Source: Sagittula stellata E-37 (GTDB lineage Bacteria; Pseudomonadota; Alphaproteobacteria; Rhodobacterales; Rhodobacteraceae). From it: a stretch of DNA of 64,000 nucleotides. The stretch spans positions 310,001-374,000 of the forward strand of contig NZ_CP155729.1 of the NCBI RefSeq assembly GCF_039724765.1, in the 5' to 3' direction. The notes under the pieces were generated by a model that saw only the letters and a list, made by a program, of their open reading frames with translations, made no database searches and was not told the origin of the DNA. Both the position numbers and the translations under genes were made by a program. Shown piece by piece: positions 1-64,000 of this stretch. Position 1 is the stretch's first letter. Each line of letters starts with the position of its first letter.

Positions 1-921
1 GCCAAAGAACCGCTTGGGCCTTTGCAGCGCGTTTGCATCGACACCACCGGTCAGAACCTTGCCCGAGGACGGGACAACAGTGTTGAAGGCTCTACCAAGT
101 CTTGTGATAGAGTCCAAAAGGATAACGACATCTCGTTTATGTTCGACGAGACGTTTGGCCTTTTCGATCACCATTTCGCTGACAGCAACGTGACGCGTGG
201 CAGGTTCGTCGAAGGTGGACGAAATGACCTCACCTTTCACCGAACGCTGCATGTCGGTGACTTCTTCCGGGCGTTCGTCGATCAGGAGAACGATCAGGTA
301 GCATTCCGGGTGGTTCTTTTCGATGGACGCCGCGATGTTTTGCAGCAGAACCGTCTTACCCGTGCGCGGCGGCGCGACAATCAGCGACCGTTGTCCCTTA
401 CCGATGGGACACACCAGGTCGATGATACGGGCGGAGCGATCCTTGATAGTCGGATCTTCGATCTCCATCTTCAGCCGTTCGTCCGGATACAGCGGCGTCA
501 GGTTGTCGAAAGCGATCTTGTGACGCGCGCGTTCCGGATCCTCGAAGTTGATCGCACCCACAGACACCAGGGCAAAGTAGCGCTCCTCGTTGTCAGGTGC
601 GCGGATCTCGCCCTCGATGCTGTCACCCGTCCGCAGAGAGTGTTTCCGGATCATGTCGGGTGACACGTAGATGTCGTCCGGACCGGGCAGGTAGTTCGCC
701 TCCGGAGAGCGGAGAAAACCGAAACCGTCCTGAAGCACTTCCAGAACGCCGTCCCCATAGATCAGCCAGCCCTCGTCGGCACGCTCCCGGAGGATCTGGA
801 ACATCATCTCGCCCTTGCGCATGGTCGAGGCGTTCTCGATCTCCAGCTCTTCCGCCATGGCCAGAAGGTCCTTGGGGCTTTGGGCTTTCAAATCGGCAAG
901 GTTCAGTTTTTCTTCGCTCAT
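1..921 (-). CDS. rho: Transcription termination factor Rho, N-terminal 307 residues (runs off left edge)
   Basis: Rho is the RNA-dependent hexameric helicase that ends transcription of untranslated RNA. I translated this frame from the complementary ATG at 919-921; it stays open to base 1, so the C-terminal part of the usual ~420 residues lies outside. The N-terminal helical Rho_N segment covers about residues 1-45. The cold-shock-like RNA-binding domain (about 50-125) contains [20 protein letters not shown]. The P-loop APPRTGKT lies at about 183-190, preceded by [13 protein letters not shown]. It points away from maf across a 537-bp gap. In related alphaproteobacteria rho is followed by mnmE-mnmG-rsmG-parA-parB, which would lie to the left; that is from memory, not seen here. 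Confidence 0.95.
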
Positions 922-1458
922 ACGCCACATCGCGACAACAAGGCGTGTCGCGCTTTCTTCGTTTCTAGGGAGAACATGATCCAGAACAGGACCGGGAGAG
1001 AGGTAGTCTCTCCGACCCTCCGAAGTCAATGCCCGACTTAGGGCCAGGCTTCGGGGGCCACCCAAGATACTTAAAATAGAAATTTAGAAAGGTATTTGAA
1101 GATGTATGGGGGGCTTGGTTCTGTGGATTAAGGAAACTTTAACACACTTACAAACATGCCACGAGTCTATGGAAAACTTGGTGGATCGTCTCGGGACGTC
1201 TGAGAATTCTTCTCAGAAAATCATTATATAACAGTAACTTGTAAAATTTCCGGTGTGTCTGTCCAGGCTTGGATAAGACCGGGATGTCCTGTCGCTGACG
1301 ACGTTTGTCACGCGGTATGAGTTATCCGTGTCAACATGGGCAAGCCCTGCGGAACAGGACATCGGAAATCGGGGTCTTTCCCGCGCTTGCATGTAGAACC
1401 GTTTTTTCGCACAAACGTCATCGATCCAGCCCACACACTCATACCAAGATTTATCCCC
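922..1458. other. Candidate chromosomal replication origin (oriC) between rho and maf
   Basis: No convincing gene lies in these 537 bases, and the flanking genes diverge. Two AT-rich patches stand out: 1067-1106 has 8 G/C in 40 and 1211-1250 has 9 in 40. DnaA-box-like 9-mers occur at 1122-1130 (TGTGGATTA, one mismatch to TGTGGATAA) and 1451-1459 (TTATCCCCA, one mismatch, overlapping the maf start). Weaker ones lie at 977-985 (TGATCCAGA, one mismatch to the Caulobacter G-box TGATCCACA), 1180-1188 and 1268-1276. A perfect CtrA-type site overlaps the 1122 box. In Caulobacter the origin also lies between the hemE/rho side and the maf-aroE-coaE-dnaQ side. No box is a perfect consensus, so this is inference. 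Confidence 0.55.
1128..1142. promoter_or_regulatory. CtrA-type binding site TTAA-N7-TTAA
   Basis: TTAA at 1128-1131, a 7-base spacer GGAAACT, and TTAA at 1139-1142 give an exact match to the full CtrA consensus of alphaproteobacteria. The left half shares three bases with the DnaA-box-like TGTGGATTA at 1122-1130. Overlap of CtrA and DnaA sites is the arrangement known from the Caulobacter origin. It could instead regulate rho, whose start is about 200 bases away. Confidence 0.55.
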
Positions 1459-2058
1459 ATGAAAGAGGACCTGATCCTCGCTTCCAGCTCCGAAATCCGC
1501 GCCAGTCTGCTCCGGTCCGCCGGTCTGAAGGTTGCGTCGGATGTTGCTCGAATCGATGAAGACATGATTCGGGAATCGCTGTTGGCCGAAGGCGCCACGC
1601 CGCGGGACATCGCTGATACCCTGGCAGAGGCAAAGGCGCAGAAGGTGTCGGGACGACACCCTGAGACGCTTGTCCTCGGATGCGATCAGGTTCTGGCTTT
1701 CAAGGGTGCGATCCTGTCGAAACCTTCCAGCCGGGAAGAGGCGCGCGAGCAACTTGCCGCCCTGCGCGGTGAGACACACCAACTGCTTTCCGCTGCCGTC
1801 ATCTATGAAGATTCAAAGCCAATATGGCGTCACGTGGGCACTGCTCGGCTGATGATGCGCGCTTTTTCAGACGCTTACGTCGAAGACTACCTCGACAGAA
1901 ACTGGCCGGATATCGGTACGTCGGTCGGTGGATACAAGCTTGAAAAGGAGGGTGTGCGGTTGTTCGCCCACGTCGATGGCAGCCACTTCACAATCCTCGG
2001 TTTGCCTTTGCTTGAATTGCTCAACTTCCTGTCCGTCAGAGGAACCATCTCCGCATGA
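1459..2058 (+). CDS. maf: Maf family nucleotide pyrophosphatase
   Basis: Maf proteins hydrolyse non-canonical nucleoside triphosphates to monophosphates in the cytoplasm. The product has 199 residues, normal for the family. It opens with [18 protein letters not shown], the Maf substrate-binding loop, and carries CDQVLAF near residue 75. The D-Q pair there is typical of the YceF-type (m7GTP-preferring) subgroup rather than the A-D-T of YhdE, so that specificity is likely. The frame is open about 120 bases upstream, but homology begins at this ATG. It overlaps aroE by ATGA, making it the first gene of a translationally coupled maf-aroE-coaE-dnaQ operon. Confidence 0.93.
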
Positions 2059-2888
2059 CCCTGCCTCGAATTCCCCTCGCCGCCGTCATCGGCAAGCCCA
2101 TTGCGCACTCGAGGTCCCCGCGCCTGTTTGCGCATTGGCTCAGGAAACATGGCATCCCGGGGCACTATATTCCGATCGAGGTTCCTGCCGACAAACTGGC
2201 TGAAACCATCCGGCTTTTGCCCGACCTGGGGTTCATGGGCGTCAATGTCACGATCCCCTACAAGGAGAAGATCCTCGAAATCGCCGATCTCGCCTCTGAC
2301 CGGGCGACGCTGATCGGGGCCGCCAACACGCTGATCTTCCGTAAGGACGGGATGATCCATGCAGACAACACCGACGGCTACGGCTTTTCCGAAAATCTCA
2401 GACAGTCGGCGCCGGACTGGGATCCGACTGCGGGCCCAGCGGTGGTTTTCGGGGCAGGGGGAGCGGCCCGCGCGGTCATCGCGTCGCTGATCGACGTGGG
2501 GGTGCCCGAAATCCGGCTGACCAACCGGACGCGGGTGCGTGCCGAACAGCTCCGGTCTGACTTTGGCAATCGCGTGCAGGTGCATGACTGGGTCCAGGCG
2601 GGCAACATCATCGAAGACTGCCGGACTGTGGTGAACACCACGTCGCTCGGCATGACCGGCAAGCCCGAGTTTCGCGTCCCGCTCGATGCGCTGGCACCGG
2701 ACATGGTGGTGTCCGACCTTGTCTATACACCCCTGCAGACCCGTCTGCTGCGGGAGGCGGAACAGGCGGGCAGCACAGTTGTCGACGGGCTTGGCATGTT
2801 GTTGCATCAGGCGGTGCCCGGTTTCGAGCGGTGGTTTGGCACCCGCCCGGAGGTAGACGAGGCGACACGCGCTGCCGTCCTGCGATGA
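2055..2888 (+). CDS. aroE: Shikimate dehydrogenase (NADP+)
   Basis: AroE reduces 3-dehydroshikimate to shikimate with NADPH in aromatic amino acid synthesis. The 277-residue product matches the family length. The shikimate-binding [13 protein letters not shown] is near the N terminus. The catalytic lysine is in [11 protein letters not shown] (about residue 70), and the partner aspartate is in ADNTDGYGF (about 106). The NADP-binding glycine loop is [11 protein letters not shown] (about 130), followed by [12 protein letters not shown]. The C-terminal GLGMLLHQA completes the fold. Its start overlaps the maf stop and its stop overlaps the coaE start, both as ATGA. Confidence 0.97.
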
Positions 2889-3478
2889 GGTTCAAACTGG
2901 GACTGACAGGGTCCATCGGTATGGGCAAATCTTCGACGGCCGCGATCTTTGCCGCCGAGGATTGCGCCGTTTGGGATGCCGACGCTGCAGTGCACCGGCT
3001 GTATTCCGCCGGAGGCGCTGCGGTCGGCCCGATCAGCGCGCGCTTTCCCGAAGCGGTCCAGAACGGCAAGGTTTCTCGCGACGTTCTCAAGACGATCATC
3101 GGCAGCGATCCAGAAGCGTTGCCCGATCTCGAGCGGATCGTTCACCCGCTGGTCCAGGCCGACCGAGAGATATTTGTTCGGGACAACGCCGACAAGATCG
3201 GGGTGTTCGACATTCCTTTGCTTTTCGAGACGGGCGGCGATGCAGAGATGGACGCAACCGCCTGCGTTTTTGTTTCACGTGAAATACAGCGAGAGCGGGT
3301 TCTGGCCCGTGGCACGATGACGGAAGCCGATCTTCAGCGCATTCTTGCCCGGCAATTGCCGTCCGAGGAAAAATGTGCCCGGTCGACATGGACCATCGAG
3401 ACAGATACGCCTGAACACGCGCGCGAACAGGTGTTGCGCATCCTGAACGAGATCGAGGAAAGGCTGACCGATGCGTGA
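2885..3478 (+). CDS. coaE: Dephospho-CoA kinase
   Basis: CoaE phosphorylates dephospho-CoA at the ribose 3' hydroxyl, the last step of coenzyme A synthesis. The start is set by the ATGA overlap with aroE and gives 197 residues, the usual size. The Walker A loop is [17 protein letters not shown] (about residues 6-22). It is followed by the conserved [10 protein letters not shown] of the CoA-binding domain and by IPLLFET, a strongly conserved family motif (about 108). It sits between aroE and dnaQ as in many alphaproteobacteria and overlaps dnaQ by 8 bases. Confidence 0.96.
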
Positions 3479-4160
3479 AATCGTACTCGATACGGAAACC
3501 ACGGGGTTCGAGCCGGAGCAGGGCGACCGCATCGTCGAAATCGGGGCCGTCGAGTTGTTCAATCACGTTCCGACCGGCGAGACCTATCACCAGTACATCA
3601 ATCCTGAACGGTCAATGCCGCAGGAGGCATTTGCCGTTCACGGGCTTGGCGACGATTTCCTCCGGGACAAGCCGGTCTTCGCCAAAATCGTCGATGAGTT
3701 CCGCACCTTCATCGGAGACTCGAAACTGGTGATCCACAACGCGGCCTTCGACGTGAAGTTCCTCAACGCCGAACTTCGCTGGGCCAACCGTCCAACCCTG
3801 GCGAAAGATTGCGCCATCGACACGCTGGATATTGCCCGGCGGAAGTTCCCGGGCTCGCCTGCGTCGCTCGACGCGCTTTGCCGCAGGTTCGGGATCGATA
3901 ACTCCTCCCGGACCTTGCACGGCGCCTTGCTCGACTCCGAAATCCTGGCAGAGGTCTACCTCGAACTCATCGGTGGCAAACAGCCCGATTTCGGTCTGAC
4001 GTCCGCGTCCAACACGCCGAGTGTCGGTGAAACAGTGACGAACTGGCGCCCGAAACCAAGGTCCACACCCTTGCCGTCGCGCCTGACGGACACGGAAAAG
4101 GCGGCTCACGCCGCCTTTGTCGAGAAGCTCGGGGAAAACGCGATCTGGAACCGGTCCTGA
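3471..4160 (+). CDS. dnaQ: DNA polymerase III epsilon subunit (proofreading 3'-5' exonuclease)
   Basis: The epsilon subunit removes misincorporated bases during replication. The 229-residue product shows the DEDDh exonuclease motifs: Exo[21 protein letters not shown] (residues 5-24), Exo[18 protein letters not shown] (about 87-102), and ExoIII-epsilon [16 protein letters not shown], whose H and D are the last two catalytic residues. The C-terminal tail (about 175-229) is the region expected to bind the polymerase alpha subunit. It is the last gene of the operon and converges with secB 16 bases downstream. Confidence 0.96.
4097..4118 (+). terminator. Hairpin inside the 3' end of dnaQ, possible terminator
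   Basis: AAAGGCGGC (4097-4105), a 4-base loop TCAC and GCCGCCTTT (4110-4118) form a perfect 9-bp stem. It lies about 45 bases before the dnaQ stop codon, and only three T follow the GC stem. It may limit read-through into the convergent secB gene, or it may simply be coding sequence. Confidence 0.25.
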
Positions 4161-4176
4161 TCGCGTTTCACTGATC

Positions 4177-4674
4177 TTATTGCGTCGGAGTGCTGGACGC
4201 TTCCTGCTGAGCGGCGGCCCGGCGCTGAAGCTCCGCACGGTACAGCGCAAGGAAGTCGATCGTTTCCAGGTTCAGCGGCGGGAAGCCACCGTCGCGGGAC
4301 ACGTCAGACACGATGCGGCGCACGAACGGGAAGATCATCCGCGGGCATTCGATCAGCAGGAACGGGTGAAGCTGGTCCTCGGGCACGTTCTCGATGTGGA
4401 ACACGCCCACGTAGTCGAGTTCGAGGATGAACAGCACTTCAGAGGATTCCTTGGACTTGGATTCCACCTTCAGCTTCATCACGACTTCGAACTGATGTTC
4501 CGGCGTCCGTTTCTTGGCATCGAGGTTGACCTGCACCTGAACGTCCGGCTGCACTTCTCCGGATACGCCCTTCTGGGAAAGGATGTTCTCGAAGGAAAGA
4601 TCACGGATAAACTGCGCAAGCACGTTCATCTTGGGCGGCTGAGGCGCCTGGGCTGCCCCGTTGGATTCTGCCAT
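4177..4674 (-). CDS. secB: Protein-export chaperone SecB
   Basis: SecB is a tetrameric cytoplasmic chaperone that keeps preproteins unfolded and passes them to SecA. The 165-residue product begins with a short variable segment and then NVLAQFIRDLSFENILSQKG, the conserved SecB start. Later come the typical FEVVMKLKVESKSKES strand region and IECPRMIFPFVRRIVSDVSR (about 112-131), the SecA-interacting and dimer region. The C-terminal NLETIDFLALYRA is also conserved. The location beside dnaQ and fxsA is the usual one in Rhodobacterales. Confidence 0.96.
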   Translation of the reverse strand: MAESNGAAQAPQPPKMNVLAQFIRDLSFENILSQKGVSGEVQPDVQVQVNLDAKKRTPEHQFEVVMKLKVESKSKESSEVLFILELDYVGVFHIENVPEDQLHPFLLIECPRMIFPFVRRIVSDVSRDGGFPPLNLETIDFLALYRAELQRRAAAQQEASSTPTQ

Positions 4675-4731
4675 GAATGGTACTCCGGTTGAATGTCTTG
4701 AGAGCTGGATTAGCAGGCACTGGTAGGTTTC

Positions 4732-5226
4732 TCAATGCCTCGTCCAGCCGGAACCGGGATGGTTGGGTGACTTGCCCTGCGGAACTTCGGTAAAATCGCC
4801 GTCGATTACCTCGTCGCGGGCAGAGGTCGGGTTATGGTGCGGGGGCCGCTGGGGTTCCGGACCCATCTGAAAACGGGTGACCGTGATGCGCTGACGCGCC
4901 CACCGCATCACGGCCAGACGGACGCCCGGCACGAGAAGGGTAAAGCCCACGGCGTCGGTGAAGAATCCCGGGGTCAGCAGAAGCGCGCCCGACAGAAGGA
5001 TCATGGCACCATGGGCCAACGGCTCACTGGGGTCCTGAAGTTCGGAAAAGCTGCGTCGCAGGTCTGCAAGTGCACGCGCGCCCTGAGACCGCACCAGATA
5101 CGTGCCGATAATCGCCGTAAGCACCACGATGGCCAAAGTCGGGAACAGCCCGATCAGCCCGCCCACCTGGATAAAAAGGGCGATCTCGATCAGCGGGACC
5201 ATCAGAAAGACCAGAAACAGCCACAT
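4732..5226 (-). CDS. fxsA: FxsA family cytoplasmic membrane protein
   Basis: FxsA is a small inner-membrane protein named for F-exclusion of phage T7; its general function is unclear. Three hydrophobic stretches are visible: WLFLVFLMVPLIEIALFIQV at the N terminus, then LFPTLAIVVLTAIIGTYLV, and AMILLSGALLLTPGFFTDAV in the middle. LTPGFFTDAVG is the hallmark of the family. The soluble tail (about 125-164) is polar. The ATG at 5226 was chosen because AAGGAGG lies 9 bases before it; the ATG at 5232 is too close to that site. It follows the divergent Tim44 gene and precedes secB. Confidence 0.9.
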   Translation of the reverse strand: MWLFLVFLMVPLIEIALFIQVGGLIGLFPTLAIVVLTAIIGTYLVRSQGARALADLRRSFSELQDPSEPLAHGAMILLSGALLLTPGFFTDAVGFTLLVPGVRLAVMRWARQRITVTRFQMGPEPQRPPHHNPTSARDEVIDGDFTEVPQGKSPNHPGSGWTRH

Positions 5227-5367
5227 GCGCATTCCTCCTTGACCAGCGTCTGAAGCATATCGGGTCAACGTACCGCATGGCCGCCGCCCGTGTGGACTTG
5301 TTCAGACACGTCACCTACATAGGAAGCCAAGCCCGAAGTTTCCATCCGTAGCCATCATGAGGCCCCG

Positions 5368-6027
5368 ATGCAGAACCCGCTCCTCCAGCTTCTCGTCCTG
5401 GCCGGCATAGCCGTCTTCCTAGTGCTGCGTTTGCGCAGTGTGCTGGGAACACGAGACGGGTTCGAGCGACCGACCCCTGCCGAAAAGAGCAAGGAAACGA
5501 CCTCGCGCCGCGAATTCGAGGTGATCGAAGGCGGTCCCGATCACGACATAACCGACCACGTCGCAGAAGGTACCGATGCCGCCAATGCACTGGCAGCGAT
5601 GAAACGGGTGGAGCCGAGCTTCTCCGTGTCGGAGTTCCTTGGCGGTGCGCGTGGCGCCTACGAGATGATCCTGATGGGGTTCGAACGTGGCGACATCGAA
5701 GGACTGAAGCCATTCCTCGCCGATGACGTTTTCGAGACCTTCTCCGAGGTGGTGGAGGCGCGGGAGTCCGAGGGCCTGACCATCGACGCGGATTTCGTCG
5801 GTGTGCGCGAGATGACGCTTGCCGGTGCATCCTTCGATCCCGACACGCGCGAGGCGGAAATCACGGTGCGCTACGTGGGCGAACTGACCTCTGTCGTGAA
5901 GAACGCCGAAGGCGAGATCGTCGAGGGCTCGCCCACCGCGGTGAAGCGCCAGAAGGACATCTGGACATATGCCCGCACCATGGGTGCCGACGATCCGAAC
6001 TGGCAACTGGTCGCCACGGACGAATGA
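5368..6027 (+). CDS. Tim44-domain membrane-anchored protein
   Basis: The 219-residue product has one N-terminal transmembrane segment (LLQLLVLAGIAVFLVLRLRS, residues 5-24). A charged linker follows, then a C-terminal Tim44-like domain (about 75-215) with FLGGARGAYEMILMGFERGD and LKPFLADDVFETF, both typical of bacterial Tim44 (TimA) proteins. Mitochondrial Tim44 tethers the import motor; the bacterial relatives are thought to act at the inner membrane, but their role is not settled. It lies divergent from fxsA-secB and overlaps mltA by ATGA, so it is probably expressed with cell-wall functions. Confidence 0.85.
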   Translation: MQNPLLQLLVLAGIAVFLVLRLRSVLGTRDGFERPTPAEKSKETTSRREFEVIEGGPDHDITDHVAEGTDAANALAAMKRVEPSFSVSEFLGGARGAYEMILMGFERGDIEGLKPFLADDVFETFSEVVEARESEGLTIDADFVGVREMTLAGASFDPDTREAEITVRYVGELTSVVKNAEGEIVEGSPTAVKRQKDIWTYARTMGADDPNWQLVATDE

Positions 6028-7064
6028 TCCGACTTGTCTTCGCGCTTTCGCTGGTTCTCTTACCCATGAGCGCCTCGGCGGAAGGCGAGGCCGAGACCTC
6101 GTACACGGTTCTCGATTTCGACGAACTCGAAGGCTGGGCGGAGGACGATCACTTCGCCGCGCTTGAGGTGTTCCGCAGCACCTGCGCCGACATGAATGAT
6201 CCGGACTGGCGGGTGCTGTGCAACGTCGCTTCGGCCACGGACGATGCACGTGGATTCTTCGAGTTGCTGTTCAGACCGGTCGTGATTGGCGATGGGGCCG
6301 AACCGCTGTTTACCGGTTATTTCGAGCCCGAACTTGACGGTGCGCCGTTCCGATCTGGTCGCTACCGGTATCCGATCTACGCCATGCCCCCTGAAGCGCG
6401 TCTCAATCGCCCGTGGCTGACACGGCGTGACATCCTCAAGTCGGGTGTCATGGACGGGCGCGGGTTGGAGATTGCCTGGGTCGACGATCCTGTCGAGCTG
6501 TTTTTCCTTCAGATACAGGGTTCTGGCCGTGTTCGCTTCCCGGACGGCCGTCACATTCGCGTGGGGTACGGCGGTTCGAACGGGCATGATTACCGCTCGA
6601 TCGGCAAGGAACTGGTTCGGCGCGGCCTGTTCACTGTGCATCAGGTGTCGGCCCAGGTCATCAAGGCTTGGGTGCGCAACAACCCGATGCTGGGCGAAGA
6701 GCTTCTGCTCCATAACAACAGCTACGTCTTCTTCCGCGAGGTGAGTGAAGTTCCGGCGGAGAAGGGACCGCTTGGGGCGATGAACCGGTCCATAACGGCG
6801 ATGCGGTCGATTGCGGTCGATCCGAAGTACACGCCGCTTGGCGCGCCGGTCTGGATCGAGAAGAAGGGCGAAACGCCGCTCAACCGCCTGATGATCGCGC
6901 AGGACACCGGCTCGGCCATCAAGGGGGCGCAGAGAGCCGACATCTTCTACGGAACCGGCGACGAAGCCGGGCGCACCGCGGGGGGCATCAAGGACACCGG
7001 CCGGATGGTCGTCCTGATGCCCATCCAGCGCGCCTATGCCTTCGCACCGGACTGGGTGCAATGA
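6024..7064 (+). CDS. mltA: Membrane-bound lytic murein transglycosylase A
   Basis: MltA cleaves peptidoglycan glycan strands to 1,6-anhydromuramyl products in the periplasm. The product has 346 residues. It starts with a signal peptide (RLVFALSLVLLPMSASA). No cysteine follows the signal region, so a lipid anchor is not evident. The barrel domain contains GYFEPELDGAPFRSGRYRYP (about 100-119) and LFFLQIQGSGRVRFPDG (about 156-172). The C-terminal 3D domain carries MIAQDTGSAIKGAQRADIFY with its three aspartates; the central one is the expected catalytic residue. It is translationally coupled to the Tim44 gene upstream and to the Smr gene downstream. Confidence 0.94.
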   Translation: MIRLVFALSLVLLPMSASAEGEAETSYTVLDFDELEGWAEDDHFAALEVFRSTCADMNDPDWRVLCNVASATDDARGFFELLFRPVVIGDGAEPLFTGYFEPELDGAPFRSGRYRYPIYAMPPEARLNRPWLTRRDILKSGVMDGRGLEIAWVDDPVELFFLQIQGSGRVRFPDGRHIRVGYGGSNGHDYRSIGKELVRRGLFTVHQVSAQVIKAWVRNNPMLGEELLLHNNSYVFFREVSEVPAEKGPLGAMNRSITAMRSIAVDPKYTPLGAPVWIEKKGETPLNRLMIAQDTGSAIKGAQRADIFYGTGDEAGRTAGGIKDTGRMVVLMPIQRAYAFAPDWVQ

Positions 7065-7660
7065 GCCGGCGCCGCGTGCGCCCCGAGGAACTGGAGCTCT
7101 GGTCGCAGATCGCTCGCAGCGCCAAACCTTTGCCGGGCAAGCTGAAGTCTCACCGGGTCACGCCACCCGAACCGGTGGTCGTCAGTCGGCCTGCGCAACC
7201 CACACACGCACCTGCATCTGTGTCGCCCTTCTCGTTGGGGGCAAAGGCAGCGGACCATACGGAAACCCACTATTTTCCGAGAACAACCGCAGACCATCTG
7301 CACGCCGCCCCGGTCAACATGGACCACAAAGCCTATCAGCGCCTCAAGCGTGGAAAGCTGACGCCGGATGCCCGCATCGACTTGCACGGCATGACACTGG
7401 ACCGCGCGCACCCGGCCCTGACGCGATTCATCATGGGCGCGCATGCGAAAGGTCACAGGCTGGTTCTGGTCATTAGCGGCAAGGGCAGCGCGCCCGATCC
7501 TTACGACCCTGCACCCCGTCAACGGGGCGTGCTCCGCCAGCAGGTGCCGATGTGGTTGCAAATGGCGCCGTTGTCCGCGGCGGTCCTGCAGATTACGCCC
7601 GCGCACCAGAGGCACGGGGGAGCAGGCGCCTATTACGTCTACCTGCGGCGGGCACGATAG
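7061..7660 (+). CDS. Smr/MutS2-type domain protein (DUF/Smr endonuclease domain)
   Basis: The 199-residue product has a basic, proline-rich N terminus and a C-terminal Smr domain (about 95-199). Domain motifs seen are RIDLHGMTLDRAHPALTRFI, with the LDxHG signature, then LVISGKGS, and a final VLQITPAHQRHGGAGAYYVY in which H-G-G-x-G is conserved. Stand-alone Smr proteins can nick DNA or RNA; the substrate of this alphaproteobacterial type is unknown. Its start overlaps the mltA stop by ATGA. It converges with the MFS gene, leaving only 3 bases between stops. Confidence 0.88.
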   Translation: MSRRRVRPEELELWSQIARSAKPLPGKLKSHRVTPPEPVVVSRPAQPTHAPASVSPFSLGAKAADHTETHYFPRTTADHLHAAPVNMDHKAYQRLKRGKLTPDARIDLHGMTLDRAHPALTRFIMGAHAKGHRLVLVISGKGSAPDPYDPAPRQRGVLRQQVPMWLQMAPLSAAVLQITPAHQRHGGAGAYYVYLRRAR

Positions 7661-7663
7661 CTG

Positions 7664-8875
7664 TCAGAGTAGCCGTGCCGCGCGCCGTACCCCGATGGCC
7701 ATGCTGACCGTCGCCAGGATGAAGTAGCCTGCGACGCCGAAGTACTGCACCTCGATCCCCACGCCGGCGTCGATCAGGCCGCCGGTCAGCCCGGGGCCAA
7801 GCGCAGAGCCAAGGACCATGACGGCTGCTGCCATGGCCTTGATAGAGCCCAGGTTTCGGGTGCCATAGAATTCGGCCCAAAAGGCGTTTGGCAACGTAGA
7901 GTTTGCGCCGGCCGTCATGGCCACGAAGATCAGCCCGATCATGGCGGAAAACAGGCTCTGTCCCACCCCGAACAGGGTGAAACCAACAACCATGGGAAGC
8001 TGATACCACGGGATCAGGCGCGGCGTTCCGAAGCGGTCCAGAAGCCACCCGGACACCAGCATCGCGGTGATCGCTCCCGCCGTGTAAAGCGGGAAGATCG
8101 CCACGAGTTCCAGGTGGCTCCAGCCCTTGACCATCGCAAAATGGACCTGCTGGAAGAAAAACGCCGTGTTGAAAGCTGACGGACCCAGAAGCGCCGGGAT
8201 CATGAACCAGAACAACCAATGACGCAGCATCTCGGGGCGGCGCCAGTGCCGGCCTTCCATTCCGACGGAATGGTCTGTTTCGGCATGGCTTTGTGGCGTC
8301 CGTTCCTGACGCAGAAGCACGACCAGAAGGGGGATTGCCAAGACCGCGACCGTTGCCGCACCAACCCACAACAGGCGCCAGTCCATGCGGGTCATCAACC
8401 AGACGAAGGTCAGGGGCAGCAGCCCCTCGCCGATTGCGAAGCCCAGAGTAGCGACGGACAGCGCCTTTCCCCGGGTGGCGACGAACCAACGCGACATGGA
8501 GACGACGGCAAGGTGGCTGGCCATGCCTTGACCGTTGAAGCGAAGGGCGAAGATCACCACGGGCAGCAGTGCCGCCCAGGTGTTGAACGCCATGAATAGG
8601 CAGGACGCGGCCAGCATGGACAGGACAGCCGCCCCCAGAACCCGTGTCCGGAAGAAGTCTGTCAGCGATCCTGCCCAGATCATCACCGCCGCCGAGACCG
8701 ATGTGCCGATGGTGTAGATCAGGCCCCATTCGCCATGAGTCAGCCCATACGCCGCGCGGATTTCTCCGGCGAAGATCGAGATGAAGAACGTCTGTCCGAA
8801 ACTCGACAGGAACGTCAGCAGGAAACCCGCTGCCAGCCACTGGGCGTTTTCGGATAGAAAGCGAAGGAGGTTCAT
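7664..8875 (-). CDS. Major facilitator superfamily transporter
   Basis: A 403-residue inner-membrane carrier with about 12 hydrophobic segments. Motifs seen are GLIYTIGTSVSAAVMIWAGS in helix 2, the loop SLTDFFRTRVLG (equivalent of the DRxGRR loop), and RWFVATRGKALSVATLGFAI, which resembles monocarboxylate-type MFS members. The second half contains SGWLLDRFGTPRLIPWYQLP, a repeat of the loop motif. The frame is open for 67 codons upstream, but the ATG at 8875 begins the first helix (NLLRFLSENAQWLAAGFLLT). The substrate cannot be told. It is divergent from the epimerase gene and convergent with the Smr gene. Confidence 0.88.
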   Translation of the reverse strand: MNLLRFLSENAQWLAAGFLLTFLSSFGQTFFISIFAGEIRAAYGLTHGEWGLIYTIGTSVSAAVMIWAGSLTDFFRTRVLGAAVLSMLAASCLFMAFNTWAALLPVVIFALRFNGQGMASHLAVVSMSRWFVATRGKALSVATLGFAIGEGLLPLTFVWLMTRMDWRLLWVGAATVAVLAIPLLVVLLRQERTPQSHAETDHSVGMEGRHWRRPEMLRHWLFWFMIPALLGPSAFNTAFFFQQVHFAMVKGWSHLELVAIFPLYTAGAITAMLVSGWLLDRFGTPRLIPWYQLPMVVGFTLFGVGQSLFSAMIGLIFVAMTAGANSTLPNAFWAEFYGTRNLGSIKAMAAAVMVLGSALGPGLTGGLIDAGVGIEVQYFGVAGYFILATVSMAIGVRRAARLL

Positions 8876-9039
8876 GTTTCCGCTATCTGCCGGAAATCGG
8901 ACCGGCACAAGTGGCTCCGATACGTTGCCGCCGGGGCGTTGCCGGATCCCCATCCTCGACCCAGCCCGGGTCAAAGGTAACGATCCATCAAGATTTTCGC
9001 GGTTAACGTGGCACGAAGCCCGTCGGGACACGGATAGGT

Positions 9040-9900
9040 ATGACGACAGCCACCGAAATCTCGCACCAGCAGGCAAAGATCGTCGTGCTGGGCGCGAACG
9101 GCAAGCTTGGCCGCATGATATGCCGCCTCTGGCCTGTTAGCGGTGAGTTGGTCAAAGTCGCGCGCACAGAAGGTCACGCGAATTTGGTCTGGGCCCCGGG
9201 CGATCCCGTTCCGGCGGCGTTGGTTGGCAGAATCCGCGCGATCATTGCCCTGTGGGGTGCGACCTCTGGCAATCTGTCCGACAACGCCAGGCTCGCGGAG
9301 GCGGCTTTGGATTTGGCGGTCGCTTTGGATGCATCGCAGGTGATCCACATGTCCAGCGCTGCGGCATATGGCGCGGCGGACAGGGCGTTTCGAGAGGCGG
9401 ATGTCCTTCGGCCCACAGGATCCTATGGTCTTGCAAAGCGAGAGATGGAGGATGCGATTGCCGACTGGCACCTGCGGAACGGTCAGGACACCCGTTCCAT
9501 TGTCCTCCGATTGGGGAATGTGGCCGGGGCGGACAGCCTTGGAAATAGCCTCCGTCTGGGATCATCGGTCACGCTTGACCAGTTTCCAGACGGCACCGGT
9601 CCGCAGCGAAGTTACATCGGTCCTTTGGACCTTGCTCGCGTCCTGAAGATCCTGACAGAAGATATCTATATATCAGGTACTTACAATGTGTCTGCGGCCC
9701 AAGCGACGTCCATGGCGGACATTGTGACGGCCGCCGGCACGGGCGTGCGCTGGAGAGCTGCACCGAAGGGGGCGCTTCGCTCGGTCGTCCTGGACACGTC
9801 CAAGCTGGCCGGTCTGGTGCCGAATATGTGCATCTCGTCAAAACCTGACGAATTGGTTGCGCAGGCGCGGGCAGGGGGGGCCTTGCCTTGTCCCGCCTGA
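9040..9900 (+). CDS. NAD-dependent epimerase/dehydratase (extended SDR)
   Basis: A 286-residue extended short-chain dehydrogenase likely to modify a nucleotide sugar. The Rossmann loop is KIVVLGANGKLGRMI (residues 13-27, G-x-x-G-x-x-G). The serine before the active site is in HMSSAAAYGAADR, and the catalytic Y-x-x-x-K is YGLAKREME (about 129-137). It is shorter than typical UDP-hexose 4-epimerases (~330), with a reduced C-terminal substrate domain. It overlaps the downstream sugar transferase by 13 bases. The context suggests it supplies or edits the sugar that the transferase loads on lipid. Confidence 0.82.
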   Translation: MTTATEISHQQAKIVVLGANGKLGRMICRLWPVSGELVKVARTEGHANLVWAPGDPVPAALVGRIRAIIALWGATSGNLSDNARLAEAALDLAVALDASQVIHMSSAAAYGAADRAFREADVLRPTGSYGLAKREMEDAIADWHLRNGQDTRSIVLRLGNVAGADSLGNSLRLGSSVTLDQFPDGTGPQRSYIGPLDLARVLKILTEDIYISGTYNVSAAQATSMADIVTAAGTGVRWRAAPKGALRSVVLDTSKLAGLVPNMCISSKPDELVAQARAGGALPCPA

Positions 9901-10520
9901 CGTTCCGCGTCCTCGACGTGGTGTATGCCCTGGGCCTGGGGTTGCTATTGTTGCCGTTGATTCTGGCCGTGGCGCTGATCGTCCTTTGTAAGGAGGGACC
10001 GCCGGTTTTGTACGGTTCAGAGCGGATGCACGATCCGGCCAGATCGTTTACGCTGTGGAAATTCCGGACGATGCGACCGGCGGAGCGGGACAGAGGCGTC
10101 ACCGGCGGTGACAAGATGGGCCGCATCACCGCGACCGGTGCTTGGCTCAGACGGACGCGGCTGGATGAGCTTCCGCAATTGTGGAACATCATCCGGGGCG
10201 ATGTCGGTTTTGTCGGCCCAAGACCGCCGCTTCGCCGGTACGTGGAGATGTTTCCGGACCTCTACGCAAAGGTTCTGGCAGACCGTCCCGGCGTCACCGG
10301 GCTTGCGTCACAGGCCTTCCATGCGCACGAAGAGCGGTTGCTGTCGGGCGCTGCGACCAGCGCGGACACCGAAGAGATCTATTGCCATCGCTGCATCCCG
10401 CGCAAGGCGCGGCTTGACCTCATCTATGCAAAAAGCCGCACGCCCTGCTCGGACATGCGGCTGATGTTCGCGACGGTCTTCGACCGGGTGACGATGCACG
10501 ACCGGCGCAGGCGTCAGTAG
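9888..10520 (+). CDS. Undecaprenyl-phosphate sugar-1-phosphate transferase (ExoY/WcaJ type)
   Basis: This family transfers a sugar-1-phosphate to undecaprenyl phosphate, starting repeat-unit assembly of an exopolysaccharide. The 210-residue product has one N-terminal membrane segment (ALGLGLLLLPLILAVALIVL). It then shows the family motifs SFTLWKFRTMR, RRTRLDELPQLWNIIRGDVG and GFVGPRPPLRRYV (about 60-125). It matches the short ExoY form without the extra WcaJ membrane helices. The start is TTG, preceded by AGGGGGG 7 bases away; no ATG fits. Its stop overlaps the convergent yjbF stop region by 7 bases. Confidence 0.9.
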   Translation: MSRLTFRVLDVVYALGLGLLLLPLILAVALIVLCKEGPPVLYGSERMHDPARSFTLWKFRTMRPAERDRGVTGGDKMGRITATGAWLRRTRLDELPQLWNIIRGDVGFVGPRPPLRRYVEMFPDLYAKVLADRPGVTGLASQAFHAHEERLLSGAATSADTEEIYCHRCIPRKARLDLIYAKSRTPCSDMRLMFATVFDRVTMHDRRRRQ

Positions 10521-11194
10521 CGGAGCAATTGCGTATCGACATAACCGATGGTTTCGCCCATCCACTGGCGTCCGCTGACGATGGTCCCGTCCCCGGCCAG
10601 ATAATAGCTGTTTTCGAACGAAGCTTCGCCGGTTGCCTTGCAGGACACGCCGACGGAGGACGTCGGTATCGAAGCCCGGCCCAGCGGGGTGTGATTGCCC
10701 GCGCCGGGGCGAACGGAGCAATAGTAGATGATCACCTTCGTCTTGTACTCCGGCGTCAGGAAACGCTGCACGTAGCTGACGTTCCCGCTCCCACGTGACT
10801 GGATCATGTCCAGCAGTTCGTCTTCTTCGACGGACATCAGGTCCCCGCCAAGCCCGCGCGAGGCAGTGATCATGCCGTCTCGCAAGACGACGGCCTGCCG
10901 CGACTGGTTGCCGAAGGTCTGGTATGCGCCGTTTCGCTCGACCTCTGACAAGAGCACCTGGGCGTTCTTGCGGTTTTCGACCTGGAACAATGCCACAGGC
11001 TTGTTCGTCGCTTGCAGGGCCTGGGCGATCTCTGCCGCGGAAATCGGCTTTGGCGTTGCGCGGCGTGACTTGATCGAAGCCGGCAAGTTCTTGATCACAT
11101 CCAAGGCGCTGGCAGACTTGTCGCTGCCGCAGGACGTCAGCATCAGACCGGCACACAGGGCGAGGCCGATTGTCTTCAGGCGTGTCATTTTCAT
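10514..11194 (-). CDS. yjbF: YjbF/GfcB family exopolysaccharide lipoprotein
   Basis: A 226-residue lipoprotein of the YjbF/GfcB family, found in group 4 capsule and yjbEFGH loci; its precise role in polysaccharide export or regulation is not known. The signal peptide KTIGLALCAGLMLTSCGSDK carries the lipobox LTSC, so maturation at Cys and outer-membrane anchoring are likely. The mature part contains ISAAEIAQALQATNKP and a C-terminal SYYLAGDGTIVSGRQWMGET, typical of the family. The ATG at 11194 has GGGGGAGG 8 bases before it. It overlaps the yjbH stop as ATGA, so the two are translationally coupled. Confidence 0.87.
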   Translation of the reverse strand: MKMTRLKTIGLALCAGLMLTSCGSDKSASALDVIKNLPASIKSRRATPKPISAAEIAQALQATNKPVALFQVENRKNAQVLLSEVERNGAYQTFGNQSRQAVVLRDGMITASRGLGGDLMSVEEDELLDMIQSRGSGNVSYVQRFLTPEYKTKVIIYYCSVRPGAGNHTPLGRASIPTSSVGVSCKATGEASFENSYYLAGDGTIVSGRQWMGETIGYVDTQLLRY

Positions 11195-13347
11195 CGCCAG
11201 AACCTCCCCCACGACTCGACAACTTCGGGTTTGTGGTAGTCCCGAACCTGTTCGTAGAGCCGCCCCCGAACATTGAGACGGGCACCGCCGTCACGGGTCA
11301 GAGACCGGATGTTGATGTTGTTCTCGCGCCGTGTCGGCGTGTTGAGGAGGGTACTGATCGGGATCGTGACGCGGACGCCCTTGTCAAAGGAGCCTTCGCC
11401 GAAGTCGTCGGCGGAAGCATCGGTGAGCGTTGCATATGCGCCTACGCTCCATCCGTTTGCAAACTCTCGGTCCAGCGAAACCGTCGCGCCGACGTCGCCG
11501 GCGAGATAGCTGCCCACGTCAAGCTGCCCGTGGAAGCCGTTGCCGAAGTCGTAATACGCCGAGACGTGACCGTTGAACTCGGGGATTTCACGCTTGGCAC
11601 CGGACACGGGGTCTGTGGTGGTCATCGACTGGAAACCGAACAGCTGATCGTAGTCGCGGCGCTGAACCCAGTTCACTTCCGCGCCAAAGGCGACACGGCT
11701 GGTGACCGGCTTCCAGAGGATCTCTGCCGAAACGCCGCCGAACATCGCTTCGAGGTAACCCGCCGAAATCCGGCCATAGAGGTTCTTGCCCGGACGACCG
11801 TAGTAGGCCAGCTGCAGGTTCTCGATGGTCTCATCACCCTCGGCCGCGTAGACCGGCGCATCGGTGCGTACACGCGGCAGACCCGATTCATCCCGGCGGC
11901 TGATCTTGCTGATGTTGCCGGAGAGGCGATAGGAAGCCGTACCGGAGAACACGAGGTTCGGTGTGACATCGAGGCTGAAGTTGCCGCGCACCCCGCCTTC
12001 GGTCCGTACAGGTTCATCGGGGTCGAAGACCGACACATCGACGTAGGGTGCCAGCGACCAGTCGAACTGAGGATAGGCCGAGCGGAATGCTTCCGGCTCA
12101 CGCCCGAACCCGTCGTAGAAGCGAACGCGCGGCAGGATCTCGATCGCGGCCTCGTGCTCTTGCCGTTCAAGGTCGGAGCGCATGATGACGACCGACGAAA
12201 TGGCCATACCGTTGACCATCGGGATGATTTCGAATTGCTCGACCGACGCCGGCAGCGTCCGGGTCATGACGCGGGCGATGCGGCCAAACGCCTGCGCTTC
12301 GGAGTTGAAGCGCGGGTTGGACACGCGCACGACGGCGCGTCGGCTTTCGAGGGTCATTCCCTCCAGCCTGATGCCTTCGGTGGCAAGCGTCTGGGCAAGT
12401 TGCGTCTGCGCTGCCGTGGTCTTCTGCGGATCGACGGACCATCCCAGATCGGCGGCAGCACCGGGCGGACGCGGAGCGACGGGCAGACCCGACGGCTCGA
12501 TACCGCCCGGAACACCCAGAGTTTTCGGGTTGGTGTAGAGTGTCAGCTGCGCGCCGACCTCGCTCCCCATGACACTGTAGAGAGAGAACTGACCGGCGCC
12601 ATTCCAAAGCTTGTAATCGACGCCGAAGTTCCAGGGCGACTTATGCTCGACACCGCCGCTGGCGACCTCGCGCTCGTAGGTGTCGGACGAGTATTCGACC
12701 TTGAACTTGAAGCGGTCGTTTGGGGCGTAGCTCAGACCGCCGAACGCGGCCACGTCGCCGCGGAACCAGCGGTCGGCCGTGAACTTGCCGCCCTGGCCGA
12801 GAACAGTCGTAGGACGGGTCCCGAGAGAGCCGAGCGTCGCTTCGCTGCCGAAACGGCCCCAGCCGATCCCGCCGGTCACCTTCAGGCCGGGCATCAGCGT
12901 CTTGGTCGCGACGACGTATTCGCCACTGTAGACGCCCGTACCGATGATGTCCGACATGCCGACGACAATCGCCGGGCGCCAACCGCTTTCCTTCATCAGA
13001 AGGTAACGAAGGTCAAAGCTGCGGTCGTAGTAGTCTGCTGAATTTGAGCTCGGAAAGGCTTTCAATTCCGAATAGCGAAAGCTGCCCGACAACCGGGGCG
13101 TGATTTGGAAGCCAAGGGTCGTCCGCGTGTAGTTGCCGAATCCGCCAAACGTCGCACTGATTGTCGCGTCAGGCAGCATTTCGGCCGTCGGCATGTCGAC
13201 AAGACCCGGTGAGCCGTAGAGGTTCATGCTGGCCGCGTCGCGACCCTCCTGCGGGACCGCGGCAGAAGACCAGAGCGTCGCGACGGAGCCGAGAAGCGCC
13301 CCGACGATCCGTCCGCGTCGTGAGTGTCGGGAAGGATTACCCGGCAT
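11191..13347 (-). CDS. yjbH: YjbH/GfcD family outer-membrane beta-barrel protein
   Basis: A 718-residue exported protein of the YjbH family, thought to form an outer-membrane beta-barrel for exopolysaccharide. After a basic signal peptide (RIVGALLGSVATLWSSAAV), the mature protein begins SMNLYGSPGLVDMPTAEMLP, the family's characteristic opening. The rest is rich in alternating beta strands ending in aromatic residues, for example GSFRYSELK, FKFKVEYSSDTYE and SAYYDFGNGFHGQLDVGSYL. The second ATG (13347) is preferred over 13353 because AGAGG lies 7 bases before it. It is the first gene of the yjbH-yjbF pair; no yjbG is present, and a YjbE-like gene lies far away at 41060. Confidence 0.88.
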   Translation of the reverse strand: MPGNPSRHSRRGRIVGALLGSVATLWSSAAVPQEGRDAASMNLYGSPGLVDMPTAEMLPDATISATFGGFGNYTRTTLGFQITPRLSGSFRYSELKAFPSSNSADYYDRSFDLRYLLMKESGWRPAIVVGMSDIIGTGVYSGEYVVATKTLMPGLKVTGGIGWGRFGSEATLGSLGTRPTTVLGQGGKFTADRWFRGDVAAFGGLSYAPNDRFKFKVEYSSDTYEREVASGGVEHKSPWNFGVDYKLWNGAGQFSLYSVMGSEVGAQLTLYTNPKTLGVPGGIEPSGLPVAPRPPGAAADLGWSVDPQKTTAAQTQLAQTLATEGIRLEGMTLESRRAVVRVSNPRFNSEAQAFGRIARVMTRTLPASVEQFEIIPMVNGMAISSVVIMRSDLERQEHEAAIEILPRVRFYDGFGREPEAFRSAYPQFDWSLAPYVDVSVFDPDEPVRTEGGVRGNFSLDVTPNLVFSGTASYRLSGNISKISRRDESGLPRVRTDAPVYAAEGDETIENLQLAYYGRPGKNLYGRISAGYLEAMFGGVSAEILWKPVTSRVAFGAEVNWVQRRDYDQLFGFQSMTTTDPVSGAKREIPEFNGHVSAYYDFGNGFHGQLDVGSYLAGDVGATVSLDREFANGWSVGAYATLTDASADDFGEGSFDKGVRVTIPISTLLNTPTRRENNINIRSLTRDGGARLNVRGRLYEQVRDYHKPEVVESWGRFWR

Positions 13348-13552
13348 GTCCATACCTCTGCTCTTCTTGGCCCGAACTCTTGCTACGGTTTTGCCAGCCT
13401 ACAGTCTATAAATTTGCACCGTTCGTCGCGGAGCGTGTGTGATAATGACCACGGTTCTTGCGCCGACCAATTAACCCGACACTTTGAATCGTTAAGGCGG
13501 TGGAAAGCTCCCGCAGCATAGACCTGACCCCGGTGGGAGAAAGGTGAGTGCG

Positions 13553-14392
13553 ATGAGCGGCGACAATGAGCTTGCGCCTATCATCATCAAGCGGAAGAAG
13601 GTCGTCGCCGGCGGCGGGCACCACGGTGGCGCGTGGAAGGTTGCCTATGCCGACTTCGTGACTGCGATGATGGCGTTCTTCCTGTTGATGTGGCTATTGA
13701 ACGCGACGACGGAGAAGCAGCGCAAGGGTATTGCCGACTACTTCACACCAACGATCGCAATGGCGCGTGTGTCTGGCGGTGGCGATGGCCCGTTGGGCGG
13801 CGACTCGGTATTCGCCGAGAACACCCTGCCACGGATGGGGTCCGGCTCCACAAGCCTGAACCCGGCGGCCTCGAATGGCGAACAGGGAACCTTCACCGAG
13901 GGCGATACCGGTGACGACGCGGCGGACATGGACGAAGCCTTCAAGGAGGTGGAGGAGATGCTCATGGGCCGTGGCGGCGAAAGCATGGTTGCCGACGAGC
14001 TCATGGAACACATCGTCACACGTGTCACCGACGAAGGGCTGGTCATCGAGTTCTTCGAATCCGAACACGCCCGCCTGTTCACCGGCGACGCAACACCGAC
14101 ACCTTTGCTGGAAGATCTGGCGCTTGTCCTGGCGCGTGCGTCGGAGGTGGTGACAAACCAGATGGCGATCGAGGGGCATGTCGCATCCTCTCCTCTTGTA
14201 CTGGCAAGAGATCCAAGCTGGGATGTCTCTGGTTTGCGCGCCTCTGCCTTCCGGGAATTGCTGACCGGAGAAGGCGTGCCGGAGAACCGTGTCAAGCGGG
14301 TCACTTCCTACGCCGACCGTGAACCCGCACATAAAAACCCGATGAACGCACGCAACAACCGGATCGAAGTCGTCTTCCTGCGCGACCTGTGA
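13553..14392 (+). CDS. motB: Flagellar stator protein MotB-like
   Basis: MotB pairs with MotA to form the ion-driven stator and anchors it to peptidoglycan. The 279-residue product begins with a cytoplasmic segment LAPIIIKRKKV, then HGGAWKVAYADFVTAMMAFF (about 25-44). This contains the ion-carrying aspartate of YADF within the single transmembrane helix. The plug region and an acidic linker follow. The C terminus is an OmpA-like domain with IEGHVASSPL and NARNNRIEVVFL, where H and R/N positions fit peptidoglycan binding. The ATG at 13553 has AGAAAGG 8 bases before it; an in-frame GTG at 13544 is less likely. motA is separate, at 19473. Confidence 0.9.
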   Translation: MSGDNELAPIIIKRKKVVAGGGHHGGAWKVAYADFVTAMMAFFLLMWLLNATTEKQRKGIADYFTPTIAMARVSGGGDGPLGGDSVFAENTLPRMGSGSTSLNPAASNGEQGTFTEGDTGDDAADMDEAFKEVEEMLMGRGGESMVADELMEHIVTRVTDEGLVIEFFESEHARLFTGDATPTPLLEDLALVLARASEVVTNQMAIEGHVASSPLVLARDPSWDVSGLRASAFRELLTGEGVPENRVKRVTSYADREPAHKNPMNARNNRIEVVFLRDL

Positions 14393-14422
14393 CCGGCACG
14401 AGATTGGATCGGATTTTAGCTG

Positions 14423-14437
14423 TTAGCCGGGCGTTAA
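14423..14437. promoter_or_regulatory. Near-consensus CtrA-type site upstream of flgE
   Basis: TTAG (14423-14426), a 7-base spacer CCGGGCG and TTAA (14434-14437) give a one-mismatch match to TTAA-N7-TTAA. The site ends 57 bases before the flgE start, a position suited to activation. CtrA controls flagellar genes in Rhodobacterales, so the assignment is reasonable but short motifs arise by chance. Confidence 0.4.
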
Positions 14438-14494
14438 ACCGGCGGCCTTATCAGTTGTCGTGAAATTTGAGCGAGACAGCAGAAAGGCGTGTCA

Positions 14495-15802
14495 ATGACG
14501 ATCTCATCTTCCCTCAACGCAGGTGTTGCAGGCCTTTCGGCGAACGCGACGCGACTGGCAACCATTTCCGACAACATCGCGAACTCTGCGACGCAAGGCT
14601 ATAAGCGTGTCGAGACGGAATTTTCTGCCATGGTCACCTCTGGAAACTCGGGGACCTACACCGCCGGGGGTGTCCGTACCCAGACCAACCGACTTGTGGC
14701 GGAACATGGCGCGCTGGTGACGACGAACAACGCCACGGACCTTGCCGTGCGCGGCACCGGTTTCCTTCCGGTGGCCCAGGCGACGGAAGTGCTGGCAGGC
14801 AACGGCAATCCGCAGATGTTCATGACGACGACGGCATCTTTCCGGCTAGATGCCGAGGGGTATCTGAGGACGGAATCGGGCCTGATGCTGCTGGGCTGGC
14901 GGGCCAACGCGGACGGCAGCATCCCGAACCTCGCCCGCGACACATCCGCCAGCCTCGAGCCTATCCAGATCGCACTGAACCAGTATCTCAGCGAACCTAC
15001 GACCGCGATCACGATGGGTGTCAACCTTCCCGCGACGGAGACGACCGCCGGCGCCGCCGGCGATGCGCTCGAATTGCCTATCGAGTACTTCGACAACCTT
15101 GGGAGGTCGGAATCCCTGAACGTGACGTTCACACCTACCGTTCCGGCCACCGGCTCTTCGAACGAATGGACGATGGTCATCACCGACTCCGCCAGCGGTG
15201 GTGCAATCATCGGCGACTACACGGTAACCTTCGACAACACCCCGTCGGCGGGCGGTACACTGGCAAGCGTCAGCGCGCCGATCAGTGCCGGTGGCGCCTA
15301 TGACGGGGTGGCGGGCTCGGTCGTCGTGAACGCGGCGGGCGGCCCGATCGAACTGAGTATCGGGCAGCTCTTCACCAACAACGGCCTGACCCAGCGCTCC
15401 GACAGCTTCGCACCGCTGAACATCGCGAAAGACGGGTCGCCCGCCGGCAACATGACCTCTGTCGAAGTCGATGAAAGCGGGCGGGTCTACGCATACTTCG
15501 ACACCGGTGCCAGCGCTGTCATCTTCCAGATCCCACTGGTCGACGTTCCCAACCCCAATGGCATGATCGCGCTGAACAACCAGCTGTTCCAGCCCTCGGC
15601 GGAAAGCGGCAGCTTCTTCCTCTGGGATGCGGGCGACGGCCCCACGGGAGAGATCGTTCCCTATGCACGCGAGGAATCGACCACGGACGTCGCCGCCGAG
15701 CTGACGGACATGATCCAGACCCAGCGGGCCTATTCGTCCAACGCCAAGGTCATCCAGACGGTCGACGAGATGTTGCAGGAAACCACCAACATCAAACGCT
15801 GA
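14495..15802 (+). CDS. flgE: Flagellar hook protein FlgE
   Basis: FlgE forms the flexible hook joining rod and filament. The 435-residue product has the axial-protein N terminus SSSLNAGVAGLSANATRLAT followed by SDNIANSATQGYKRVETEFS. It has the hook-type strand segment ATDLAVRGTGFLPV (about 85-98) and the conserved C-terminal heptad region with QTQRAYSSNAKVIQTVDEML. The ATG at 14495 has AGAAAGG 7 bases upstream; the in-frame GTG two codons earlier is disfavoured. It heads a flgE-flgK-flgL-flgI set with short gaps. Confidence 0.95.
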   Translation: MTISSSLNAGVAGLSANATRLATISDNIANSATQGYKRVETEFSAMVTSGNSGTYTAGGVRTQTNRLVAEHGALVTTNNATDLAVRGTGFLPVAQATEVLAGNGNPQMFMTTTASFRLDAEGYLRTESGLMLLGWRANADGSIPNLARDTSASLEPIQIALNQYLSEPTTAITMGVNLPATETTAGAAGDALELPIEYFDNLGRSESLNVTFTPTVPATGSSNEWTMVITDSASGGAIIGDYTVTFDNTPSAGGTLASVSAPISAGGAYDGVAGSVVVNAAGGPIELSIGQLFTNNGLTQRSDSFAPLNIAKDGSPAGNMTSVEVDESGRVYAYFDTGASAVIFQIPLVDVPNPNGMIALNNQLFQPSAESGSFFLWDAGDGPTGEIVPYAREESTTDVAAELTDMIQTQRAYSSNAKVIQTVDEMLQETTNIKR

Positions 15803-15836
15803 TCCGAAACCGATCCTGAGAAGAGGAGGGCGCTAG

Positions 15837-17285
15837 ATGTCCCTGACTGGAGCCCTGAATGCCGCGGTGTCCGGCCTCAAAGCCAACACGCGTGCAGCAT
15901 CGCTGATCTCGACAAACATTTCGAATGCCACGAACGAAGCCTACGGGCGGCGGACACTGGAACTGAACGCCCTCGGATCTGGCACACGCGGCGGGGTTCT
16001 CGTCGCGGGTGTCGTCCGGCAGTACGATCCCGTTCTGATGGCCGACCGAATGGCGTCGGACTCTCAACTCGCGGGGGGGAACGACATGTATGCCTTCGCG
16101 AAACGCATGGAAACGCTGGTCGGGGAGTCGGGCACATCCGGCTCCCTCACCTCCCGGATCACGGCGTTCGAAAACGCGCTGCTATCCGCATCTTCCAACC
16201 CGGCGTCCGCGCAGCGGCTGGAACTGGTGGCCGTCACGGCAACCGATCTGACGAACGCGGTCAACGACCTTTCCAATGAGGTTCAACTTGCCCGGCAGAC
16301 CGCCGACACGACGATTGCGAAGCAGGTCTCGACCCTGAACGCGGCCGTATCGCGGCTGGCGGCGATCAACGACATCGTGCGCAGTGCGGAAGCCTCCGGC
16401 ACGGAGACGGCGTCCATTCTTGACGAACGGCAGGCGCTGCTCAACGAGATTTCCGGCATCGTGCCTCTGCGTGTGGTTGAGCGTGACCGCGGCCAAATCG
16501 CCATTTTCACGCGCCGAGGCGGGGTCCTGCTGGACGGCAAGGCCTATGAAATCGGGTTCAGCACCACCGGGACCATCGACGCCAGCACCACGTTGGGCAG
16601 CGGCGGGTTGTCCGGCCTGACCCTGAATGGCGCACCGATCAATTCGTCTTTCAACGGCATGTTCGCCGGAGGCAGCCTGGCCGCGCAGTTCGAGCTTCGC
16701 GACGTGACCGCGGTGGGCCGGCAGGCAGAACTCGACGGCATCGCACGGGACCTGATCGAACGGCTCGGTCCCGGCGGTCCGGACACCACGCTTGGTGCCA
16801 CCGATCCGGGCTTCTTCACAGACAACGGGATCGCCTTCACGGCTGCGAACGAAACTGGAATCGCGGGTCGGATCAGCCTGAACGCGTTGCTCGCGCCTGC
16901 GGGCGGCGGGACCTGGCGCATTCGCGACGGGATCGGTGCGGCCGCACCCGGGGAGGTCGGCGACGCGGCGCTCATTCAGGACATCGCGGACGCCTTGGGC
17001 GCATCCAATGTGCCCGGATCGGCTTCTTTGCCCAGCATCGCCCGCACCTTCATCGATCAGGTGTCGCAGTTCTCGTCCTCGGTCGCCGGTGAACGCGTGC
17101 GGTCCGAGAACGCGTTCACCTTTCTGTCGGCACAGAACAGGGCGCTTCGCGAGATGGAACTCACAAAGGGCGTCGACACCGACCAAGAGCTTCAGAAGCT
17201 GATGCAGGTGGAACAGTACTACACGGCCAACGCCAAGGTCATCTCGACCGTCGACGATCTGTTCGAGCGTCTGCTGTCAATCTAA
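15837..17285 (+). CDS. flgK: Flagellar hook-associated protein 1 (FlgK)
   Basis: FlgK is the first hook-filament junction protein. The 482-residue product starts SLTGALNAAVSGLKANTRAA and continues SLISTNISNATNEAYGRRTL, the FlgK N-terminal helix pattern. The C terminus has KLMQVEQYYTANAKVISTVD, as in rod/hook proteins. The middle (about 130-430) is variable. A good AGAAGAGGAG tract precedes the ATG. It is 34 bases downstream of flgE and 12 bases before flgL. Confidence 0.94.
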   Translation: MSLTGALNAAVSGLKANTRAASLISTNISNATNEAYGRRTLELNALGSGTRGGVLVAGVVRQYDPVLMADRMASDSQLAGGNDMYAFAKRMETLVGESGTSGSLTSRITAFENALLSASSNPASAQRLELVAVTATDLTNAVNDLSNEVQLARQTADTTIAKQVSTLNAAVSRLAAINDIVRSAEASGTETASILDERQALLNEISGIVPLRVVERDRGQIAIFTRRGGVLLDGKAYEIGFSTTGTIDASTTLGSGGLSGLTLNGAPINSSFNGMFAGGSLAAQFELRDVTAVGRQAELDGIARDLIERLGPGGPDTTLGATDPGFFTDNGIAFTAANETGIAGRISLNALLAPAGGGTWRIRDGIGAAAPGEVGDAALIQDIADALGASNVPGSASLPSIARTFIDQVSQFSSSVAGERVRSENAFTFLSAQNRALREMELTKGVDTDQELQKLMQVEQYYTANAKVISTVDDLFERLLSI

Positions 17286-17297
17286 GGAGACATTCAC

Positions 17298-18296
17298 ATG
17301 GAAGTCATCGGCGACATGGCACGCGCGCTGGTTTTGCGAACGAACCAGGTCAGACTGCGCGAGGAAATGGACAAGCTGGCGGTGGAGGTCTCCACAGGCT
17401 TCGCCAAGGATCCCGGACAGCATCTTAACGGCGATCTGACCGGGTTGCAGGCCATCGACCGGTCACTCGCCCGGCTGGAGGCTTACCGTATCAACACGAC
17501 GGAGGCGACGTTTCTGACCAGTTCGATGCAGACGACGCTGGACGAGATCCAGACACGGTCGGAAATCGTCTCGCAGACGCTCATCTCGGCAGAACTGACG
17601 CCGAACGGTCCGCTGCTCAAGACCATGTCCGAGGATGCGGAAAACGCGTTGGGTCAGATCTTGAACGGCCTCAACCGCAGTGTTGCAGGGCGGTTCCTCT
17701 TTTCCGGAACGGCAACGGACCGCCGTGCGGTCCAAGGGATCGAAGACCTGCTGACCGACGCCCGTGCAAGCCTTGCCGGTGCCACCACGATGACGGATGT
17801 GGAAACCGCGCTCGACACCTTCTTCGGCGCAGGCGGCACCTATGAAACCGTGACCTACGAGGGATCGAACACCGGGATTTCGCCGCTTCGTCTCAGCGAA
17901 ACGGAAACGGCCAACGTCGACATCCGCGCCACGGACCCGGTCTTTCGGGAAGTGTTGAAGCCGCTGATCATGGCCACGCTGGCGACCGACGCATCGCTCG
18001 GGTTTTCTCAGGACCTCCAGGTGGAGATGCTGGCAGCCTCCGGCCGAAACCTTCTGGGTGCGCAGCAGAATGTCGTCGAACTTCGGGCGGGCCTGGGCGC
18101 GCTTGAGGCGAGGGTGGAGGAAACCAACACCCGCAACGCTGCCGAACGGACGGCCACCAGCATGGCGCGCCTCGATCTTGTCGGTGTGGATCAGTACGAA
18201 ACCGCCTCCCGTTACGAGAGCATCCGCGCCCAGCTGGAAAGCCTTTATGCAATAACGGTCCGCTCGCAGCGACTGTCCCTGGCGGAGTTCTTGTGA
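17298..18296 (+). CDS. flgL: Flagellar hook-associated protein 3 (FlgL)
   Basis: FlgL links FlgK to the flagellin filament. The 332-residue product is flagellin-like at both ends: an N-terminal helix VLRTNQVRLREEMDKLAVEV followed by STGFAKDPGQHLNGDLTGLQ, and a C-terminal helix with ESIRAQLESLYAITVRSQRL. The central part contains GRFLFSGTATDRRAV (about 132-146), a FlgL signature. Its stop overlaps the flgI start (TGATG), so hook-junction and P-ring genes are coupled. Its place after flgK confirms the assignment over flagellin. Confidence 0.93.
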   Translation: MEVIGDMARALVLRTNQVRLREEMDKLAVEVSTGFAKDPGQHLNGDLTGLQAIDRSLARLEAYRINTTEATFLTSSMQTTLDEIQTRSEIVSQTLISAELTPNGPLLKTMSEDAENALGQILNGLNRSVAGRFLFSGTATDRRAVQGIEDLLTDARASLAGATTMTDVETALDTFFGAGGTYETVTYEGSNTGISPLRLSETETANVDIRATDPVFREVLKPLIMATLATDASLGFSQDLQVEMLAASGRNLLGAQQNVVELRAGLGALEARVEETNTRNAAERTATSMARLDLVGVDQYETASRYESIRAQLESLYAITVRSQRLSLAEFL

Positions 18297-19402
18297 TGTT
18301 GAGATGTCTGGCTTCCTTGTTTCTGATCGCGGCCGCGACGGCCTTTCCCGCCGCGGCCCAATCCGTCCGCATCAAGGACCTCGTCGAGGTCGACGGGGTC
18401 CGGTCAAACGATCTCGTCGGCTACGGGCTCGTGGTCGGTCTCAACGGTACGGGCGACGGGCTGCGGAACTCGCCCTTCACCGAAGAGATCATGACCAACA
18501 TCCTCGAACGTCTGGGCGTCAACGTAACCGGCGAACAGTTCCGGCCGCGCAACGTGGCCGCCGTGCTGGTGACCGGACGCCTACCGCCCTTCGCACGCAC
18601 CGGCGGTCAGGTGGACGTTACGGTTTCCGCCATCGGAGACGCCAAGAGCCTTCTGGGCGGCACACTTATCATGACCCCTCTGAACGCCGCGGATGGCCAG
18701 ATCTATGCCGTGGCCCAGGGGACCGTCATCGCCGGTGGGGCGGAGGCCGAGGGCGAAGCGGCCCGCGTGGTTCAGGGTGTCCCGACATCCGGCGTCATTC
18801 CGTCCGGCGCGCGGGTAGAGCGTGAGGTGCCCTTCGATTTCGCGAACCTGTCTTCACTGCGCCTTGCCTTGCGGGAGCCCGATTTCACGACAGCGGCCCG
18901 GATCGAGGACGTGATCAACCGTTCTCTCGGGCGGCGCGCTGCCGTGATGATGGATGCGGGCACGATACAGGTCAATCTGCAGAACACCGGCGCGTCATCC
19001 CCCGCACGTGCGGTTGTCGCGATCGAGAACCTCGCCGTCGAACCGCAACGGCGGGCGCGTGTCGTGGTGGACCAACGCTCTGGCACCATCGTCATGGGTG
19101 CCGATGTCCGGATTTCCCGCGTGGCGGTTTCACAGGGCAATCTGACCCTGCGGATCGAGGAAGCTCCGCTTGCCATCCAGCCGAACCCTTTCGCCGATGG
19201 GGAAACCGTCGTCGTGCCGCGCACCGGTGCAGCCATCGAGGAAGAGCCGGGGATCGGTCTGGCGGAGGTTCCGTCCGGGACCAGCCTGTCCGAGGTGATC
19301 GCGGGCCTGAATGCCCTTGGTGTGAGCCCGCGCGACATGATCGACATCCTCAAGAGCATCAAGGCGGCAGGGGCCTTGCATGCTGATTTTGTGGTAATGT
19401 GA
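18296..19402 (+). CDS. flgI: Flagellar P-ring protein FlgI
   Basis: FlgI forms the periplasmic P-ring bushing around the rod. The 368-residue product has a signal peptide (LASLFLIAAATAFPAAAQ) and then VRIKDLVEVDGVRSNDLVGY, which leads into YGLVVGLNGTGDG, the FlgI signature. FTEEIMTNILERLGVNV and the C-terminal LNALGVSPRDMIDILKSIKA are also strongly conserved. The ATG at 18296 has GGAG 8 bases before it and overlaps the flgL stop by one base. In relatives I recall fliP-fliN-fliH-fliF following flgI; here motA follows after 70 bases. Confidence 0.95.
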   Translation: MLRCLASLFLIAAATAFPAAAQSVRIKDLVEVDGVRSNDLVGYGLVVGLNGTGDGLRNSPFTEEIMTNILERLGVNVTGEQFRPRNVAAVLVTGRLPPFARTGGQVDVTVSAIGDAKSLLGGTLIMTPLNAADGQIYAVAQGTVIAGGAEAEGEAARVVQGVPTSGVIPSGARVEREVPFDFANLSSLRLALREPDFTTAARIEDVINRSLGRRAAVMMDAGTIQVNLQNTGASSPARAVVAIENLAVEPQRRARVVVDQRSGTIVMGADVRISRVAVSQGNLTLRIEEAPLAIQPNPFADGETVVVPRTGAAIEEEPGIGLAEVPSGTSLSEVIAGLNALGVSPRDMIDILKSIKAAGALHADFVVM

Positions 19403-19472
19403 CAGCCCGGCAGAGGCTTTCTTAACGGCTCGGTGCCAGTCTGGCCCGGGAAACGCAGTTGGAGCTTTCAGC

Positions 19473-20342
19473 ATGCTCGGAATCATCGGGATCGTCGTTC
19501 TTTTTGCCATGGTGTTCGGGGGATACCTCGCCGCCGGCGGCAAGATGGGCATCATCCTCAAGGCGCTCCCGTTCGAATTCATGATGATCGGCGGCGCGGC
19601 TGTCGGCGCTTTCCTGATCGGCAACGATGGCGGCACGGTCAAACACGCGCTCAAGGACATCGGGAAAGTCTTCAAGGGCGCCAAGTGGAAGCACGAGGAC
19701 TATCGCGATCTGTTGTGCCTCCTCTTCGAACTGATCCGCCTTGCCCGTCAGAACCCTGTCGCAATCGAAGAGCATATCGAAAGCCCTTCAGAATCCACGA
19801 TTTTTGGAAAATACCCGAAAATTCTGGGTGACAAATACGCGATAGAACTGATCTGCGACACGATGCGCTCTGTCTCGATGAACTATGACGATCCCCACCA
19901 GGTTGAAGAGGTTCTGGACAAGCGCCTGGAAGGGATGGAGCATCACGCGATGCATTCAAGTCATGCGCTCCAGTCCATGGCCGACGCGCTGCCGGCGCTG
20001 GGAATCGTCGCGGCGGTGCTGGGTGTTATCAAGACGATGGCCTCAATCGACCAGCCGCCCGAAGTTCTGGGCAAGCTGATCGGCGGCGCGCTGGTCGGGA
20101 CGTTCCTGGGCGTGTTCCTAGCTTACGGCTTGGTCGGCCCCTTCGCGGGCAAGGTCAAGGCGGTCGCCGAGGAGGACATGCACTTCTACCACCTGATCCG
20201 CGAGGTTCTGGTCGCGAACCTGCACAACCACGCAACCAACATCTGTATCGAAGTTGGCCGGCAGAACACCCCGGGTCATTTCCGGCCGACATTCGAAGAT
20301 CTCGAAGAAGCCCTGAAATCGGTCAAGCAGGAGGCGGCATGA
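19473..20342 (+). CDS. motA: Flagellar stator protein MotA
   Basis: MotA surrounds the MotB helix and drives the rotor using ion flow. The 289-residue product has four membrane segments: residues 1-20, about 30-50 (FEFMMIGGAAVGAFLIGND), about 170-190 (LPALGIVAAVLGVIKTM) and about 203-225 (IGGALVGTFLGVFLAYGLVG). The cytoplasmic loop between the second and third has charged residues for rotor contact, such as LICDTMRSVSMNYDDP. PALGIVAAVLGVI with its conserved prolines is typical. Its stop overlaps the next gene by ATGA, linking that gene to stator function. Confidence 0.95.
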   Translation: MLGIIGIVVLFAMVFGGYLAAGGKMGIILKALPFEFMMIGGAAVGAFLIGNDGGTVKHALKDIGKVFKGAKWKHEDYRDLLCLLFELIRLARQNPVAIEEHIESPSESTIFGKYPKILGDKYAIELICDTMRSVSMNYDDPHQVEEVLDKRLEGMEHHAMHSSHALQSMADALPALGIVAAVLGVIKTMASIDQPPEVLGKLIGGALVGTFLGVFLAYGLVGPFAGKVKAVAEEDMHFYHLIREVLVANLHNHATNICIEVGRQNTPGHFRPTFEDLEEALKSVKQEAA

Positions 20343-22630
20343 CCCGATGGCTCGCGGTTCTATCCCTCCTTTTGGTGGCGACAGTCGCCCAATCGCAACC
20401 GATGGTCGTTCGGACTGGTGAACACGGCGACTTCACAAGGCTGGTGCTTCGACTGCCGGATGGCGCGGACTGGAACGTCGTTCCCGGCGTTGGCACGGTC
20501 ACTGTCGGTGTCAGCGGCCCATCGGTAACATTCGATCTTTCGCAGGCATTTCAACGTATTGACCGAAGCCGTATCGCCGATCTGACGGACGTCGGCAACG
20601 GATCTCTGGAGATCGAACTTGCCTGCAGGTGCGAAGCCGACAGTTTCCTTGTCGACACCAACCTGCTGGTGCTCGACCTGTCGGAGGCCGAGGATGCACC
20701 TTTGCCCGAACCGCAATCGCGGGAGGTTCAGGTGCAACCGCCTGAACCGTCGTCGACCGGGTCTGTCAGCCCGCTCGTCGCGGATCTGAGCAAAGTGCGT
20801 GTCGGGCTGGCGGCAGGCATCGGTCCGGGCAGGCAGACCGATCCCCTGCTGCCGAAAATGCGGCGTCCAGCGGACGCCTTGGACCGGCAAACGCAACCGA
20901 TTGCCACCGAAGACGCCGAACCGGCAAATAACGTACCGCAACTGGGTGAACAGATCGCAGGCGACCTTGCCACGGCGGCGACACAAGGTTTGCTCAGCCC
21001 CTCCATCCAGACGGTTCAATTACGGACGGAGCAGCGCGGCACCGTGGACTCCATCCCGCCGGATGCAGGCTCGCTTTCGACGGATTCCGCCGATCTCGCG
21101 CGCCAACTTGTTGCAGGCGTAACGAATGCGACGCACGAAACGCTCCGCGGCGGTCGTGTATCCATCGGTGCGGATACCTGCGTTCCGGACAGAAAGCTCG
21201 ATATTGCCCACTGGTCAGAACCGGATTCAGAGCCCGCTGTCGTGATGTCCAAGCACCGAAGCGCTTTGTTCGGAGAGTTCGACCGGATCGACAAAGCTGC
21301 CCTGAGATCCTACGCCCGCAGCCTGTTGCACTATGGTTTCGGCGCCGAAGCGAAGGTCATCCTCGAGATGGGAGAGGGAAATCCGGATCCCCTGTTGATT
21401 TCGCTCAGCTATCTCGTGGACGGACGCCCCGATCCCGGCAGGTTTTTTGCTGGTCAGGAAAACTGTGCCGGCGCCGCCGCGCTCTGGGCCATCTTGTCCA
21501 ATCCGAACCTTGGAAGCGGCGCGCATCTTGAAACCGACATGATACTGCAGGCGTTCGAGGCGTTGCCGAAGCATTTGAAGGAATACCTCGGTCCTTTGCT
21601 CGCGGAACGTCTGACCGGTGCAGGTTTCGCCGACGCAGCCCGCGACGTCTACGTTCGGCTTGAGCGTGCCTTCGGATTGGAATCAGACCGGATCGCTCTT
21701 GGCCGGGCAAACATGGACCTGCAGGACGGCAACCTGGACGATGCAGCTGCACGCCTGAAACCCTTGTCAGAGACTGGAACCTCACTCACGCCCGAAGCGA
21801 TTCAGGCACGCATTTCGCTTGCCGAGGCACAAAATGCGCCACTCCCCGACCGGATTGTGGAACTCGCGGAAGCATACGCCAGCGAGTACCGGGATACGGA
21901 ACAAGGTGCGGGCCTGTGGCACGCACATATCCGATCCCTGCTGCAGAACGGGGCCTTCGACCAGGCGTTCAACGCTTTGCACGATGCCAGGGGAATACCG
22001 GACGACATTCAGTCAGAGACACGGGAACTGGCGTTTCATCAGCTTTTGACGCGGGCGGAGGATCTGACCTTCCTGAAACACGCCTTGGCCGCGGACGACA
22101 CGCATGGCGGAGAAAGCGGTGTCACCAACGACACGCTTCTCGGCATCGCCCGGCGCCTCGTGGATCTTGGAATGGCAGATGTGGCGTTGGATCAGCTCGA
22201 TCTAGTTGCCGGGCAAGGCGAAGACAGGGCGATCCGCGTTATCCGGGCGGCGGCTTTGATGGACTTGGATAAACCCGAAGAAGCCGAGATCCAGTTGATC
22301 GGATTGAGGGGCGAAGATGTCGAAATCATGCGTGCGGAGGCGCGGCGGCAGATGGGTGACCATGTGTTTGCGGAGAAGATGTTTCGTGAGGTCGGCGCTG
22401 AAGATGCGGCCACGACGTCTGCTTGGCTTTCCGGCAATTGGGAGGAAATGGCCAACGGCTCGGACAGCGTGATGAACGAAGCAGCGAGGATGCTGCAGCA
22501 GGCGGGCACATCCATGGACGACAACGACGTCACACTGCAGGCCGCCGAAGATATCTTTGCCGAGAGTGAAAGCTCACGAGACACGATCCGGACTTTGCTC
22601 GAAACCACGCGGTTGGCCCCGGACACCTGA
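20339..22630 (+). CDS. Large exported protein, AMIN-like N terminus and helical repeats, coupled to motA
   Basis: I do not recognise a named family. The 763-residue product has a signal peptide (WLAVLSLLLVATVAQSQP). Residues about 22-115 form a beta-rich region (FTRLVLRLPDGADWNVVPGV, then NGSLEIELACRC) resembling an AMIN domain, a peptidoglycan-associated fold. A proline/acid-rich linker follows (about 118-230). From about 270 to 750 it is helical with TPR-like pairs, for example ARRLVDLGMADVALDQLDLV and DKPEEAEIQLIGL. It starts in an ATGA overlap with motA, so a periplasmic stator or motor role is likely. By position and layout it could be a functional analogue of rhizobial MotC; sequence identity was not tested. 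Confidence 0.75.
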   Translation: MTRWLAVLSLLLVATVAQSQPMVVRTGEHGDFTRLVLRLPDGADWNVVPGVGTVTVGVSGPSVTFDLSQAFQRIDRSRIADLTDVGNGSLEIELACRCEADSFLVDTNLLVLDLSEAEDAPLPEPQSREVQVQPPEPSSTGSVSPLVADLSKVRVGLAAGIGPGRQTDPLLPKMRRPADALDRQTQPIATEDAEPANNVPQLGEQIAGDLATAATQGLLSPSIQTVQLRTEQRGTVDSIPPDAGSLSTDSADLARQLVAGVTNATHETLRGGRVSIGADTCVPDRKLDIAHWSEPDSEPAVVMSKHRSALFGEFDRIDKAALRSYARSLLHYGFGAEAKVILEMGEGNPDPLLISLSYLVDGRPDPGRFFAGQENCAGAAALWAILSNPNLGSGAHLETDMILQAFEALPKHLKEYLGPLLAERLTGAGFADAARDVYVRLERAFGLESDRIALGRANMDLQDGNLDDAAARLKPLSETGTSLTPEAIQARISLAEAQNAPLPDRIVELAEAYASEYRDTEQGAGLWHAHIRSLLQNGAFDQAFNALHDARGIPDDIQSETRELAFHQLLTRAEDLTFLKHALAADDTHGGESGVTNDTLLGIARRLVDLGMADVALDQLDLVAGQGEDRAIRVIRAAALMDLDKPEEAEIQLIGLRGEDVEIMRAEARRQMGDHVFAEKMFREVGAEDAATTSAWLSGNWEEMANGSDSVMNEAARMLQQAGTSMDDNDVTLQAAEDIFAESESSRDTIRTLLETTRLAPDT

Positions 22631-22699
22631 TCTGATCACCCATTCTAAACCATTTTCGCCTAGCAAAATTCAGGAGAATTTTCGCAAAAAGGGCGGAGC

Positions 22700-22816
22700 A
22701 TGATGGTATCGCAGAGCGTCCTCAAAAATCGCCTCGTTCGACCGCATGGGGCCGGGTCAGACGCCACGGACAAAGAGCCGCGGACAACCCCTCAGATCTG
22801 CGGTCATTTCGCATGA
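22700..22816 (+). CDS. Possible 38-codon leader ORF coupled to flhA
   Basis: An ATG at 22700 preceded directly by GGGCGGAG opens a 38-codon frame beginning MMVSQSVLKNRLVRPHGAG. It ends in a TGA that overlaps the flhA ATG as ATGA (22813-22816). flhA itself has no clear ribosome site just upstream (the 25 bases before it are pyrimidine-mixed with no GGAG). Translation of flhA may therefore depend on this small ORF. Only the layout supports it; no known peptide was recognised, and the ribosome site is very close to the first ATG. Confidence 0.35.
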   Translation: MMVSQSVLKNRLVRPHGAGSDATDKEPRTTPQICGHFA

Positions 22817-24894
22817 AACTCGACGCATCCCAGCTGTTCAAGCCGACGGTGCTTCTGGCGCTCGCGCTCATGGCGATCATCGTCATGATGATCCTTCCGA
22901 TGCCGTCATGGGTGCTGGACATCGGACTTGCCGTGTCTTTTGGTCTCGCGATCCTGATTTTCACGGTCACGCTGTTTATCGAGCGGCCGCTCGATTTCTC
23001 GGCGTTCCCAACCATTCTGCTGACGTCCCTGATGCTTCGACTCTCGCTCAACGTGAGTTCGACGAAGCTGATCATCGGTGACGGCCACACCGGGACGCAT
23101 GCTGCCGGCGAGGTGATCCAGGGTTTCGCCAATTTCGTAATGGGCGGCAGCGTCTTCCTCGGACTTGTGGTGTTCGGGGTGCTGATGATCGTCAACTTTG
23201 CGGTCATCACCAAGGGTTCCGCACGGATGGCCGAGGTGTCCGCCCGGTTTGCGCTGGACGGGATGCCGGGCAAGCAGCTGGCCATCGACGCCGACATGTC
23301 CGCGGGTGCCATCGATCACGCAGAAGCCAAGGCCCGTCGCGAAACCGAGCAGCTTGAGACGACGTTCTTCGGTTCGCTAGACGGCGCCTCGAAATTCGTG
23401 AAGGGCGACGCGGTTGCGGGCCTTTTGATCACCCTTCTGAACCTCGTCATGGGGATGATCATGGGGGTCGCGGTACATGACATGCCGCTGGGCGACGCGA
23501 TGGAAACCTATGCCATCCTGACCGTTGGCGACGGGTTGGTGTCGCAGATCCCCGCCGTCATCATTTCCATCGCTGCGGGCCTTCTTCTGGCGCGCGGCGG
23601 TGCGACCGGATCGACCGACATGGCGATGATCTCCCAGCTTGGCCGCCATCCGGCGGCGCTGACGACGGTCGCGATCCTGATGGTTCTCTTCGCGCTTGTG
23701 CCGGGCCTGCCGTTCATCCCGTTCATTCTGGGCGGTGCCATTCTCGGTTGGGCGGCATGGTACATCGCGAAGCACCCGCCGGAAAAACCGCAACCCGAGG
23801 AAGAGCAGGAGAAGGAGGCAGAGCCTGCACGCCAGCGCATGGGCGACGTGCTCGACCTTGACGACATCCATGTGGAGTTCGCTCCGGACCTGGTCAACAT
23901 GGTGCTGGATCCGGGCACGGGGCTGGATATCCGGATCTCCAACATGCGCACGCACATTGCCTCCAATTTCGGATTGATCCTTCCGGAAATACGGTTGACA
24001 GACGCGCCCTCTCTGCCGACCGGAACGTATGTCGTGCGCATCCACGGGGTGGAAATGGCCCGGGGGGATCTTAACCCCGACATGGTGCTCGCGCTGCTTC
24101 CTGATGCGGGTGACAGCCTGCCGTCCGGACAAGATGTCACCGAGCCGGTCTATGGCGCGCCCGCCCGGTGGATCAGGCCGAACGATCAGGACCAGGCCGC
24201 GATGACCGGCGCGACGATCGTCACGCCGACGGAGGTTCTGGCGACGCACCTGCTTGAGGTGATCCGCCGCAACTTCGGCCGGCTCCTGTCGCTGAAGGCG
24301 CTGCGCCGCCTGCTGGACGAGATGGTGACCCTGTCCAATCCGGTACGGGCCGAAGCCAACCGCAAGCTGCTGGACGAATTGATCCCGGACAAGGTGCAGG
24401 TCGACACGCTCTTGCAGGTCCTTCGCCTGCTTCTGGATGAACAGGTGTCGATCCGGAACTTGCCGCTGATCCTTGAAACCATTGCGGAAATGCGCGGTCA
24501 GCAAAGCCAGCCAGAGGCGATCTGCGAACACGTGCGCCAGCGGCTGGGTTTCCAACTGGTTGCGGGAATGCGCAGGGAAGACGGGACGATACCGCTCGTT
24601 CAGCTCGCGCCGGAATGGGAAGAGACGTTCCAGTCCTATCAGGTCGAAAGCTCGCATGGCGCGCTGGATGTGGCTCTGCCGCCCGACCAATTCGAGAGCT
24701 TGACGAAAGGCCTTGCGCTGACAATCGGCGATGCGGGCGGAAAGGGGGTCTTTCCGGCTGTGGTGACCTCTGCCCGGCGCCGCCGGTTCCTGAGGACCGT
24801 CATGGTCGCCAAGGGTCTGACGAACCCGGTGCTGTCCTTCGAAGAAATCGGGCTTGAAGCGCGGCCCTCGCTGGTCGGCGTGGTGGCGGCGTGA
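22813..24894 (+). CDS. flhA: Flagellar type III export gate protein FlhA
   Basis: FlhA forms the nonameric ring of the flagellar export gate. The 693-residue product has an N-terminal membrane half with about eight helices. It contains FSAFPTILLTSLMLRLSLNV followed by SSTKLIIG, and GSARMAEVSARFALDGMPGK followed by QLAIDADMSAG (about 135-165), the FHIPEP signature region. The cytoplasmic half (about 345-693) holds the chaperone-docking domains, for example LLEVIRRNFGRLLSLKALRR. The length matches the family. It overlaps fliR by 4 bases, giving flhA-fliR-flhB as an export-gate operon. Confidence 0.96.
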   Translation: MKLDASQLFKPTVLLALALMAIIVMMILPMPSWVLDIGLAVSFGLAILIFTVTLFIERPLDFSAFPTILLTSLMLRLSLNVSSTKLIIGDGHTGTHAAGEVIQGFANFVMGGSVFLGLVVFGVLMIVNFAVITKGSARMAEVSARFALDGMPGKQLAIDADMSAGAIDHAEAKARRETEQLETTFFGSLDGASKFVKGDAVAGLLITLLNLVMGMIMGVAVHDMPLGDAMETYAILTVGDGLVSQIPAVIISIAAGLLLARGGATGSTDMAMISQLGRHPAALTTVAILMVLFALVPGLPFIPFILGGAILGWAAWYIAKHPPEKPQPEEEQEKEAEPARQRMGDVLDLDDIHVEFAPDLVNMVLDPGTGLDIRISNMRTHIASNFGLILPEIRLTDAPSLPTGTYVVRIHGVEMARGDLNPDMVLALLPDAGDSLPSGQDVTEPVYGAPARWIRPNDQDQAAMTGATIVTPTEVLATHLLEVIRRNFGRLLSLKALRRLLDEMVTLSNPVRAEANRKLLDELIPDKVQVDTLLQVLRLLLDEQVSIRNLPLILETIAEMRGQQSQPEAICEHVRQRLGFQLVAGMRREDGTIPLVQLAPEWEETFQSYQVESSHGALDVALPPDQFESLTKGLALTIGDAGGKGVFPAVVTSARRRRFLRTVMVAKGLTNPVLSFEEIGLEARPSLVGVVAA

Positions 24895-25661
24895 ACAGTT
24901 TTGCCATCCTGCAAGGGCTTCTCGGAGACACAGCCTGGTTGTCGCTTGCTGTCTTCCTGCGGATCGCGGCGGTCTTGGCCATCTTGCCCGCGTTCGGCGA
25001 GCAGGTGATATCCGTCCGGGTGCGTCTTGTCCTGGCGCTCCTGCTGACGGTGGTGGTGACGCCTGCCGCCGCGCCCCTGATCGAACTGCCGCCGCCATCT
25101 TTCGGTGCCTTTTTGCGTGCGCTGGCAACAGAGACGATATCCGGCCTGTTCCTCGGCATCATGTTGCGCACCTTTGTGTTCGCCATCCAGACTGCGGGCG
25201 CAATCGCGGCGCAATCCACGTCCCTGTCGCAACTGCTCGGTCAGGCGGGGATGGACCCGCTTCCGGCGATAGGTCACATCCTCACCATGGCCGGTCTTGC
25301 CCTGCTGATGGCGACGGGGTTTCACGTGAACGTTGCCGCCTTTATCGTGCTCTCCTACGACATTCTGCCCTTCATGGAATTCCCGAATGCCGCCTCCATC
25401 GCCGAGGCCGGAAGGGCGCGCGTGGCCCAGAGCTTTGGCCTGGCCTTCAGCCTTGCCGCGCCATTCGTGATCCTGTCGGTGATCTACAACCTGACGCTTG
25501 GCGCCATCAACAAGGCCATGCCGCAGCTCATGGTTGCCTTCGTGGGCGCGCCGGTGATCACCTTCGGCGCCATTGCCACCCTGCTTGTGTCGGCCCCCTT
25601 CATGCTGTCTGTCTGGCTGACGGCGGTCGAAGGGTTCCTTGCCGCTCCCTTTGCCCGGTGA
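24891..25661 (+). CDS. fliR: Flagellar export gate protein FliR
   Basis: FliR is part of the FliP-FliQ-FliR core of the export gate in the basal body. The 256-residue product is nearly all membrane helices. Visible hallmarks are SLAVFLRIAAVLAILPAFGE at the N terminus, GLFLGIMLRTFVFAIQTAGA (about 86-105) and LGAINKAMPQLMVAFVGAPV (about 204-223). It starts at GTG, set by the 4-base overlap with flhA, and ends 3 bases before flhB. fliQ is on the opposite strand at 30384, and fliP is not in the window. Confidence 0.94.
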   Translation: MNSFAILQGLLGDTAWLSLAVFLRIAAVLAILPAFGEQVISVRVRLVLALLLTVVVTPAAAPLIELPPPSFGAFLRALATETISGLFLGIMLRTFVFAIQTAGAIAAQSTSLSQLLGQAGMDPLPAIGHILTMAGLALLMATGFHVNVAAFIVLSYDILPFMEFPNAASIAEAGRARVAQSFGLAFSLAAPFVILSVIYNLTLGAINKAMPQLMVAFVGAPVITFGAIATLLVSAPFMLSVWLTAVEGFLAAPFAR

Positions 25662-25664
25662 CGC

Positions 25665-26756
25665 ATGGCCGATCAGGACGAAGCCGCCGAAAAGAGCCAT
25701 GAACCATCCCAGCGAAAGCTGGACCAGGCGCGCAAGAAAGGGGAAATTCCCCGGTCCACGGACCTTCTGACCGCCATGTCCTACCTCGGGATGCTGGTCT
25801 GCGGCACTGCCGCGGGCGGGTACATGCTGTCCCAGTTCGCCGAAGTCATGCTGCCGTTGCTGGAACAGCCCGACCGCATCGCCAAGGGGTTCTTTGGCGG
25901 AAACGCCGCGCCTCTGGCCGGGTCGGTCATGGTCGCGGCCATCTCGCCCGTGCTTCCCCTTCTGCTTGTGCCCGGAGTGTTTGTGCTTCTGACGCTTTTC
26001 GCGACCCGGGGTTTCACTTTTGCGGGCACGAAACTCCAGCCCAAGGTGTCTCGGATCAATCCGATCGAGGGTGCGAAGAACAAGTTCGGACGCCGCGGGC
26101 TGTTCGAATTCTTCAAGAGCTTTGTCAAACTGACGATCTATTCGGCCCTTCTCGCGGTTTTCCTTCAGCACCAACTCGACAGTATCGTCGGCACCGTCTT
26201 CGGCACCCCGGCCGAGGCCATCCTGCTCATGACGGACCTCATATTGCGCTTCCTTCTGGTCGTGGTCCTGATCGCCGTTGTCATAGGTGGCATCGACGCC
26301 TTCTGGCAGCGGATGGAACATATCCGGAAGAACCGCATGTCGCAGAAGGAATTGCGGGACGAGATGAAGGATTCGGAAGGCGATCCGCACATCAAGCAAC
26401 ACCGCAGGATGCGGGCTCAGGAAATGGCGCTGAACCAGATGCTGCCGGACGTGCCCGATGCCGATGTGGTGATCGTCAACCCGACGCATTACGCGATTGC
26501 CCTGAAGTGGAGCAGGATGCCCGGCTCCGCCCCGGTCTGCGTCGCCAAGGGCACCGACCATGTCGCCGCCCGGATCAGGGAGGTTGCGACCGATGCAGGT
26601 GTGCCGATCCACTCCGATCCGCCGACCGCTAGGGCGCTCTTTGCGACCACACGCATCGGTGATGAGATCGCAACCGAACATTACCGCCCGGTCGCCGCTG
26701 CCATCCGCTTCGCGGAAAGCATGCGCGCAAAGGCCAAACGGAGCTACGGAAAATGA
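25665..26756 (+). CDS. flhB: Flagellar export switch protein FlhB
   Basis: FlhB switches export from rod/hook to filament substrates through self-cleavage. The 363-residue product begins with the conserved EKSHEPSQRKLDQARKKGEI followed by PRSTD. Four membrane helices follow (about 30-215), then the cytoplasmic domain. The cleavage motif NPTHYAIALKW is at about residue 272; cleavage is expected between N and P. The preceding VVIVNPTH and following GTDHVAARIREVATDAGVPI are typical. It overlaps the next gene by ATGA. Confidence 0.96.
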   Translation: MADQDEAAEKSHEPSQRKLDQARKKGEIPRSTDLLTAMSYLGMLVCGTAAGGYMLSQFAEVMLPLLEQPDRIAKGFFGGNAAPLAGSVMVAAISPVLPLLLVPGVFVLLTLFATRGFTFAGTKLQPKVSRINPIEGAKNKFGRRGLFEFFKSFVKLTIYSALLAVFLQHQLDSIVGTVFGTPAEAILLMTDLILRFLLVVVLIAVVIGGIDAFWQRMEHIRKNRMSQKELRDEMKDSEGDPHIKQHRRMRAQEMALNQMLPDVPDADVVIVNPTHYAIALKWSRMPGSAPVCVAKGTDHVAARIREVATDAGVPIHSDPPTARALFATTRIGDEIATEHYRPVAAAIRFAESMRAKAKRSYGK

Positions 26757-27193
26757 GCAGGTACGACGAACTGGCCGAGGCGACTCGCCTTCTTCTGGAG
26801 CAAGAACTGGACGCGCATCGCCGCAACCTCGAACAGAGCCGGCGCATCGACGGAGAGCTGGCGCAGCTTGACGCCATGCGAAAGGCGGCGCAGTCCGATC
26901 CGGGCACGATCACGTCGCGGCAGATCCTCGGTGCCGACACTCTGTGGCAGGGCTGGCTTGCGCGCAAGCGGCAGGAGATGCTGCGGCTGGCGGCACGGGC
27001 GCGGGCGCAGGAACTGATGACGCTCGACCGCGCGCGGCTGGCGTTCTCTCGGACCGAGGCGGCAGAAACGATCTGCCGTGACGCAAGGAACGAGGCAATC
27101 CGGAAGGCACGCGCACGCGAAGCCGACGCCATGGAGGCGCTGGGTCAATTGCGGATCGCCATGCGGCGCGCGGAAAATGGGAACGATGCTTAG
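26753..27193 (+). CDS. Coiled-coil protein after flhB (FliJ-like candidate)
   Basis: This 146-residue protein is almost entirely alpha-helical and highly charged, with long runs such as ATRLLLEQELDAHRRNLEQS and ARKRQEMLRLAARARAQELM that fit coiled coils. There is no signal peptide or membrane segment. It starts in an ATGA overlap with flhB and is the last gene of the rightward operon, converging with fliL. Size, helical content and position fit the FliJ class of export proteins, which link the FliI ATPase to FlhA. FliJ proteins diverge fast, so the name is only a proposal. Confidence 0.7.
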   Translation: MSRYDELAEATRLLLEQELDAHRRNLEQSRRIDGELAQLDAMRKAAQSDPGTITSRQILGADTLWQGWLARKRQEMLRLAARARAQELMTLDRARLAFSRTEAAETICRDARNEAIRKARAREADAMEALGQLRIAMRRAENGNDA

Positions 27194-27196
27194 GGG

Positions 27197-27709
27197 TCAG
27201 GCGTCCTGGCGTGCGATTTCAGTGATCAGGACGTCGCGCGCCTCGGGTCCCAGAACGGATCTCGCTCCGTCGAGCAATGCACTGCGGAGGATGTCCATGC
27301 GCTGTCCGGCCGTGAACGAGCCGTCGAACCCGCCGATGTTGGCGTGATCGAACAGGATCTGCAGGAAGACGTCCCGCAGCTTCGGTTCACGCGCATAGAC
27401 GGTTTCGGTCATGCCTTGTGTCACCTCGACGCTGAGGGATGCGACGACCAGCGCCTGCACCCGCTCTTCGCTCATGACCGGTACGATGAACTGGTTGGTC
27501 AGTTTGACGTATTCGTTCGTGACCGGTTCGGCCCCGTGTTCAGAGGCATCTTCGACCGTGCCATGCGAGACTGCGCCCTCCGGTGCGATGCAGTCCACTG
27601 CCGCGACCTCCTCTTCTGGCGGGGGGGCGGGCTTGAGCATGATGCCGGCGCCGATCCCGGCGCCGGTCCCGATCAGGGCAAGGAGGATGGGAAGGAGTTT
27701 CTTGATCAT
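27197..27709 (-). CDS. fliL: FliL-like flagellar basal-body-associated protein
   Basis: The 170-residue product has an N-terminal membrane helix (KKLLPILLALIGTGAGIGAG, residues 3-22), a proline/acid linker and a periplasmic domain. That domain carries YVKLTNQFIVPVMSEERVQA and a C-terminal AGQRMDILRSALLDGARSVL, consistent with the FliL fold that surrounds stators. The ATG at 27709 begins the hydrophobic anchor; the frame is open further upstream into flgH. It is downstream of flgH by 10 bases. Roseobacters may carry a second fliL next to fliF, so this could be a paralogue. Confidence 0.72.
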   Translation of the reverse strand: MIKKLLPILLALIGTGAGIGAGIMLKPAPPPEEEVAAVDCIAPEGAVSHGTVEDASEHGAEPVTNEYVKLTNQFIVPVMSEERVQALVVASLSVEVTQGMTETVYAREPKLRDVFLQILFDHANIGGFDGSFTAGQRMDILRSALLDGARSVLGPEARDVLITEIARQDA

Positions 27710-27719
27710 GATCGAACCC

Positions 27720-28448
27720 TCAGAACGGCAGGATGGCGTCCAGCACCTGCTGGCCGATCCTCGGTTGCTGGACGTCGGTGATCTGACCGCGTCCGCCGTA
27801 GGAGATCCGTGCAGATGCAATCTTGTCGTAGGTGATCTCGTTCTGGCGAGAGATGTCCTCGGGTCGGACGTACCCCGAGACCAGCAACTCCCGCAGCTCG
27901 AAATTCACGCGCACCTCCTGGCTGCCCTCGATCGAAAGGATGCCGTTGGGCAGCACGTCGACGACCGTGGCAGCGATGCGCAACGTCAGGCTTTCGCTGC
28001 GGCGGACCGATCCGTCCCCGCCTGACGACGCGCTGCTGTTCAGATCTACAGCACTGTCCAGACTGGCACCGTCCGTAATCCCCTGGTTGATCCGTTCCGG
28101 CACGCCGAAGAGATCCGGAATCGCAAGCGATTCAGAGCCGTTTCGCGACCGCGACGTGCTGTTCTGTATCTCTGCACTGTCGTCGATCAGGATCACGACT
28201 GTCAGGATGTCGCCACGTTTCATGGCGCGCCGGTCCCCCAGAAGGGAGGCCTGCCCCGCGCTCCAAAGCGAAGCGCCGTCGCTGGCGCGCCCCGGGGGCG
28301 CTGCTTCGGGAATGCCGGAGGCAACCATCGCGACCCGTTCCGTACTTTCCGTCTGGGGCGTGAAATCGGGCGCCTTGCCGATATGGTTCATGCGTGCGCA
28401 GGCCGAGGCGGTCGCGACCAGCGCAATCAGAAACGTGACGCGCAGCAT
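27720..28448 (-). CDS. flgH: Flagellar L-ring lipoprotein FlgH
   Basis: FlgH forms the outer-membrane L-ring. The 242-residue product has a lipoprotein signal (LRVTFLIALVATASACARMN) with Cys as the likely lipidated residue, directly followed by NHIGKAPDFTPQ, as in other FlgH proteins. ASLWSAGQASLLGDRRAMKR and GDILTVVILIDDSAEIQNST (about 62-102) are conserved, as are the C-terminal SGYVRPEDISRQNEITYDKI and ARISYGGRGQI. The ATG at 28448 has GAGG about 6 bases before it. It lies 8 bases after flgA in the flgB-flgC-fliE-fliQ-flgF-flgG-flgA-flgH-fliL operon. Confidence 0.95.
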   Translation of the reverse strand: MLRVTFLIALVATASACARMNHIGKAPDFTPQTESTERVAMVASGIPEAAPPGRASDGASLWSAGQASLLGDRRAMKRGDILTVVILIDDSAEIQNSTSRSRNGSESLAIPDLFGVPERINQGITDGASLDSAVDLNSSASSGGDGSVRRSESLTLRIAATVVDVLPNGILSIEGSQEVRVNFELRELLVSGYVRPEDISRQNEITYDKIASARISYGGRGQITDVQQPRIGQQVLDAILPF

Positions 28449-28456
28449 GGAGATCC

Positions 28457-28873
28457 TCACTTTTTCACCAGGACGGATCCGTCCGGCTGGATTGTTCCGA
28501 ACAGTACCGTTCGGGAGTCGCTGTTCATGACGCGGATACGCTCGCCCTCGGCACCGCGATCCAATGCGCGACCCTCTGCCAGAATTCTCAGACCGCCGTG
28601 TGCATAGATCAGTTCGACAATCTGATTGCGGTCCACCAAAGCCGGTTCTCCGACCGCGCCAATCATCAGTGGGCGGCCAGGATAGATCACGTACCGGGAT
28701 TCCTGTCCGATCACATCGTCGAGCGAGACATAAGCACCTGATATCGTGGCCTGATCCATTCGAACCGCGTCCGGAGAAATGATCTGCTGCGGGCGGATCG
28801 TCTGTGTGGCAACGACCGTCTCCGCCTGCGCGCCGCCGGCCAGTGAACACAGGAGGGCAAGCGCGAGGCGCAT
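28457..28873 (-). CDS. flgA: Flagellar P-ring assembly chaperone FlgA
   Basis: FlgA helps FlgI assemble into the P-ring in the periplasm. The 138-residue product has a signal peptide (RLALALLCSLAGGAQAETVV) and a compact SAF-like domain with TQTIRPQQIISPDAV and SRYVIYPGRPLMIGAVGEPA. The C terminus GLRILAEGRALDRGAEGERI and RVMNSDSRTVLFGTI matches the family. It is at the short end for FlgA, as usual in alphaproteobacteria. Its ATG overlaps the flgG stop by one base (TGATG). Confidence 0.92.
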   Translation of the reverse strand: MRLALALLCSLAGGAQAETVVATQTIRPQQIISPDAVRMDQATISGAYVSLDDVIGQESRYVIYPGRPLMIGAVGEPALVDRNQIVELIYAHGGLRILAEGRALDRGAEGERIRVMNSDSRTVLFGTIQPDGSVLVKK

Positions 28874-29658
28874 CAACGCACCTGTGCCGTCGCGCCAAGC
28901 ATCTGGTCGGCTGCCGAAATCACCTTGGAGTTCAGTTCGTAGCCGCGCTGCGCCTCGATCAGGTCGGTGATTTCCTTGACGGCATCGACCGAGCTGTCTT
29001 CAAGGTAGCCCTGTCGCAGCGTGCCAAGTCCGTCCTGACCGGGCGTGGACTGGATCGCCGGGCCTGAAGCCTCGGTCTCGACGAAGAGGTTCGAACCGAT
29101 CGCTTCCAGACCCTTGGCATTCGCGAACCCCGCCAGGGTGAACTGACCCAGAAGCTGCGCCTGTGCCTGCCCGGCGAAATAAGCGTAGACCTCGCCGTCG
29201 GCATTGATGGAAATGCGGCGCGCGTCGTCGGGGATCGTGATTTCCGGCGCCACAGGGTGTCCGTCGGACGTCACGATCAGGCCTTCGCCGGTGCGTTTCA
29301 GCCCGCCGTCGCGGGTGTAGGCAGCCTGACCCGACGGTAGCGTGACTTCGAGATAGCCGTTGCCCTCGATCGCGACATCCAGATCGCCGCCCGTGGCAGA
29401 CAAGGCGCCTTGGGACAATTGCACCGACACGGCTGCGGGCCGCACTCCAAGACCCAACTGGATTCCGGTCGGCAGGACTGTCCCGTTGGAGGCGTTGACG
29501 GTCCCGGCCCGGGCCATCTGCTGGTAGTGTAGGTCGGCAAACTCGGCCCGGCGGGCATTGTAACCCGTCGTGCTCATGTTCGAGAGGTTGTTGGAGATGA
29601 CTTCGACCCGCATTTGCTGGGCACTCATGCCGGTTGCGGCGATTTTCAGGGCGCGCAT
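28873..29658 (-). CDS. flgG: Flagellar distal rod protein FlgG
   Basis: FlgG builds the distal rod that passes through the P and L rings. The 261-residue product starts MRALKIAATGMSAQQMRVEV and continues ISNNLSNMSTTGYNARRAEF, the classic FlgG N terminus. The strand segment GGDLDVAIEGNGYLEV (about 88-103) and the C-terminal EITDLIEAQRGYELNSKVIS complete the axial pattern. It sits between flgF and flgA with a 10-base gap to flgF. Confidence 0.96.
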   Translation of the reverse strand: MRALKIAATGMSAQQMRVEVISNNLSNMSTTGYNARRAEFADLHYQQMARAGTVNASNGTVLPTGIQLGLGVRPAAVSVQLSQGALSATGGDLDVAIEGNGYLEVTLPSGQAAYTRDGGLKRTGEGLIVTSDGHPVAPEITIPDDARRISINADGEVYAYFAGQAQAQLLGQFTLAGFANAKGLEAIGSNLFVETEASGPAIQSTPGQDGLGTLRQGYLEDSSVDAVKEITDLIEAQRGYELNSKVISAADQMLGATAQVR

Positions 29659-29668
29659 TCTACTGCTC

Positions 29669-30382
29669 CTATTTCATGAATGCCTTGATGGCATCTCTGA
29701 TGCGTTCGTCTTCGCGTTCGGAAAAGCTCTGGCCCAGTTCGTAAGCGCGTTGGACTTCGACCATGCGGGCCAGTTGCAGGACCGTGTCGACGTTCGAGGC
29801 CTCGGTGAACCCCTGCATGACACGTGGGTTGTCCACAGGCTCGAACCCGGCCGTGGCGTCGAACAGTTGCGATCCTTCGCGGACCATCGCCAGTTCATCG
29901 ACCGGCCGCACCACGCCGATCTGTCCGATAGGGCGTCCGCCCGTGCTGAGCGTGCCGTCCTGCGCGATGGCCAGGTCCGTGGCATCGGGGGGCACAAAGA
30001 TCGGTGCTCCGCCTCCGTCCAGGACGGGGTTTCCGTCCGGCGTAACCAGCAGCCCCTCGGCACTGGGCGAAAACGCCCCGGCCCGGGTCAGACGTTCGCC
30101 ATTTGGCGTGCCGACCAGGAAAAACCCTTCGCCTTCTATGGCAAGATCGTAGGCACTGCCCGTGGGTTCCAGTTCGCCCTGCGCAAAGGACGTCTTGTGA
30201 ATACGTCCCGCCGCCATGGAGACCGAATCCAGCCGGTCCCCTTCAGACAGGTACTCGGAGAAGATCATGCCCTCCTGCCGGAAACCCGTTGTGTTGGCGT
30301 TGGCGATGTTGTTCGCGATGACCTGCATTTCACGCAGCAGGCTCGATTGGCGGCTTAGCGCGATGTAACCGGCGGTTTCCAT
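29669..30382 (-). CDS. flgF: Flagellar proximal rod protein FlgF
   Basis: FlgF is a rod subunit below FlgG. The 237-residue product starts METAGYIALSRQSSLLREMQ followed by VIANNIANANTTGFRQEGMI. It has SAYDLAIEGEGFFLVGTPNG in the middle and LQLARMVEVQRAYELGQSFS near the C terminus. The GFRQEG segment and METAGYIALS opening separate it from FlgG. It is immediately downstream of fliQ (one base between stop and start). Confidence 0.94.
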   Translation of the reverse strand: METAGYIALSRQSSLLREMQVIANNIANANTTGFRQEGMIFSEYLSEGDRLDSVSMAAGRIHKTSFAQGELEPTGSAYDLAIEGEGFFLVGTPNGERLTRAGAFSPSAEGLLVTPDGNPVLDGGGAPIFVPPDATDLAIAQDGTLSTGGRPIGQIGVVRPVDELAMVREGSQLFDATAGFEPVDNPRVMQGFTEASNVDTVLQLARMVEVQRAYELGQSFSEREDERIRDAIKAFMK

Positions 30383-30383
30383 G

Positions 30384-30653
30384 TCACCCTCCTGCGATGA
30401 TCGGTAAGATGCGTTCCTGGAAGAACCCCACGAGCGTGTTGGTCATGAAGCTCATGGACATCCAGAATACCGCCACGATGGCGAGAAGCTTGGGCACGAA
30501 GGTCAGCGTCATCTCCTGGATAGAGGTCAGCGCCTGCAGAAGCCCGATTCCGACACCGGCGATCAATGCGGCGGCAAGGATCGGGACCGATGTGACGGCC
30601 GCGACCCAAAGGCCCATGCGCAGGGTGTCGAAGAAGACGGTTTCGTTCAGCAC
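30384..30653 (-). CDS. fliQ: Flagellar export gate protein FliQ
   Basis: FliQ is a two-helix subunit, four copies of which wrap the FliP-FliR gate. The 89-residue product has helices at about 15-38 (LWVAAVTSVPILAAALIAGV) and 52-75 (FVPKLLAIVAVFWMSMSFMT). Between them is GLLQALTSIQEMTLTFVPKL, the conserved Q-E-x-T-L-x-F-V-P-K signature. It lies inside the rod operon between fliE and flgF, as in other Rhodobacterales. Confidence 0.95.
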   Translation of the reverse strand: MLNETVFFDTLRMGLWVAAVTSVPILAAALIAGVGIGLLQALTSIQEMTLTFVPKLLAIVAVFWMSMSFMTNTLVGFFQERILPIIAGG

Positions 30654-30656
30654 GGT

Positions 30657-30950
30657 TCAGACCGGCATCCGCAGGATTTCCTGGTAGGCTTCGACGACCT
30701 TGTCGCGGACGGCCACCACGGTCTCGACGGCTAGTTCCGACTGGGCGAGCGCCTCGACCAGTGCGTGCGGATCCGCATCGCCGGTCATCGCTTCCTGAGA
30801 GGTCTCCTCCGCCGCCCGGAGCTGTTGGACGAAATCTTCGGTCACCCGGGCAAAGTCGGCCTCCATCTTGGTCGGATCAGCGGAATCGGGCTCCATCGCG
30901 GGGCGCGAAGCGGCGTATTTCTGGGCTGCATAGAGCGAACGGACGTCCAT
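30657..30950 (-). CDS. fliE: Flagellar MS-ring/rod junction protein FliE
   Basis: FliE connects the MS-ring to the proximal rod. The 97-residue product is helical. Its C-terminal half VEALAQSELAVETVVAVRDK followed by VVEAYQEILRMPV is the strongly conserved FliE ending. The N-terminal part is variable. It is translated 23 bases after flgC and 3 bases before fliQ. Confidence 0.93.
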   Translation of the reverse strand: MDVRSLYAAQKYAASRPAMEPDSADPTKMEADFARVTEDFVQQLRAAEETSQEAMTGDADPHALVEALAQSELAVETVVAVRDKVVEAYQEILRMPV

Positions 30951-30973
30951 TCTGGTCTCCTTTCACTGGGGGG

Positions 30974-31363
30974 TTAACGGCGCAGCAGGTCGAGAAGCGC
31001 ACTCGACATCTGGCGCGTCTGGTCGAACATCTTGAGGTTGGCCTCGTACGACCGCTGTGCTTCGCGCGCGTCGGCCAATTCGATCATCAAATCGACGTTC
31101 GATCCGAGGTACTTTCCGGTCTCGTCCGCCAGGGGATGCGAAGGGTCGTAGACCTCTTCTAGAGGTGTACGCGACAGATCCATACGTCCTGGCTCTACCC
31201 GCGCCAGCGATGAATCTCCTCTCGTCACGGCGAAGTTGAGCTGTTTCCTGCGGTAACCCGGCGTATCGACGTTTGCGATATTCTCGGACACGACGCGCAG
31301 CCGTGCGGCTTGCGACGTCAGACCGCCGGAGGTGACGGACAGGGCGTCTGAAAAAGCGCTCAT
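30974..31363 (-). CDS. flgC: Flagellar rod protein FlgC
   Basis: FlgC is a proximal rod subunit. The 129-residue product has the N-terminal helix SVTSGGLTSQAARLRVVSEN then IANVDTPGYRRKQLNF, which is the FlgB/FlgC rod motif. The C terminus GSNVDLMIELADAREAQRSY followed by EANLKMFDQTRQM is diagnostic of FlgC. GGAGAA precedes the start. It follows flgB by 12 bases. Confidence 0.95.
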   Translation of the reverse strand: MSAFSDALSVTSGGLTSQAARLRVVSENIANVDTPGYRRKQLNFAVTRGDSSLARVEPGRMDLSRTPLEEVYDPSHPLADETGKYLGSNVDLMIELADAREAQRSYEANLKMFDQTRQMSSALLDLLRR

Positions 31364-31375
31364 GAGGTTCTCCTG

Positions 31376-31753
31376 TTATCTGCGACCAAGGCTGGAGCGG
31401 AGGATGTTCAGATTGCTGCGATAGATCGCTAGGGCCCGGTCATGCTGACGCTTGGCGTTCACGGCAAACATCATCTCCTCTTCGACGGAGACCGTGTTGC
31501 CGTTCGGATCGGCCGGCGTGTCGCGCTCGGTGATCTCGGGGGCGTGCGAGGTGCTTCCGTTCAGGTGCCGTTCGCGCGTGGCCCGCTGCCCCGAGAGACC
31601 CTGGCGTACACTCGAACTGAATTCCGCGACCGCCTTGCTGTGGTAACCGGGTGTGTCGGCATTCGCCATATTCTGAGCGGAATACGCCTGTTGCACGCCC
31701 GCATGTCGTGCCATCGCCATCGCCGTTCTGAAGACGTCCAGATTTTGGAACAT
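31376..31753 (-). CDS. flgB: Flagellar rod protein FlgB
   Basis: FlgB is the most proximal rod subunit. The 125-residue product carries QAYSAQNMANADTPGYHSKA (about 24-43) and the C-terminal MMFAVNAKRQHDRALAIYRS that marks FlgB. The ATG at 31753 has GAGGGAGA 7 bases before it; the frame is open nine codons further but without a better site. It heads the long leftward operon through fliL, with fliI divergent across an 85-base gap that must hold both promoters. Confidence 0.94.
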   Translation of the reverse strand: MFQNLDVFRTAMAMARHAGVQQAYSAQNMANADTPGYHSKAVAEFSSSVRQGLSGQRATRERHLNGSTSHAPEITERDTPADPNGNTVSVEEEMMFAVNAKRQHDRALAIYRSNLNILRSSLGRR

Positions 31754-31838
31754 CGGGGATTCTCCCTCGATTTGTTTCAATCAAGGCTTAACCGTGATTC
31801 CTTTAGAAACGGTTTGCGGACCCTGAACGGAGCGTACG

Positions 31839-33215
31839 ATGGATGAAGAGATCAGCGGCCTGCGCGCCCGGATCGCGCAGATGCAACCCGTGCGTGATGT
31901 CGGGCGGGTGACGGCTGTCGACGGCACGACGATCTGGGTCAGCGGTTTGTCGGAGGTGGCGAGTATCGGTGACCGGCTGCGCCTGTATCACGGCGCACAC
32001 ACACTTGGCGGAGAGGTTCTTCGCATTCGGAACGACCTTGTCGCCATGCTCCCGGACGAGGTCGCGGAAGGTGTGTCCAAGGGGGACCGTGTGGCGGTTC
32101 TGGGGCCGCCAACTCTTGCGCCCTGCGATAGCTGGATCGGGCGGGTCATCGATGCCTATGGTCAGCCCCTGGATGGGGCCCCGCTCGGCCCTGGACTTAA
32201 GCGTCGGCCGTTCCGGGCCAGTCCACCGCCGGCCGCAGCCAGGCGACGACTCGGTCCGCGCCTGTCAACCGGCCTGTCGGTGTTCGATACTCTCCTACCT
32301 ATCGCCCAGGGGCAGAGGATTGGCCTTTTTGCGGGTTCCGGGGTCGGCAAATCGCGGCTTCTTGCGCAACTCGCACAGGGCATGCAGGCGGACGTCGTGG
32401 TCCTTGCGCTTGTCGGTGAGAGGGGGCGTGAAGTGCTCGATTTCGTCACCAAGGTGCTTGGACCCGAGGGCATGAAACGCAGTATTGTCGTCGCCGCGAC
32501 ATCCGACCGCTCGCCTTTGGAACGGCGCCGCTGCCCGCTTGCCGCCATGACGATTGCCGAGCATTTCCGTGATCAGGGCAAGCACGTGCTCTATATGGCC
32601 GATTCGATTACGCGCTTTGCCGAGGCGCACCGCGAGGTGGCCATCGCATCGGGCGAATTGCCCGCGCTGCGCGGCCATCCTCCGTCGGTTGCGCACCAGA
32701 TCATGCGATTGGCCGAAAGGGCCGGATGCGGTGTCGACGGATCGGGTGATATTACCGCCGTTCTCAGCGTGCTCGTTGCCGGGTCGGATATGGAGGAACC
32801 TATCGCCGATATCCTGCGGGGCGTTCTCGACGGGCATGTGGTGCTGGATCGCCAAATCGCCGAACGTGGCCGGTTTCCGGCCATCGATTTGTTGCGCTCC
32901 GTTTCGCGAAGCTTGCCCGAAGCGGCGACCGAGCCGGAGAACGTGCTGATCGGGGATGTACGGCAACTGTTAGGTTCATACGCCCGGTCGGAAACAATGA
33001 TCCGTGCTGGTCTCTATCGAGAGGGAGAGGACCCGATCCTGGATCAAGCGGTCCGTGCGTGGGCAGATCTCGATGATTTCCTGGCTGAGGCATCGCCGGC
33101 TGGTCCTCAGCGCGCGTTCCAGCGGCTCGAACTGATCCTGCGGCGCTCCCAATCCGCCAAGCTGCGCCGATCACCTGCGCCGCAACGCGGCCGCCCCGGT
33201 CTGCAGGCCCGCTAA
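31839..33215 (+). CDS. fliI: Flagellum-specific export ATPase FliI
   Basis: FliI is the hexameric ATPase that prepares substrates for export. The 458-residue product has a beta-barrel N-terminal domain (about 20-90), then the catalytic domain with Walker A GLFAGSGVGKSRLLAQLAQ (about 164-182), ALVGERGREVLDFV, and Walker B HVLYMADSITRFAEAHREVA. LPALRGHPPSVAHQIMRLAE follows, where the Y of the usual Y-P-P is H. The C-terminal helical part is complete. A GGAG tract lies 6 bases before the ATG. It is divergent from flgB. Confidence 0.95.
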   Translation: MDEEISGLRARIAQMQPVRDVGRVTAVDGTTIWVSGLSEVASIGDRLRLYHGAHTLGGEVLRIRNDLVAMLPDEVAEGVSKGDRVAVLGPPTLAPCDSWIGRVIDAYGQPLDGAPLGPGLKRRPFRASPPPAAARRRLGPRLSTGLSVFDTLLPIAQGQRIGLFAGSGVGKSRLLAQLAQGMQADVVVLALVGERGREVLDFVTKVLGPEGMKRSIVVAATSDRSPLERRRCPLAAMTIAEHFRDQGKHVLYMADSITRFAEAHREVAIASGELPALRGHPPSVAHQIMRLAERAGCGVDGSGDITAVLSVLVAGSDMEEPIADILRGVLDGHVVLDRQIAERGRFPAIDLLRSVSRSLPEAATEPENVLIGDVRQLLGSYARSETMIRAGLYREGEDPILDQAVRAWADLDDFLAEASPAGPQRAFQRLELILRRSQSAKLRRSPAPQRGRPGLQAR

Positions 33216-33230
33216 TGGCGGGCCGCCTTT
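33206..33230 (+). terminator. Hairpin at the end of fliI
   Basis: GGCCCGC (33206-33212), loop TAATG and GCGGGCC (33218-33224) form a perfect 7-bp stem, followed by GCCTTT. The fliI stop codon lies in the loop. The T-run is short, so it is a weak intrinsic terminator between the convergent fliI and DUF1217 genes. Confidence 0.4.
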
Positions 33231-34437
33231 ACGTGCGCTGGTTCTGGATCGAAGACAATAGCGTCAAGGCAATCTGCTGAGACCCGAAGCCCGCGTTTGC
33301 CGCGACGTCGGATTGCAGCAGGTAGCTATATATGACTTTGTTGCGAATGGCCTCATCTTCAAGGTCCTTGAACTGCGTGATCCCAAAACGGCTGGCGGCT
33401 TTCTCCTTCATCATCTCCACCTGCTTGTCGATGTCGATCTGGCTGAAACTGCTAGGCAGGCCCAGAGCCGTCTGAAAAACCTCTCGCATGGTGGAATCAC
33501 CCAACACGTTGAACCATTTCGTGTTTTCCGAGCCGGACAACCCTGCCAGCGCCGGGGCACCACGTTGGAAACTGAGCGCGGTGCCGATGGTTGGGTTTAC
33601 CTCGTTCACTGCGTCCTCGAACGCTTGCCATTGGTAGTTGTCGATGATTTTGTCAGCAAACTCTTCTGTCCGGATTGCAGTCGTCGGTTCGGTGTCGAAG
33701 CCGAAGGCTTTGGTCATCGCAATCAGGCCCTTGTCGCCAAGGACGTTTGCCAAGGCACCTGGATTCGTTGCACCTTCTTCGAAGACGCGCTTCAAGAGGG
33801 TCTTGCTGTTTGTGCGCTCCTCGACCCCGAAAGCGGTAAGCGCCACCTTAAGAAGATCGTTGTCTTTCATCAGATCGTCGACGCTTGTGACTGATCCGAT
33901 GGTTTCCCTGAAATATGTTTTCGTGGTTTCGAGGCCATCCAGGACGGTCGCTTCCAGCGTCTCGGCAGCGATGGGGTTGTTCGCGTATTCCGGTTCTTCC
34001 AAAAGGTCAGCCAAGTCGGAACGGATTCTTTTGTCGTATGACGCCAGTATGTCCCCGGCGAAGCCCTCTTCCTGGAAGGGAAAGTTGGTGGTTTCCTCGA
34101 AGCTGAACGCACGGGCGAGGGCGACGTATCGACCGTCCTTCAATTTGTTGGCCAAGGCGTCGTCGTTTTCCGCTCCTTCATTCAGAACACGTTTTATGAG
34201 ATACGCGCTGTCGATCTGGTCACTCAGACCGAATGCTGCCAGCGCGACACTCAAAAGCCGCCGATCATTGACGAGGTCGTCGCCAGACGTGACGCCGCCG
34301 ATCTTTTCCTTGAAGTATTCAGTGTCCCGAGCAAGGTAGGCACTGGCGTTGAAAGCCGTCCGCTGCTTGGACATCGTGGTCTGAAGGACCTGCCATCCGA
34401 TCAGGCCGGATCCCGGGATCATGGGCGTGATAGGCAT
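33229..34437 (-). CDS. DUF1217 family flagellar protein with two internal repeats
   Basis: A 402-residue soluble protein of the DUF1217 family, seen in alphaproteobacterial flagellar loci; its function is not established. Two similar units are visible. One has YFKEKIGGVTSGDDLVNDRR and LLSVALAAFGLSDQID. The other has YFRETIGSVTSVDDLMKDND and LLKVALTAFGVEERTN; each is followed by LIKRVLNEGA or LLKRVFEEGA and an ALAN segment. There is no signal peptide. The start ATG overlaps the flbT stop by one base (TAATG), so it is the fourth gene of the flagellin-flaF-flbT set. Confidence 0.85.
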   Translation of the reverse strand: MPITPMIPGSGLIGWQVLQTTMSKQRTAFNASAYLARDTEYFKEKIGGVTSGDDLVNDRRLLSVALAAFGLSDQIDSAYLIKRVLNEGAENDDALANKLKDGRYVALARAFSFEETTNFPFQEEGFAGDILASYDKRIRSDLADLLEEPEYANNPIAAETLEATVLDGLETTKTYFRETIGSVTSVDDLMKDNDLLKVALTAFGVEERTNSKTLLKRVFEEGATNPGALANVLGDKGLIAMTKAFGFDTEPTTAIRTEEFADKIIDNYQWQAFEDAVNEVNPTIGTALSFQRGAPALAGLSGSENTKWFNVLGDSTMREVFQTALGLPSSFSQIDIDKQVEMMKEKAASRFGITQFKDLEDEAIRNKVIYSYLLQSDVAANAGFGSQQIALTLLSSIQNQRT

Positions 34438-34841
34438 TATTTCGTACCCGTAGCCAAAAGCCTGTCCTCGCGTGGAATCAAGGCTCTCAACGCTTTGAGG
34501 CATTGGTAGAACTGGTCGCCCAGCAAGGCGTCCGTCGCCTGGGTCAGCAGTCGGCGACTGTCCGGATCAACGAGAATATGACTGAGCTCCTCGATCCTTG
34601 GCAGGAGCTGGGAACGTGCATCCTCTGGCTGGGCATCGCCGGTCAGGATCAGTTGCGCCGAATAGCACAAGCGGCGCACGGGTGTCCGGGCTTCGTCCGG
34701 ATGCATCGCGTCCCTGAGACGCAGAACGTTGGCGTTGGGCGTGACGATGGACAGCCTGCTTCGCTTGTCACCGTTTTCAATGACGGCGCCGTTGATCAGG
34801 ACCCTTTCTCTCGGGCCCAGCTTCAAGACCAGCCCGCTCAT
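34437..34841 (-). CDS. flbT: Flagellar biosynthesis repressor FlbT
   Basis: FlbT binds flagellin mRNA and limits its translation or stability until the hook is done, as shown in Caulobacter. The 134-residue product starts SGLVLKLGPRERVLINGAVI, the typical FlbT N terminus, and contains RRLCYSAQLILTGDAQPEDA. The start was placed at the ATG overlapping the flaF stop by ATGA; the frame is open further upstream through flaF. The place after flagellin and flaF is canonical. Confidence 0.94.
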   Translation of the reverse strand: MSGLVLKLGPRERVLINGAVIENGDKRSRLSIVTPNANVLRLRDAMHPDEARTPVRRLCYSAQLILTGDAQPEDARSQLLPRIEELSHILVDPDSRRLLTQATDALLGDQFYQCLKALRALIPREDRLLATGTK

Positions 34842-35215
34842 CGGTTTGTCCTCCGCCCGCTCAGTCCCTTCAGGATGGCGGCATTGATTTCGAGCAAGGG
34901 GGTGATCCGACCTTTGCGGGTCAGGACCTTGGACGTTTGCTGCTGGACGAACTCGGCGAGGTAAAAGATCCTGGCTCGCAGGTCTTGCGGCAAGGCATTG
35001 CCTTCGTCGGCCACGTCGATGGCAAGCGTGGTCCACAGCCTTTGATTGTCGGAGAGCGCCTCGACAAGTTTCGGATATGCCATTGGACCAGCTTCTGCTG
35101 CCGCTTTGATACGGTGTGTGACGCGTGCGATCAGCTCATATTCGGTGCCGCGCGGAGTCTGGGTAGTCCGGGCATTCTGAGCGTAGGCACGTAGCGCTTG
35201 GGTCTGGACGTTCAC
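34838..35215 (-). CDS. flaF: Flagellar biosynthesis regulator FlaF
   Basis: FlaF is the secretion chaperone and positive partner of FlbT in flagellin production. The 125-residue product shows NVQTQALRAYAQNARTTQTP at the N terminus and RGTEYELIARVTHRIKAA, FlaF hallmarks, followed by LWTTLAIDVADEGNALPQDL and RARIFYLAEFV. It follows flagellin by about 77 bases that include a strong hairpin, and overlaps flbT by ATGA. Confidence 0.94.
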   Translation of the reverse strand: MNVQTQALRAYAQNARTTQTPRGTEYELIARVTHRIKAAAEAGPMAYPKLVEALSDNQRLWTTLAIDVADEGNALPQDLRARIFYLAEFVQQQTSKVLTRKGRITPLLEINAAILKGLSGRRTNR

Positions 35216-35255
35216 AGGACAACCTTCTGATCTAGAGGATCATTATTTTTGAATA

Positions 35256-35283
35256 TCGGAGGCTGGAGCGGTCCAGCCTCCGA
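35256..35283 (-). terminator. Strong 12-bp hairpin at the 3' end of the flagellin gene
   Basis: On the plus strand TCGGAGGCTGGA (35256-35267), loop GCGG and TCCAGCCTCCGA (35272-35283) form a perfect 12-bp stem starting 10 bases after the flagellin stop. On the transcribed strand it is followed by TATTCAAAAATA, with no T-run. It is probably a partial terminator or mRNA-stabilising 3' structure that lets some transcription continue into flaF-flbT. Confidence 0.5.
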
Positions 35284-35292
35284 AAGCTCGTC

Positions 35293-36594
35293 TTACTGGA
35301 ACAGCGACAGCAGCGACTGCGGCGCCTGGTTGGCGATCGACAGCGCCTGGACGCCCAGCTGTTGCTGGACCTGAAGGGCCTGCAGTCGCGCCGAGGCTTC
35401 TTCCATGTCTGCGTCGATCAGCGTGCCGATGCCTGATTTGAGCGCATCTGTCAGACCGGAGATGAAATCGGTCTGCGTTTCGATGCGGCCTTGCGCGGAA
35501 CCGAAAGCAGAGGCCGAGTCGATGGCGATCTGGATCAGCCCTTCGATGTCCGTCAGAGCGGAATCCGCGCCGGTTTGCGTCGTCACGTCGATATCGCTGA
35601 GGGCCTCAAGCTTGCCACCGATAACCGTGGTCGCATCCGTGTCATACTGGTTGAGAGTGTACGAGAAGTTGTCGCCGGTCACTTGATGGCCCGTGAAAAC
35701 GATCTCGTTGCCGTTTTGGACGACTGCCCCGACTGTGCCAATGTCGGTGCCCAGATCGGCGGTCGCGTAGCTGTTGAAGGCTGCGGCCAAGCCGGCGACA
35801 ACTTCCGCCATCGTGTCGCCATCGCGAGCAACATAAGAAATGTCGTTGCGGTCCGTGGTTGCCGCCAGTCCGTTACCTGCGGTGCCGGTGATTGCGATGG
35901 AGAAACCGGTGCCTGCGACCACGGTGTCGGTCGATGCCGTTCCAAATGTCGTGGTTCCGGTCGGCGCCGTGGTGTTGTTACCGGTCATCACGAAAGCTGC
36001 GCCGTCACCGTCGCCGGTGACATCGTTGTTGGCGCCGGTCAGCGCGGTCAGGGTGGCGCCGATGCTGGACGATCCCGTGCCGAGATCCTGCTTGCGCACC
36101 GAAATGTCGGAAGCGGTCACACCGTCGCCGGACCGATCAAGCGACGAAAGAATGTTGATGATACCGGACCCTGCCGTGAGGCTGGTGTTCGACAGCAGGT
36201 TCAGGCCGTTGAACTGGGCCGCACCGACGACCGCCGCAATCTGGTCGCGCAATGCGCTGATGTCGTCCTGGATCTTGTCACGGTCGACGTTCTCCTCCTG
36301 CGCGGCGACGACCTTGCCTTTGATGTCGGTGAGCAGTTCAGAGACGGTTTCGGCTGCTTGGCGCGCCACGGAGACAGTCGATTGGCCGAGGTTCAGGCTG
36401 TCCGAGATACCCTTGAAGCCTTTGACGTCGGCTTCCATAACCTTGGAAATTGCCCAGACCGCCGAGTTGTCCTTTGCGGTGGATACACGTTTGCCGGTCG
36501 AGATCTGTTCCTGGGTCTGGGATAGCCGGGAGTTGATTGTTTTCAGGGTCTGCAGCGCGACCATCGCGCCATTGTTCGTCAGGATGCTAGACAT
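35293..36594 (-). CDS. fliC: Flagellin
   Basis: Flagellin is the filament subunit. The 433-residue product begins SSILTNNGAMVALQTLKTIN and continues SRLSQTQEQISTGKRVSTAK, a standard alphaproteobacterial D0/D1 N terminus. AQFNGLNLLSNTS ends the N-terminal conserved part (about 135). A variable D2/D3 insert rich in T, G and D follows (about 150-340). The C-terminal helix GTLIDADMEEASARLQALQV and LGVQALSIANQAPQSLLSLF closes D1/D0. It has its own upstream region and is followed by a hairpin, flaF and flbT. The ATG at 36594 has AAGGA 6 bases before it. Confidence 0.96.
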   Translation of the reverse strand: MSSILTNNGAMVALQTLKTINSRLSQTQEQISTGKRVSTAKDNSAVWAISKVMEADVKGFKGISDSLNLGQSTVSVARQAAETVSELLTDIKGKVVAAQEENVDRDKIQDDISALRDQIAAVVGAAQFNGLNLLSNTSLTAGSGIINILSSLDRSGDGVTASDISVRKQDLGTGSSSIGATLTALTGANNDVTGDGDGAAFVMTGNNTTAPTGTTTFGTASTDTVVAGTGFSIAITGTAGNGLAATTDRNDISYVARDGDTMAEVVAGLAAAFNSYATADLGTDIGTVGAVVQNGNEIVFTGHQVTGDNFSYTLNQYDTDATTVIGGKLEALSDIDVTTQTGADSALTDIEGLIQIAIDSASAFGSAQGRIETQTDFISGLTDALKSGIGTLIDADMEEASARLQALQVQQQLGVQALSIANQAPQSLLSLFQ

Positions 36595-36741
36595 GTTTTG
36601 TCCTTGCTGTTCAAAAGGCGCTTTGCGCCGGTTGCTTTTGCCGCGCACGGCATCTCTGACGTCTTTCTGACGCTTACAGCCCGAACCTTCCTCGGCCTGC
36701 GCCACCCTTTTCAGGTGCGCTGCCAAATTCGCCATTGAGTC

Positions 36742-36756
36742 CTAAAGGAGCGCTAA
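36742..36756. promoter_or_regulatory. Degenerate CtrA-type site upstream of flagellin
   Basis: On the transcribed (minus) strand the sequence reads TTAG-CGCTCCT-TTAG, keeping the 7-base spacing of TTAA-N7-TTAA with one mismatch in each half. It lies about 150 bases upstream of the flagellin start, inside the gap to the FlgN-like gene. Flagellin genes in Rhodobacterales depend on CtrA, so it is a candidate only. Confidence 0.3.
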
Positions 36757-36791
36757 GACCTCCGACTCGTCTCTCGATAATTTGAGTAAAC

Positions 36792-37139
36792 TCACGCGCG
36801 ACGCTCCAGGCGCTGCACGTCCGGAGCGTCCAGGCTGTGCTTTTTCCCTTTAGAATCGTAGGTTTCCACGGATTTCCGAACGCGGTTGAGGTCACCCAGC
36901 CGAGCAGCGACGTTGCGAATTCCGGCCAGGGCCGCGTCGAACAACTCCTGGTTCCGGCGCAGGCCGTCACTTAGCGGCGCCACCGTCTGGCGGTCCAGCG
37001 GCAGATCATGCAAGGAACCGATAAGGCGCTGTTTCTCTTCCAGAAGCTCCGCAATCCGATCGAAGTCGCCATTGATGAGCGCCGTCCGCTCAGCATCGAT
37101 CAACTCTTCCAGTTGTTGTGATAGTGTGCGCTCATCCAT
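36792..37139 (-). CDS. FlgN-like export chaperone candidate
   Basis: The 115-residue product is helical and charged, with QQLEELIDAERTALINGDFD followed by RIAELLEEKQRLI (about 8-40), which resembles FlgN, the chaperone for hook-junction proteins FlgK and FlgL. The middle GLRRNQELFDAALAGIRNVA fits the family too. No signal or membrane segment is present. It overlaps the rod-binding flgJ gene by 8 bases. FlgN proteins are poorly conserved, so position and layout carry much of the assignment. Confidence 0.72.
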   Translation of the reverse strand: MDERTLSQQLEELIDAERTALINGDFDRIAELLEEKQRLIGSLHDLPLDRQTVAPLSDGLRRNQELFDAALAGIRNVAARLGDLNRVRKSVETYDSKGKKHSLDAPDVQRLERRA

Positions 37140-37401
37140 TGGCTCTCTCCTTCAGTGTCTCGAAGATCATTTCTGTAAGTCCCACCCCGCCAGTTGCCGC
37201 CATCCGTCGCGCCTGTTCGAGCCGCAACAGGGACGAAAACTGGTCCTCCCCCGCACCACCACCGAACCCTTCCGGTGTTTCCCCTACGCCGGCCGCCTTC
37301 AGCATTTCCGCCAGGAAGTTCGCTTCCAGCTCCAACGCGGCAGCACGAAGGTTCTGTTCGCTACCACGCGCGGAAAGAGGCAAGTCAGGTGTCAGTTCCA
37401 T
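37132..37401 (-). CDS. flgJ: Rod-binding protein, FlgJ N-terminal domain only
   Basis: An 89-residue protein that matches only the rod-binding half of FlgJ; the muramidase half found in enterics is absent, as usual in alphaproteobacteria. Motifs are ALELEANFLAEMLKAAGVGE and LLRLEQARRMAATGGVGLTE, the latter ending in MIFETL like other rod-binding proteins. The ATG at 37401 has TTGGAG about 9 bases before it, and a TTG five codons upstream is an alternative. It is divergent from fliK across a 111-base gap. Confidence 0.85.
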   Translation of the reverse strand: MELTPDLPLSARGSEQNLRAAALELEANFLAEMLKAAGVGETPEGFGGGAGEDQFSSLLRLEQARRMAATGGVGLTEMIFETLKERANG

Positions 37402-37512
37402 GGCCAATGTCTCCAATTCGACTCAGTTGGACCCTTCTGCCGCGAGTCCAGTAAAGAACTGGTAAGGATGTTGGCCGTACGTTCCAGTAGCGGAAGAACT
37501 CCCGGAGCTGTA

Positions 37513-40062
37513 ATGATCATCCATCCGACGAACCAAACGGGCCCGAATGGGACTTCTGGACGCAATGGCCAGAATCAAAACACCAATCTTGAAAATCTTC
37601 TTACTCAGACTTTCGAAAATGAGTATCAGGCGGAAGCGGATGACCCTGTCGGGTCAAAAATTCGGATTGTTGATGAAGGCGTGAGAACCACACCCGCCAA
37701 ATCAGGTACTCTCGAGGCAAACGTGAGTGATTCTGAAAGGTCTGACTCAGAGCATGTTGAAATTGAAGATTCGACAGAAATCGATCTTGACATTGATGCC
37801 TACCTTATCGAGGTGCCGAAAAAGCTCCCCCAAAAAACTGCGCGTTCAAAAACAGAGTTTGTGGATCTGATTGCTTCAAAACCCTTGACTGGCCAGGAGT
37901 TTTCAGACCAGTACAGCGGCACCTTTGAGGTCTCTTATGCGACGGGAAACGGCCACAAGCCGAGTTCTGAAAAGACGCTGGTCAATAATATGGACAGTTC
38001 CATCGATAAATATCAGTCAGAGTTTTTGTACGCCAGATCAATAGAAGATGGCAGGTCCGATAATACACACGATAGCGGGAAGGCAATTGAATCTGGACTT
38101 CAATTCAAACGCAAAGCGTTTGCATCCGAATCCAATATCAGAGCGGATCTCGGGGACAAAAACCAAACTCTCGTAGAGGATGTACGGACAGCCGAAGAAA
38201 AGGTGGAGTCATATTTCCATGACGAATTGAGGAAAGTAACTGATCTCAGAGAGAAAATTTCAGATCAAGACAGTATGATTGTGGAGGCAGGGTACATAGG
38301 ACATACTTCCTCCTTCAATTCAAAAAATGAAGGGGCAGAAACGAGATTCTCTACCCGATCAATTTCTAATAGAGAAAACTGGAAAGTGGAAGAGAACCGT
38401 GGCGGTAAACGAGAGAGCGGCCAAAGTGCTTATCCAGTAAATTCGAATCTGGAGAAATTACCTTTGCAAACGGTCTCCCGAAGTTCAGGCATGGAAGACG
38501 CGGAAAACATAAGTCATATTAATAAAATGTCAGAAAGCGTGCCAAGTCGGCGCATCGTATCAAAAACCGCGGTGATCCCAAGGCATGAAGAATCAAAGGA
38601 ACCACATCAGCCCTTTGGGTCGGTTCGCACCGCAAGAGATGGCGTGATTTCTACTGATATGTCCCTTGAGACGCCAATACTGCGAAATGAGCCAGCGGAG
38701 GAAGGAGGTTTCGTGGGCCTCACGAATGCCTCTTCTATAGACCGCAGTACAGGTGAATCGAGCGCATATCAAAAAAACGTTGTCAACGCCGAGGTTGCCG
38801 GCGTTGAAGCGATACTTCCCGGTCGAGCGGGATATGGAAGATCGGTTGACCGAGATGCTTCAAAAAGTAGGTTTGAGATTGGAAACGCCACACGTGGAAT
38901 CGGCGCAAATGAAAAATTAGAACGCGATCCGAAGTTACCGAATGTTGTGATTCATAATGTCCAATTCCTAGAGAAAAGCCAAGACGTTACAGTAAAGAAC
39001 GATTCCACTCCGCTGGAACGGACAACTCGCGGCGAGCCGGAAATTAGTAGTACTGGAGGTAAGGACTTCGATTACCAGAAAAAAATGCCTGCTGGCGATG
39101 TCGGGGTCTTGGATAGGGGAGACACAGCCGGTCTTAATATCGGGACCGAAACGTCGCTGAGTGTCCCCGCCGATCCTCTGCCGTCTCTGGATTCGAAGTT
39201 CTTTGATGTGCAGCCTAAACACAGAGAATGGCCAGTAAATTCCGTCGCGATCGATTCTCGGCCGATTCTTCAAAGCCAAACCGAAACGTTTAACCCGTTG
39301 AAAGCCGCAGCTCGAAATACCGTCTTCGAAAGCAGTTCCGTGCAGAAATCGGCACCTCTCGAGACAGTTGTCGTCCGTCAGGTGATGAAGATTGACGAGC
39401 GTGAAAACACTGTCACCCCGCGGGCCAGTGATGCCGATACTGATGGCAAAGCTACAATGGGCGAAATTTTTTACGCGTCTGCGCCTCGTCCTGCCGCCCG
39501 ACCCAATTTTGAGCAGGCGCCCGGTATGGTTGGGAATCCCGCTGTCCTCTCACAGAATGTGCCGCATGACACTCCCGACGACGAGCCCAAAGGAAGCGAT
39601 ATTACCTTTGGAGGTTCGCAATCCGGCGGAACGATGCAGGCAACCCATGCCGGCGCACCTCAACACCAATCGATTCTCAGGTTCGACGGCAATGCAGTGA
39701 TCCGGCAAGTAACGGAGGCATTTGCGCGTTTGAGCGACCAAACGGTCGAGCTTCGTCTGGCGCCGGAAGAGCTCGGCCGGATCCGAATGTATCTGCATTC
39801 CGGCGAGCACGGCATCGTGGTCAACATCCAGGCGGATCGGACAGAGACGTTGGACCTGATGCGGCGCCATGTCGATGAACTGGCGCGGAACCTGGCGGAC
39901 GCAGGCTATGAAAATGCCGGGTTCACCTTTGGCGACGACCAGCGGCAGCGCGACACGTCCCTTGGAGATCCGTTGGATCTGGTTCCTGCCGTGGACGAAG
40001 AACTCGCGCCTCTGCCGAGCATTGAAACCGATGGGGCCGACGGCCTCGACATACGGATGTGA
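37513..40062 (+). CDS. fliK: Flagellar hook-length control protein FliK, long AT-rich central region
   Basis: FliK measures hook length and triggers the FlhB switch. The 849-residue product is identified by its C-terminal domain (about 720-820): VTEAFARLSDQTVELRLAPE followed by ELGRIRMYLHSGEHGIVVNI and AGYENAGFTF, the Flg_hook pattern. The first ~700 residues look disordered, rich in S, E, K and N, with no known domain. Base use changes sharply there: 38221-38280 has 21 G/C in 60 and 38341-38400 has 24, against 38 at 39841-39900. The ATG at 37513 follows GGAGCTGTA; the frame is open upstream over flgJ and the FlgN-like gene, which I treat as antisense. flgD follows after 6 bases. Confidence 0.85.
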   Translation: MIIHPTNQTGPNGTSGRNGQNQNTNLENLLTQTFENEYQAEADDPVGSKIRIVDEGVRTTPAKSGTLEANVSDSERSDSEHVEIEDSTEIDLDIDAYLIEVPKKLPQKTARSKTEFVDLIASKPLTGQEFSDQYSGTFEVSYATGNGHKPSSEKTLVNNMDSSIDKYQSEFLYARSIEDGRSDNTHDSGKAIESGLQFKRKAFASESNIRADLGDKNQTLVEDVRTAEEKVESYFHDELRKVTDLREKISDQDSMIVEAGYIGHTSSFNSKNEGAETRFSTRSISNRENWKVEENRGGKRESGQSAYPVNSNLEKLPLQTVSRSSGMEDAENISHINKMSESVPSRRIVSKTAVIPRHEESKEPHQPFGSVRTARDGVISTDMSLETPILRNEPAEEGGFVGLTNASSIDRSTGESSAYQKNVVNAEVAGVEAILPGRAGYGRSVDRDASKSRFEIGNATRGIGANEKLERDPKLPNVVIHNVQFLEKSQDVTVKNDSTPLERTTRGEPEISSTGGKDFDYQKKMPAGDVGVLDRGDTAGLNIGTETSLSVPADPLPSLDSKFFDVQPKHREWPVNSVAIDSRPILQSQTETFNPLKAAARNTVFESSSVQKSAPLETVVVRQVMKIDERENTVTPRASDADTDGKATMGEIFYASAPRPAARPNFEQAPGMVGNPAVLSQNVPHDTPDDEPKGSDITFGGSQSGGTMQATHAGAPQHQSILRFDGNAVIRQVTEAFARLSDQTVELRLAPEELGRIRMYLHSGEHGIVVNIQADRTETLDLMRRHVDELARNLADAGYENAGFTFGDDQRQRDTSLGDPLDLVPAVDEELAPLPSIETDGADGLDIRM

Positions 40063-40068
40063 GGAAAC

Positions 40069-40758
40069 ATGGTTACAGTCTCTGATCCAGCGCCGCTTTA
40101 TGGCAACCAATCGGGCCAGTCTGCCCAGAAGCAATCCGCCGAGCAGAATACCCGCGCCGTCCTGAGTTCCGACTTTGAGACTTTCCTCAAGATGTTGACC
40201 GTACAGGTCCAGAACCAGGATCCATTGAACCCCGTGGACTCGACAGAGTATGCGACGCAGCTGGCAACGTTCTCGTCGGTTGAACAGCAAGTGCAGACGA
40301 ATGAACTGCTCCGCAACATCAGCGCAACCCTTGGGGGAAATTCGTTAAATGAGTTCGGCCGCTGGATTGGTATGGAAGGGTTGGTGCGGGCGCCTGCCAT
40401 GTTCGACGGGGTTGCACCGGTGACGATCCGCCCCGACTTTTCTGAAGACGCGGACCGTGCTGTCCTCGTGGTGCGCGATGCTGCGGGAGAAGAGGTTCAG
40501 CGCTTTGATATCGACGTCGGCGAGGATGCCGTGGTCTGGGGTGGGCATGACAGCGAAGGCAACGCGCTGCCGGTGGGCGTCTACCGTTTCGATGTCGAGA
40601 GCTATATCGACAAGCGGTTTGACGGATCTACCATGGCACGTGTCTACAGCCGCATTGACGAAGTGCGGAACGACAACGGGACGGTCCTGCTGCGCTTCGC
40701 GGACGGGTCAGAGGCGACGTCGGAAGAGATCGGCGGACTGCGGCAGGCGCGGCCATGA
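40069..40758 (+). CDS. flgD: Flagellar hook assembly scaffold FlgD
   Basis: FlgD caps the growing hook so FlgE can polymerise. The 229-residue product contains LSSDFETFLKMLTVQVQNQD followed by PLNPVDSTEYATQLATFSSV and EQQVQTNE, the defining FlgD N-terminal region (about 32-80). The C-terminal half has a FLN-like beta domain with VWGGHDSEGNALPVGVYRFD. It is 6 bases after fliK, giving a fliK-flgD operon as in other bacteria. Confidence 0.95.
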   Translation: MVTVSDPAPLYGNQSGQSAQKQSAEQNTRAVLSSDFETFLKMLTVQVQNQDPLNPVDSTEYATQLATFSSVEQQVQTNELLRNISATLGGNSLNEFGRWIGMEGLVRAPAMFDGVAPVTIRPDFSEDADRAVLVVRDAAGEEVQRFDIDVGEDAVVWGGHDSEGNALPVGVYRFDVESYIDKRFDGSTMARVYSRIDEVRNDNGTVLLRFADGSEATSEEIGGLRQARP

Positions 40759-41059
40759 CGCACGGCGGGATGAAACTGATTCGAAAAACGGGTGTGGAGA
40801 CGGGAGAGTCGTGGTCAGGACACAAACTGGGCAGTGCATCTTCAACGTGTATGCGTGTCCTGGTGCGATCAGCATTTTGCATGCGCGGAAAAAACATGCA
40901 AACGTGCCACACTGATTGCGCAAACCGGTGAATTTTGCAGGCGGCAAGGTGCCGTTCCGCGCACCTGCAGAATTTGCCATTTGATAGGCAGCATCGAAAA
41001 CGCTACGTTGCCTTGAGTAGGGCGTACCGCGTCCATCATTCTGAGACTGGAGCATAGTC
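40759..41059. other. Intergenic region between flgD and the small secreted gene
   Basis: No convincing gene was seen in these 301 bases; a 53-codon ATG frame at 40770-40931 has no good ribosome site and odd codon use. The region holds the perfect inverted repeat at 40876-40902 and a further TGCAGG/CCTGCA pair around 40937-40970. The promoter of the small secreted gene probably lies here, but no clear -35/-10 pair was found. Confidence 0.5.
40876..40902. promoter_or_regulatory. Perfect inverted repeat TTTGCATG-N11-CATGCAAA, operator-like
   Basis: TTTGCATG at 40876-40883 and CATGCAAA at 40895-40902 are perfect inverted copies separated by 11 bases (CGCGG and six A). Half-site centres are about two helical turns apart, which suits a dimeric regulator. 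It lies about 160 bases upstream of the small secreted protein gene. No specific regulator is recognised. A hairpin role in RNA is an alternative. Confidence 0.4.
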
Positions 41060-41257
41060 ATGAAAAAGATCTCTACCATCGCGGCGGTCGTGGCCCTCGC
41101 AGCTTCCTTCAGCGCGCCGGCTTCTGCCCAACAGGCTGACCCGTTCGCATCCTCGCAGGTTTCCGCACTGACGCCGCTGTTCATCATCGGCGGTGTTGCC
41201 GCGACCATCGCGATCACTGCGGGTTCCAACGACGACTCCTCGACCGGCACCAATTAA
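41060..41257 (+). CDS. Small exported protein, YjbE/GfcA-like layout
   Basis: A 65-residue protein with a clear signal peptide (KKISTIAAVVALAASFSAPA, cleavage likely after ASAQ). The remaining ~41 residues contain a hydrophobic Gly/Ala stretch PLFIIGGVAATIAITAG and a polar tail SNDDSSTGTN. This layout resembles the YjbE/GfcA proteins of exopolysaccharide loci, which end in a similar hydrophobic block and a Ser/Thr/Asp tail. The match is in architecture, not proven homology. A GGAG tract precedes the ATG, and a perfect intrinsic terminator follows, so it forms its own transcript. The yjbFH genes are 28 kb away at 10.5-13.3 kb. Confidence 0.75.
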   Translation: MKKISTIAAVVALAASFSAPASAQQADPFASSQVSALTPLFIIGGVAATIAITAGSNDDSSTGTN

Positions 41258-41300
41258 CGGACCGCGTCGACGATCAGGTCGATATAATCAAGAATAGGAG

Positions 41301-41330
41301 AACGGCGGCACATGTGCCGCCGTTTTTCTT
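41301..41330 (+). terminator. Intrinsic terminator of the small secreted gene
   Basis: AACGGCGGCACATGTGCCGCCGTT (41301-41324) is a perfect 24-base palindrome; as RNA it gives a GC-rich stem. It is followed by TTTCTTTT. It ends the transcript of the small gene 44 bases after its stop codon and just before the convergent ubiB stop. Confidence 0.88.
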
Positions 41331-41351
41331 TTGAAAATCTACCAAAATGAC

Positions 41352-42884
41352 CTACCCGAAGAATGGGGCAAGCAGGATGACGGCGGCAGAAACCGCGGCG
41401 CCGCCTGAGGCCCAGAACACCCGAGCGGGCCATGGATTGCGCTGCGGTTCCGGTTCCGGCTGGGACTGTCGGATCAGGGCTGCCTCGACCAGCTTGGGAA
41501 GCCGCGGGCCGAACCGGGCCATCACCGCCGCCGTCTTCATCAGGTCCGACGCAGCCGCACGCGGGCCAATGGACTTTTTTATGTAGTCCTCGACAACCGG
41601 ATGGGCGACGCGCCAGATATTCATGTGCGGATCGAGCGACCGGGCGACACCCTCCACAACCACCATGGTGCGCTGCAGCAGGATCAGTTCTGTCCTAGTC
41701 TCCATACCGAAGCGTTCGGTTACCTCGAACAGGTAGGCCAGCAGTTTCCCCATGGAGATGCGGGTCGCGTCCATGCCGAAGATCGGCTCTCCGACAGCGC
41801 GAAGCGCGCGGGCAAATTCGTCGATGTCACGGTCTGCAGGGACGTACCCCGCTTCGAAATGCACTTCGGCGACGCGTTTGTAGTCGCGCCGGATGAAACC
41901 GAAGAGAATCTCGGCGTAGACCCGGCGCGTGTATTCGTCGATATGCCCCATGATGCCGAAATCGTAGGCGATGATATCCCCGTTCGGGGCGACCTTCAGG
42001 TTGCCCTGGTGCATGTCGGCGTGAAAGAAGCCGTCGCGAAGCGCGTGGTTCAGGAAAAGTTCAAGCACCCGCCGGGAAAGTGCGACGCGGTCGTGGCCCA
42101 TGGCATCGATCGCGGCGTTGTCGCCAAGGGGCACGCCTTCCGCCCAGCTCATCGTCATGACCCGGCGACCCGACAACATCCAATTGACCTGCGGCAGTTG
42201 GAAACCGGCGTCGTTCACCGTGTTGGCCGCAAACTCGCTTGCCGCGGCGGATTCAAGGCGCAGATCGAGTTCACCCATCACCACGCCTTCGAAATGCGCA
42301 ATGACGTCGCGGGGTCGCAGACGACGGGACGACGGTGACAGGGTCTCGATCACCCAAGCCGCAAAATAGAACGCGTCGATGTCACGGCGGAACGCGCGTT
42401 CGATGCCGGGGCGCAGAACCTTGACGGCGACGCTTTCGCCGGTCTCCCGCAACGTGGCCTTGTGCACCTGCGCAATGGAGGCCGCGGCGACCGGCGCGCT
42501 GAATTCGGAAAACAGCTCGTCCACTGGCAGCCCGATCTCTGCGAGGATCTGTTCTTCGGCCGCTTCGACGGAGAACGGCGGCAACTTGTCCTGAAGGACG
42601 CGCAATTGCGTGGCCATTTCCGCGCCGACCACATCCGGTCGCGTGGAAAGAATCTGGCCGAACTTGATGTAGGCGGGGCCAAGCGCGCTCAGCGCGCGCA
42701 CGGCGGGCGGCATCGACGGATCGCCTTCGTCGCCCAGCCATTTGAACGGCCAGCCGACAACGCGGGCGGCCACGCGCAGCGGCGCGGGCGCTTCGAAGGC
42801 ATCCAGCACCACGCGCATCGCGCCGGTCCGTTCAAGCGTCGCACCCGTCTGGATCAGACGCCAGATATTGTGGGGCCCCCTCAA
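41352..42884 (-). CDS. ubiB: UbiB family kinase-like protein for ubiquinone synthesis
   Basis: UbiB is an atypical membrane ATPase/kinase that supports ubiquinone ring modification. The 510-residue product has the hallmark K-x-G-Q motif in [16 protein letters not shown] (about 68-83), the alanine-rich loop [14 protein letters not shown], and the kinase-like [15 protein letters not shown] and [13 protein letters not shown]. Two C-terminal hydrophobic stretches, the last ending [20 protein letters not shown], anchor it in the membrane. TTG at 42884 is preferred because it overlaps the ubiE stop as TTGA and begins RGPHNIWRL, where I recall homologues start. It is convergent with the small secreted gene. 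Confidence 0.93.
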
Positions 42885-43633
42885 AGTTTCCAACCCGAAT
42901 GCAGGCTGGCCACGCCCATGGTGAGGTTCCGGTACTTGGCGTTGCCGAAGCCTGCCGTCCGTACCATCCCGAGGAAGGTTTCCTGGTCGGGGAATTTCCG
43001 TATGGATTCGACGAGGTACTGGTAGGAGTCGCGGTCTCCGGCAATCACCTGTCCCATGCGTGGGATGATGTGGAACGAGTAGAGGTCATACGCCCATTGC
43101 ATCAGCTCGTTGGGAATCTGCGAAAACTCCAGGACCATCAGGCGACCGCCCGGGCGAAGTACACGGTAAGCCTCGTTGAGGGCCTCCTGCGGTCGGGTGA
43201 CGTTCCGGATGCCGAAGGAGATAGTGTAGACGTCGAAACTGTTGTCCGGGAACGGCAGCTTCATCGCATCGCCAACCACCCAGTCGAGTTGCTCGCCCAG
43301 CGACGCGGCCTCTGCACGCTTGCGTCCTTCGACCAGCATAGGTTCCGTCAGGTCGAGCACCGTCGCGTGCCCGCCACCCGCACGTTTCAGGTAACGGAAG
43401 GAAATGTCGCCAGTGCCCCCCGCCACGTCCAGCAGTTTCGTACCGCGGCGCGGCGCAAGCCAGTCCATCATCGCATCTTTCCAGACGCGGTGTATGCCGA
43501 AAGACATGGCGTCGTTCATGACATCATATTTGGACGCGACAGAACGGAAAACCCCCTGGACACGCCCTGCCTTCTCGTCCTCGGGCACTTCAGAGAAGCC
43601 GAAATGGGTGGTTTTTCCGCTATTTTCGTTCAT
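42881..43633 (-). CDS. ubiE: Ubiquinone/menaquinone C-methyltransferase UbiE
   Basis: UbiE methylates the demethylated quinol with S-adenosylmethionine. The 250-residue product starts [20 protein letters not shown] and contains [20 protein letters not shown] (about 32-51), [20 protein letters not shown] (SAM motif I) and [20 protein letters not shown], followed by [16 protein letters not shown], both UbiE signatures. The ATG at 43633 matches family starts; the open frame upstream covers the mutM promoter side. It is divergent from mutM and coupled to ubiB. Confidence 0.96.
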
Positions 43634-43857
43634 GCGAGGCGTCCTTTCGTGTGGCAGAGACTTATAGGGCGTGGGCATCGCTCTGCAATGCGGCGCGTTG
43701 CATGGGGTCGCCGGAATTGAAGTACCGCCAACGCGAGGGAAGTATGCGTCGAGGTGGTCACGATCAAGGCGCCGGGTCGTCGCACAGGCCAGCGCATGCG
43801 CTTTACGGGAGGCCGGCCGCTGACTACATGTCGGCTTCACCTCCGCGGAGATGCGCA

Positions 43858-44709
43858 ATGCCCGAACTGCCCGAAGTAGAAACCGTGCGCCGCGGTTTGG
43901 CCCCTGTCATGGAAGGACAGGTCATCGCTCACGCGCAAGTCAACCGGCCGGACCTTCGTTGGCCTTTCCCCGAAAGGATGGCCCAGCGGTTGACGGGTGC
44001 GCATGTCCTGCAGCTAAGGCGGCGGTCGAAGTATATCCTCGCGGACCTTTCGACGGACGAAACTCTGCTGATCCATCTAGGCATGTCGGGTCGGATGCTG
44101 GTGTCCGGCGATCCCCTGGGCCAGTTCGTCCATGATCACCCGATGCCCGAGAAACACGACCACGTCGTGTTCGACATGGACAACGGCGCCCGCGTCACCT
44201 TCAACGATCCGCGCCGTTTCGGGGCCATGGACCTGATGTCCACCCGGGCTGTCGATGCGCACCCGCTGCTGGCCAGGATCGGGCCGGAACCGTTGGGAAA
44301 TGCGTTCACCGAATCCCACCTTGTCGAGCGACTCAAGGGGCGCAACACGCCGATCAAATCCGCGCTTCTCGACCAGAAGATAGTCGCTGGGCTGGGCAAC
44401 ATCTATGTCTGCGAGGCTCTGTTCCGCAGCGGCATCCATCCGGCGCGACGTTGTGTCCGCATCTCTGCAGCACGGATTTCGACGCTGGTTCCGATCGTCC
44501 GCGACGTGCTTGAAGATGCTATTGCGGCGGGCGGCTCGTCGCTCCGAGATTTTCGCCAAGCCGATGGAGAACTTGGATATTTCCAGCACAGCTTCGACGT
44601 GTACGGGCGTGAGGGGGCGCCGTGCAAGGCGCCCGGCTGCACCGGCACGATCCACCGCATCGTGCAGTCGGGACGGTCGTCTTTCTTCTGCCCGAAGTGC
44701 CAAAGATAA
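43858..44709 (+). CDS. mutM: Formamidopyrimidine-DNA glycosylase (Fpg)
   Basis: MutM removes 8-oxoguanine and ring-opened purines from DNA and nicks the site. The 283-residue product begins [13 protein letters not shown] after the initiator Met, so the catalytic Pro and Glu are at the true N terminus. This fixes the start at 43858 even though the frame is open upstream; GCGGAG lies 7 bases before it. The lysine of [11 protein letters not shown] (about 58) and [20 protein letters not shown] are conserved. The C-terminal zinc finger has C-x4-C (CKAPGC) and C-x2-C (CPKC). Confidence 0.96.
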
Positions 44710-44775
44710 GCTTGATCGTCTTCGCCGAAGTGTTAAGGCTTGGCCTCTGACGGAACCGGACGGAGCCCTATTCTC

Positions 44776-45552
44776 ATGGCCTATGAGACGATCATCGTCG
44801 AAGTAGAAGACCACGTCGCCACCATCAGACTCAATCGACCGGACGCCCTGAACGCGCTCAACTCCGAGCTGTTGGGAGAGGTTTGCCAGGCGCTGAAAGA
44901 GGCTGACGGCAATGACAAGGTGCGCTGCATCATCATCACCGGTTCGCAGAAGGCCTTTGCCGCCGGTGCCGACATCAAGGAAATGTCCGACAAAAGCTAT
45001 GTCGACATGTTCATGTCGGATTTTTTCGGCACGGAAGGCGGCACAATCGGACGCACCCGCAAGCCGATCATCGCCGCTGTCGCCGGATATGCGCTGGGTG
45101 GCGGTTGCGAGCTGGCGATGATGTGCGACTTCATCATCGCGGCGGACAACGCAAAGTTCGGCCAGCCGGAGATCAACCTGGGCGTCATTCCCGGCCTTGG
45201 CGGAACGCAGCGCCTGACGCGTTTTGTCGGCAAGTCGAAGGCCATGGACATGGCGCTGACCGGCCGGTTCATGGACGCGGAAGAAGCAGAGCGTTCCGGA
45301 CTGGTCAGCCGTGTTGTCCCGGCAAAGCAGCTGATGGAAGAGGCCCGCGCGGCGGCAGAGAAAATCGCAGAGAAGTCGATGATCTCGACCATCGCCTGCA
45401 AGGAAGCGGTCAACATCTCTTACGAAACGACACTGTCGCAGGGTCTTTTGTTCGAACGGCGCGCGTTCCATGCGTTGTTCAACACAGAGGACCAGAAGGA
45501 AGGCATGGGCGCATTCATGGAGAAGCGCTCGGCCCAGTTCCGGGACCGCTGA
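44776..45552 (+). CDS. Enoyl-CoA hydratase
   Basis: A 258-residue crotonase-family enzyme that adds water to enoyl-CoA in fatty acid breakdown. The oxyanion-hole loops are [14 protein letters not shown] (about 64) and [20 protein letters not shown]. The two catalytic glutamates are in [11 protein letters not shown] and [20 protein letters not shown], both present. The C-terminal [20 protein letters not shown] followed by [11 protein letters not shown] is typical of short-chain hydratases. It follows mutM by 66 bases on the same strand. The exact acyl-chain preference cannot be told. Confidence 0.94.
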
Positions 45553-45604
45553 CCCGGGGCCACGTCGGATCGCACCGATTCCGGCATGCGTCTGAACGTG
45601 ATGC

Positions 45605-45639
45605 TTGCCGAAACCGGGCGCCTGCTGTATAGGCGCCCG
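45605..45639 (+). promoter_or_regulatory. Candidate rpsT promoter overlapping a 9-bp hairpin
   Basis: TTGCCG (45605-45610), a 17-base spacer and TATAGG (45628-45633) fit a sigma-70 type promoter about 130 bases before rpsT. The same bases hold a perfect hairpin, CGGGCGCCT (45615-45623), loop GCTGTAT and AGGCGCCCG (45631-45639), 62 bases after the enoyl-CoA hydratase stop. It may be a terminator for the upstream gene, since no T-run follows only weakly so. The two readings cannot be separated by eye. Confidence 0.3.
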
Positions 45640-45758
45640 TCATACATGCGCGTGATGCCCGCTCAGGCAAGAATCGGTCCCGCAATCCGTTCGGGTCTGG
45701 AGAGGCATTGCGTCGTCACAGAAAACTCGAACCGATACTACGAACAGGACCGATCATC

Positions 45759-46025
45759 ATGGCAAACACACCCCAGTCCAAGAAGCGCGCGCGTCAGTCT
45801 GAAAAGCGTTTCGCTGTCAACAAGGCACGTCGCTCGCGCATCCGGACCTTCATCCGCAAGGTCGAAGAAGCGATCGCATCCGGCGATCAGGCCGCGGCTC
45901 AGGAAGCTCTCAAAGTGGCTCAGCCGGAACTGATGCGCGGCGTAACCAAGGGCGTGTTCCACAAGAACACCGCTTCTCGCAAAATGTCGCGCCTTGCGGC
46001 GCGCGTGAAGGCGGTCGGCGCCTGA
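45759..46025 (+). CDS. rpsT: 30S ribosomal protein S20
   Basis: S20 binds 16S rRNA early in small-subunit assembly. The 88-residue product begins [20 protein letters not shown] and continues with [20 protein letters not shown], a strongly basic helical S20 pattern. The C terminus [20 protein letters not shown] is the family signature. The ATG at 45759 is the conserved family start; the frame is open 17 codons upstream. It is its own transcript, ending at a strong terminator, and lies upstream of dnaA as in many alphaproteobacteria. Confidence 0.97.
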
Positions 46026-46055
46026 AACGCCTTAAGATCCAATGACATGTTTACG

Positions 46056-46085
46056 AAAAGCGCCCTTTTTTGGGGCGCTTTTTTG
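46056..46085 (+). terminator. Intrinsic terminator of rpsT
   Basis: AAAAGCGCCC (46056-46065), a T-rich loop and GGGCGCTTTT form a stable stem followed by further T residues (six in a row to 46084). It starts 30 bases after the rpsT stop. Confidence 0.9.
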
Positions 46086-46307
46086 CGTTTTCAAGGTGTT
46101 GCACGAACGCCAGATTCTTTTTCGGGATTCACCGAGTCAAGCTACAAGATCGGTTGCCGGAAACTGACGAAGGTTGGTAATTTCACCGGGCGAGTCACGT
46201 CGCAATGGGGGGACAAGGCTGCCAGCCCACGCATTCATTGGGGAAAGCGGGGCAAACTTGTCGGGGCACATACGTGCCTTTGATGATGTTCAGGGGAAAC
46301 CCTGGCC

Positions 46308-46508
46308 ATGTCCATGAAACAGACCGGGTCAATGGACCTGCGCACCGAAGGGACATCGGGCGCGGGAAGCCGTGGATCGTCGGAGCAGTTGCTCCACACC
46401 TCGAACCTTACGGGTTTCGAGCGGGCTGTTTTGTTCCTCATCGCCCGTGACCGCGTCCGTCGGCAGGCGGAGAGCAGGAACGGAACTGAGGACACAGTTG
46501 GCGGATGA
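46308..46508 (+). CDS. Possible 66-codon ORF coupled to dnaA
   Basis: An ATG frame of 66 codons (internal segment LLHTSNLTGFERAVLFLIAR) ends in TGA overlapping the dnaA ATG as ATGA (46505-46508). dnaA has no close ribosome site of its own (GAGGA is 12 bases away), so coupled translation is possible. By my count about 70 percent of third codon positions are G or C, between non-coding and the clearly coding neighbours. AGGGG lies 12 bases before the first ATG, a weak site. I do not recognise the protein. The rest of the 46086-46504 gap shows no DnaA box and no other gene. Confidence 0.3.
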   Translation: MSMKQTGSMDLRTEGTSGAGSRGSSEQLLHTSNLTGFERAVLFLIARDRVRRQAESRNGTEDTVGG

Positions 46509-47884
46509 AAAAAGAACAATGGGGCGCCCTCCAAGAGCAGATTTGCAAGACGATCGGTCAGAACAACTACAAGACCTGGATCCAACCTTTGCGTTTCCGA
46601 GGCATCACGGCTGACGGAATCGTCACGCTTCAGGCACCGACGAACTTCTTCGGGACGTATGTCTCCCAGAACTTCGGCGACATGCTTCTGGCACAGATAT
46701 CGACGGTGGAACCGTCGGCGCGTCGGTTGGCGTTCCAGGCGGGAATCCTGGACGACTCCAGCGAAGACGCCGAGGAAAAGGCCAAGCCGCTGAACATTCC
46801 CGAAGCGGAACAGGCGCCGGTCACGTCTTCCCGCGACCAGCAACTGCCGGGCGCGCCGCTGGACATGCGCTTCACCTTCGACACCTTCGTGGTCGGCAAG
46901 CCGAACGAACTGGCGCATGCTGCCGCGCGCCGCGTCGCCGAAGGCGGCCCGGTGACGTTCAACCCGCTGTTCCTGTACGGTGGTGTCGGCCTCGGCAAGA
47001 CGCACCTGATGCACGCCATCGCGTGGGAGTTGTCTCAGCGCAATCCGGGGCTGACGGTGCTGTACCTCTCGGCGGAACAGTTCATGTACCGTTTCGTGCA
47101 GGCGCTGCGCGAACGGAAGATGATGGACTTCAAGGAAATGTTCAGGTCCGTCGACGTGCTCATGGTCGACGACGTGCAGTTCATCGCCGGCAAGGATTCC
47201 ACGCAGGAAGAGTTCTTCCACACGTTCAACGCGCTGGTCGATCAGAACAAGCAGATCATCATCTCCGCCGACCGTGCCCCGGACGAAATCAAGGACCTGG
47301 AGAACCGCATCCGTTCCCGCCTTCAGTCCGGTCTGGTCGTCGACTTGCACCCGACCGACTACGAGCTTCGCCTCGGCATCCTGCAGTCGAAAGTCGAGGT
47401 TTATCGCGGTATGCACCCGGGCTTGCAGATCGACGATGGCGTTCTGGAATTCCTCGCGCATCGCATCTCGACCAACGTGCGGGTGCTTGAAGGCGCGCTG
47501 ACCCGTCTGTTCGCCTTCGCCTCGCTGGTCGGCAAGCCGATCAACATGGACCTGGTGCAGGATAGCCTCGCCGACGTGCTGCGCGCCTCCGAGCGGAAGA
47601 TTTCCATAGACGAGATCCAGCGCAAGGTGGCCGAGCACTACAACATCCGTCTGTCGGACATGATCGGGCCGAAGCGGGTCCGCAACTTTGCCCGCCCGCG
47701 GCAGGTGGCGATGTACCTGTGCAAGCAGCTTACGTCGCGGTCGCTTCCGGAGATCGGGCGGCGGTTCGGCGGGCGCGACCACACCACCGTGATGCACGGC
47801 GTGCGGCGGATCGAGGAACTGCGCCAGCAGGATGGCCAGATCGACGAAGACGTGGAGATGCTGCGCCGCGCTCTCGAAGCGTGA
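46505..47884 (+). CDS. dnaA: Chromosomal replication initiator DnaA
   Basis: DnaA binds origin boxes and opens the duplex to start replication. The 459-residue product has the N-terminal DnaB-binding domain (KTIGQNNYKTWIQPLRFRGI), a short acidic linker (about 85-115), and the AAA+ domain. That domain shows Walker A LYGGVGLGKTHLMHAI (about 158-173), Walker B VDVLMVDDVQFIAGK, and sensor residues in HRISTNVRVLEGALTRLFAF. The C-terminal DNA-binding signature is GGRDHTTVMHGVRRIEEL. No DnaA boxes were seen around this gene, so the origin is probably elsewhere. dnaN follows after 172 bases. Confidence 0.97.
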   Translation: MKKEQWGALQEQICKTIGQNNYKTWIQPLRFRGITADGIVTLQAPTNFFGTYVSQNFGDMLLAQISTVEPSARRLAFQAGILDDSSEDAEEKAKPLNIPEAEQAPVTSSRDQQLPGAPLDMRFTFDTFVVGKPNELAHAAARRVAEGGPVTFNPLFLYGGVGLGKTHLMHAIAWELSQRNPGLTVLYLSAEQFMYRFVQALRERKMMDFKEMFRSVDVLMVDDVQFIAGKDSTQEEFFHTFNALVDQNKQIIISADRAPDEIKDLENRIRSRLQSGLVVDLHPTDYELRLGILQSKVEVYRGMHPGLQIDDGVLEFLAHRISTNVRVLEGALTRLFAFASLVGKPINMDLVQDSLADVLRASERKISIDEIQRKVAEHYNIRLSDMIGPKRVRNFARPRQVAMYLCKQLTSRSLPEIGRRFGGRDHTTVMHGVRRIEELRQQDGQIDEDVEMLRRALEA

Positions 47885-48056
47885 TCCGGGGCATCCTGAG
47901 TCTGCCTCACAACACTTGGAGCCGTGGCATGCCGTTTCGGGGCGGCGTGCCTTGACGACCCCGGAATTCCAACAGACAAATGGCGAAAACCGGCTTGGAG
48001 CGGGGTCCGCTCCGCGCTAACGTGCGCGTCCGGACTGGCGGAGAGGGTGTAGTGCG

Positions 48057-49175
48057 ATGAAGATCAGCATGGAACGGGCGACGCTGTTGCGCGCGGTCGC
48101 GCAGGCGCAATCGGTCGTGGAGCGGCGCAACACGATCCCGATCCTGGCTAACGTCCTGATCGAAGCGGAAGGCGAAACGGTCACGTTCCGCGCCACGGAT
48201 CTCGACATCGAGGTGCTTGACAAGGCCGAAGCACAGGTCGAGAAGCCAGGCGGCACAACAGTGTCCGCCGTCACCCTGCACGAAATCGTTCGCAAGCTGC
48301 CAGACGGCGCGCTTGTCGTCCTCGCCGAAGAGCCGGGCACAGGTCGCCTGACCGTCTCGGCGGGCCGCTCGAACTTCAATCTCGCGACCCTGCCGAAAGA
48401 GGATTTCCCGGTCATGGCGTCGTCCGAATACGGGTCGAACTTCACCGCCAAGGCCGAAGTCCTTCGGCGCCTGTTCGACAAGTCGAAGTTCGCGATTTCG
48501 ACCGAGGAAACGCGTTACTACCTGAACGGCGTGTACATGCACGTGGCCGACGGCGATGGCGGGCAGGCCCTGCGCTGCGTGGCGACCGACGGTCACAGGC
48601 TGGCCCGCATCGACGCGCCGCTGCCGGACGGGGCGGCGGACATGCCCGGCGTCATCGTGCCGCGCAAGACCGTGGGCGAAATGCGCAAGCTTCTGGATGA
48701 GGACGATATGGACATCGCCGTTTCGGTGTCCGAGACCAAGGTCCGTTTCGCGACGCCCGATATCACGCTGACCTCGAAGGTCATCGACGGCACGTTCCCC
48801 GACTACACGCGTGTCATTCCGCAGGGCAACACCCGCAAGCTGGAAGTCGATGCGTCCGAGTTCGCCAAGGCGGTCGACCGAGTGGCCACCGTCTCGTCTG
48901 AGCGATCGCGCGCCGTCAAGCTGCAGCTTGACGAGGATCGGCTCGTTCTGTCGGTCAACGCCCCCGACAGCGGCGCAGCAGAGGAAGAGCTGGCGGTTGC
49001 CTATGGCGACGAGCGGCTGGAGATCGGCTTTAACGCGAAATACCTGCTGGAGATCGCTAGTCAGGTGGATCGCGAGAACGCGGTATTCATGTTCAACTCG
49101 TCCGGCGACCCGACTCTGATGCGGGAAGGCAACGACACCAGCGCTGTCTACGTGGTTATGCCGATGCGCGTGTGA
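48057..49175 (+). CDS. dnaN: DNA polymerase III beta sliding clamp
   Basis: DnaN is the ring clamp that tethers polymerase to DNA. The 372-residue product begins KISMERATLLRAVAQAQSVV and then ERRNTIPILANVLIEA, the beta-clamp start. VATDGHRLARIDAPLPDG (about 176-193), IDGTFPDYTRVIPQGNTRKL and the C-terminal NDTSAVYVVMPMRV are conserved; the M-P-M-R ending is the classic clamp terminus. The three repeated clamp domains fit the length. GGAGAGGG precedes the ATG. It lies between dnaA and recF. Confidence 0.97.
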   Translation: MKISMERATLLRAVAQAQSVVERRNTIPILANVLIEAEGETVTFRATDLDIEVLDKAEAQVEKPGGTTVSAVTLHEIVRKLPDGALVVLAEEPGTGRLTVSAGRSNFNLATLPKEDFPVMASSEYGSNFTAKAEVLRRLFDKSKFAISTEETRYYLNGVYMHVADGDGGQALRCVATDGHRLARIDAPLPDGAADMPGVIVPRKTVGEMRKLLDEDDMDIAVSVSETKVRFATPDITLTSKVIDGTFPDYTRVIPQGNTRKLEVDASEFAKAVDRVATVSSERSRAVKLQLDEDRLVLSVNAPDSGAAEEELAVAYGDERLEIGFNAKYLLEIASQVDRENAVFMFNSSGDPTLMREGNDTSAVYVVMPMRV

Positions 49176-49257
49176 CCCGGAGAGCGCAGGTTTTTCACCG
49201 AGAACTCGCGACCTCTGCCGGGAGCATCGCCACCGTGGCGCAGTCTGGGGCGCATCC

Positions 49258-50352
49258 GTGTACCTGTCGCACCTGACGCTGTCGCATTTCCGGTCGCACA
49301 AGCGAGTGGCAATCGACGTCGACCTGCGCCCTGTTGCGATTTGGGGGCCGAACGGCTCCGGCAAGACGAACCTTATCGAGGCGGTCTCTCTTTTCTCGCC
49401 CGGGCGGGGACTGCGCCGCGCGTCGGCGCAGGACATGGCGCGCCGACCGGAATCGCTGGGCTGGAAGATCACCGGCGCGCTGGAAGGCCCGCAGGGCGCC
49501 CACGAAATCGCATTCACCTCGGAAGGCGGCGGCGCGCGCGCCGTTCGCATAGATGACAAGCCAGCCAGCCAGGTTGCACTCGGCCGGATCGCCCGTGCCG
49601 TCTGGCTGATTCCGGCGATGGATCGGCTGTGGATCGAAGGGGCAGAAGGGCGGAGGCGGTTCCTCGACCGGATCGCCCTGTCATTCTTTCCCGATCACGC
49701 GCAGGCCGCGCTCGACTACGAAAAGGCGATGCGAGAGCGTAACCGGCTCCTGAAGGACATGGTGCGCGACCCACATTGGTACACAGCTCTGGAACGCCAG
49801 ATGGCCGAGGCGGGTGCCGCCCTGCACGTCAACCGGCTGGCGGCCCTCGACCGGATCGCAGAGGCGCAGGACGGCGCGGAAACGCGGTTTCCGGCTGCGA
49901 CTCTCGACCTGGTGCATGGCGACGGCGAGATGCCTGGGTCCGCCGCCGAACTGCGCATCGCGCTGGAGGAGAGCCGCAAACGCGACCTCGCTGCGGGGCG
50001 TACACTGGTCGGCCCCCACCGCGCCGACCTGATCGGCACTTTTGCCGAGAAGGGTGTACTTGCTGCGGACTGTTCAACAGGCGAGCAAAAGGCGCTGCTG
50101 ATCTCGCTCATCCTGTCGAACGCCCGGGCACTGGCAGCGGACGAAGGGCATCCGCCGATCCTGCTGCTGGACGAAGTCGCCGCACATCTCGACGCGGGCC
50201 GCCGCGCCGCCCTGTTCGACGAGATTTGCGCCCTTGGCGCGCAGGCGTGGATGACCGGGACGGGACCGGAACTTTTCGCGGAACTGGGCGACAGGGCGCA
50301 GGCGTTAGAGGTCTCTGACGGACCCTCCGGATCCGTAGTTTCAAAACCCTGA
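49258..50352 (+). CDS. recF: DNA replication and repair protein RecF
   Basis: RecF is an SMC-like ATPase that loads RecA at single-strand gaps. The 364-residue product starts YLSHLTLSHFRSHKRVAIDV (GTG start). It has Walker A IWGPNGSGKTNLIEAVSLFS (about 29-48), LIPAMDRLWIEGAEGRRRFL followed by DRIALS, the signature region CSTGEQKALLISLILSNARA, and Walker B PILLLDEVAAHLD (about 300). All ATPase motifs are intact. It follows dnaN by 82 bases and precedes gyrB. Confidence 0.95.
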   Translation: MYLSHLTLSHFRSHKRVAIDVDLRPVAIWGPNGSGKTNLIEAVSLFSPGRGLRRASAQDMARRPESLGWKITGALEGPQGAHEIAFTSEGGGARAVRIDDKPASQVALGRIARAVWLIPAMDRLWIEGAEGRRRFLDRIALSFFPDHAQAALDYEKAMRERNRLLKDMVRDPHWYTALERQMAEAGAALHVNRLAALDRIAEAQDGAETRFPAATLDLVHGDGEMPGSAAELRIALEESRKRDLAAGRTLVGPHRADLIGTFAEKGVLAADCSTGEQKALLISLILSNARALAADEGHPPILLLDEVAAHLDAGRRAALFDEICALGAQAWMTGTGPELFAELGDRAQALEVSDGPSGSVVSKP

Positions 50353-50377
50353 ACTTTATACCAAATCTTGTGTCTGA

Positions 50378-52855
<2,478 letters not shown>

Positions 52856-53039
52856 GCGGGTGTAGGCGCGCGCGTAGTTTTTGCGGTGTGCATAGTTTTT
52901 CGCGTGACCGGGTCGGAGCGTGACAGCGTTTCCTATGTCTTTCAGATGGTTATTTTGAAATCTTGGCCGTTGCGATTTTTTGGACTGCTTCGCGCAGGCG
53001 CGTAGGACAGCGTCTGCAAAACGAAAGAGCTTTGCCTTT

Positions 53040-53078
53040 CTGCCTCGGTTGATGTGTATTGAACATCAACCGAGGCAG
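53040..53078. repeat. Perfect 16-bp inverted repeat (hairpin) downstream of gyrB
   Basis: CTGCCTCGGTTGATGT (53040-53055), loop GTATTGA and ACATCAACCGAGGCAG (53063-53078) form a perfect 16-bp stem. No T-run follows on either strand, so it is not a standard terminator. It could be a 3' RNA structure, a rho-assisted stop for gyrB, or a protein-binding palindrome. Confidence 0.6.
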
Positions 53079-53235
53079 CGGCCTACTTCTCAGCAGGATG
53101 AACTTGAGCTTCGGCTCAGCGTTAAAAACCGGCTTGGCGACCGCAGGGAGCGCACGTAACCCTCAATTGCGGCCGCGGTCTTGATTTGACTGGATTTTAT
53201 GTGCCTCATTCCCGAGTTCGCGAAAGAGGTGCCTG

Positions 53236-53322
53236 ATGCCAGACTTGGACCCCAATATTGCGTTTCTGATCGCCATCCTAATAGTCCTGATCGTATTCCC
53301 TGCCTTTGGGCGAACGATCTGA
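53236..53322 (+). CDS. Candidate 28-residue single-pass membrane protein
   Basis: An ATG with AGAGG 6 bases before it opens a 28-codon frame reading MPDLDPNIAFLIAILIVLIV and then FPAFGRTI. A short acidic start, one strong hydrophobic helix (about residues 8-24) and a basic end are the usual design of small membrane proteins, with the N terminus probably outside. I do not recognise a family. It lies alone in the gap after gyrB. A chance frame is possible because it is so short. Confidence 0.45.
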   Translation: MPDLDPNIAFLIAILIVLIVFPAFGRTI

Positions 53323-53732
53323 CTGCAAGAAACTGCCCTACGCGGTCATCCAGTGCGATCGACAGCGCTTCACCACAGCTCCACCGAAGCCACTATTCGC
53401 TGCGTTTGCGAACCCGGTCGAGGGCGGAAGGTCCCGAACGCGGGACCAAGCCGCCGCTAGCTTCGAATGCGCGATTTCATTGCGGCTGCGAAGGCCCATG
53501 GGTCGCCAGTGGGGGCCGTGCTGTTGCAGCAGCCAATGTGGTAGCCTTCGCATTGCCTCAAAGCGGACCCACATTTTCAAGGAAGATAAAGGAAATCGTT
53601 TACCGGCTACTTCGATCCGACTTAGGCCACAAGATCACCTCCCACCCTCGCGGTGGCGTAGTCCGTCGCGAGGACCTGATATGCTGCCTGCACGCCATCT
53701 GTCGCGCCATATGTGTGGCGGCTATCTCGTCT

Positions 53733-55157
53733 TCAGATCTCCGTATCCCGAAACAGAACGGATGGGTTGAGGATGCCAAGCGGGTCCATTTGAGTCTTGA
53801 GGCCGCGCATGAGCGCAAGTTCCTCCGGCGTGCGGCAATGGCCCAACCAGCGTGCCTTGATCCGGCCGACCCCATGCTCCGCGGTGACCGCCCCCTGCCA
53901 ATCCCGCAGCAAGCCATAGATCGCGGCCTCGATCCGCTCTTCCGCTGCGGCACTGCCGTCATGCGCCACGAGCAGATGGACGTTGCCGTCCCCGACGTGC
54001 CCCACTTTTAACACTCCGACAGCCTCGGGCAGCTCGGCAAGAACCGAATCGGCGGCGTCACAGAAGTTGCCCAGGGCCGACGGCGACACGCCGATGTCAA
54101 AGTTGATGTGGTGCCCGAAGTCGTCATCGACTTCTCCAACTGCTTCGCGCACGGACCAAAGCGCGCGCATCTCTGCCAGGGACTTGGCCAGCACACCGTC
54201 CTCGAACACACCTCGCTCGAAAAGGTCCGCGAAGAACGCTTCAAGCTCCTCCTCGGTCTGCGTCGAGGCCGCTTCGATCTCCACCAGCAGATAGAACCCG
54301 TGCTGCCCCGCCAACGGCGCAGTTGCCAGGGCGGTCTGGTGGCAGACGAAGTTCCAGTAATCGGGCCACATTCCCTCGAAGGCCCTGATCCGCGAGCCGA
54401 ACCGCTGGCGCGCCGCGGTGAGGCACACCAGCGCGGAGGCGTGGTCCGGCAGCGCAAAGAGCGCCAAGGCGCTTTGCGGAACGTGGCGGCGCAGTTGCAG
54501 TACAGCCTTGGTGACTACGCCAAGCGTGCCCTCGGAGCCGATGAAGAGCTGTTTAAGGTCGAAACCGGAGTTATCCTTGACCGTCTTTCCGAGCCGGGAC
54601 ACCACAGACCCGTCCGCCAGAACCGCCTCGAGCCCCAGAACGTTGGGCCGCGTCATGCCGTGCTGCAAAACGCGAATACCGCCCGCGTTGGTCGCAATGG
54701 TGCCGCCAATGGTGGCCGTGCCGCGTGCCCCGATGTCGACCGGATAGTCGAGGTCGGCAGCCCGCGCCGCCTCCTGCACCGCTTCAAGCGGGGTGCCGGC
54801 CCAAGCCGTGAGGGTCATCGCCTCGCGGTCGACCTCGACGACGCCCGACATGCGCTCGGTCGACAGAACGACCGCATCCTGCGGGCTGCAGGCCCCGCCC
54901 GAAAGTCCGGTGCGCCCGCCCTGCGGCACCACACCGATGCGGTGACGGCTGCAGATCGCAAGAACGCGCGACACCTCTTCGGTGCTTGCCGGACGCAGCA
55001 CGGCAACCGGTGTGTCGCCCACAAGGCCGGACTGGTCCGAGGCATAGCGCGCCCGGTCGCCGGCCTGCGTAAAGATGCCTTTCGGACCAAGCACTTCGGC
55101 CAGCTCGGTCACCGCGCCCGCCAGCGCACTGTCAGGTTGAATGCCGGTTCGGTCCAT
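53733..55157 (-). CDS. FAD-linked D-2-hydroxyacid dehydrogenase (GlcD/D-LDH family)
   Basis: A 474-residue VAO-fold flavoenzyme that likely oxidises a D-2-hydroxy acid such as D-lactate, D-2-hydroxyglutarate or glycolate. The FAD-binding loop is GVVPQGGRTGLSGGACS (about 75-91), with ATIGGTIATNAGGIRVLQHG and QLFIGSEGTLGVVTKAVL. The C-terminal catalytic cap has KVGHVGDGNVHLLV and TAEHGVGRIKARWLG, whose histidines bind metal or substrate. All are intact. It is divergent from the LysR gene with only 48 bases between starts, a typical LysR control arrangement. In this setting it could oxidise a product of ureide breakdown, which is a guess. Confidence 0.88.
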   Translation of the reverse strand: MDRTGIQPDSALAGAVTELAEVLGPKGIFTQAGDRARYASDQSGLVGDTPVAVLRPASTEEVSRVLAICSRHRIGVVPQGGRTGLSGGACSPQDAVVLSTERMSGVVEVDREAMTLTAWAGTPLEAVQEAARAADLDYPVDIGARGTATIGGTIATNAGGIRVLQHGMTRPNVLGLEAVLADGSVVSRLGKTVKDNSGFDLKQLFIGSEGTLGVVTKAVLQLRRHVPQSALALFALPDHASALVCLTAARQRFGSRIRAFEGMWPDYWNFVCHQTALATAPLAGQHGFYLLVEIEAASTQTEEELEAFFADLFERGVFEDGVLAKSLAEMRALWSVREAVGEVDDDFGHHINFDIGVSPSALGNFCDAADSVLAELPEAVGVLKVGHVGDGNVHLLVAHDGSAAAEERIEAAIYGLLRDWQGAVTAEHGVGRIKARWLGHCRTPEELALMRGLKTQMDPLGILNPSVLFRDTEI

Positions 55158-55205
55158 CTATGATGCGCTCCTTGACGTTTGACTGTTCGATCGCGGGAGA
55201 CCCCG

Positions 55206-56126
55206 ATGCCACCCAGCAAGATCCTCGGGCGCCTGCCCGGGTTGAGGCATTTCATCGAAGTCGCCCAGCTCGGGTCGTTCCGCGAGGCGGCGGACAAGAT
55301 GCACGTGGCCCCCTCGGCGGTAAGCAAGCAGATCAAGAACCTCGAACTTGCGCTTGGCGTCGAACTGTTCCGTCGCGACCGGGGCCGCGCCGGGCTCGAG
55401 CTGACCGAGGCCGGCGAGATCCTGCTGTTTCGCTGCGCTTCGGTGGTCAACGAGCTGACCATCGCACAGGACGAGATCCACCAGCTTCAGGGCCTGCAGC
55501 GCGGGCACCTGCGGCTGGGCGTCAACGAGGTGCTCGCCTCGGACCTTCTGCCCGGCATCCTGCGAGACATGGGCTACAACCACCCCGGGCTCAAGTTCAC
55601 CATCATCGTCGAGAACACCCGCGAGATCGTCACGCGGATGCAGGACGGCGATATCGACATCGCGCTTGGCTACAACTTTCCGCCCTCGCCCGAGATAGAG
55701 ATACTGGCGACGCTCAAGCGGCGCACCTATGTGGTCACCTCGCTGGACCATCCGCTGGCACGGCTGCGCAGCGTCCGTCTCCAGGAAATCGACGGCGAAA
55801 AGATGATCTTTCCCGACACGTCGATCCCGATGCGCCAGCTGCTCGAGGACGCGCTGATGCAAAGCGGTGTCAGCGTCCGCGAGGTGATGGACACCAACAG
55901 CTTTACCCTGCTGCGGCAAATGGTCGAAAGCGGCATCGGCATCGGCATCGTCTTTGGGCGCTTCCTGCAGATCCGCCGCGAGAAAATCGCCTTCGTCGAA
56001 CTCAAGGCTCTGCCCTTCGACAGCCCGCCGGTGGCCTGCTGCCGCATGGCCGGACGCACGCCGACCGCCTCTTCGGTGGCCTTTGCCGCCGCGATCAAGA
56101 CGCTCTTTGCCAATTACGGGGGCTAG
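55206..56126 (+). CDS. LysR-type transcriptional regulator
   Basis: A 306-residue LysR regulator. The N-terminal helix-turn-helix (about 5-60) reads LPGLRHFIEVAQLGSFREAA, then APSAVSKQIKNLELALGVEL followed by FRR, as in the family. The co-inducer domain (about 90-300) includes RGHLRLGVNEVLASDLLPGI. The ATG at 55206 has GGGAG 6 bases before it; an in-frame TTG nine codons upstream is unlikely. It sits between the divergent FAD dehydrogenase gene and the convergent allE, so it probably controls one or both from the 48-base divergent gap. Confidence 0.92.
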   Translation: MPPSKILGRLPGLRHFIEVAQLGSFREAADKMHVAPSAVSKQIKNLELALGVELFRRDRGRAGLELTEAGEILLFRCASVVNELTIAQDEIHQLQGLQRGHLRLGVNEVLASDLLPGILRDMGYNHPGLKFTIIVENTREIVTRMQDGDIDIALGYNFPPSPEIEILATLKRRTYVVTSLDHPLARLRSVRLQEIDGEKMIFPDTSIPMRQLLEDALMQSGVSVREVMDTNSFTLLRQMVESGIGIGIVFGRFLQIRREKIAFVELKALPFDSPPVACCRMAGRTPTASSVAFAAAIKTLFANYGG

Positions 56127-56131
56127 GGCGC

Positions 56132-56869
56132 TCATCGCTCCGCCAGGGGGGACCGGTTGTAGTTCTTGTAGATGAGATAGCGCGAGGGCGTGCGGCCCAG
56201 GGCGCCGAACCACTGTGGCACATGCGGCCCCATCCAGATCGCGTCGCCCGCGCCCACCGGGTACCATCGGTCGTCCAGCCGGTAGACCCCGCCGCCGTCC
56301 AGCATCAAAAGGCCATGTTCCATGAAATGCGTCTCGACATAGGCAAGCGAAGCGCCGGGATGGAAGTTCATGATGTTGAACTCGCCGTCAAAACCCGCAT
56401 CTGTGGGCAGCATCTTCTGCACCATCAGCCAGTCGTCGCCGCGCAGGGGGGTGTTGTCGATCTCGGCCACGGATCCGAAGACCGCGGCGGGCAGCGCGCC
56501 GCGCGACAGAAAACGCCATTCGAATAGCACGAAACGCGTGTCCGCGCCGGCATTCAGTGTCGCGCTGTCGCCGGGTGGCAGGAAGGCAAAGCCCTCGGGT
56601 TGCAATTCCTGCCCGGTCGAGGTTTCGATGCTACCCTCCAGAACGAAGAGGAACCGCGCGATGCCCTCGCGCGCGGGCGCGATCTCTGACAGGCCTTGCG
56701 CGCTGCGCACCAGCGCCATGGCAAATTTCGCGCCCATGTCTGGGCTGATCAGGACCGCAAGCTCCGCACCCGGCCAGTCGGGCTGGGTGATCCATTCGTG
56801 GCTCTCGGGAGTGAGCAGCCCATGGTTGCGCCGAATGTCCGAGCGGGTTTGTCCGAAGCTGGGTCTCAT
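56132..56869 (-). CDS. allE: (S)-ureidoglycine aminohydrolase
   Basis: AllE releases ammonia from (S)-ureidoglycine to give (S)-ureidoglycolate in allantoin breakdown. The 245-residue product is a double cupin. The N-terminal half has NHGLLTPESHEW and RFLFVLEGSIETS. The C-terminal half has FNIMNFHPGASLAYVETHFM and EHGLLMLDGGGVYRLDDRWY. The manganese ligands expected from characterised AllE and UGHY (E, H, H, Q) are present in YVETHFMEHG and HVPQW. It is the last gene of the leftward operon and overlaps the M20 gene by ATGA. This is the most specific clue to the pathway. Confidence 0.9.
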   Translation of the reverse strand: MRPSFGQTRSDIRRNHGLLTPESHEWITQPDWPGAELAVLISPDMGAKFAMALVRSAQGLSEIAPAREGIARFLFVLEGSIETSTGQELQPEGFAFLPPGDSATLNAGADTRFVLFEWRFLSRGALPAAVFGSVAEIDNTPLRGDDWLMVQKMLPTDAGFDGEFNIMNFHPGASLAYVETHFMEHGLLMLDGGGVYRLDDRWYPVGAGDAIWMGPHVPQWFGALGRTPSRYLIYKNYNRSPLAER

Positions 56870-57993
56870 GAATTGTCTCCGGTCGGGCGTGCGCCCGCAT
56901 AGGTCAGGATGAGCTCGCGCAGCAGCGCCTCGCGCCGCGCCAGCGGCGCGACGAGGATATGCTCCTGCGGCGAATGCCAGTTGTTGCCGATCGCCCCGAG
57001 CCCGTCGAGCGTGGGCACGCCAGCTGCGCAGGTGAAATTACCGTCGCTGCCGCCGCCTGAGCGTGTTTCCACCATGGGCGCACCCAGACCAGCGTTGATC
57101 TCGCTCGCACGGGCGAACATGGCGAGGGTCTCCGGTGTGCGCGCCAGGCTCGGCTTCTCGATCTCGCCAGAGACGGTGATGCTGACTTCGGGATCGTCGG
57201 ATCCCAGGCCCTTCAGCCGTGCCTCGACCGCATGCCCGAGCGCATCATCTGCAAAGCGCACGTCGATGTCGCAGGCGGCATGGCCCGCGACCACGTTCGG
57301 TTCTGTGCCGCCGCGCACGCGGCCGACGTTCACCGTCGTTTCCGTTTCCAGATCGGTCATTGCCTCGAGCACGCCGATGGTTCGGGCCATTTGCAAGATC
57401 GCCGAGCGCCCGTCGGCAAAGGCCGATCCGGCGTGGCTTTCGCGGCCTTGGAACTCCAGCGTGTACTTGGCGCGGCCCTTGCGAAAGGTGATGGCCTCGT
57501 CGCCGCGCGCCGGTTCGGGGATCAGCGCCGCGCCGTGCTTGCGCGCCTCGGCCTGGATCATGGCGTGCGAGGTGGGCGAGCCGATCTCCTCGTCGGAATT
57601 GTAGATCAGCGTAACCGGCCCCGGCAGCGCGGTGCCACTTTCGACGATGTTTCGCATGGCGCAGAGCGCGAGATACCCGCCGCCCTTCATGTCGGCGATG
57701 CCCGGACCGTACTGCCGGTCACCGTCGCGGTGGATCTCGACGGTGCCGGGGGCGCAGACCGTGTCGATATGGCTGGTCACCAGCACGCCCGGCCCGTTCC
57801 CTCCGGCGAAACGGGCGATCAGGTGGTCGCCCATGCCGTCACGGCCGGGAATGCGCTCGATCTCACAGCCCAACGGCTCCAGCTCCGAGGCGATCAGGTC
57901 CACGAGCTGCGCAATCGTCGCAACCGAGCCGGTGGGCGTGTCGAGCTCGACCCAGCGCATGATTTCCTTCAGGATGTCTTCGCTTGTCATCAT
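56866..57993 (-). CDS. M20 family metallohydrolase, carboxypeptidase G2-like
   Basis: A 375-residue di-zinc M20 hydrolase that should cut an amide bond of an acyl- or carbamoyl-amino acid. Metal and catalytic motifs are LVTSHIDTVCAPGTVEI (about 67-83, H and D), YGPGIADMKGGGYLALC (bridging D), YNSDEEIGSPTSHAM (catalytic E-E) and IPEPARGDEAITFRKGRAKY. ESHAGSAFADGRSAI in the lid domain resembles carboxypeptidase G2. Allantoate amidohydrolases (AllC) are also M20 but have different surrounding motifs, so this may act on another ureide or acyl-amino acid. It lies between the NodB-fold pair and allE, overlapping allE. Confidence 0.85.
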   Translation of the reverse strand: MMTSEDILKEIMRWVELDTPTGSVATIAQLVDLIASELEPLGCEIERIPGRDGMGDHLIARFAGGNGPGVLVTSHIDTVCAPGTVEIHRDGDRQYGPGIADMKGGGYLALCAMRNIVESGTALPGPVTLIYNSDEEIGSPTSHAMIQAEARKHGAALIPEPARGDEAITFRKGRAKYTLEFQGRESHAGSAFADGRSAILQMARTIGVLEAMTDLETETTVNVGRVRGGTEPNVVAGHAACDIDVRFADDALGHAVEARLKGLGSDDPEVSITVSGEIEKPSLARTPETLAMFARASEINAGLGAPMVETRSGGGSDGNFTCAAGVPTLDGLGAIGNNWHSPQEHILVAPLARREALLRELILTYAGARPTGDNS

Positions 57994-57996
57994 GGG

Positions 57997-58935
57997 TCAG
58001 GTCAGGCTGTCTGCGTAGTCTTGCCAGATGCTCGGCGCAAGCTTCAGCGTCCCGGAGGCGGGATAGCGCGCCTGCCAATGCGCGGCGATCTCGGCACCAG
58101 TCGCGGCCCAGACGCCCGGATGCGCCATGGCTTCGCGCAGGGCGGTGGCGAGGTTGTCGAAGCGGTGACCCCAGCCCGACCGCGCGGGCGAAACGCACAG
58201 GTTGAAGTAGCGCCCACGGCGGTACTGCGCGCGGAACTCGGCCCGCCAGTTGTTCAGCAGGGCCTGCGGGCGTTCCAGCCCCGTGCCCTCGCGCGGGAAC
58301 ATCAGGAAGAAGGTGTCGTCGAAATGGTAGTAGTAGGGCAGTGCCAGCAAGGCCCCGGCCTTTTGGGCATCGCTCACCCAGTAGTAGGGCGCGTCATCCG
58401 CCAGACCGTTGCCGAAGTAGGCGTAGCCCTGCGCCCTGAGCAGAGCGACCGTGTCATCGGTGGCACAGCCGGTGGCGGCGCGGTCATCGGGACGCGAGAG
58501 CGCGTACCAGCCCTTGGGCGCGGCCCCGGTCGCACGGGTCAGCACCTCGGTGGCGCGGGCCATGTGCTCGGCCTCCTGCCCCGGGGCGAGGGTGGCCGGG
58601 TCTTCGCCCAAGAGCCCCTGCGCGGCGATCTCGTGCCCTGCGGTCAGGATGCGTTCGATCACGTCGGGATAGGCCTCGGCCACCACTGCGGGCGTCGCGA
58701 AGGTGGCGCGCACGCCGGTTTCGGCAAAGAGCGCAAGGAAGGCATCAAGCCCCTGGGTCAGCCCGAAGTGCCAGGTCGGGTAGGCCAGGTCCTTGGCGCC
58801 GATGCCCGTTCCCTTGGCGGCGGGGTTGAGGTTGACCGTCAGCCCCAGCGCCATCTGCTGCCCGTCGGGCCAGGCGATGGTGCCGTCACGCATGCCGATT
58901 TCGTCGGATGTGGTGTAATTGTCTTTCCAGGGCAT
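57997..58935 (-). CDS. NodB-fold (PuuE-like) protein lacking the usual metal-ligand residues
   Basis: A 312-residue protein with the polysaccharide-deacetylase/PuuE fold. Compared with its neighbour at 58940, the segment for the first ligand motif reads LGLTVNLNPAAKG instead of NFTLDFDAML, so both aspartates are gone. The H-x3-H region reads GHEIAAQGLLGED instead of GHELADHMWEHE, so the two histidines are gone. The fold core remains: YPTWHFGLTQGLDAFLALFA, then AYPDVIERILTAGHEI, LPYYYHFDDTFFLMFPREGT and YFNLCVSPARSGWGHR. It may be a non-catalytic partner of the adjacent copy, or a metal-independent enzyme, as reported for some PuuE allantoinases. It lies 4 bases after that gene. Confidence 0.72.
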   Translation of the reverse strand: MPWKDNYTTSDEIGMRDGTIAWPDGQQMALGLTVNLNPAAKGTGIGAKDLAYPTWHFGLTQGLDAFLALFAETGVRATFATPAVVAEAYPDVIERILTAGHEIAAQGLLGEDPATLAPGQEAEHMARATEVLTRATGAAPKGWYALSRPDDRAATGCATDDTVALLRAQGYAYFGNGLADDAPYYWVSDAQKAGALLALPYYYHFDDTFFLMFPREGTGLERPQALLNNWRAEFRAQYRRGRYFNLCVSPARSGWGHRFDNLATALREAMAHPGVWAATGAEIAAHWQARYPASGTLKLAPSIWQDYADSLT

Positions 58936-58939
58936 GGGC

Positions 58940-59842
58940 TTACTCCGCGGCGGGCGTGTAGGGGTGCTGCGTCAGGATGTGCTGCGCAAGCGTGTCACAG
59001 GTCGGGAACCAGACGCCCGGCAGGGTCTTCATCCGCTGGATCAGCCGCTGCAGCATGTCGACCCGCATGGCATGGCCCGACACGAAGGGATGCAGCAGGA
59101 AGTTCACGTAGCCGCCCGTCTTGTATTGTTGCAGGAAGGCGTCCCACCAGATCTCGAAGACCTCGTCCACATCCATGACCCGCTGCGCCTGATTGGGCGT
59201 GTCGAGCCAGCCGAAGCTGAAGAACATCGCGTCATCGAGCGCGTAGTGGAACGGCAGCTGCAGGATCGGATTCTCGCCCTGCGCGTCAAGTTCGTAGAAC
59301 GGCAGGTAATCGGCGGAGGTGAAAGAGTTGTAGACCACGCCCTTCGACCTCAGCAGCCCGGGGGTGTGGCTCGAGCGGGTGCCGGTGATGGGCTTGCCCG
59401 CGATCTGCGACAGCGCCGCGAGGGTGCGGGTCAGGTGCGCGTCCTCGATCTGCGGATCGGCATAGACCTCGTGTTCCCACATGTGATCGGCCAGCTCGTG
59501 GCCCTTGGCGACGACGTGGTGCAGGACCTGCGGGTAAAGCTCGCAGATGCGGCCCGGGGTGAAGAGCGTGACCTTCACATCTTCCGCGTCGAACATCTCC
59601 ATGATCCGCCACACACCGACGCGGCCGCCGAACTCGCCCTTGGCCTTCTGGCCCCAGGGTTCGTTCAGCAGGCGGCGCAGCAGCATCGCGTCGAAATCGA
59701 GGGTGAAGTTCACCGCGAGCTTCACACCTTCGGGGTAGGCGAAGTCCGGGATCGGGATGCGCCGCGCACGCTGGAACCGCGCGGTGTCGACGAGGCCCTG
59801 GAAGGCGTCCGGGGCCGGGGCGGTGGTGTCCTTGGGGGTCAT
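58940..59842 (-). CDS. NodB-fold hydrolase, PuuE/allantoinase-like
   Basis: A 300-residue NodB-fold hydrolase. Motifs seen are KLAVNFTLDFDAMLLR (first aspartates, about 40-55), KGHELADHMWEHEVYADP (histidines), GTRSSHTPGLLRSKG, LPFHYALDDAMFFSFGW and VNFLLHPFVSGHAMRVDMLQ (second histidine motif). The pattern is that of deacetylases acting on cyclic amides, including PuuE-type allantoinase, rather than cell-wall deacetylases, since no signal peptide is present. The ATG at 59842 overlaps the racemase stop by ATGA; the frame is open far upstream but only as a shadow. The role as allantoinase or other hydantoin hydrolase is inferred from context. Confidence 0.8.
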   Translation of the reverse strand: MTPKDTTAPAPDAFQGLVDTARFQRARRIPIPDFAYPEGVKLAVNFTLDFDAMLLRRLLNEPWGQKAKGEFGGRVGVWRIMEMFDAEDVKVTLFTPGRICELYPQVLHHVVAKGHELADHMWEHEVYADPQIEDAHLTRTLAALSQIAGKPITGTRSSHTPGLLRSKGVVYNSFTSADYLPFYELDAQGENPILQLPFHYALDDAMFFSFGWLDTPNQAQRVMDVDEVFEIWWDAFLQQYKTGGYVNFLLHPFVSGHAMRVDMLQRLIQRMKTLPGVWFPTCDTLAQHILTQHPYTPAAE

Positions 59843-60576
59843 TCCGTACTCCGGGTCTTTGGGGAGATCTGGGGGTCGCGAGGCAGGCCTGCGCGGTAGA
59901 GAACGGCCGCCTCGGCGGCCTTGAGCCCGGCGATCACCGGGTTGACGATTGGCACGCCGACCGCCTGCGCCAGTTTTCCGGGCAGACCGGGGATGAAGGA
60001 CAGCGCGAAGCAGCCCAGCACCAGAATGTCGGCGCCCTGCGCGACGCAGTCCCGCGCCTGCGCGACGATGGCCGGCAGGTGCGTGTCGGGATCGCGGTTG
60101 AGATCGGCGACCGACCCGCCCACCGTCACCTCGGAGACAAAGCTGCCTTCTATCCCGATGCCCCGGATGCGGCGGCGCAGCCCCGGCGGGGTCGGATCCG
60201 ACGAGAGCACCGAGAACCGTTCGCCCAGTTGCACGGCGGCCAGCATGCCCGCCTCGCCCGCGCCGATCACCGGGATACCGGCGATCTCGGTCAGCGCATC
60301 GACGGCGGGATCGCTGAAGCAGCCGACGACTACGGCGTCGTGATTGTCGGCCCAGCCGGCGGCATCGGTGCGCAGGGCCGGAAAGACCATCGCCGCATCG
60401 GCAGCGCTTTCGATGGCAGAGGGGCCATCCCCGAGCGAGGCGATCTCGACCCGGGCGGACGGGGTCCATCCCTGCAGCATTGCCGCGCGCCGTTCGACAG
60501 CTTCTGTTCCGGCGGTGCGGTGAAGCGGGCTGGCAAGCTGGTAGAGGATACGGGGCGGGGCCGACGGATCGGACAT
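59839..60576 (-). CDS. Asp/Glu/hydantoin racemase family protein
   Basis: A 245-residue cytoplasmic protein of the Asp/Glu/hydantoin racemase superfamily, which works with two cysteines without cofactor. The first is in DAVVVGCFSDPAVDAL (about residue 88) and the second in ADILVLGCFALSF (about 189), both in the expected G-C-F setting. IPVIGAGEAGMLAAVQLGER and GVPIVNPVIAGLKAAEA are also typical of hydantoin and allantoin racemases. It starts at the ATG at 60576 and lies between the transporter permease genes and the NodB-fold pair. Allantoin racemase (HpxA) is one plausible reading. Confidence 0.82.
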   Translation of the reverse strand: MSDPSAPPRILYQLASPLHRTAGTEAVERRAAMLQGWTPSARVEIASLGDGPSAIESAADAAMVFPALRTDAAGWADNHDAVVVGCFSDPAVDALTEIAGIPVIGAGEAGMLAAVQLGERFSVLSSDPTPPGLRRRIRGIGIEGSFVSEVTVGGSVADLNRDPDTHLPAIVAQARDCVAQGADILVLGCFALSFIPGLPGKLAQAVGVPIVNPVIAGLKAAEAAVLYRAGLPRDPQISPKTRSTE

Positions 60577-60618
60577 GGGCAAAGTCTTTCGCAGGTTGGT
60601 GCCTCTGACCGGGGCCGG

Positions 60619-61431
60619 TCAGAAGGCGCGTTGCAGGCCGACGAGTTTCTGCACCAGTGCCACGCCGAGGATCGACAGCAGGATCGACAAGGTCGCGGCG
60701 GCGGCGGCGGTGGGCTTGAACTCGTAGGTCAGGAAGTCGAACAGCGCGAGGGGCAGGGTGTTGCCGCCAAGTGGCTTGAGCAGCAGCGAGATGGTGTAGA
60801 GATCGAAGCTGTTGATGAAGGCGAAGATCCCGCCCATCGCCAGCCCCGGCATCACCAGCGGCAGGATCACCAGCCGGAAGGTCTGCCACCCGGTCGCGCC
60901 GAGACTGGCGGAGGCTTCCTCGAGCGAGGAAGGCACCTGCCGCAGTGCGGCGGCGATCGAGACATAGGCATAGGGGAAGGACATCAGGATATGCCCCATC
61001 TGCAACCCGAGCACGGTCTTGGCCATCTGGATCTTGTAGAGGAAGAACAGCAGGCCGACGGCGGTCAGCAGCTCGGGCACCAGCAGCGGCAGGGTCATGC
61101 CCAGCTGGAACCAGCCCGAAAGCCTGCCCGAGATCACCTGTCCGGCCATGGCCGCCATCATTGCGACGCTCATGGTGACAACGGCCGTGATCGCGCCGAT
61201 GCGCAGCGACATCAGCAGCCCGTCCACCAGGTCCTGCCGGTTGAAGAACTCGACGTACCAGCGGAGCGAAATGCCCTGCGGCGGGAATTCGATCATCAGC
61301 CCGTCGGTGAAGGACGCACCAATGATCATCACGAGCGGCGCCAGCAGGAAGACGTAGAGCAGCACGATGAGCACGCCGAAGCCGATGTTGACTGGCTTCT
61401 GATGCGGGAAAGTGTTGGTCATCTCGCTCAT
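60619..61431 (-). CDS. ABC transporter permease, PotC type
   Basis: A 270-residue inner-membrane permease with about six helices. The family EAA loop is EEASASLGATGWQTFRLVIL followed by PLVMPGLAMG (about 165-194), which contacts the ATPase. The N-terminal helix is FGVLIVLLYVFLLAPLVMII. This matches the second permease of spermidine/putrescine-type importers. Its start overlaps the other permease's stop by ATGA, and the racemase gene follows after 42 bases. The substrate is not known from sequence. Confidence 0.88.
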   Translation of the reverse strand: MSEMTNTFPHQKPVNIGFGVLIVLLYVFLLAPLVMIIGASFTDGLMIEFPPQGISLRWYVEFFNRQDLVDGLLMSLRIGAITAVVTMSVAMMAAMAGQVISGRLSGWFQLGMTLPLLVPELLTAVGLLFFLYKIQMAKTVLGLQMGHILMSFPYAYVSIAAALRQVPSSLEEASASLGATGWQTFRLVILPLVMPGLAMGGIFAFINSFDLYTISLLLKPLGGNTLPLALFDFLTYEFKPTAAAAATLSILLSILGVALVQKLVGLQRAF

Positions 61432-62282
61432 GCCTTGGACCTTTCCATGAGCCGCGAGGTCAGCGCCGTGAACAGCCCGACGACGAGGATGGTGGAGACC
61501 GACAGCACGATGGCGAGCGCCGAGCCGAAGGGCCACTGGAACGTGCCGGTCAACTCGCCGATGATGAGCGTCGGCATGTAGCTGACCATCTGCCCACCCA
61601 GCAGGGCGGGGGTGACATAGGCGGCCACGGCCAGGACGTAGACGAGGATCATGCCCGGGTAGATGCCCGGAAAGCTCAGTGGCAGGATGATGTCGCGGAA
61701 CACCTCGCGGCGGTTCGCCCCCATCGAGGACGAGGCCTCGACCAGGGTCGGAGAGATGTTGCGCAGCGCGTTGTTGATCGGCAGCACCATGAAGGGCACG
61801 AAGACGTGGACCAGCGCCAGGATCACCAGTCCTTGCGTGAACAGCAGGCGCAGCGGTCGTTCGAGGATGCCGAGCGCCAGCAGCGTCTCGTTGAGCGGCC
61901 CGTTGAGCGCCGCCGCGATCATCCATCCGAAGTTGCGCACCAGCACGCCGGTCATCAGCGGCGAGGCGATGCAGGCGTAGAGAAAGACCGCCTTCAGCCC
62001 GGCGGCCTTCGACATGTGCCAGGCGATGGGATAGCTGACGATCAGGCAGAGCACCGTCACCGCGCCTGCTGTCAGAAGCGAACGCGCAAGCACGGACCAG
62101 TAATAGCCGTCGCCCAGGATGCGGGTGTAGTGCATCACGGTGTAATCTTCGCCGAAGGGCGCAGAGGTCCCCGGCGTGCGAAAGCTCATCTCGACCATGT
62201 TGGTGATCGGCAGGATCATGAAGACGAAGATCAGCGCGATCGCCGGGATGGCGAGCAGCAGCCTGGGGCTCTTCAGGGTCAT
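61428..62282 (-). CDS. ABC transporter permease, PotB type
   Basis: A 284-residue inner-membrane permease with six hydrophobic segments, opening LLLAIPAIALIFVFMILPIT. The EAA loop is VEASSSMGANRREVFRDIIL followed by PLSFPGIYPG (about 185-214). A larger periplasmic part after helix 1 (FRTPGTSAPFGEDYTVMHYT) is typical of PotB proteins. It overlaps the ATPase gene stop and the next permease start, both by ATGA, so stoichiometric translation is likely. Confidence 0.88.
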   Translation of the reverse strand: MTLKSPRLLLAIPAIALIFVFMILPITNMVEMSFRTPGTSAPFGEDYTVMHYTRILGDGYYWSVLARSLLTAGAVTVLCLIVSYPIAWHMSKAAGLKAVFLYACIASPLMTGVLVRNFGWMIAAALNGPLNETLLALGILERPLRLLFTQGLVILALVHVFVPFMVLPINNALRNISPTLVEASSSMGANRREVFRDIILPLSFPGIYPGMILVYVLAVAAYVTPALLGGQMVSYMPTLIIGELTGTFQWPFGSALAIVLSVSTILVVGLFTALTSRLMERSKA

Positions 62283-63343
62283 GGCGCGACCTCGGGCATC
62301 AGCCAGGCGTGACTGCGGTCGATGTCGATGCCGACCTCGTCGCCGGTCCGCACGTCCGTGTTGGGCTCCGCCGCCAGCTTCAGGATATTGTCCCCCGGCA
62401 GGGTGATCTCGCAATGCAGCGCCGCACCGAGGAAGGCAGACTTGGTAACCCGGCCCCGGAAGGTGCCCGTCTCGGGCGTGGTCAGCGACAGGGCCTCGGG
62501 GCGCAGCAGCAGCTCGGCCGGGGCGCCCGCGCCGATGCCCGGCACGCCTTCCAGCTCGAGCGTGGTGCCCGCGGCGGTGATGGCGTAGCGGCCCTCCGCC
62601 TGGGGCGTGACCGACTGGCAGGTCAGGAAATTCGCCTCGCCGGTGAAATCGGCGACGTAGCGCTCGACCGGCCTCTGGTAGATCTCGCGCGGGGTCGCGA
62701 ATTGTGCCACGCGGCCCGCCTTCATGACCGCAACCATGTCCGACATGGCCATGGCCTCGGACTGGTCGTGGGTGACGTAGAAGGCGGTGATCCCGGATTG
62801 CTGCTGCAAGTCCCGGATAAGCCAGCGCACCTCGTCGCGCAGCCGCGCATCGAGGTTGGCCAGCGGCTCGTCGAGCAGCAGCAGTTTGGGTTTCAGCACC
62901 AGCGCGCGCGCCAGGGCCACGCGCTGCTGCTGGCCGCCGGAAATCTGGCGCGGCAAGCGGTCGTCAAGGCCGCCCAGCCGCACCAACTCCATCACGTCGT
63001 GAACCCGGGTCGCGATCTCGGATTTCGACAGCTTCTGCAGTTTGAGTCCGTAGCCGATGTTCTCGGCTACGGACATGTGTGGAAACAGGGCGTAGTTCTG
63101 GAAGACCACGCCAAAGCCGCGACGGTTGGCAGGGACGCCGAGGATAGACTCCCCCTCCACCATGATTTCCCCGCCGTTGGGCTCTAGGAACCCGGCGAGG
63201 CACCGAAGCGTGGTGCTCTTGCCGCATCCCGAGGGCCCGAGCAGCGTCACCAGTTGGCCGGACTCGGCCTTGAGTGACACGCCGTCGAGCGCGAGAAAAT
63301 CGTGATACCGCTTGCGCAGATCCCTGACTTCAACCGTCGCCAT
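62279..63343 (-). CDS. ABC transporter ATP-binding protein, PotA type
   Basis: A 354-residue ATPase that powers uptake through the two permeases. Motifs are Walker A LLGPSGCGKSTTLRCLAG (about 34-51), Q-loop VVFQNYALFPHMSVAENI, signature RQISGGQQQRVALARAL, Walker B LLLLDEPLANLDARLRDE and switch VTHDQSEAMAMSD. The C-terminal third (about 240-354) is a TOBE regulatory domain, usual for polyamine and sugar importers. All motifs are intact. It starts 3 bases after the binding-protein gene. Confidence 0.93.
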   Translation of the reverse strand: MATVEVRDLRKRYHDFLALDGVSLKAESGQLVTLLGPSGCGKSTTLRCLAGFLEPNGGEIMVEGESILGVPANRRGFGVVFQNYALFPHMSVAENIGYGLKLQKLSKSEIATRVHDVMELVRLGGLDDRLPRQISGGQQQRVALARALVLKPKLLLLDEPLANLDARLRDEVRWLIRDLQQQSGITAFYVTHDQSEAMAMSDMVAVMKAGRVAQFATPREIYQRPVERYVADFTGEANFLTCQSVTPQAEGRYAITAAGTTLELEGVPGIGAGAPAELLLRPEALSLTTPETGTFRGRVTKSAFLGAALHCEITLPGDNILKLAAEPNTDVRTGDEVGIDIDRSHAWLMPEVAP

Positions 63344-63346
63344 AGC

Positions 63347-64000
63347 TCAGATCGTCCGTTCCCAGAGGTCGTTCAAGGCCGGCATGACCGCGAGCGTCTC
63401 GTCCCAGTCGAAGCGGATCGCCTTGCTGACAATCTCCGGCTGCAGCGGCCACTTCTGAAGCTCTTCGGGCAGTTCGACAGTCTTGTTGGTCGGCGCGATG
63501 AGCCAGTTCTCTGCCATCCACAGCTGGATTTCCGGCGACAGCACGAAGTTGACGTAGTCGAAACCAAGCTGTTTGTCCGGGCTGTTCTCGAACACCGAGA
63601 ACGAGTGGTCGAACACCAGCATGCCTTCTTCGGGCACCACGTAGTCGATGGGCAGACCCTGTTCCTGCATGGACTTGACTTCGCCAAGGTCGATCGGCGC
63701 GACGGCGATCTGGCCCTGCGACAGCAGCGGCGTCAACTGCGCCGAGTAGCCGATCTGCGGGAAAGGCGCGAGTTCCTTGAATTTCGCCACGGCGGTCTCG
63801 ATGTCGTCGCGGCCCGAGCCGAAGTGCTCGCCGGCCCAGAGCGCCATCATCGTCGCGGCGGAGTTGGTGATCTTGTACAGACCCAGCTGGCCTTTGAAAC
63901 GCTCGTCCCAGAGGTCGGCCCAGCCCTTCGGCGGCTCGTCGACCATGTCGGTGCGATAGGCGATGACCAGCGGGGCCAGCATGCCCGTAACGGCGGTGCC
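63347..64000 (-). CDS. ABC transporter substrate-binding protein, C-terminal 217 residues (N terminus off the right edge)
   Basis: The visible part belongs to the PotD-like (spermidine/putrescine) family of periplasmic binding proteins. Typical segments are APLVIAYRTDMVDEPPKGWA and DLWDERFKGQLGLYK, LLSQGQIAVAPIDLGEVKSM, DYVVPEEGMLVFDHSFSVFE and LGFDYVNFVLSPEIQLWMAE. The frame is open to base 64000, so the signal peptide and first lobe lie outside. It is the first visible gene of the leftward operon. PotD relatives bind many small cationic or zwitterionic solutes, so a ureide ligand is possible but not shown. Confidence 0.88.
   Translation of the reverse strand, partial: GTAVTGMLAPLVIAYRTDMVDEPPKGWADLWDERFKGQLGLYKITNSAATMMALWAGEHFGSGRDDIETAVAKFKELAPFPQIGYSAQLTPLLSQGQIAVAPIDLGEVKSMQEQGLPIDYVVPEEGMLVFDHSFSVFENSPDKQLGFDYVNFVLSPEIQLWMAENWLIAPTNKTVELPEELQKWPLQPEIVSKAIRFDWDETLAVMPALNDLWERTI

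Follow-up and report, generated by a model that had tools for sequence, protein, structure and literature searches.

The intergenic region between rho and maf

The window analysed here is a 64-kb stretch of DNA (C1:310001-374000) from contig C1, which comprises 4,513,089 bases and is one of 5 contigs of a 5.29-Mb genome. Its left end carries the 5' part of rho (1..921, minus strand), recognised by open reading frame (ORF) reading and a rho model. On the other side lies maf (1459..2058, plus strand), followed by aroE, coaE and dnaQ, and then by secB in the opposite orientation. Since rho reads leftward from an ATG at 921 and maf rightward from an ATG at 1459, the 537 bp between them (922..1458, no strand) form a gap between diverging genes, which contains the proposed replication origin (oriC); its core, according to the family profile described below, spans 1072-1463. 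The rho frame is open upstream to a TTG at 1065, and the rho model starts a few residues past the ATG at 921. The initial annotation of this DNA had described a long non-coding gap where flanking genes diverge, with maf-aroE-coaE-dnaQ on its right, and this gene order was borne out. An Rfam scan of window positions 1-5000 returned a single match, below the family threshold and inside dnaQ, which is taken as chance.

The G+C content of the gap is 0.49, and that of the window is mostly 0.57-0.69 per kb. The exception is an AT-rich island at window positions 37000-39000 (0.523 then 0.457 per kb), which lacks extreme 40-base patches and may be inserted DNA. Stretches of 40 bases with at most 11 G+C form only two clusters in the 64-kb window, both inside the rho/maf gap. 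As annotated initially, there are two AT-rich patches, with stretches starting at 1063-1069 and 1205-1211 and each falling to 8 G+C per 40. Patch 1 (1063..1108, minus strand; 8-9 G+C per 40) is the proposed DNA unwinding element, and patch 2 (1205..1250) has no assigned strand.

No perfect DnaA box TTATCCACA occurs in the 64-kb window. Six sites have one mismatch, and two of these lie in the gap: TAATCCACA at 1122..1130 (minus strand), the proposed anchor beside the unwinding element, and TTATCCCCA at 1451..1459 (plus strand), which reaches the maf start. Three further boxes in the gap have two mismatches, namely a box at 977, TTTTCCATA at 1168..1176 (minus strand) and TTATCCAAG at 1268..1276 (minus strand). 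Two decayed boxes with three mismatches, TTACAAACA at 1148..1156 and TTATCCGTG at 1322..1330, are on the plus strand. The two stronger and three weaker boxes claimed at the outset are thus present, but the box at 977 falls outside the cluster that is shared by the family.

Conservation of the gap within and beyond the family

A Maf-family match was found in 160 of 160 Rhodobacteraceae genomes, one per genus; in ten of them the match is weak (E above 1e-20) and perhaps a paralogue. Upstream of maf, rho is present in 58 of the 60 loci fetched, with one contig ending early and one locus in which no rho was found, as well as in all ten genomes with maf on a 3.2-4.4 Mb contig. For the counts below, 117 family gaps were used. 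These omit L092 (identical to the L059 gap), L053 and L057 (second copies), G131 (identical to L076), L161, L165, L166 and L168 (extra genes or no rho found), and G089 and G095 (extra genes). Near relatives were otherwise kept, so the gaps are not fully independent, and for many loci counting ended short of the maf start codon, so that some last boxes, including that of the window, are missed.

The 117 gaps contain 332 boxes with at most one mismatch (11.3 expected from shuffles) and 52 perfect boxes (0.65 in shuffles). At least one box with no more than one mismatch occurs in 113 gaps and at least three in 69, compared with which the window, with no perfect and two one-mismatch boxes, is weaker than the family norm. 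The four gaps devoid of such boxes are L086, L164, L179 and L203; three of them (L086, L164 and L203) still have the motif CATCATC. A clustering of DnaA boxes above chance, one feature by which a DnaA-dependent oriC is recognised, is therefore observed, and the adjacent AT-rich region provides another, a putative site of unwinding. In 800 kb around maf in ten relatives, 33 of 142 one-mismatch boxes fall in the last 560 bp before maf, where about one was expected (summed by hand). GANTC and GATC are not enriched in the 117 gaps. K-mers such as GCCATCCA, which appeared enriched at first, left the top ranks once hemJ was removed.

The boxes also recur at fixed distances before maf. On the minus strand they concentrate at -350 to -330, -300 to -290 and -200 to -190, and on the plus strand at -320 to -300, -160 and -30 to -10. 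Four of the five gap boxes with at most two mismatches occupy family positions, the exception being 977. Specifically, the boxes at 1122 (-337), 1168 (-291) and 1268 (-191) match the minus-strand positions, and the box at 1451 (-8) the peak just before maf. Of the decayed boxes, 1148 (-311) falls on a plus-strand peak and 1322 (-137) on the edge of one. Likewise, the AT content of the family peaks at -390 to -360 and -250 to -220, and patches 1 and 2 fall on these two peaks, respectively.

In 864 kb of the 5.29-Mb genome, a box-weight matrix built from relatives was summed over 42,093 overlapping 537-bp stretches, and the stretch starting at 961 ranks first (2172; next 1654). By a simple site count over the same 864 kb the gap is unexceptional, with 478 stretches equalling its four sites, a tally which omits its box at 1451. 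Furthermore, a profile built from 113 family gaps, excluding the genus of the window, has its sole significant match in the sampled 864 kb at 1072-1463 (E 1.3e-28; next E 5.4), the right edge of which may take in a few maf bases.

Alternatively, the gap might do no more than drive rho and maf from a double promoter whose transcription is regulated by DnaA, with replication beginning elsewhere near parAB. The rho side of the gap does contain a stretch conserved in the alignment with relatives, with GTCAAT and CAGAACAGG blocks, which in our reading resembles a promoter. However, in 29 of the first 54 loci rho is separated from the gap by hemJ, and there the 351-423 bp non-coding block with the boxes stays beside maf, away from rho. 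The same separation is found in the divergent members L161, L166 and G095, with the order rho-hemJ-hemE-gap-PPSR-maf (from translations; supported by Pfam for hemE and PPSR of L161), in which the boxes sit in the hemE-PPSR gap. Together with the search of the sampled 864 kb, which gave no higher-scoring stretch and no other profile match, these gene orders make a mere double promoter improbable. Two additional members, L165 and G089, have kept hemE and lost PPSR, as judged by translations. In G095, an AT-rich patch of down to 4 G+C per 40 was noticed about 2380-2440 bp before maf (L131); its position is within the open frame of hemJ and not in the proposed origin gap.

These gene orders connect the gap to the origin of Caulobacter crescentus, Cori, in which the interval between hemE and COG1806 is described as holding several DnaA boxes and 40 bp of AT-rich DNA (PMC1914354). 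Of 95 genomes from across the class, 66 gave a match to PPSR, which corresponds to COG1806, and the 30 best PPSR places, none from Rhodobacteraceae, were taken as the outside-family set. In 28 of these 30 loci hemE diverges from PPSR, its first matched residue being 272-1092 bp away, and maf is present in 25. In 26 of the 30, the 900 bp before PPSR include one or more boxes with no more than one mismatch. The genus-free profile matches the 700-bp stretches upstream of PPSR with E ≤0.01 in 18 of 30, and in none of 30 in each of the reversed, three shuffled and one coding control sets; these E-values refer to a small set.

In the genome studied here, hemE is located at C1:4503872, away from the gap, a UPF0093/HemJ-family gene at C1:567391 is not beside rho, and PPSR was not found. 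The initial annotation had stated that rho and maf as neighbours match the Caulobacter origin. The resemblance is real by way of the relatives, but the flanks given for Caulobacter are hemE and COG1806 (PMC1914354), in place of which the window gap has rho and maf. Of CtrA sites, five in Cori, the gap has one perfect example, and it lacks a match to the consensus for IHF, a site for which is a further mark of this type of origin. The comparisons support the reading of the gap as a Caulobacter-type origin from whose flanks the old genes have probably gone; homology rests on the 30 PPSR loci, and the likeness to Cori itself on its published description. The order of the gene losses was inferred from gene orders, the distribution of which suggests an origin that holds its position as hemE, PPSR and hemJ disappear from around it.

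Chromosomal setting and competing locations

GC skew was sampled in 43 unevenly spaced stretches of 20 kb, three of them from the window. On the arm that runs from 2.70 Mb round to 290 kb, 16 of 19 stretches have negative values; on the other arm, between 290 kb and 2.62 Mb, 23 of 24 are positive. The second turn, at 2.62-2.70 Mb, lies near the antipode of the gap at 2.57 Mb. The chromosome-wide skew check that had been proposed thus gives turns in the neighbourhood of the gap and on the opposite side of the chromosome, but the local cumulative minimum over 124 kb falls 34 kb to the left of the gap, at C1:277171, so the skew supports the region and not the base. This offset is a point in favour of initiation elsewhere near parAB, with the gap as a promoter region only. 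In 80-kb stretches of ten relatives the skew minimum is within 2 kb of the gap in two, G158 and G095 show no clean skew step, and in G098 (L138-L141) the values stay negative to either side of rho-maf, strongly so in several 10-kb bins. Pinpointing the origin by local cumulative skew, over 124 kb here and 80 kb in the relatives, did not locate the gap and was counted against it. A consensus for dif gave no match with three mismatches allowed, so the terminus rests on skew. In the sampled stretch L033 (C1:1800001-1820000) a run of about 2 kb, at about 5000-7000, had no G or C counted and is taken as masked or unknown bases.

A further landmark is parS, the binding site of ParB. When one mismatch is allowed, the whole genome matches it only at C1:299757, 306434, 308339 (exact) and 313271, all within 12 kb of the gap. 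The last of these has one mismatch and lies inside coaE, on the right-arm side of the gap (window 3271..3286, no strand), and the other three lie to the left, beyond the edge of the window, at distances of 2.6 to 11.2 kb from the gap. The proposed origin is thereby flanked by four parS-like sites. The best chromosomal ParB match, at C1:304637, is also within 12 kb of the gap. Left of rho, mnmE was identified by Pfam, and mnmG, rsmG and parA were assigned from ORF translations only. The search for mnmE, mnmG, parA, parB and parS on this side, suggested together with the origin, was accordingly successful.

What is directly observed is the base composition, the DnaA boxes and the positions that they share with the family, the gene order, the coarse skew and the parS sites; what decides the placement of the origin at the gap is how this locus compares with the 117 gaps of the family and with loci from other families of the Alphaproteobacteria. 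With family boxes, profile, ParB/parS and coarse skew in agreement, the initial proposal that the rho/maf gap is the chromosomal replication origin is supported, with a probability of roughly 0.94; from these observations we infer DnaA binding, the patch that melts, and initiation itself.

A location beside dnaA, as in many bacteria, is far less credible. The gene begins near 46505, at the distance of 45 kb noted initially, which is within the coarse resolution of the skew. Its upstream region, noted initially as having none of the features of the gap, has two two-mismatch boxes within 600 bp and no 40-base stretch with fewer than 14 G+C. In addition, the parS sites are 43-57 kb from dnaA.

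An origin within mnmG-parB is similarly hard to sustain. A search for the motif TGTTTCACG could place it there, and this is one of the three DnaA boxes (TTATCCACA, TGTTTCACG and TGTGGATAT) used in a survey of Rhodobacteraceae, in which oriCs of 101 of 109 strains were predicted by Ori-Finder, skew minimum, local GC minimum and parAB proximity (PMC6699656). However, TGTTTCACG is identical to the left nine bases of parS and occurs once in the 117 family gaps, and boxes of the TTATCCACA type cluster in the rho/maf gap. One of the motifs that this survey treated as DnaA boxes is thus half of parS, and predictions that rely on it may be drawn to parS clusters. The published predictions are not claimed to be wrong.

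The predicted oriCs of Rhodobacteraceae, including that of Rhodobacter sphaeroides, resemble the rho/maf gap in being near parAB and the skew turn (PMC6699656; PMC6209633; PMC6315104). The oriC of Paracoccus yeei is described as an AT-rich site of 406 bp between genes, which has three putative DnaA boxes and lies 965 kb from dnaA (PMC6209633). The portions of these papers examined name neither the flanking genes nor an unwinding element. Ori-Finder left several candidate sites in many alphaproteobacterial genomes, and the use of parAB as an anchor has been suggested (PMC8116508). In the literature searched, the rho/hemJ-maf gap is not named as the origin of Rhodobacterales. The origin is of a known kind, and its base-level detail was not found in the literature examined. 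For a large family of marine and phototrophic bacteria, the gap offers a base-level address of the chromosomal origin together with a list of its parts.

Proposed unwinding element and CtrA-type site

In many family loci a common layout was recognised left of the box near -340. Read on the minus strand, it consists of the box, a spacer, CCCTAC, CATCATCATC and a pyrimidine-rich AT stretch; CATCATC is present in 62 of the 117 gaps. A box with at most two mismatches followed by at least two ATC triplets within 30 bases was found on the minus strand in 65 of 117 gaps (0.9 in shuffles) and on the plus strand in five. The spacer is 20-24 bases long in 38 of the 65 loci with this ATC element. In the window the element is degenerate (CCCCCCATACATCTTCAAATACC) and is formed by patch 1 together with the bases up to 1121, read on the minus strand.

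The layout resembles the basal unwinding system (BUS) described for Bacillus subtilis, among others, in which a DnaA box and a spacer are followed by opposite-strand triplets with a central A; the published rule demands a spacer of at most 16 and three or more such triplets (PMC8287927, PMC10721633). The family shares the order of box, spacer and triplets, the central A on the opposite strand and the run into AT-rich DNA. It differs in that the triplets read ATC along the strand of the box and 3'-TAG-5' on its complement, whereas those of the BUS are usually 3'-GAT-5', and in that the spacer of 20-24 bases exceeds the published 16. The 1122 box, with two triplets only and a spacer of 18, fails the three-triplet rule, and the weaker 1168 box passes a loose version. 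A generic BUS rule is satisfied in 71 of 117 family gaps (17.8 in shuffles) and in 46 of 117 on the other strand; given this weak specificity, reliance was placed on the ATC form.

From this arrangement a course of initiation can be proposed. DnaA would bind the box at 1122-1130 and the weaker boxes to its right, as far as the one that reaches the maf start. Starting at the 1122 box, it would extend leftward over the triplet and AT-rich stretch at 1063-1121, which would melt and take the helicase. Forks would depart both ways, co-directional with rho and maf, and ParB on the parS sites about 2-11 kb away would move the copies apart.

A perfect CtrA-type site, TTAA-N7-TTAA, is located at 1128..1142 (no strand) and overlaps the anchor box at 1122-1130 by three bases. 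The spacing of seven is distinctive in this genome, with eight sites in 864 kb and 0-1 for each of seven other spacings. It is less distinct in 800 kb of ten relatives (nine sites; other spacings 1-5), and before PPSR in other families three such sites were counted (other spacings 0-1). The 117 family gaps contain 14 perfect sites in 14 loci, compared with 0-3 for nine other spacings and 1.75 in shuffles, and 76 sites with one mismatch (other spacings 32-57; shuffles 33.95). A gene for CtrA is present in the genome, as found with a Rhodobacteraceae model. Since a perfect site is absent from 103 of the 117 gaps, and that of the congener G003 carries one mismatch (read from the alignment), CtrA is regarded as a lead and not as a family rule. 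CtrA is reported not to be essential in Rhodobacter capsulatus (PMC2877005). The consensus WATCAANNNNTTR for IHF has no match in the gap, and over the family gaps nine matches were found with 3.5 expected.

Tentatively, and at odds that are rather against it, Rhodobacteraceae origins might share a lineage-specific unwinding module, consisting of a DnaA box, a spacer of about 20, ATC triplets and a pyrimidine-rich AT stretch, to which is added, here and in a minority of other genera, the direct silencing of the origin by CtrA competing with DnaA for the anchor box. The position of the CtrA site over that box makes testable the old question of whether CtrA gates replication outside Caulobacter. 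Comparable overlaps occur with a one-mismatch box in L072 and L091, and with a two-mismatch box in L064.
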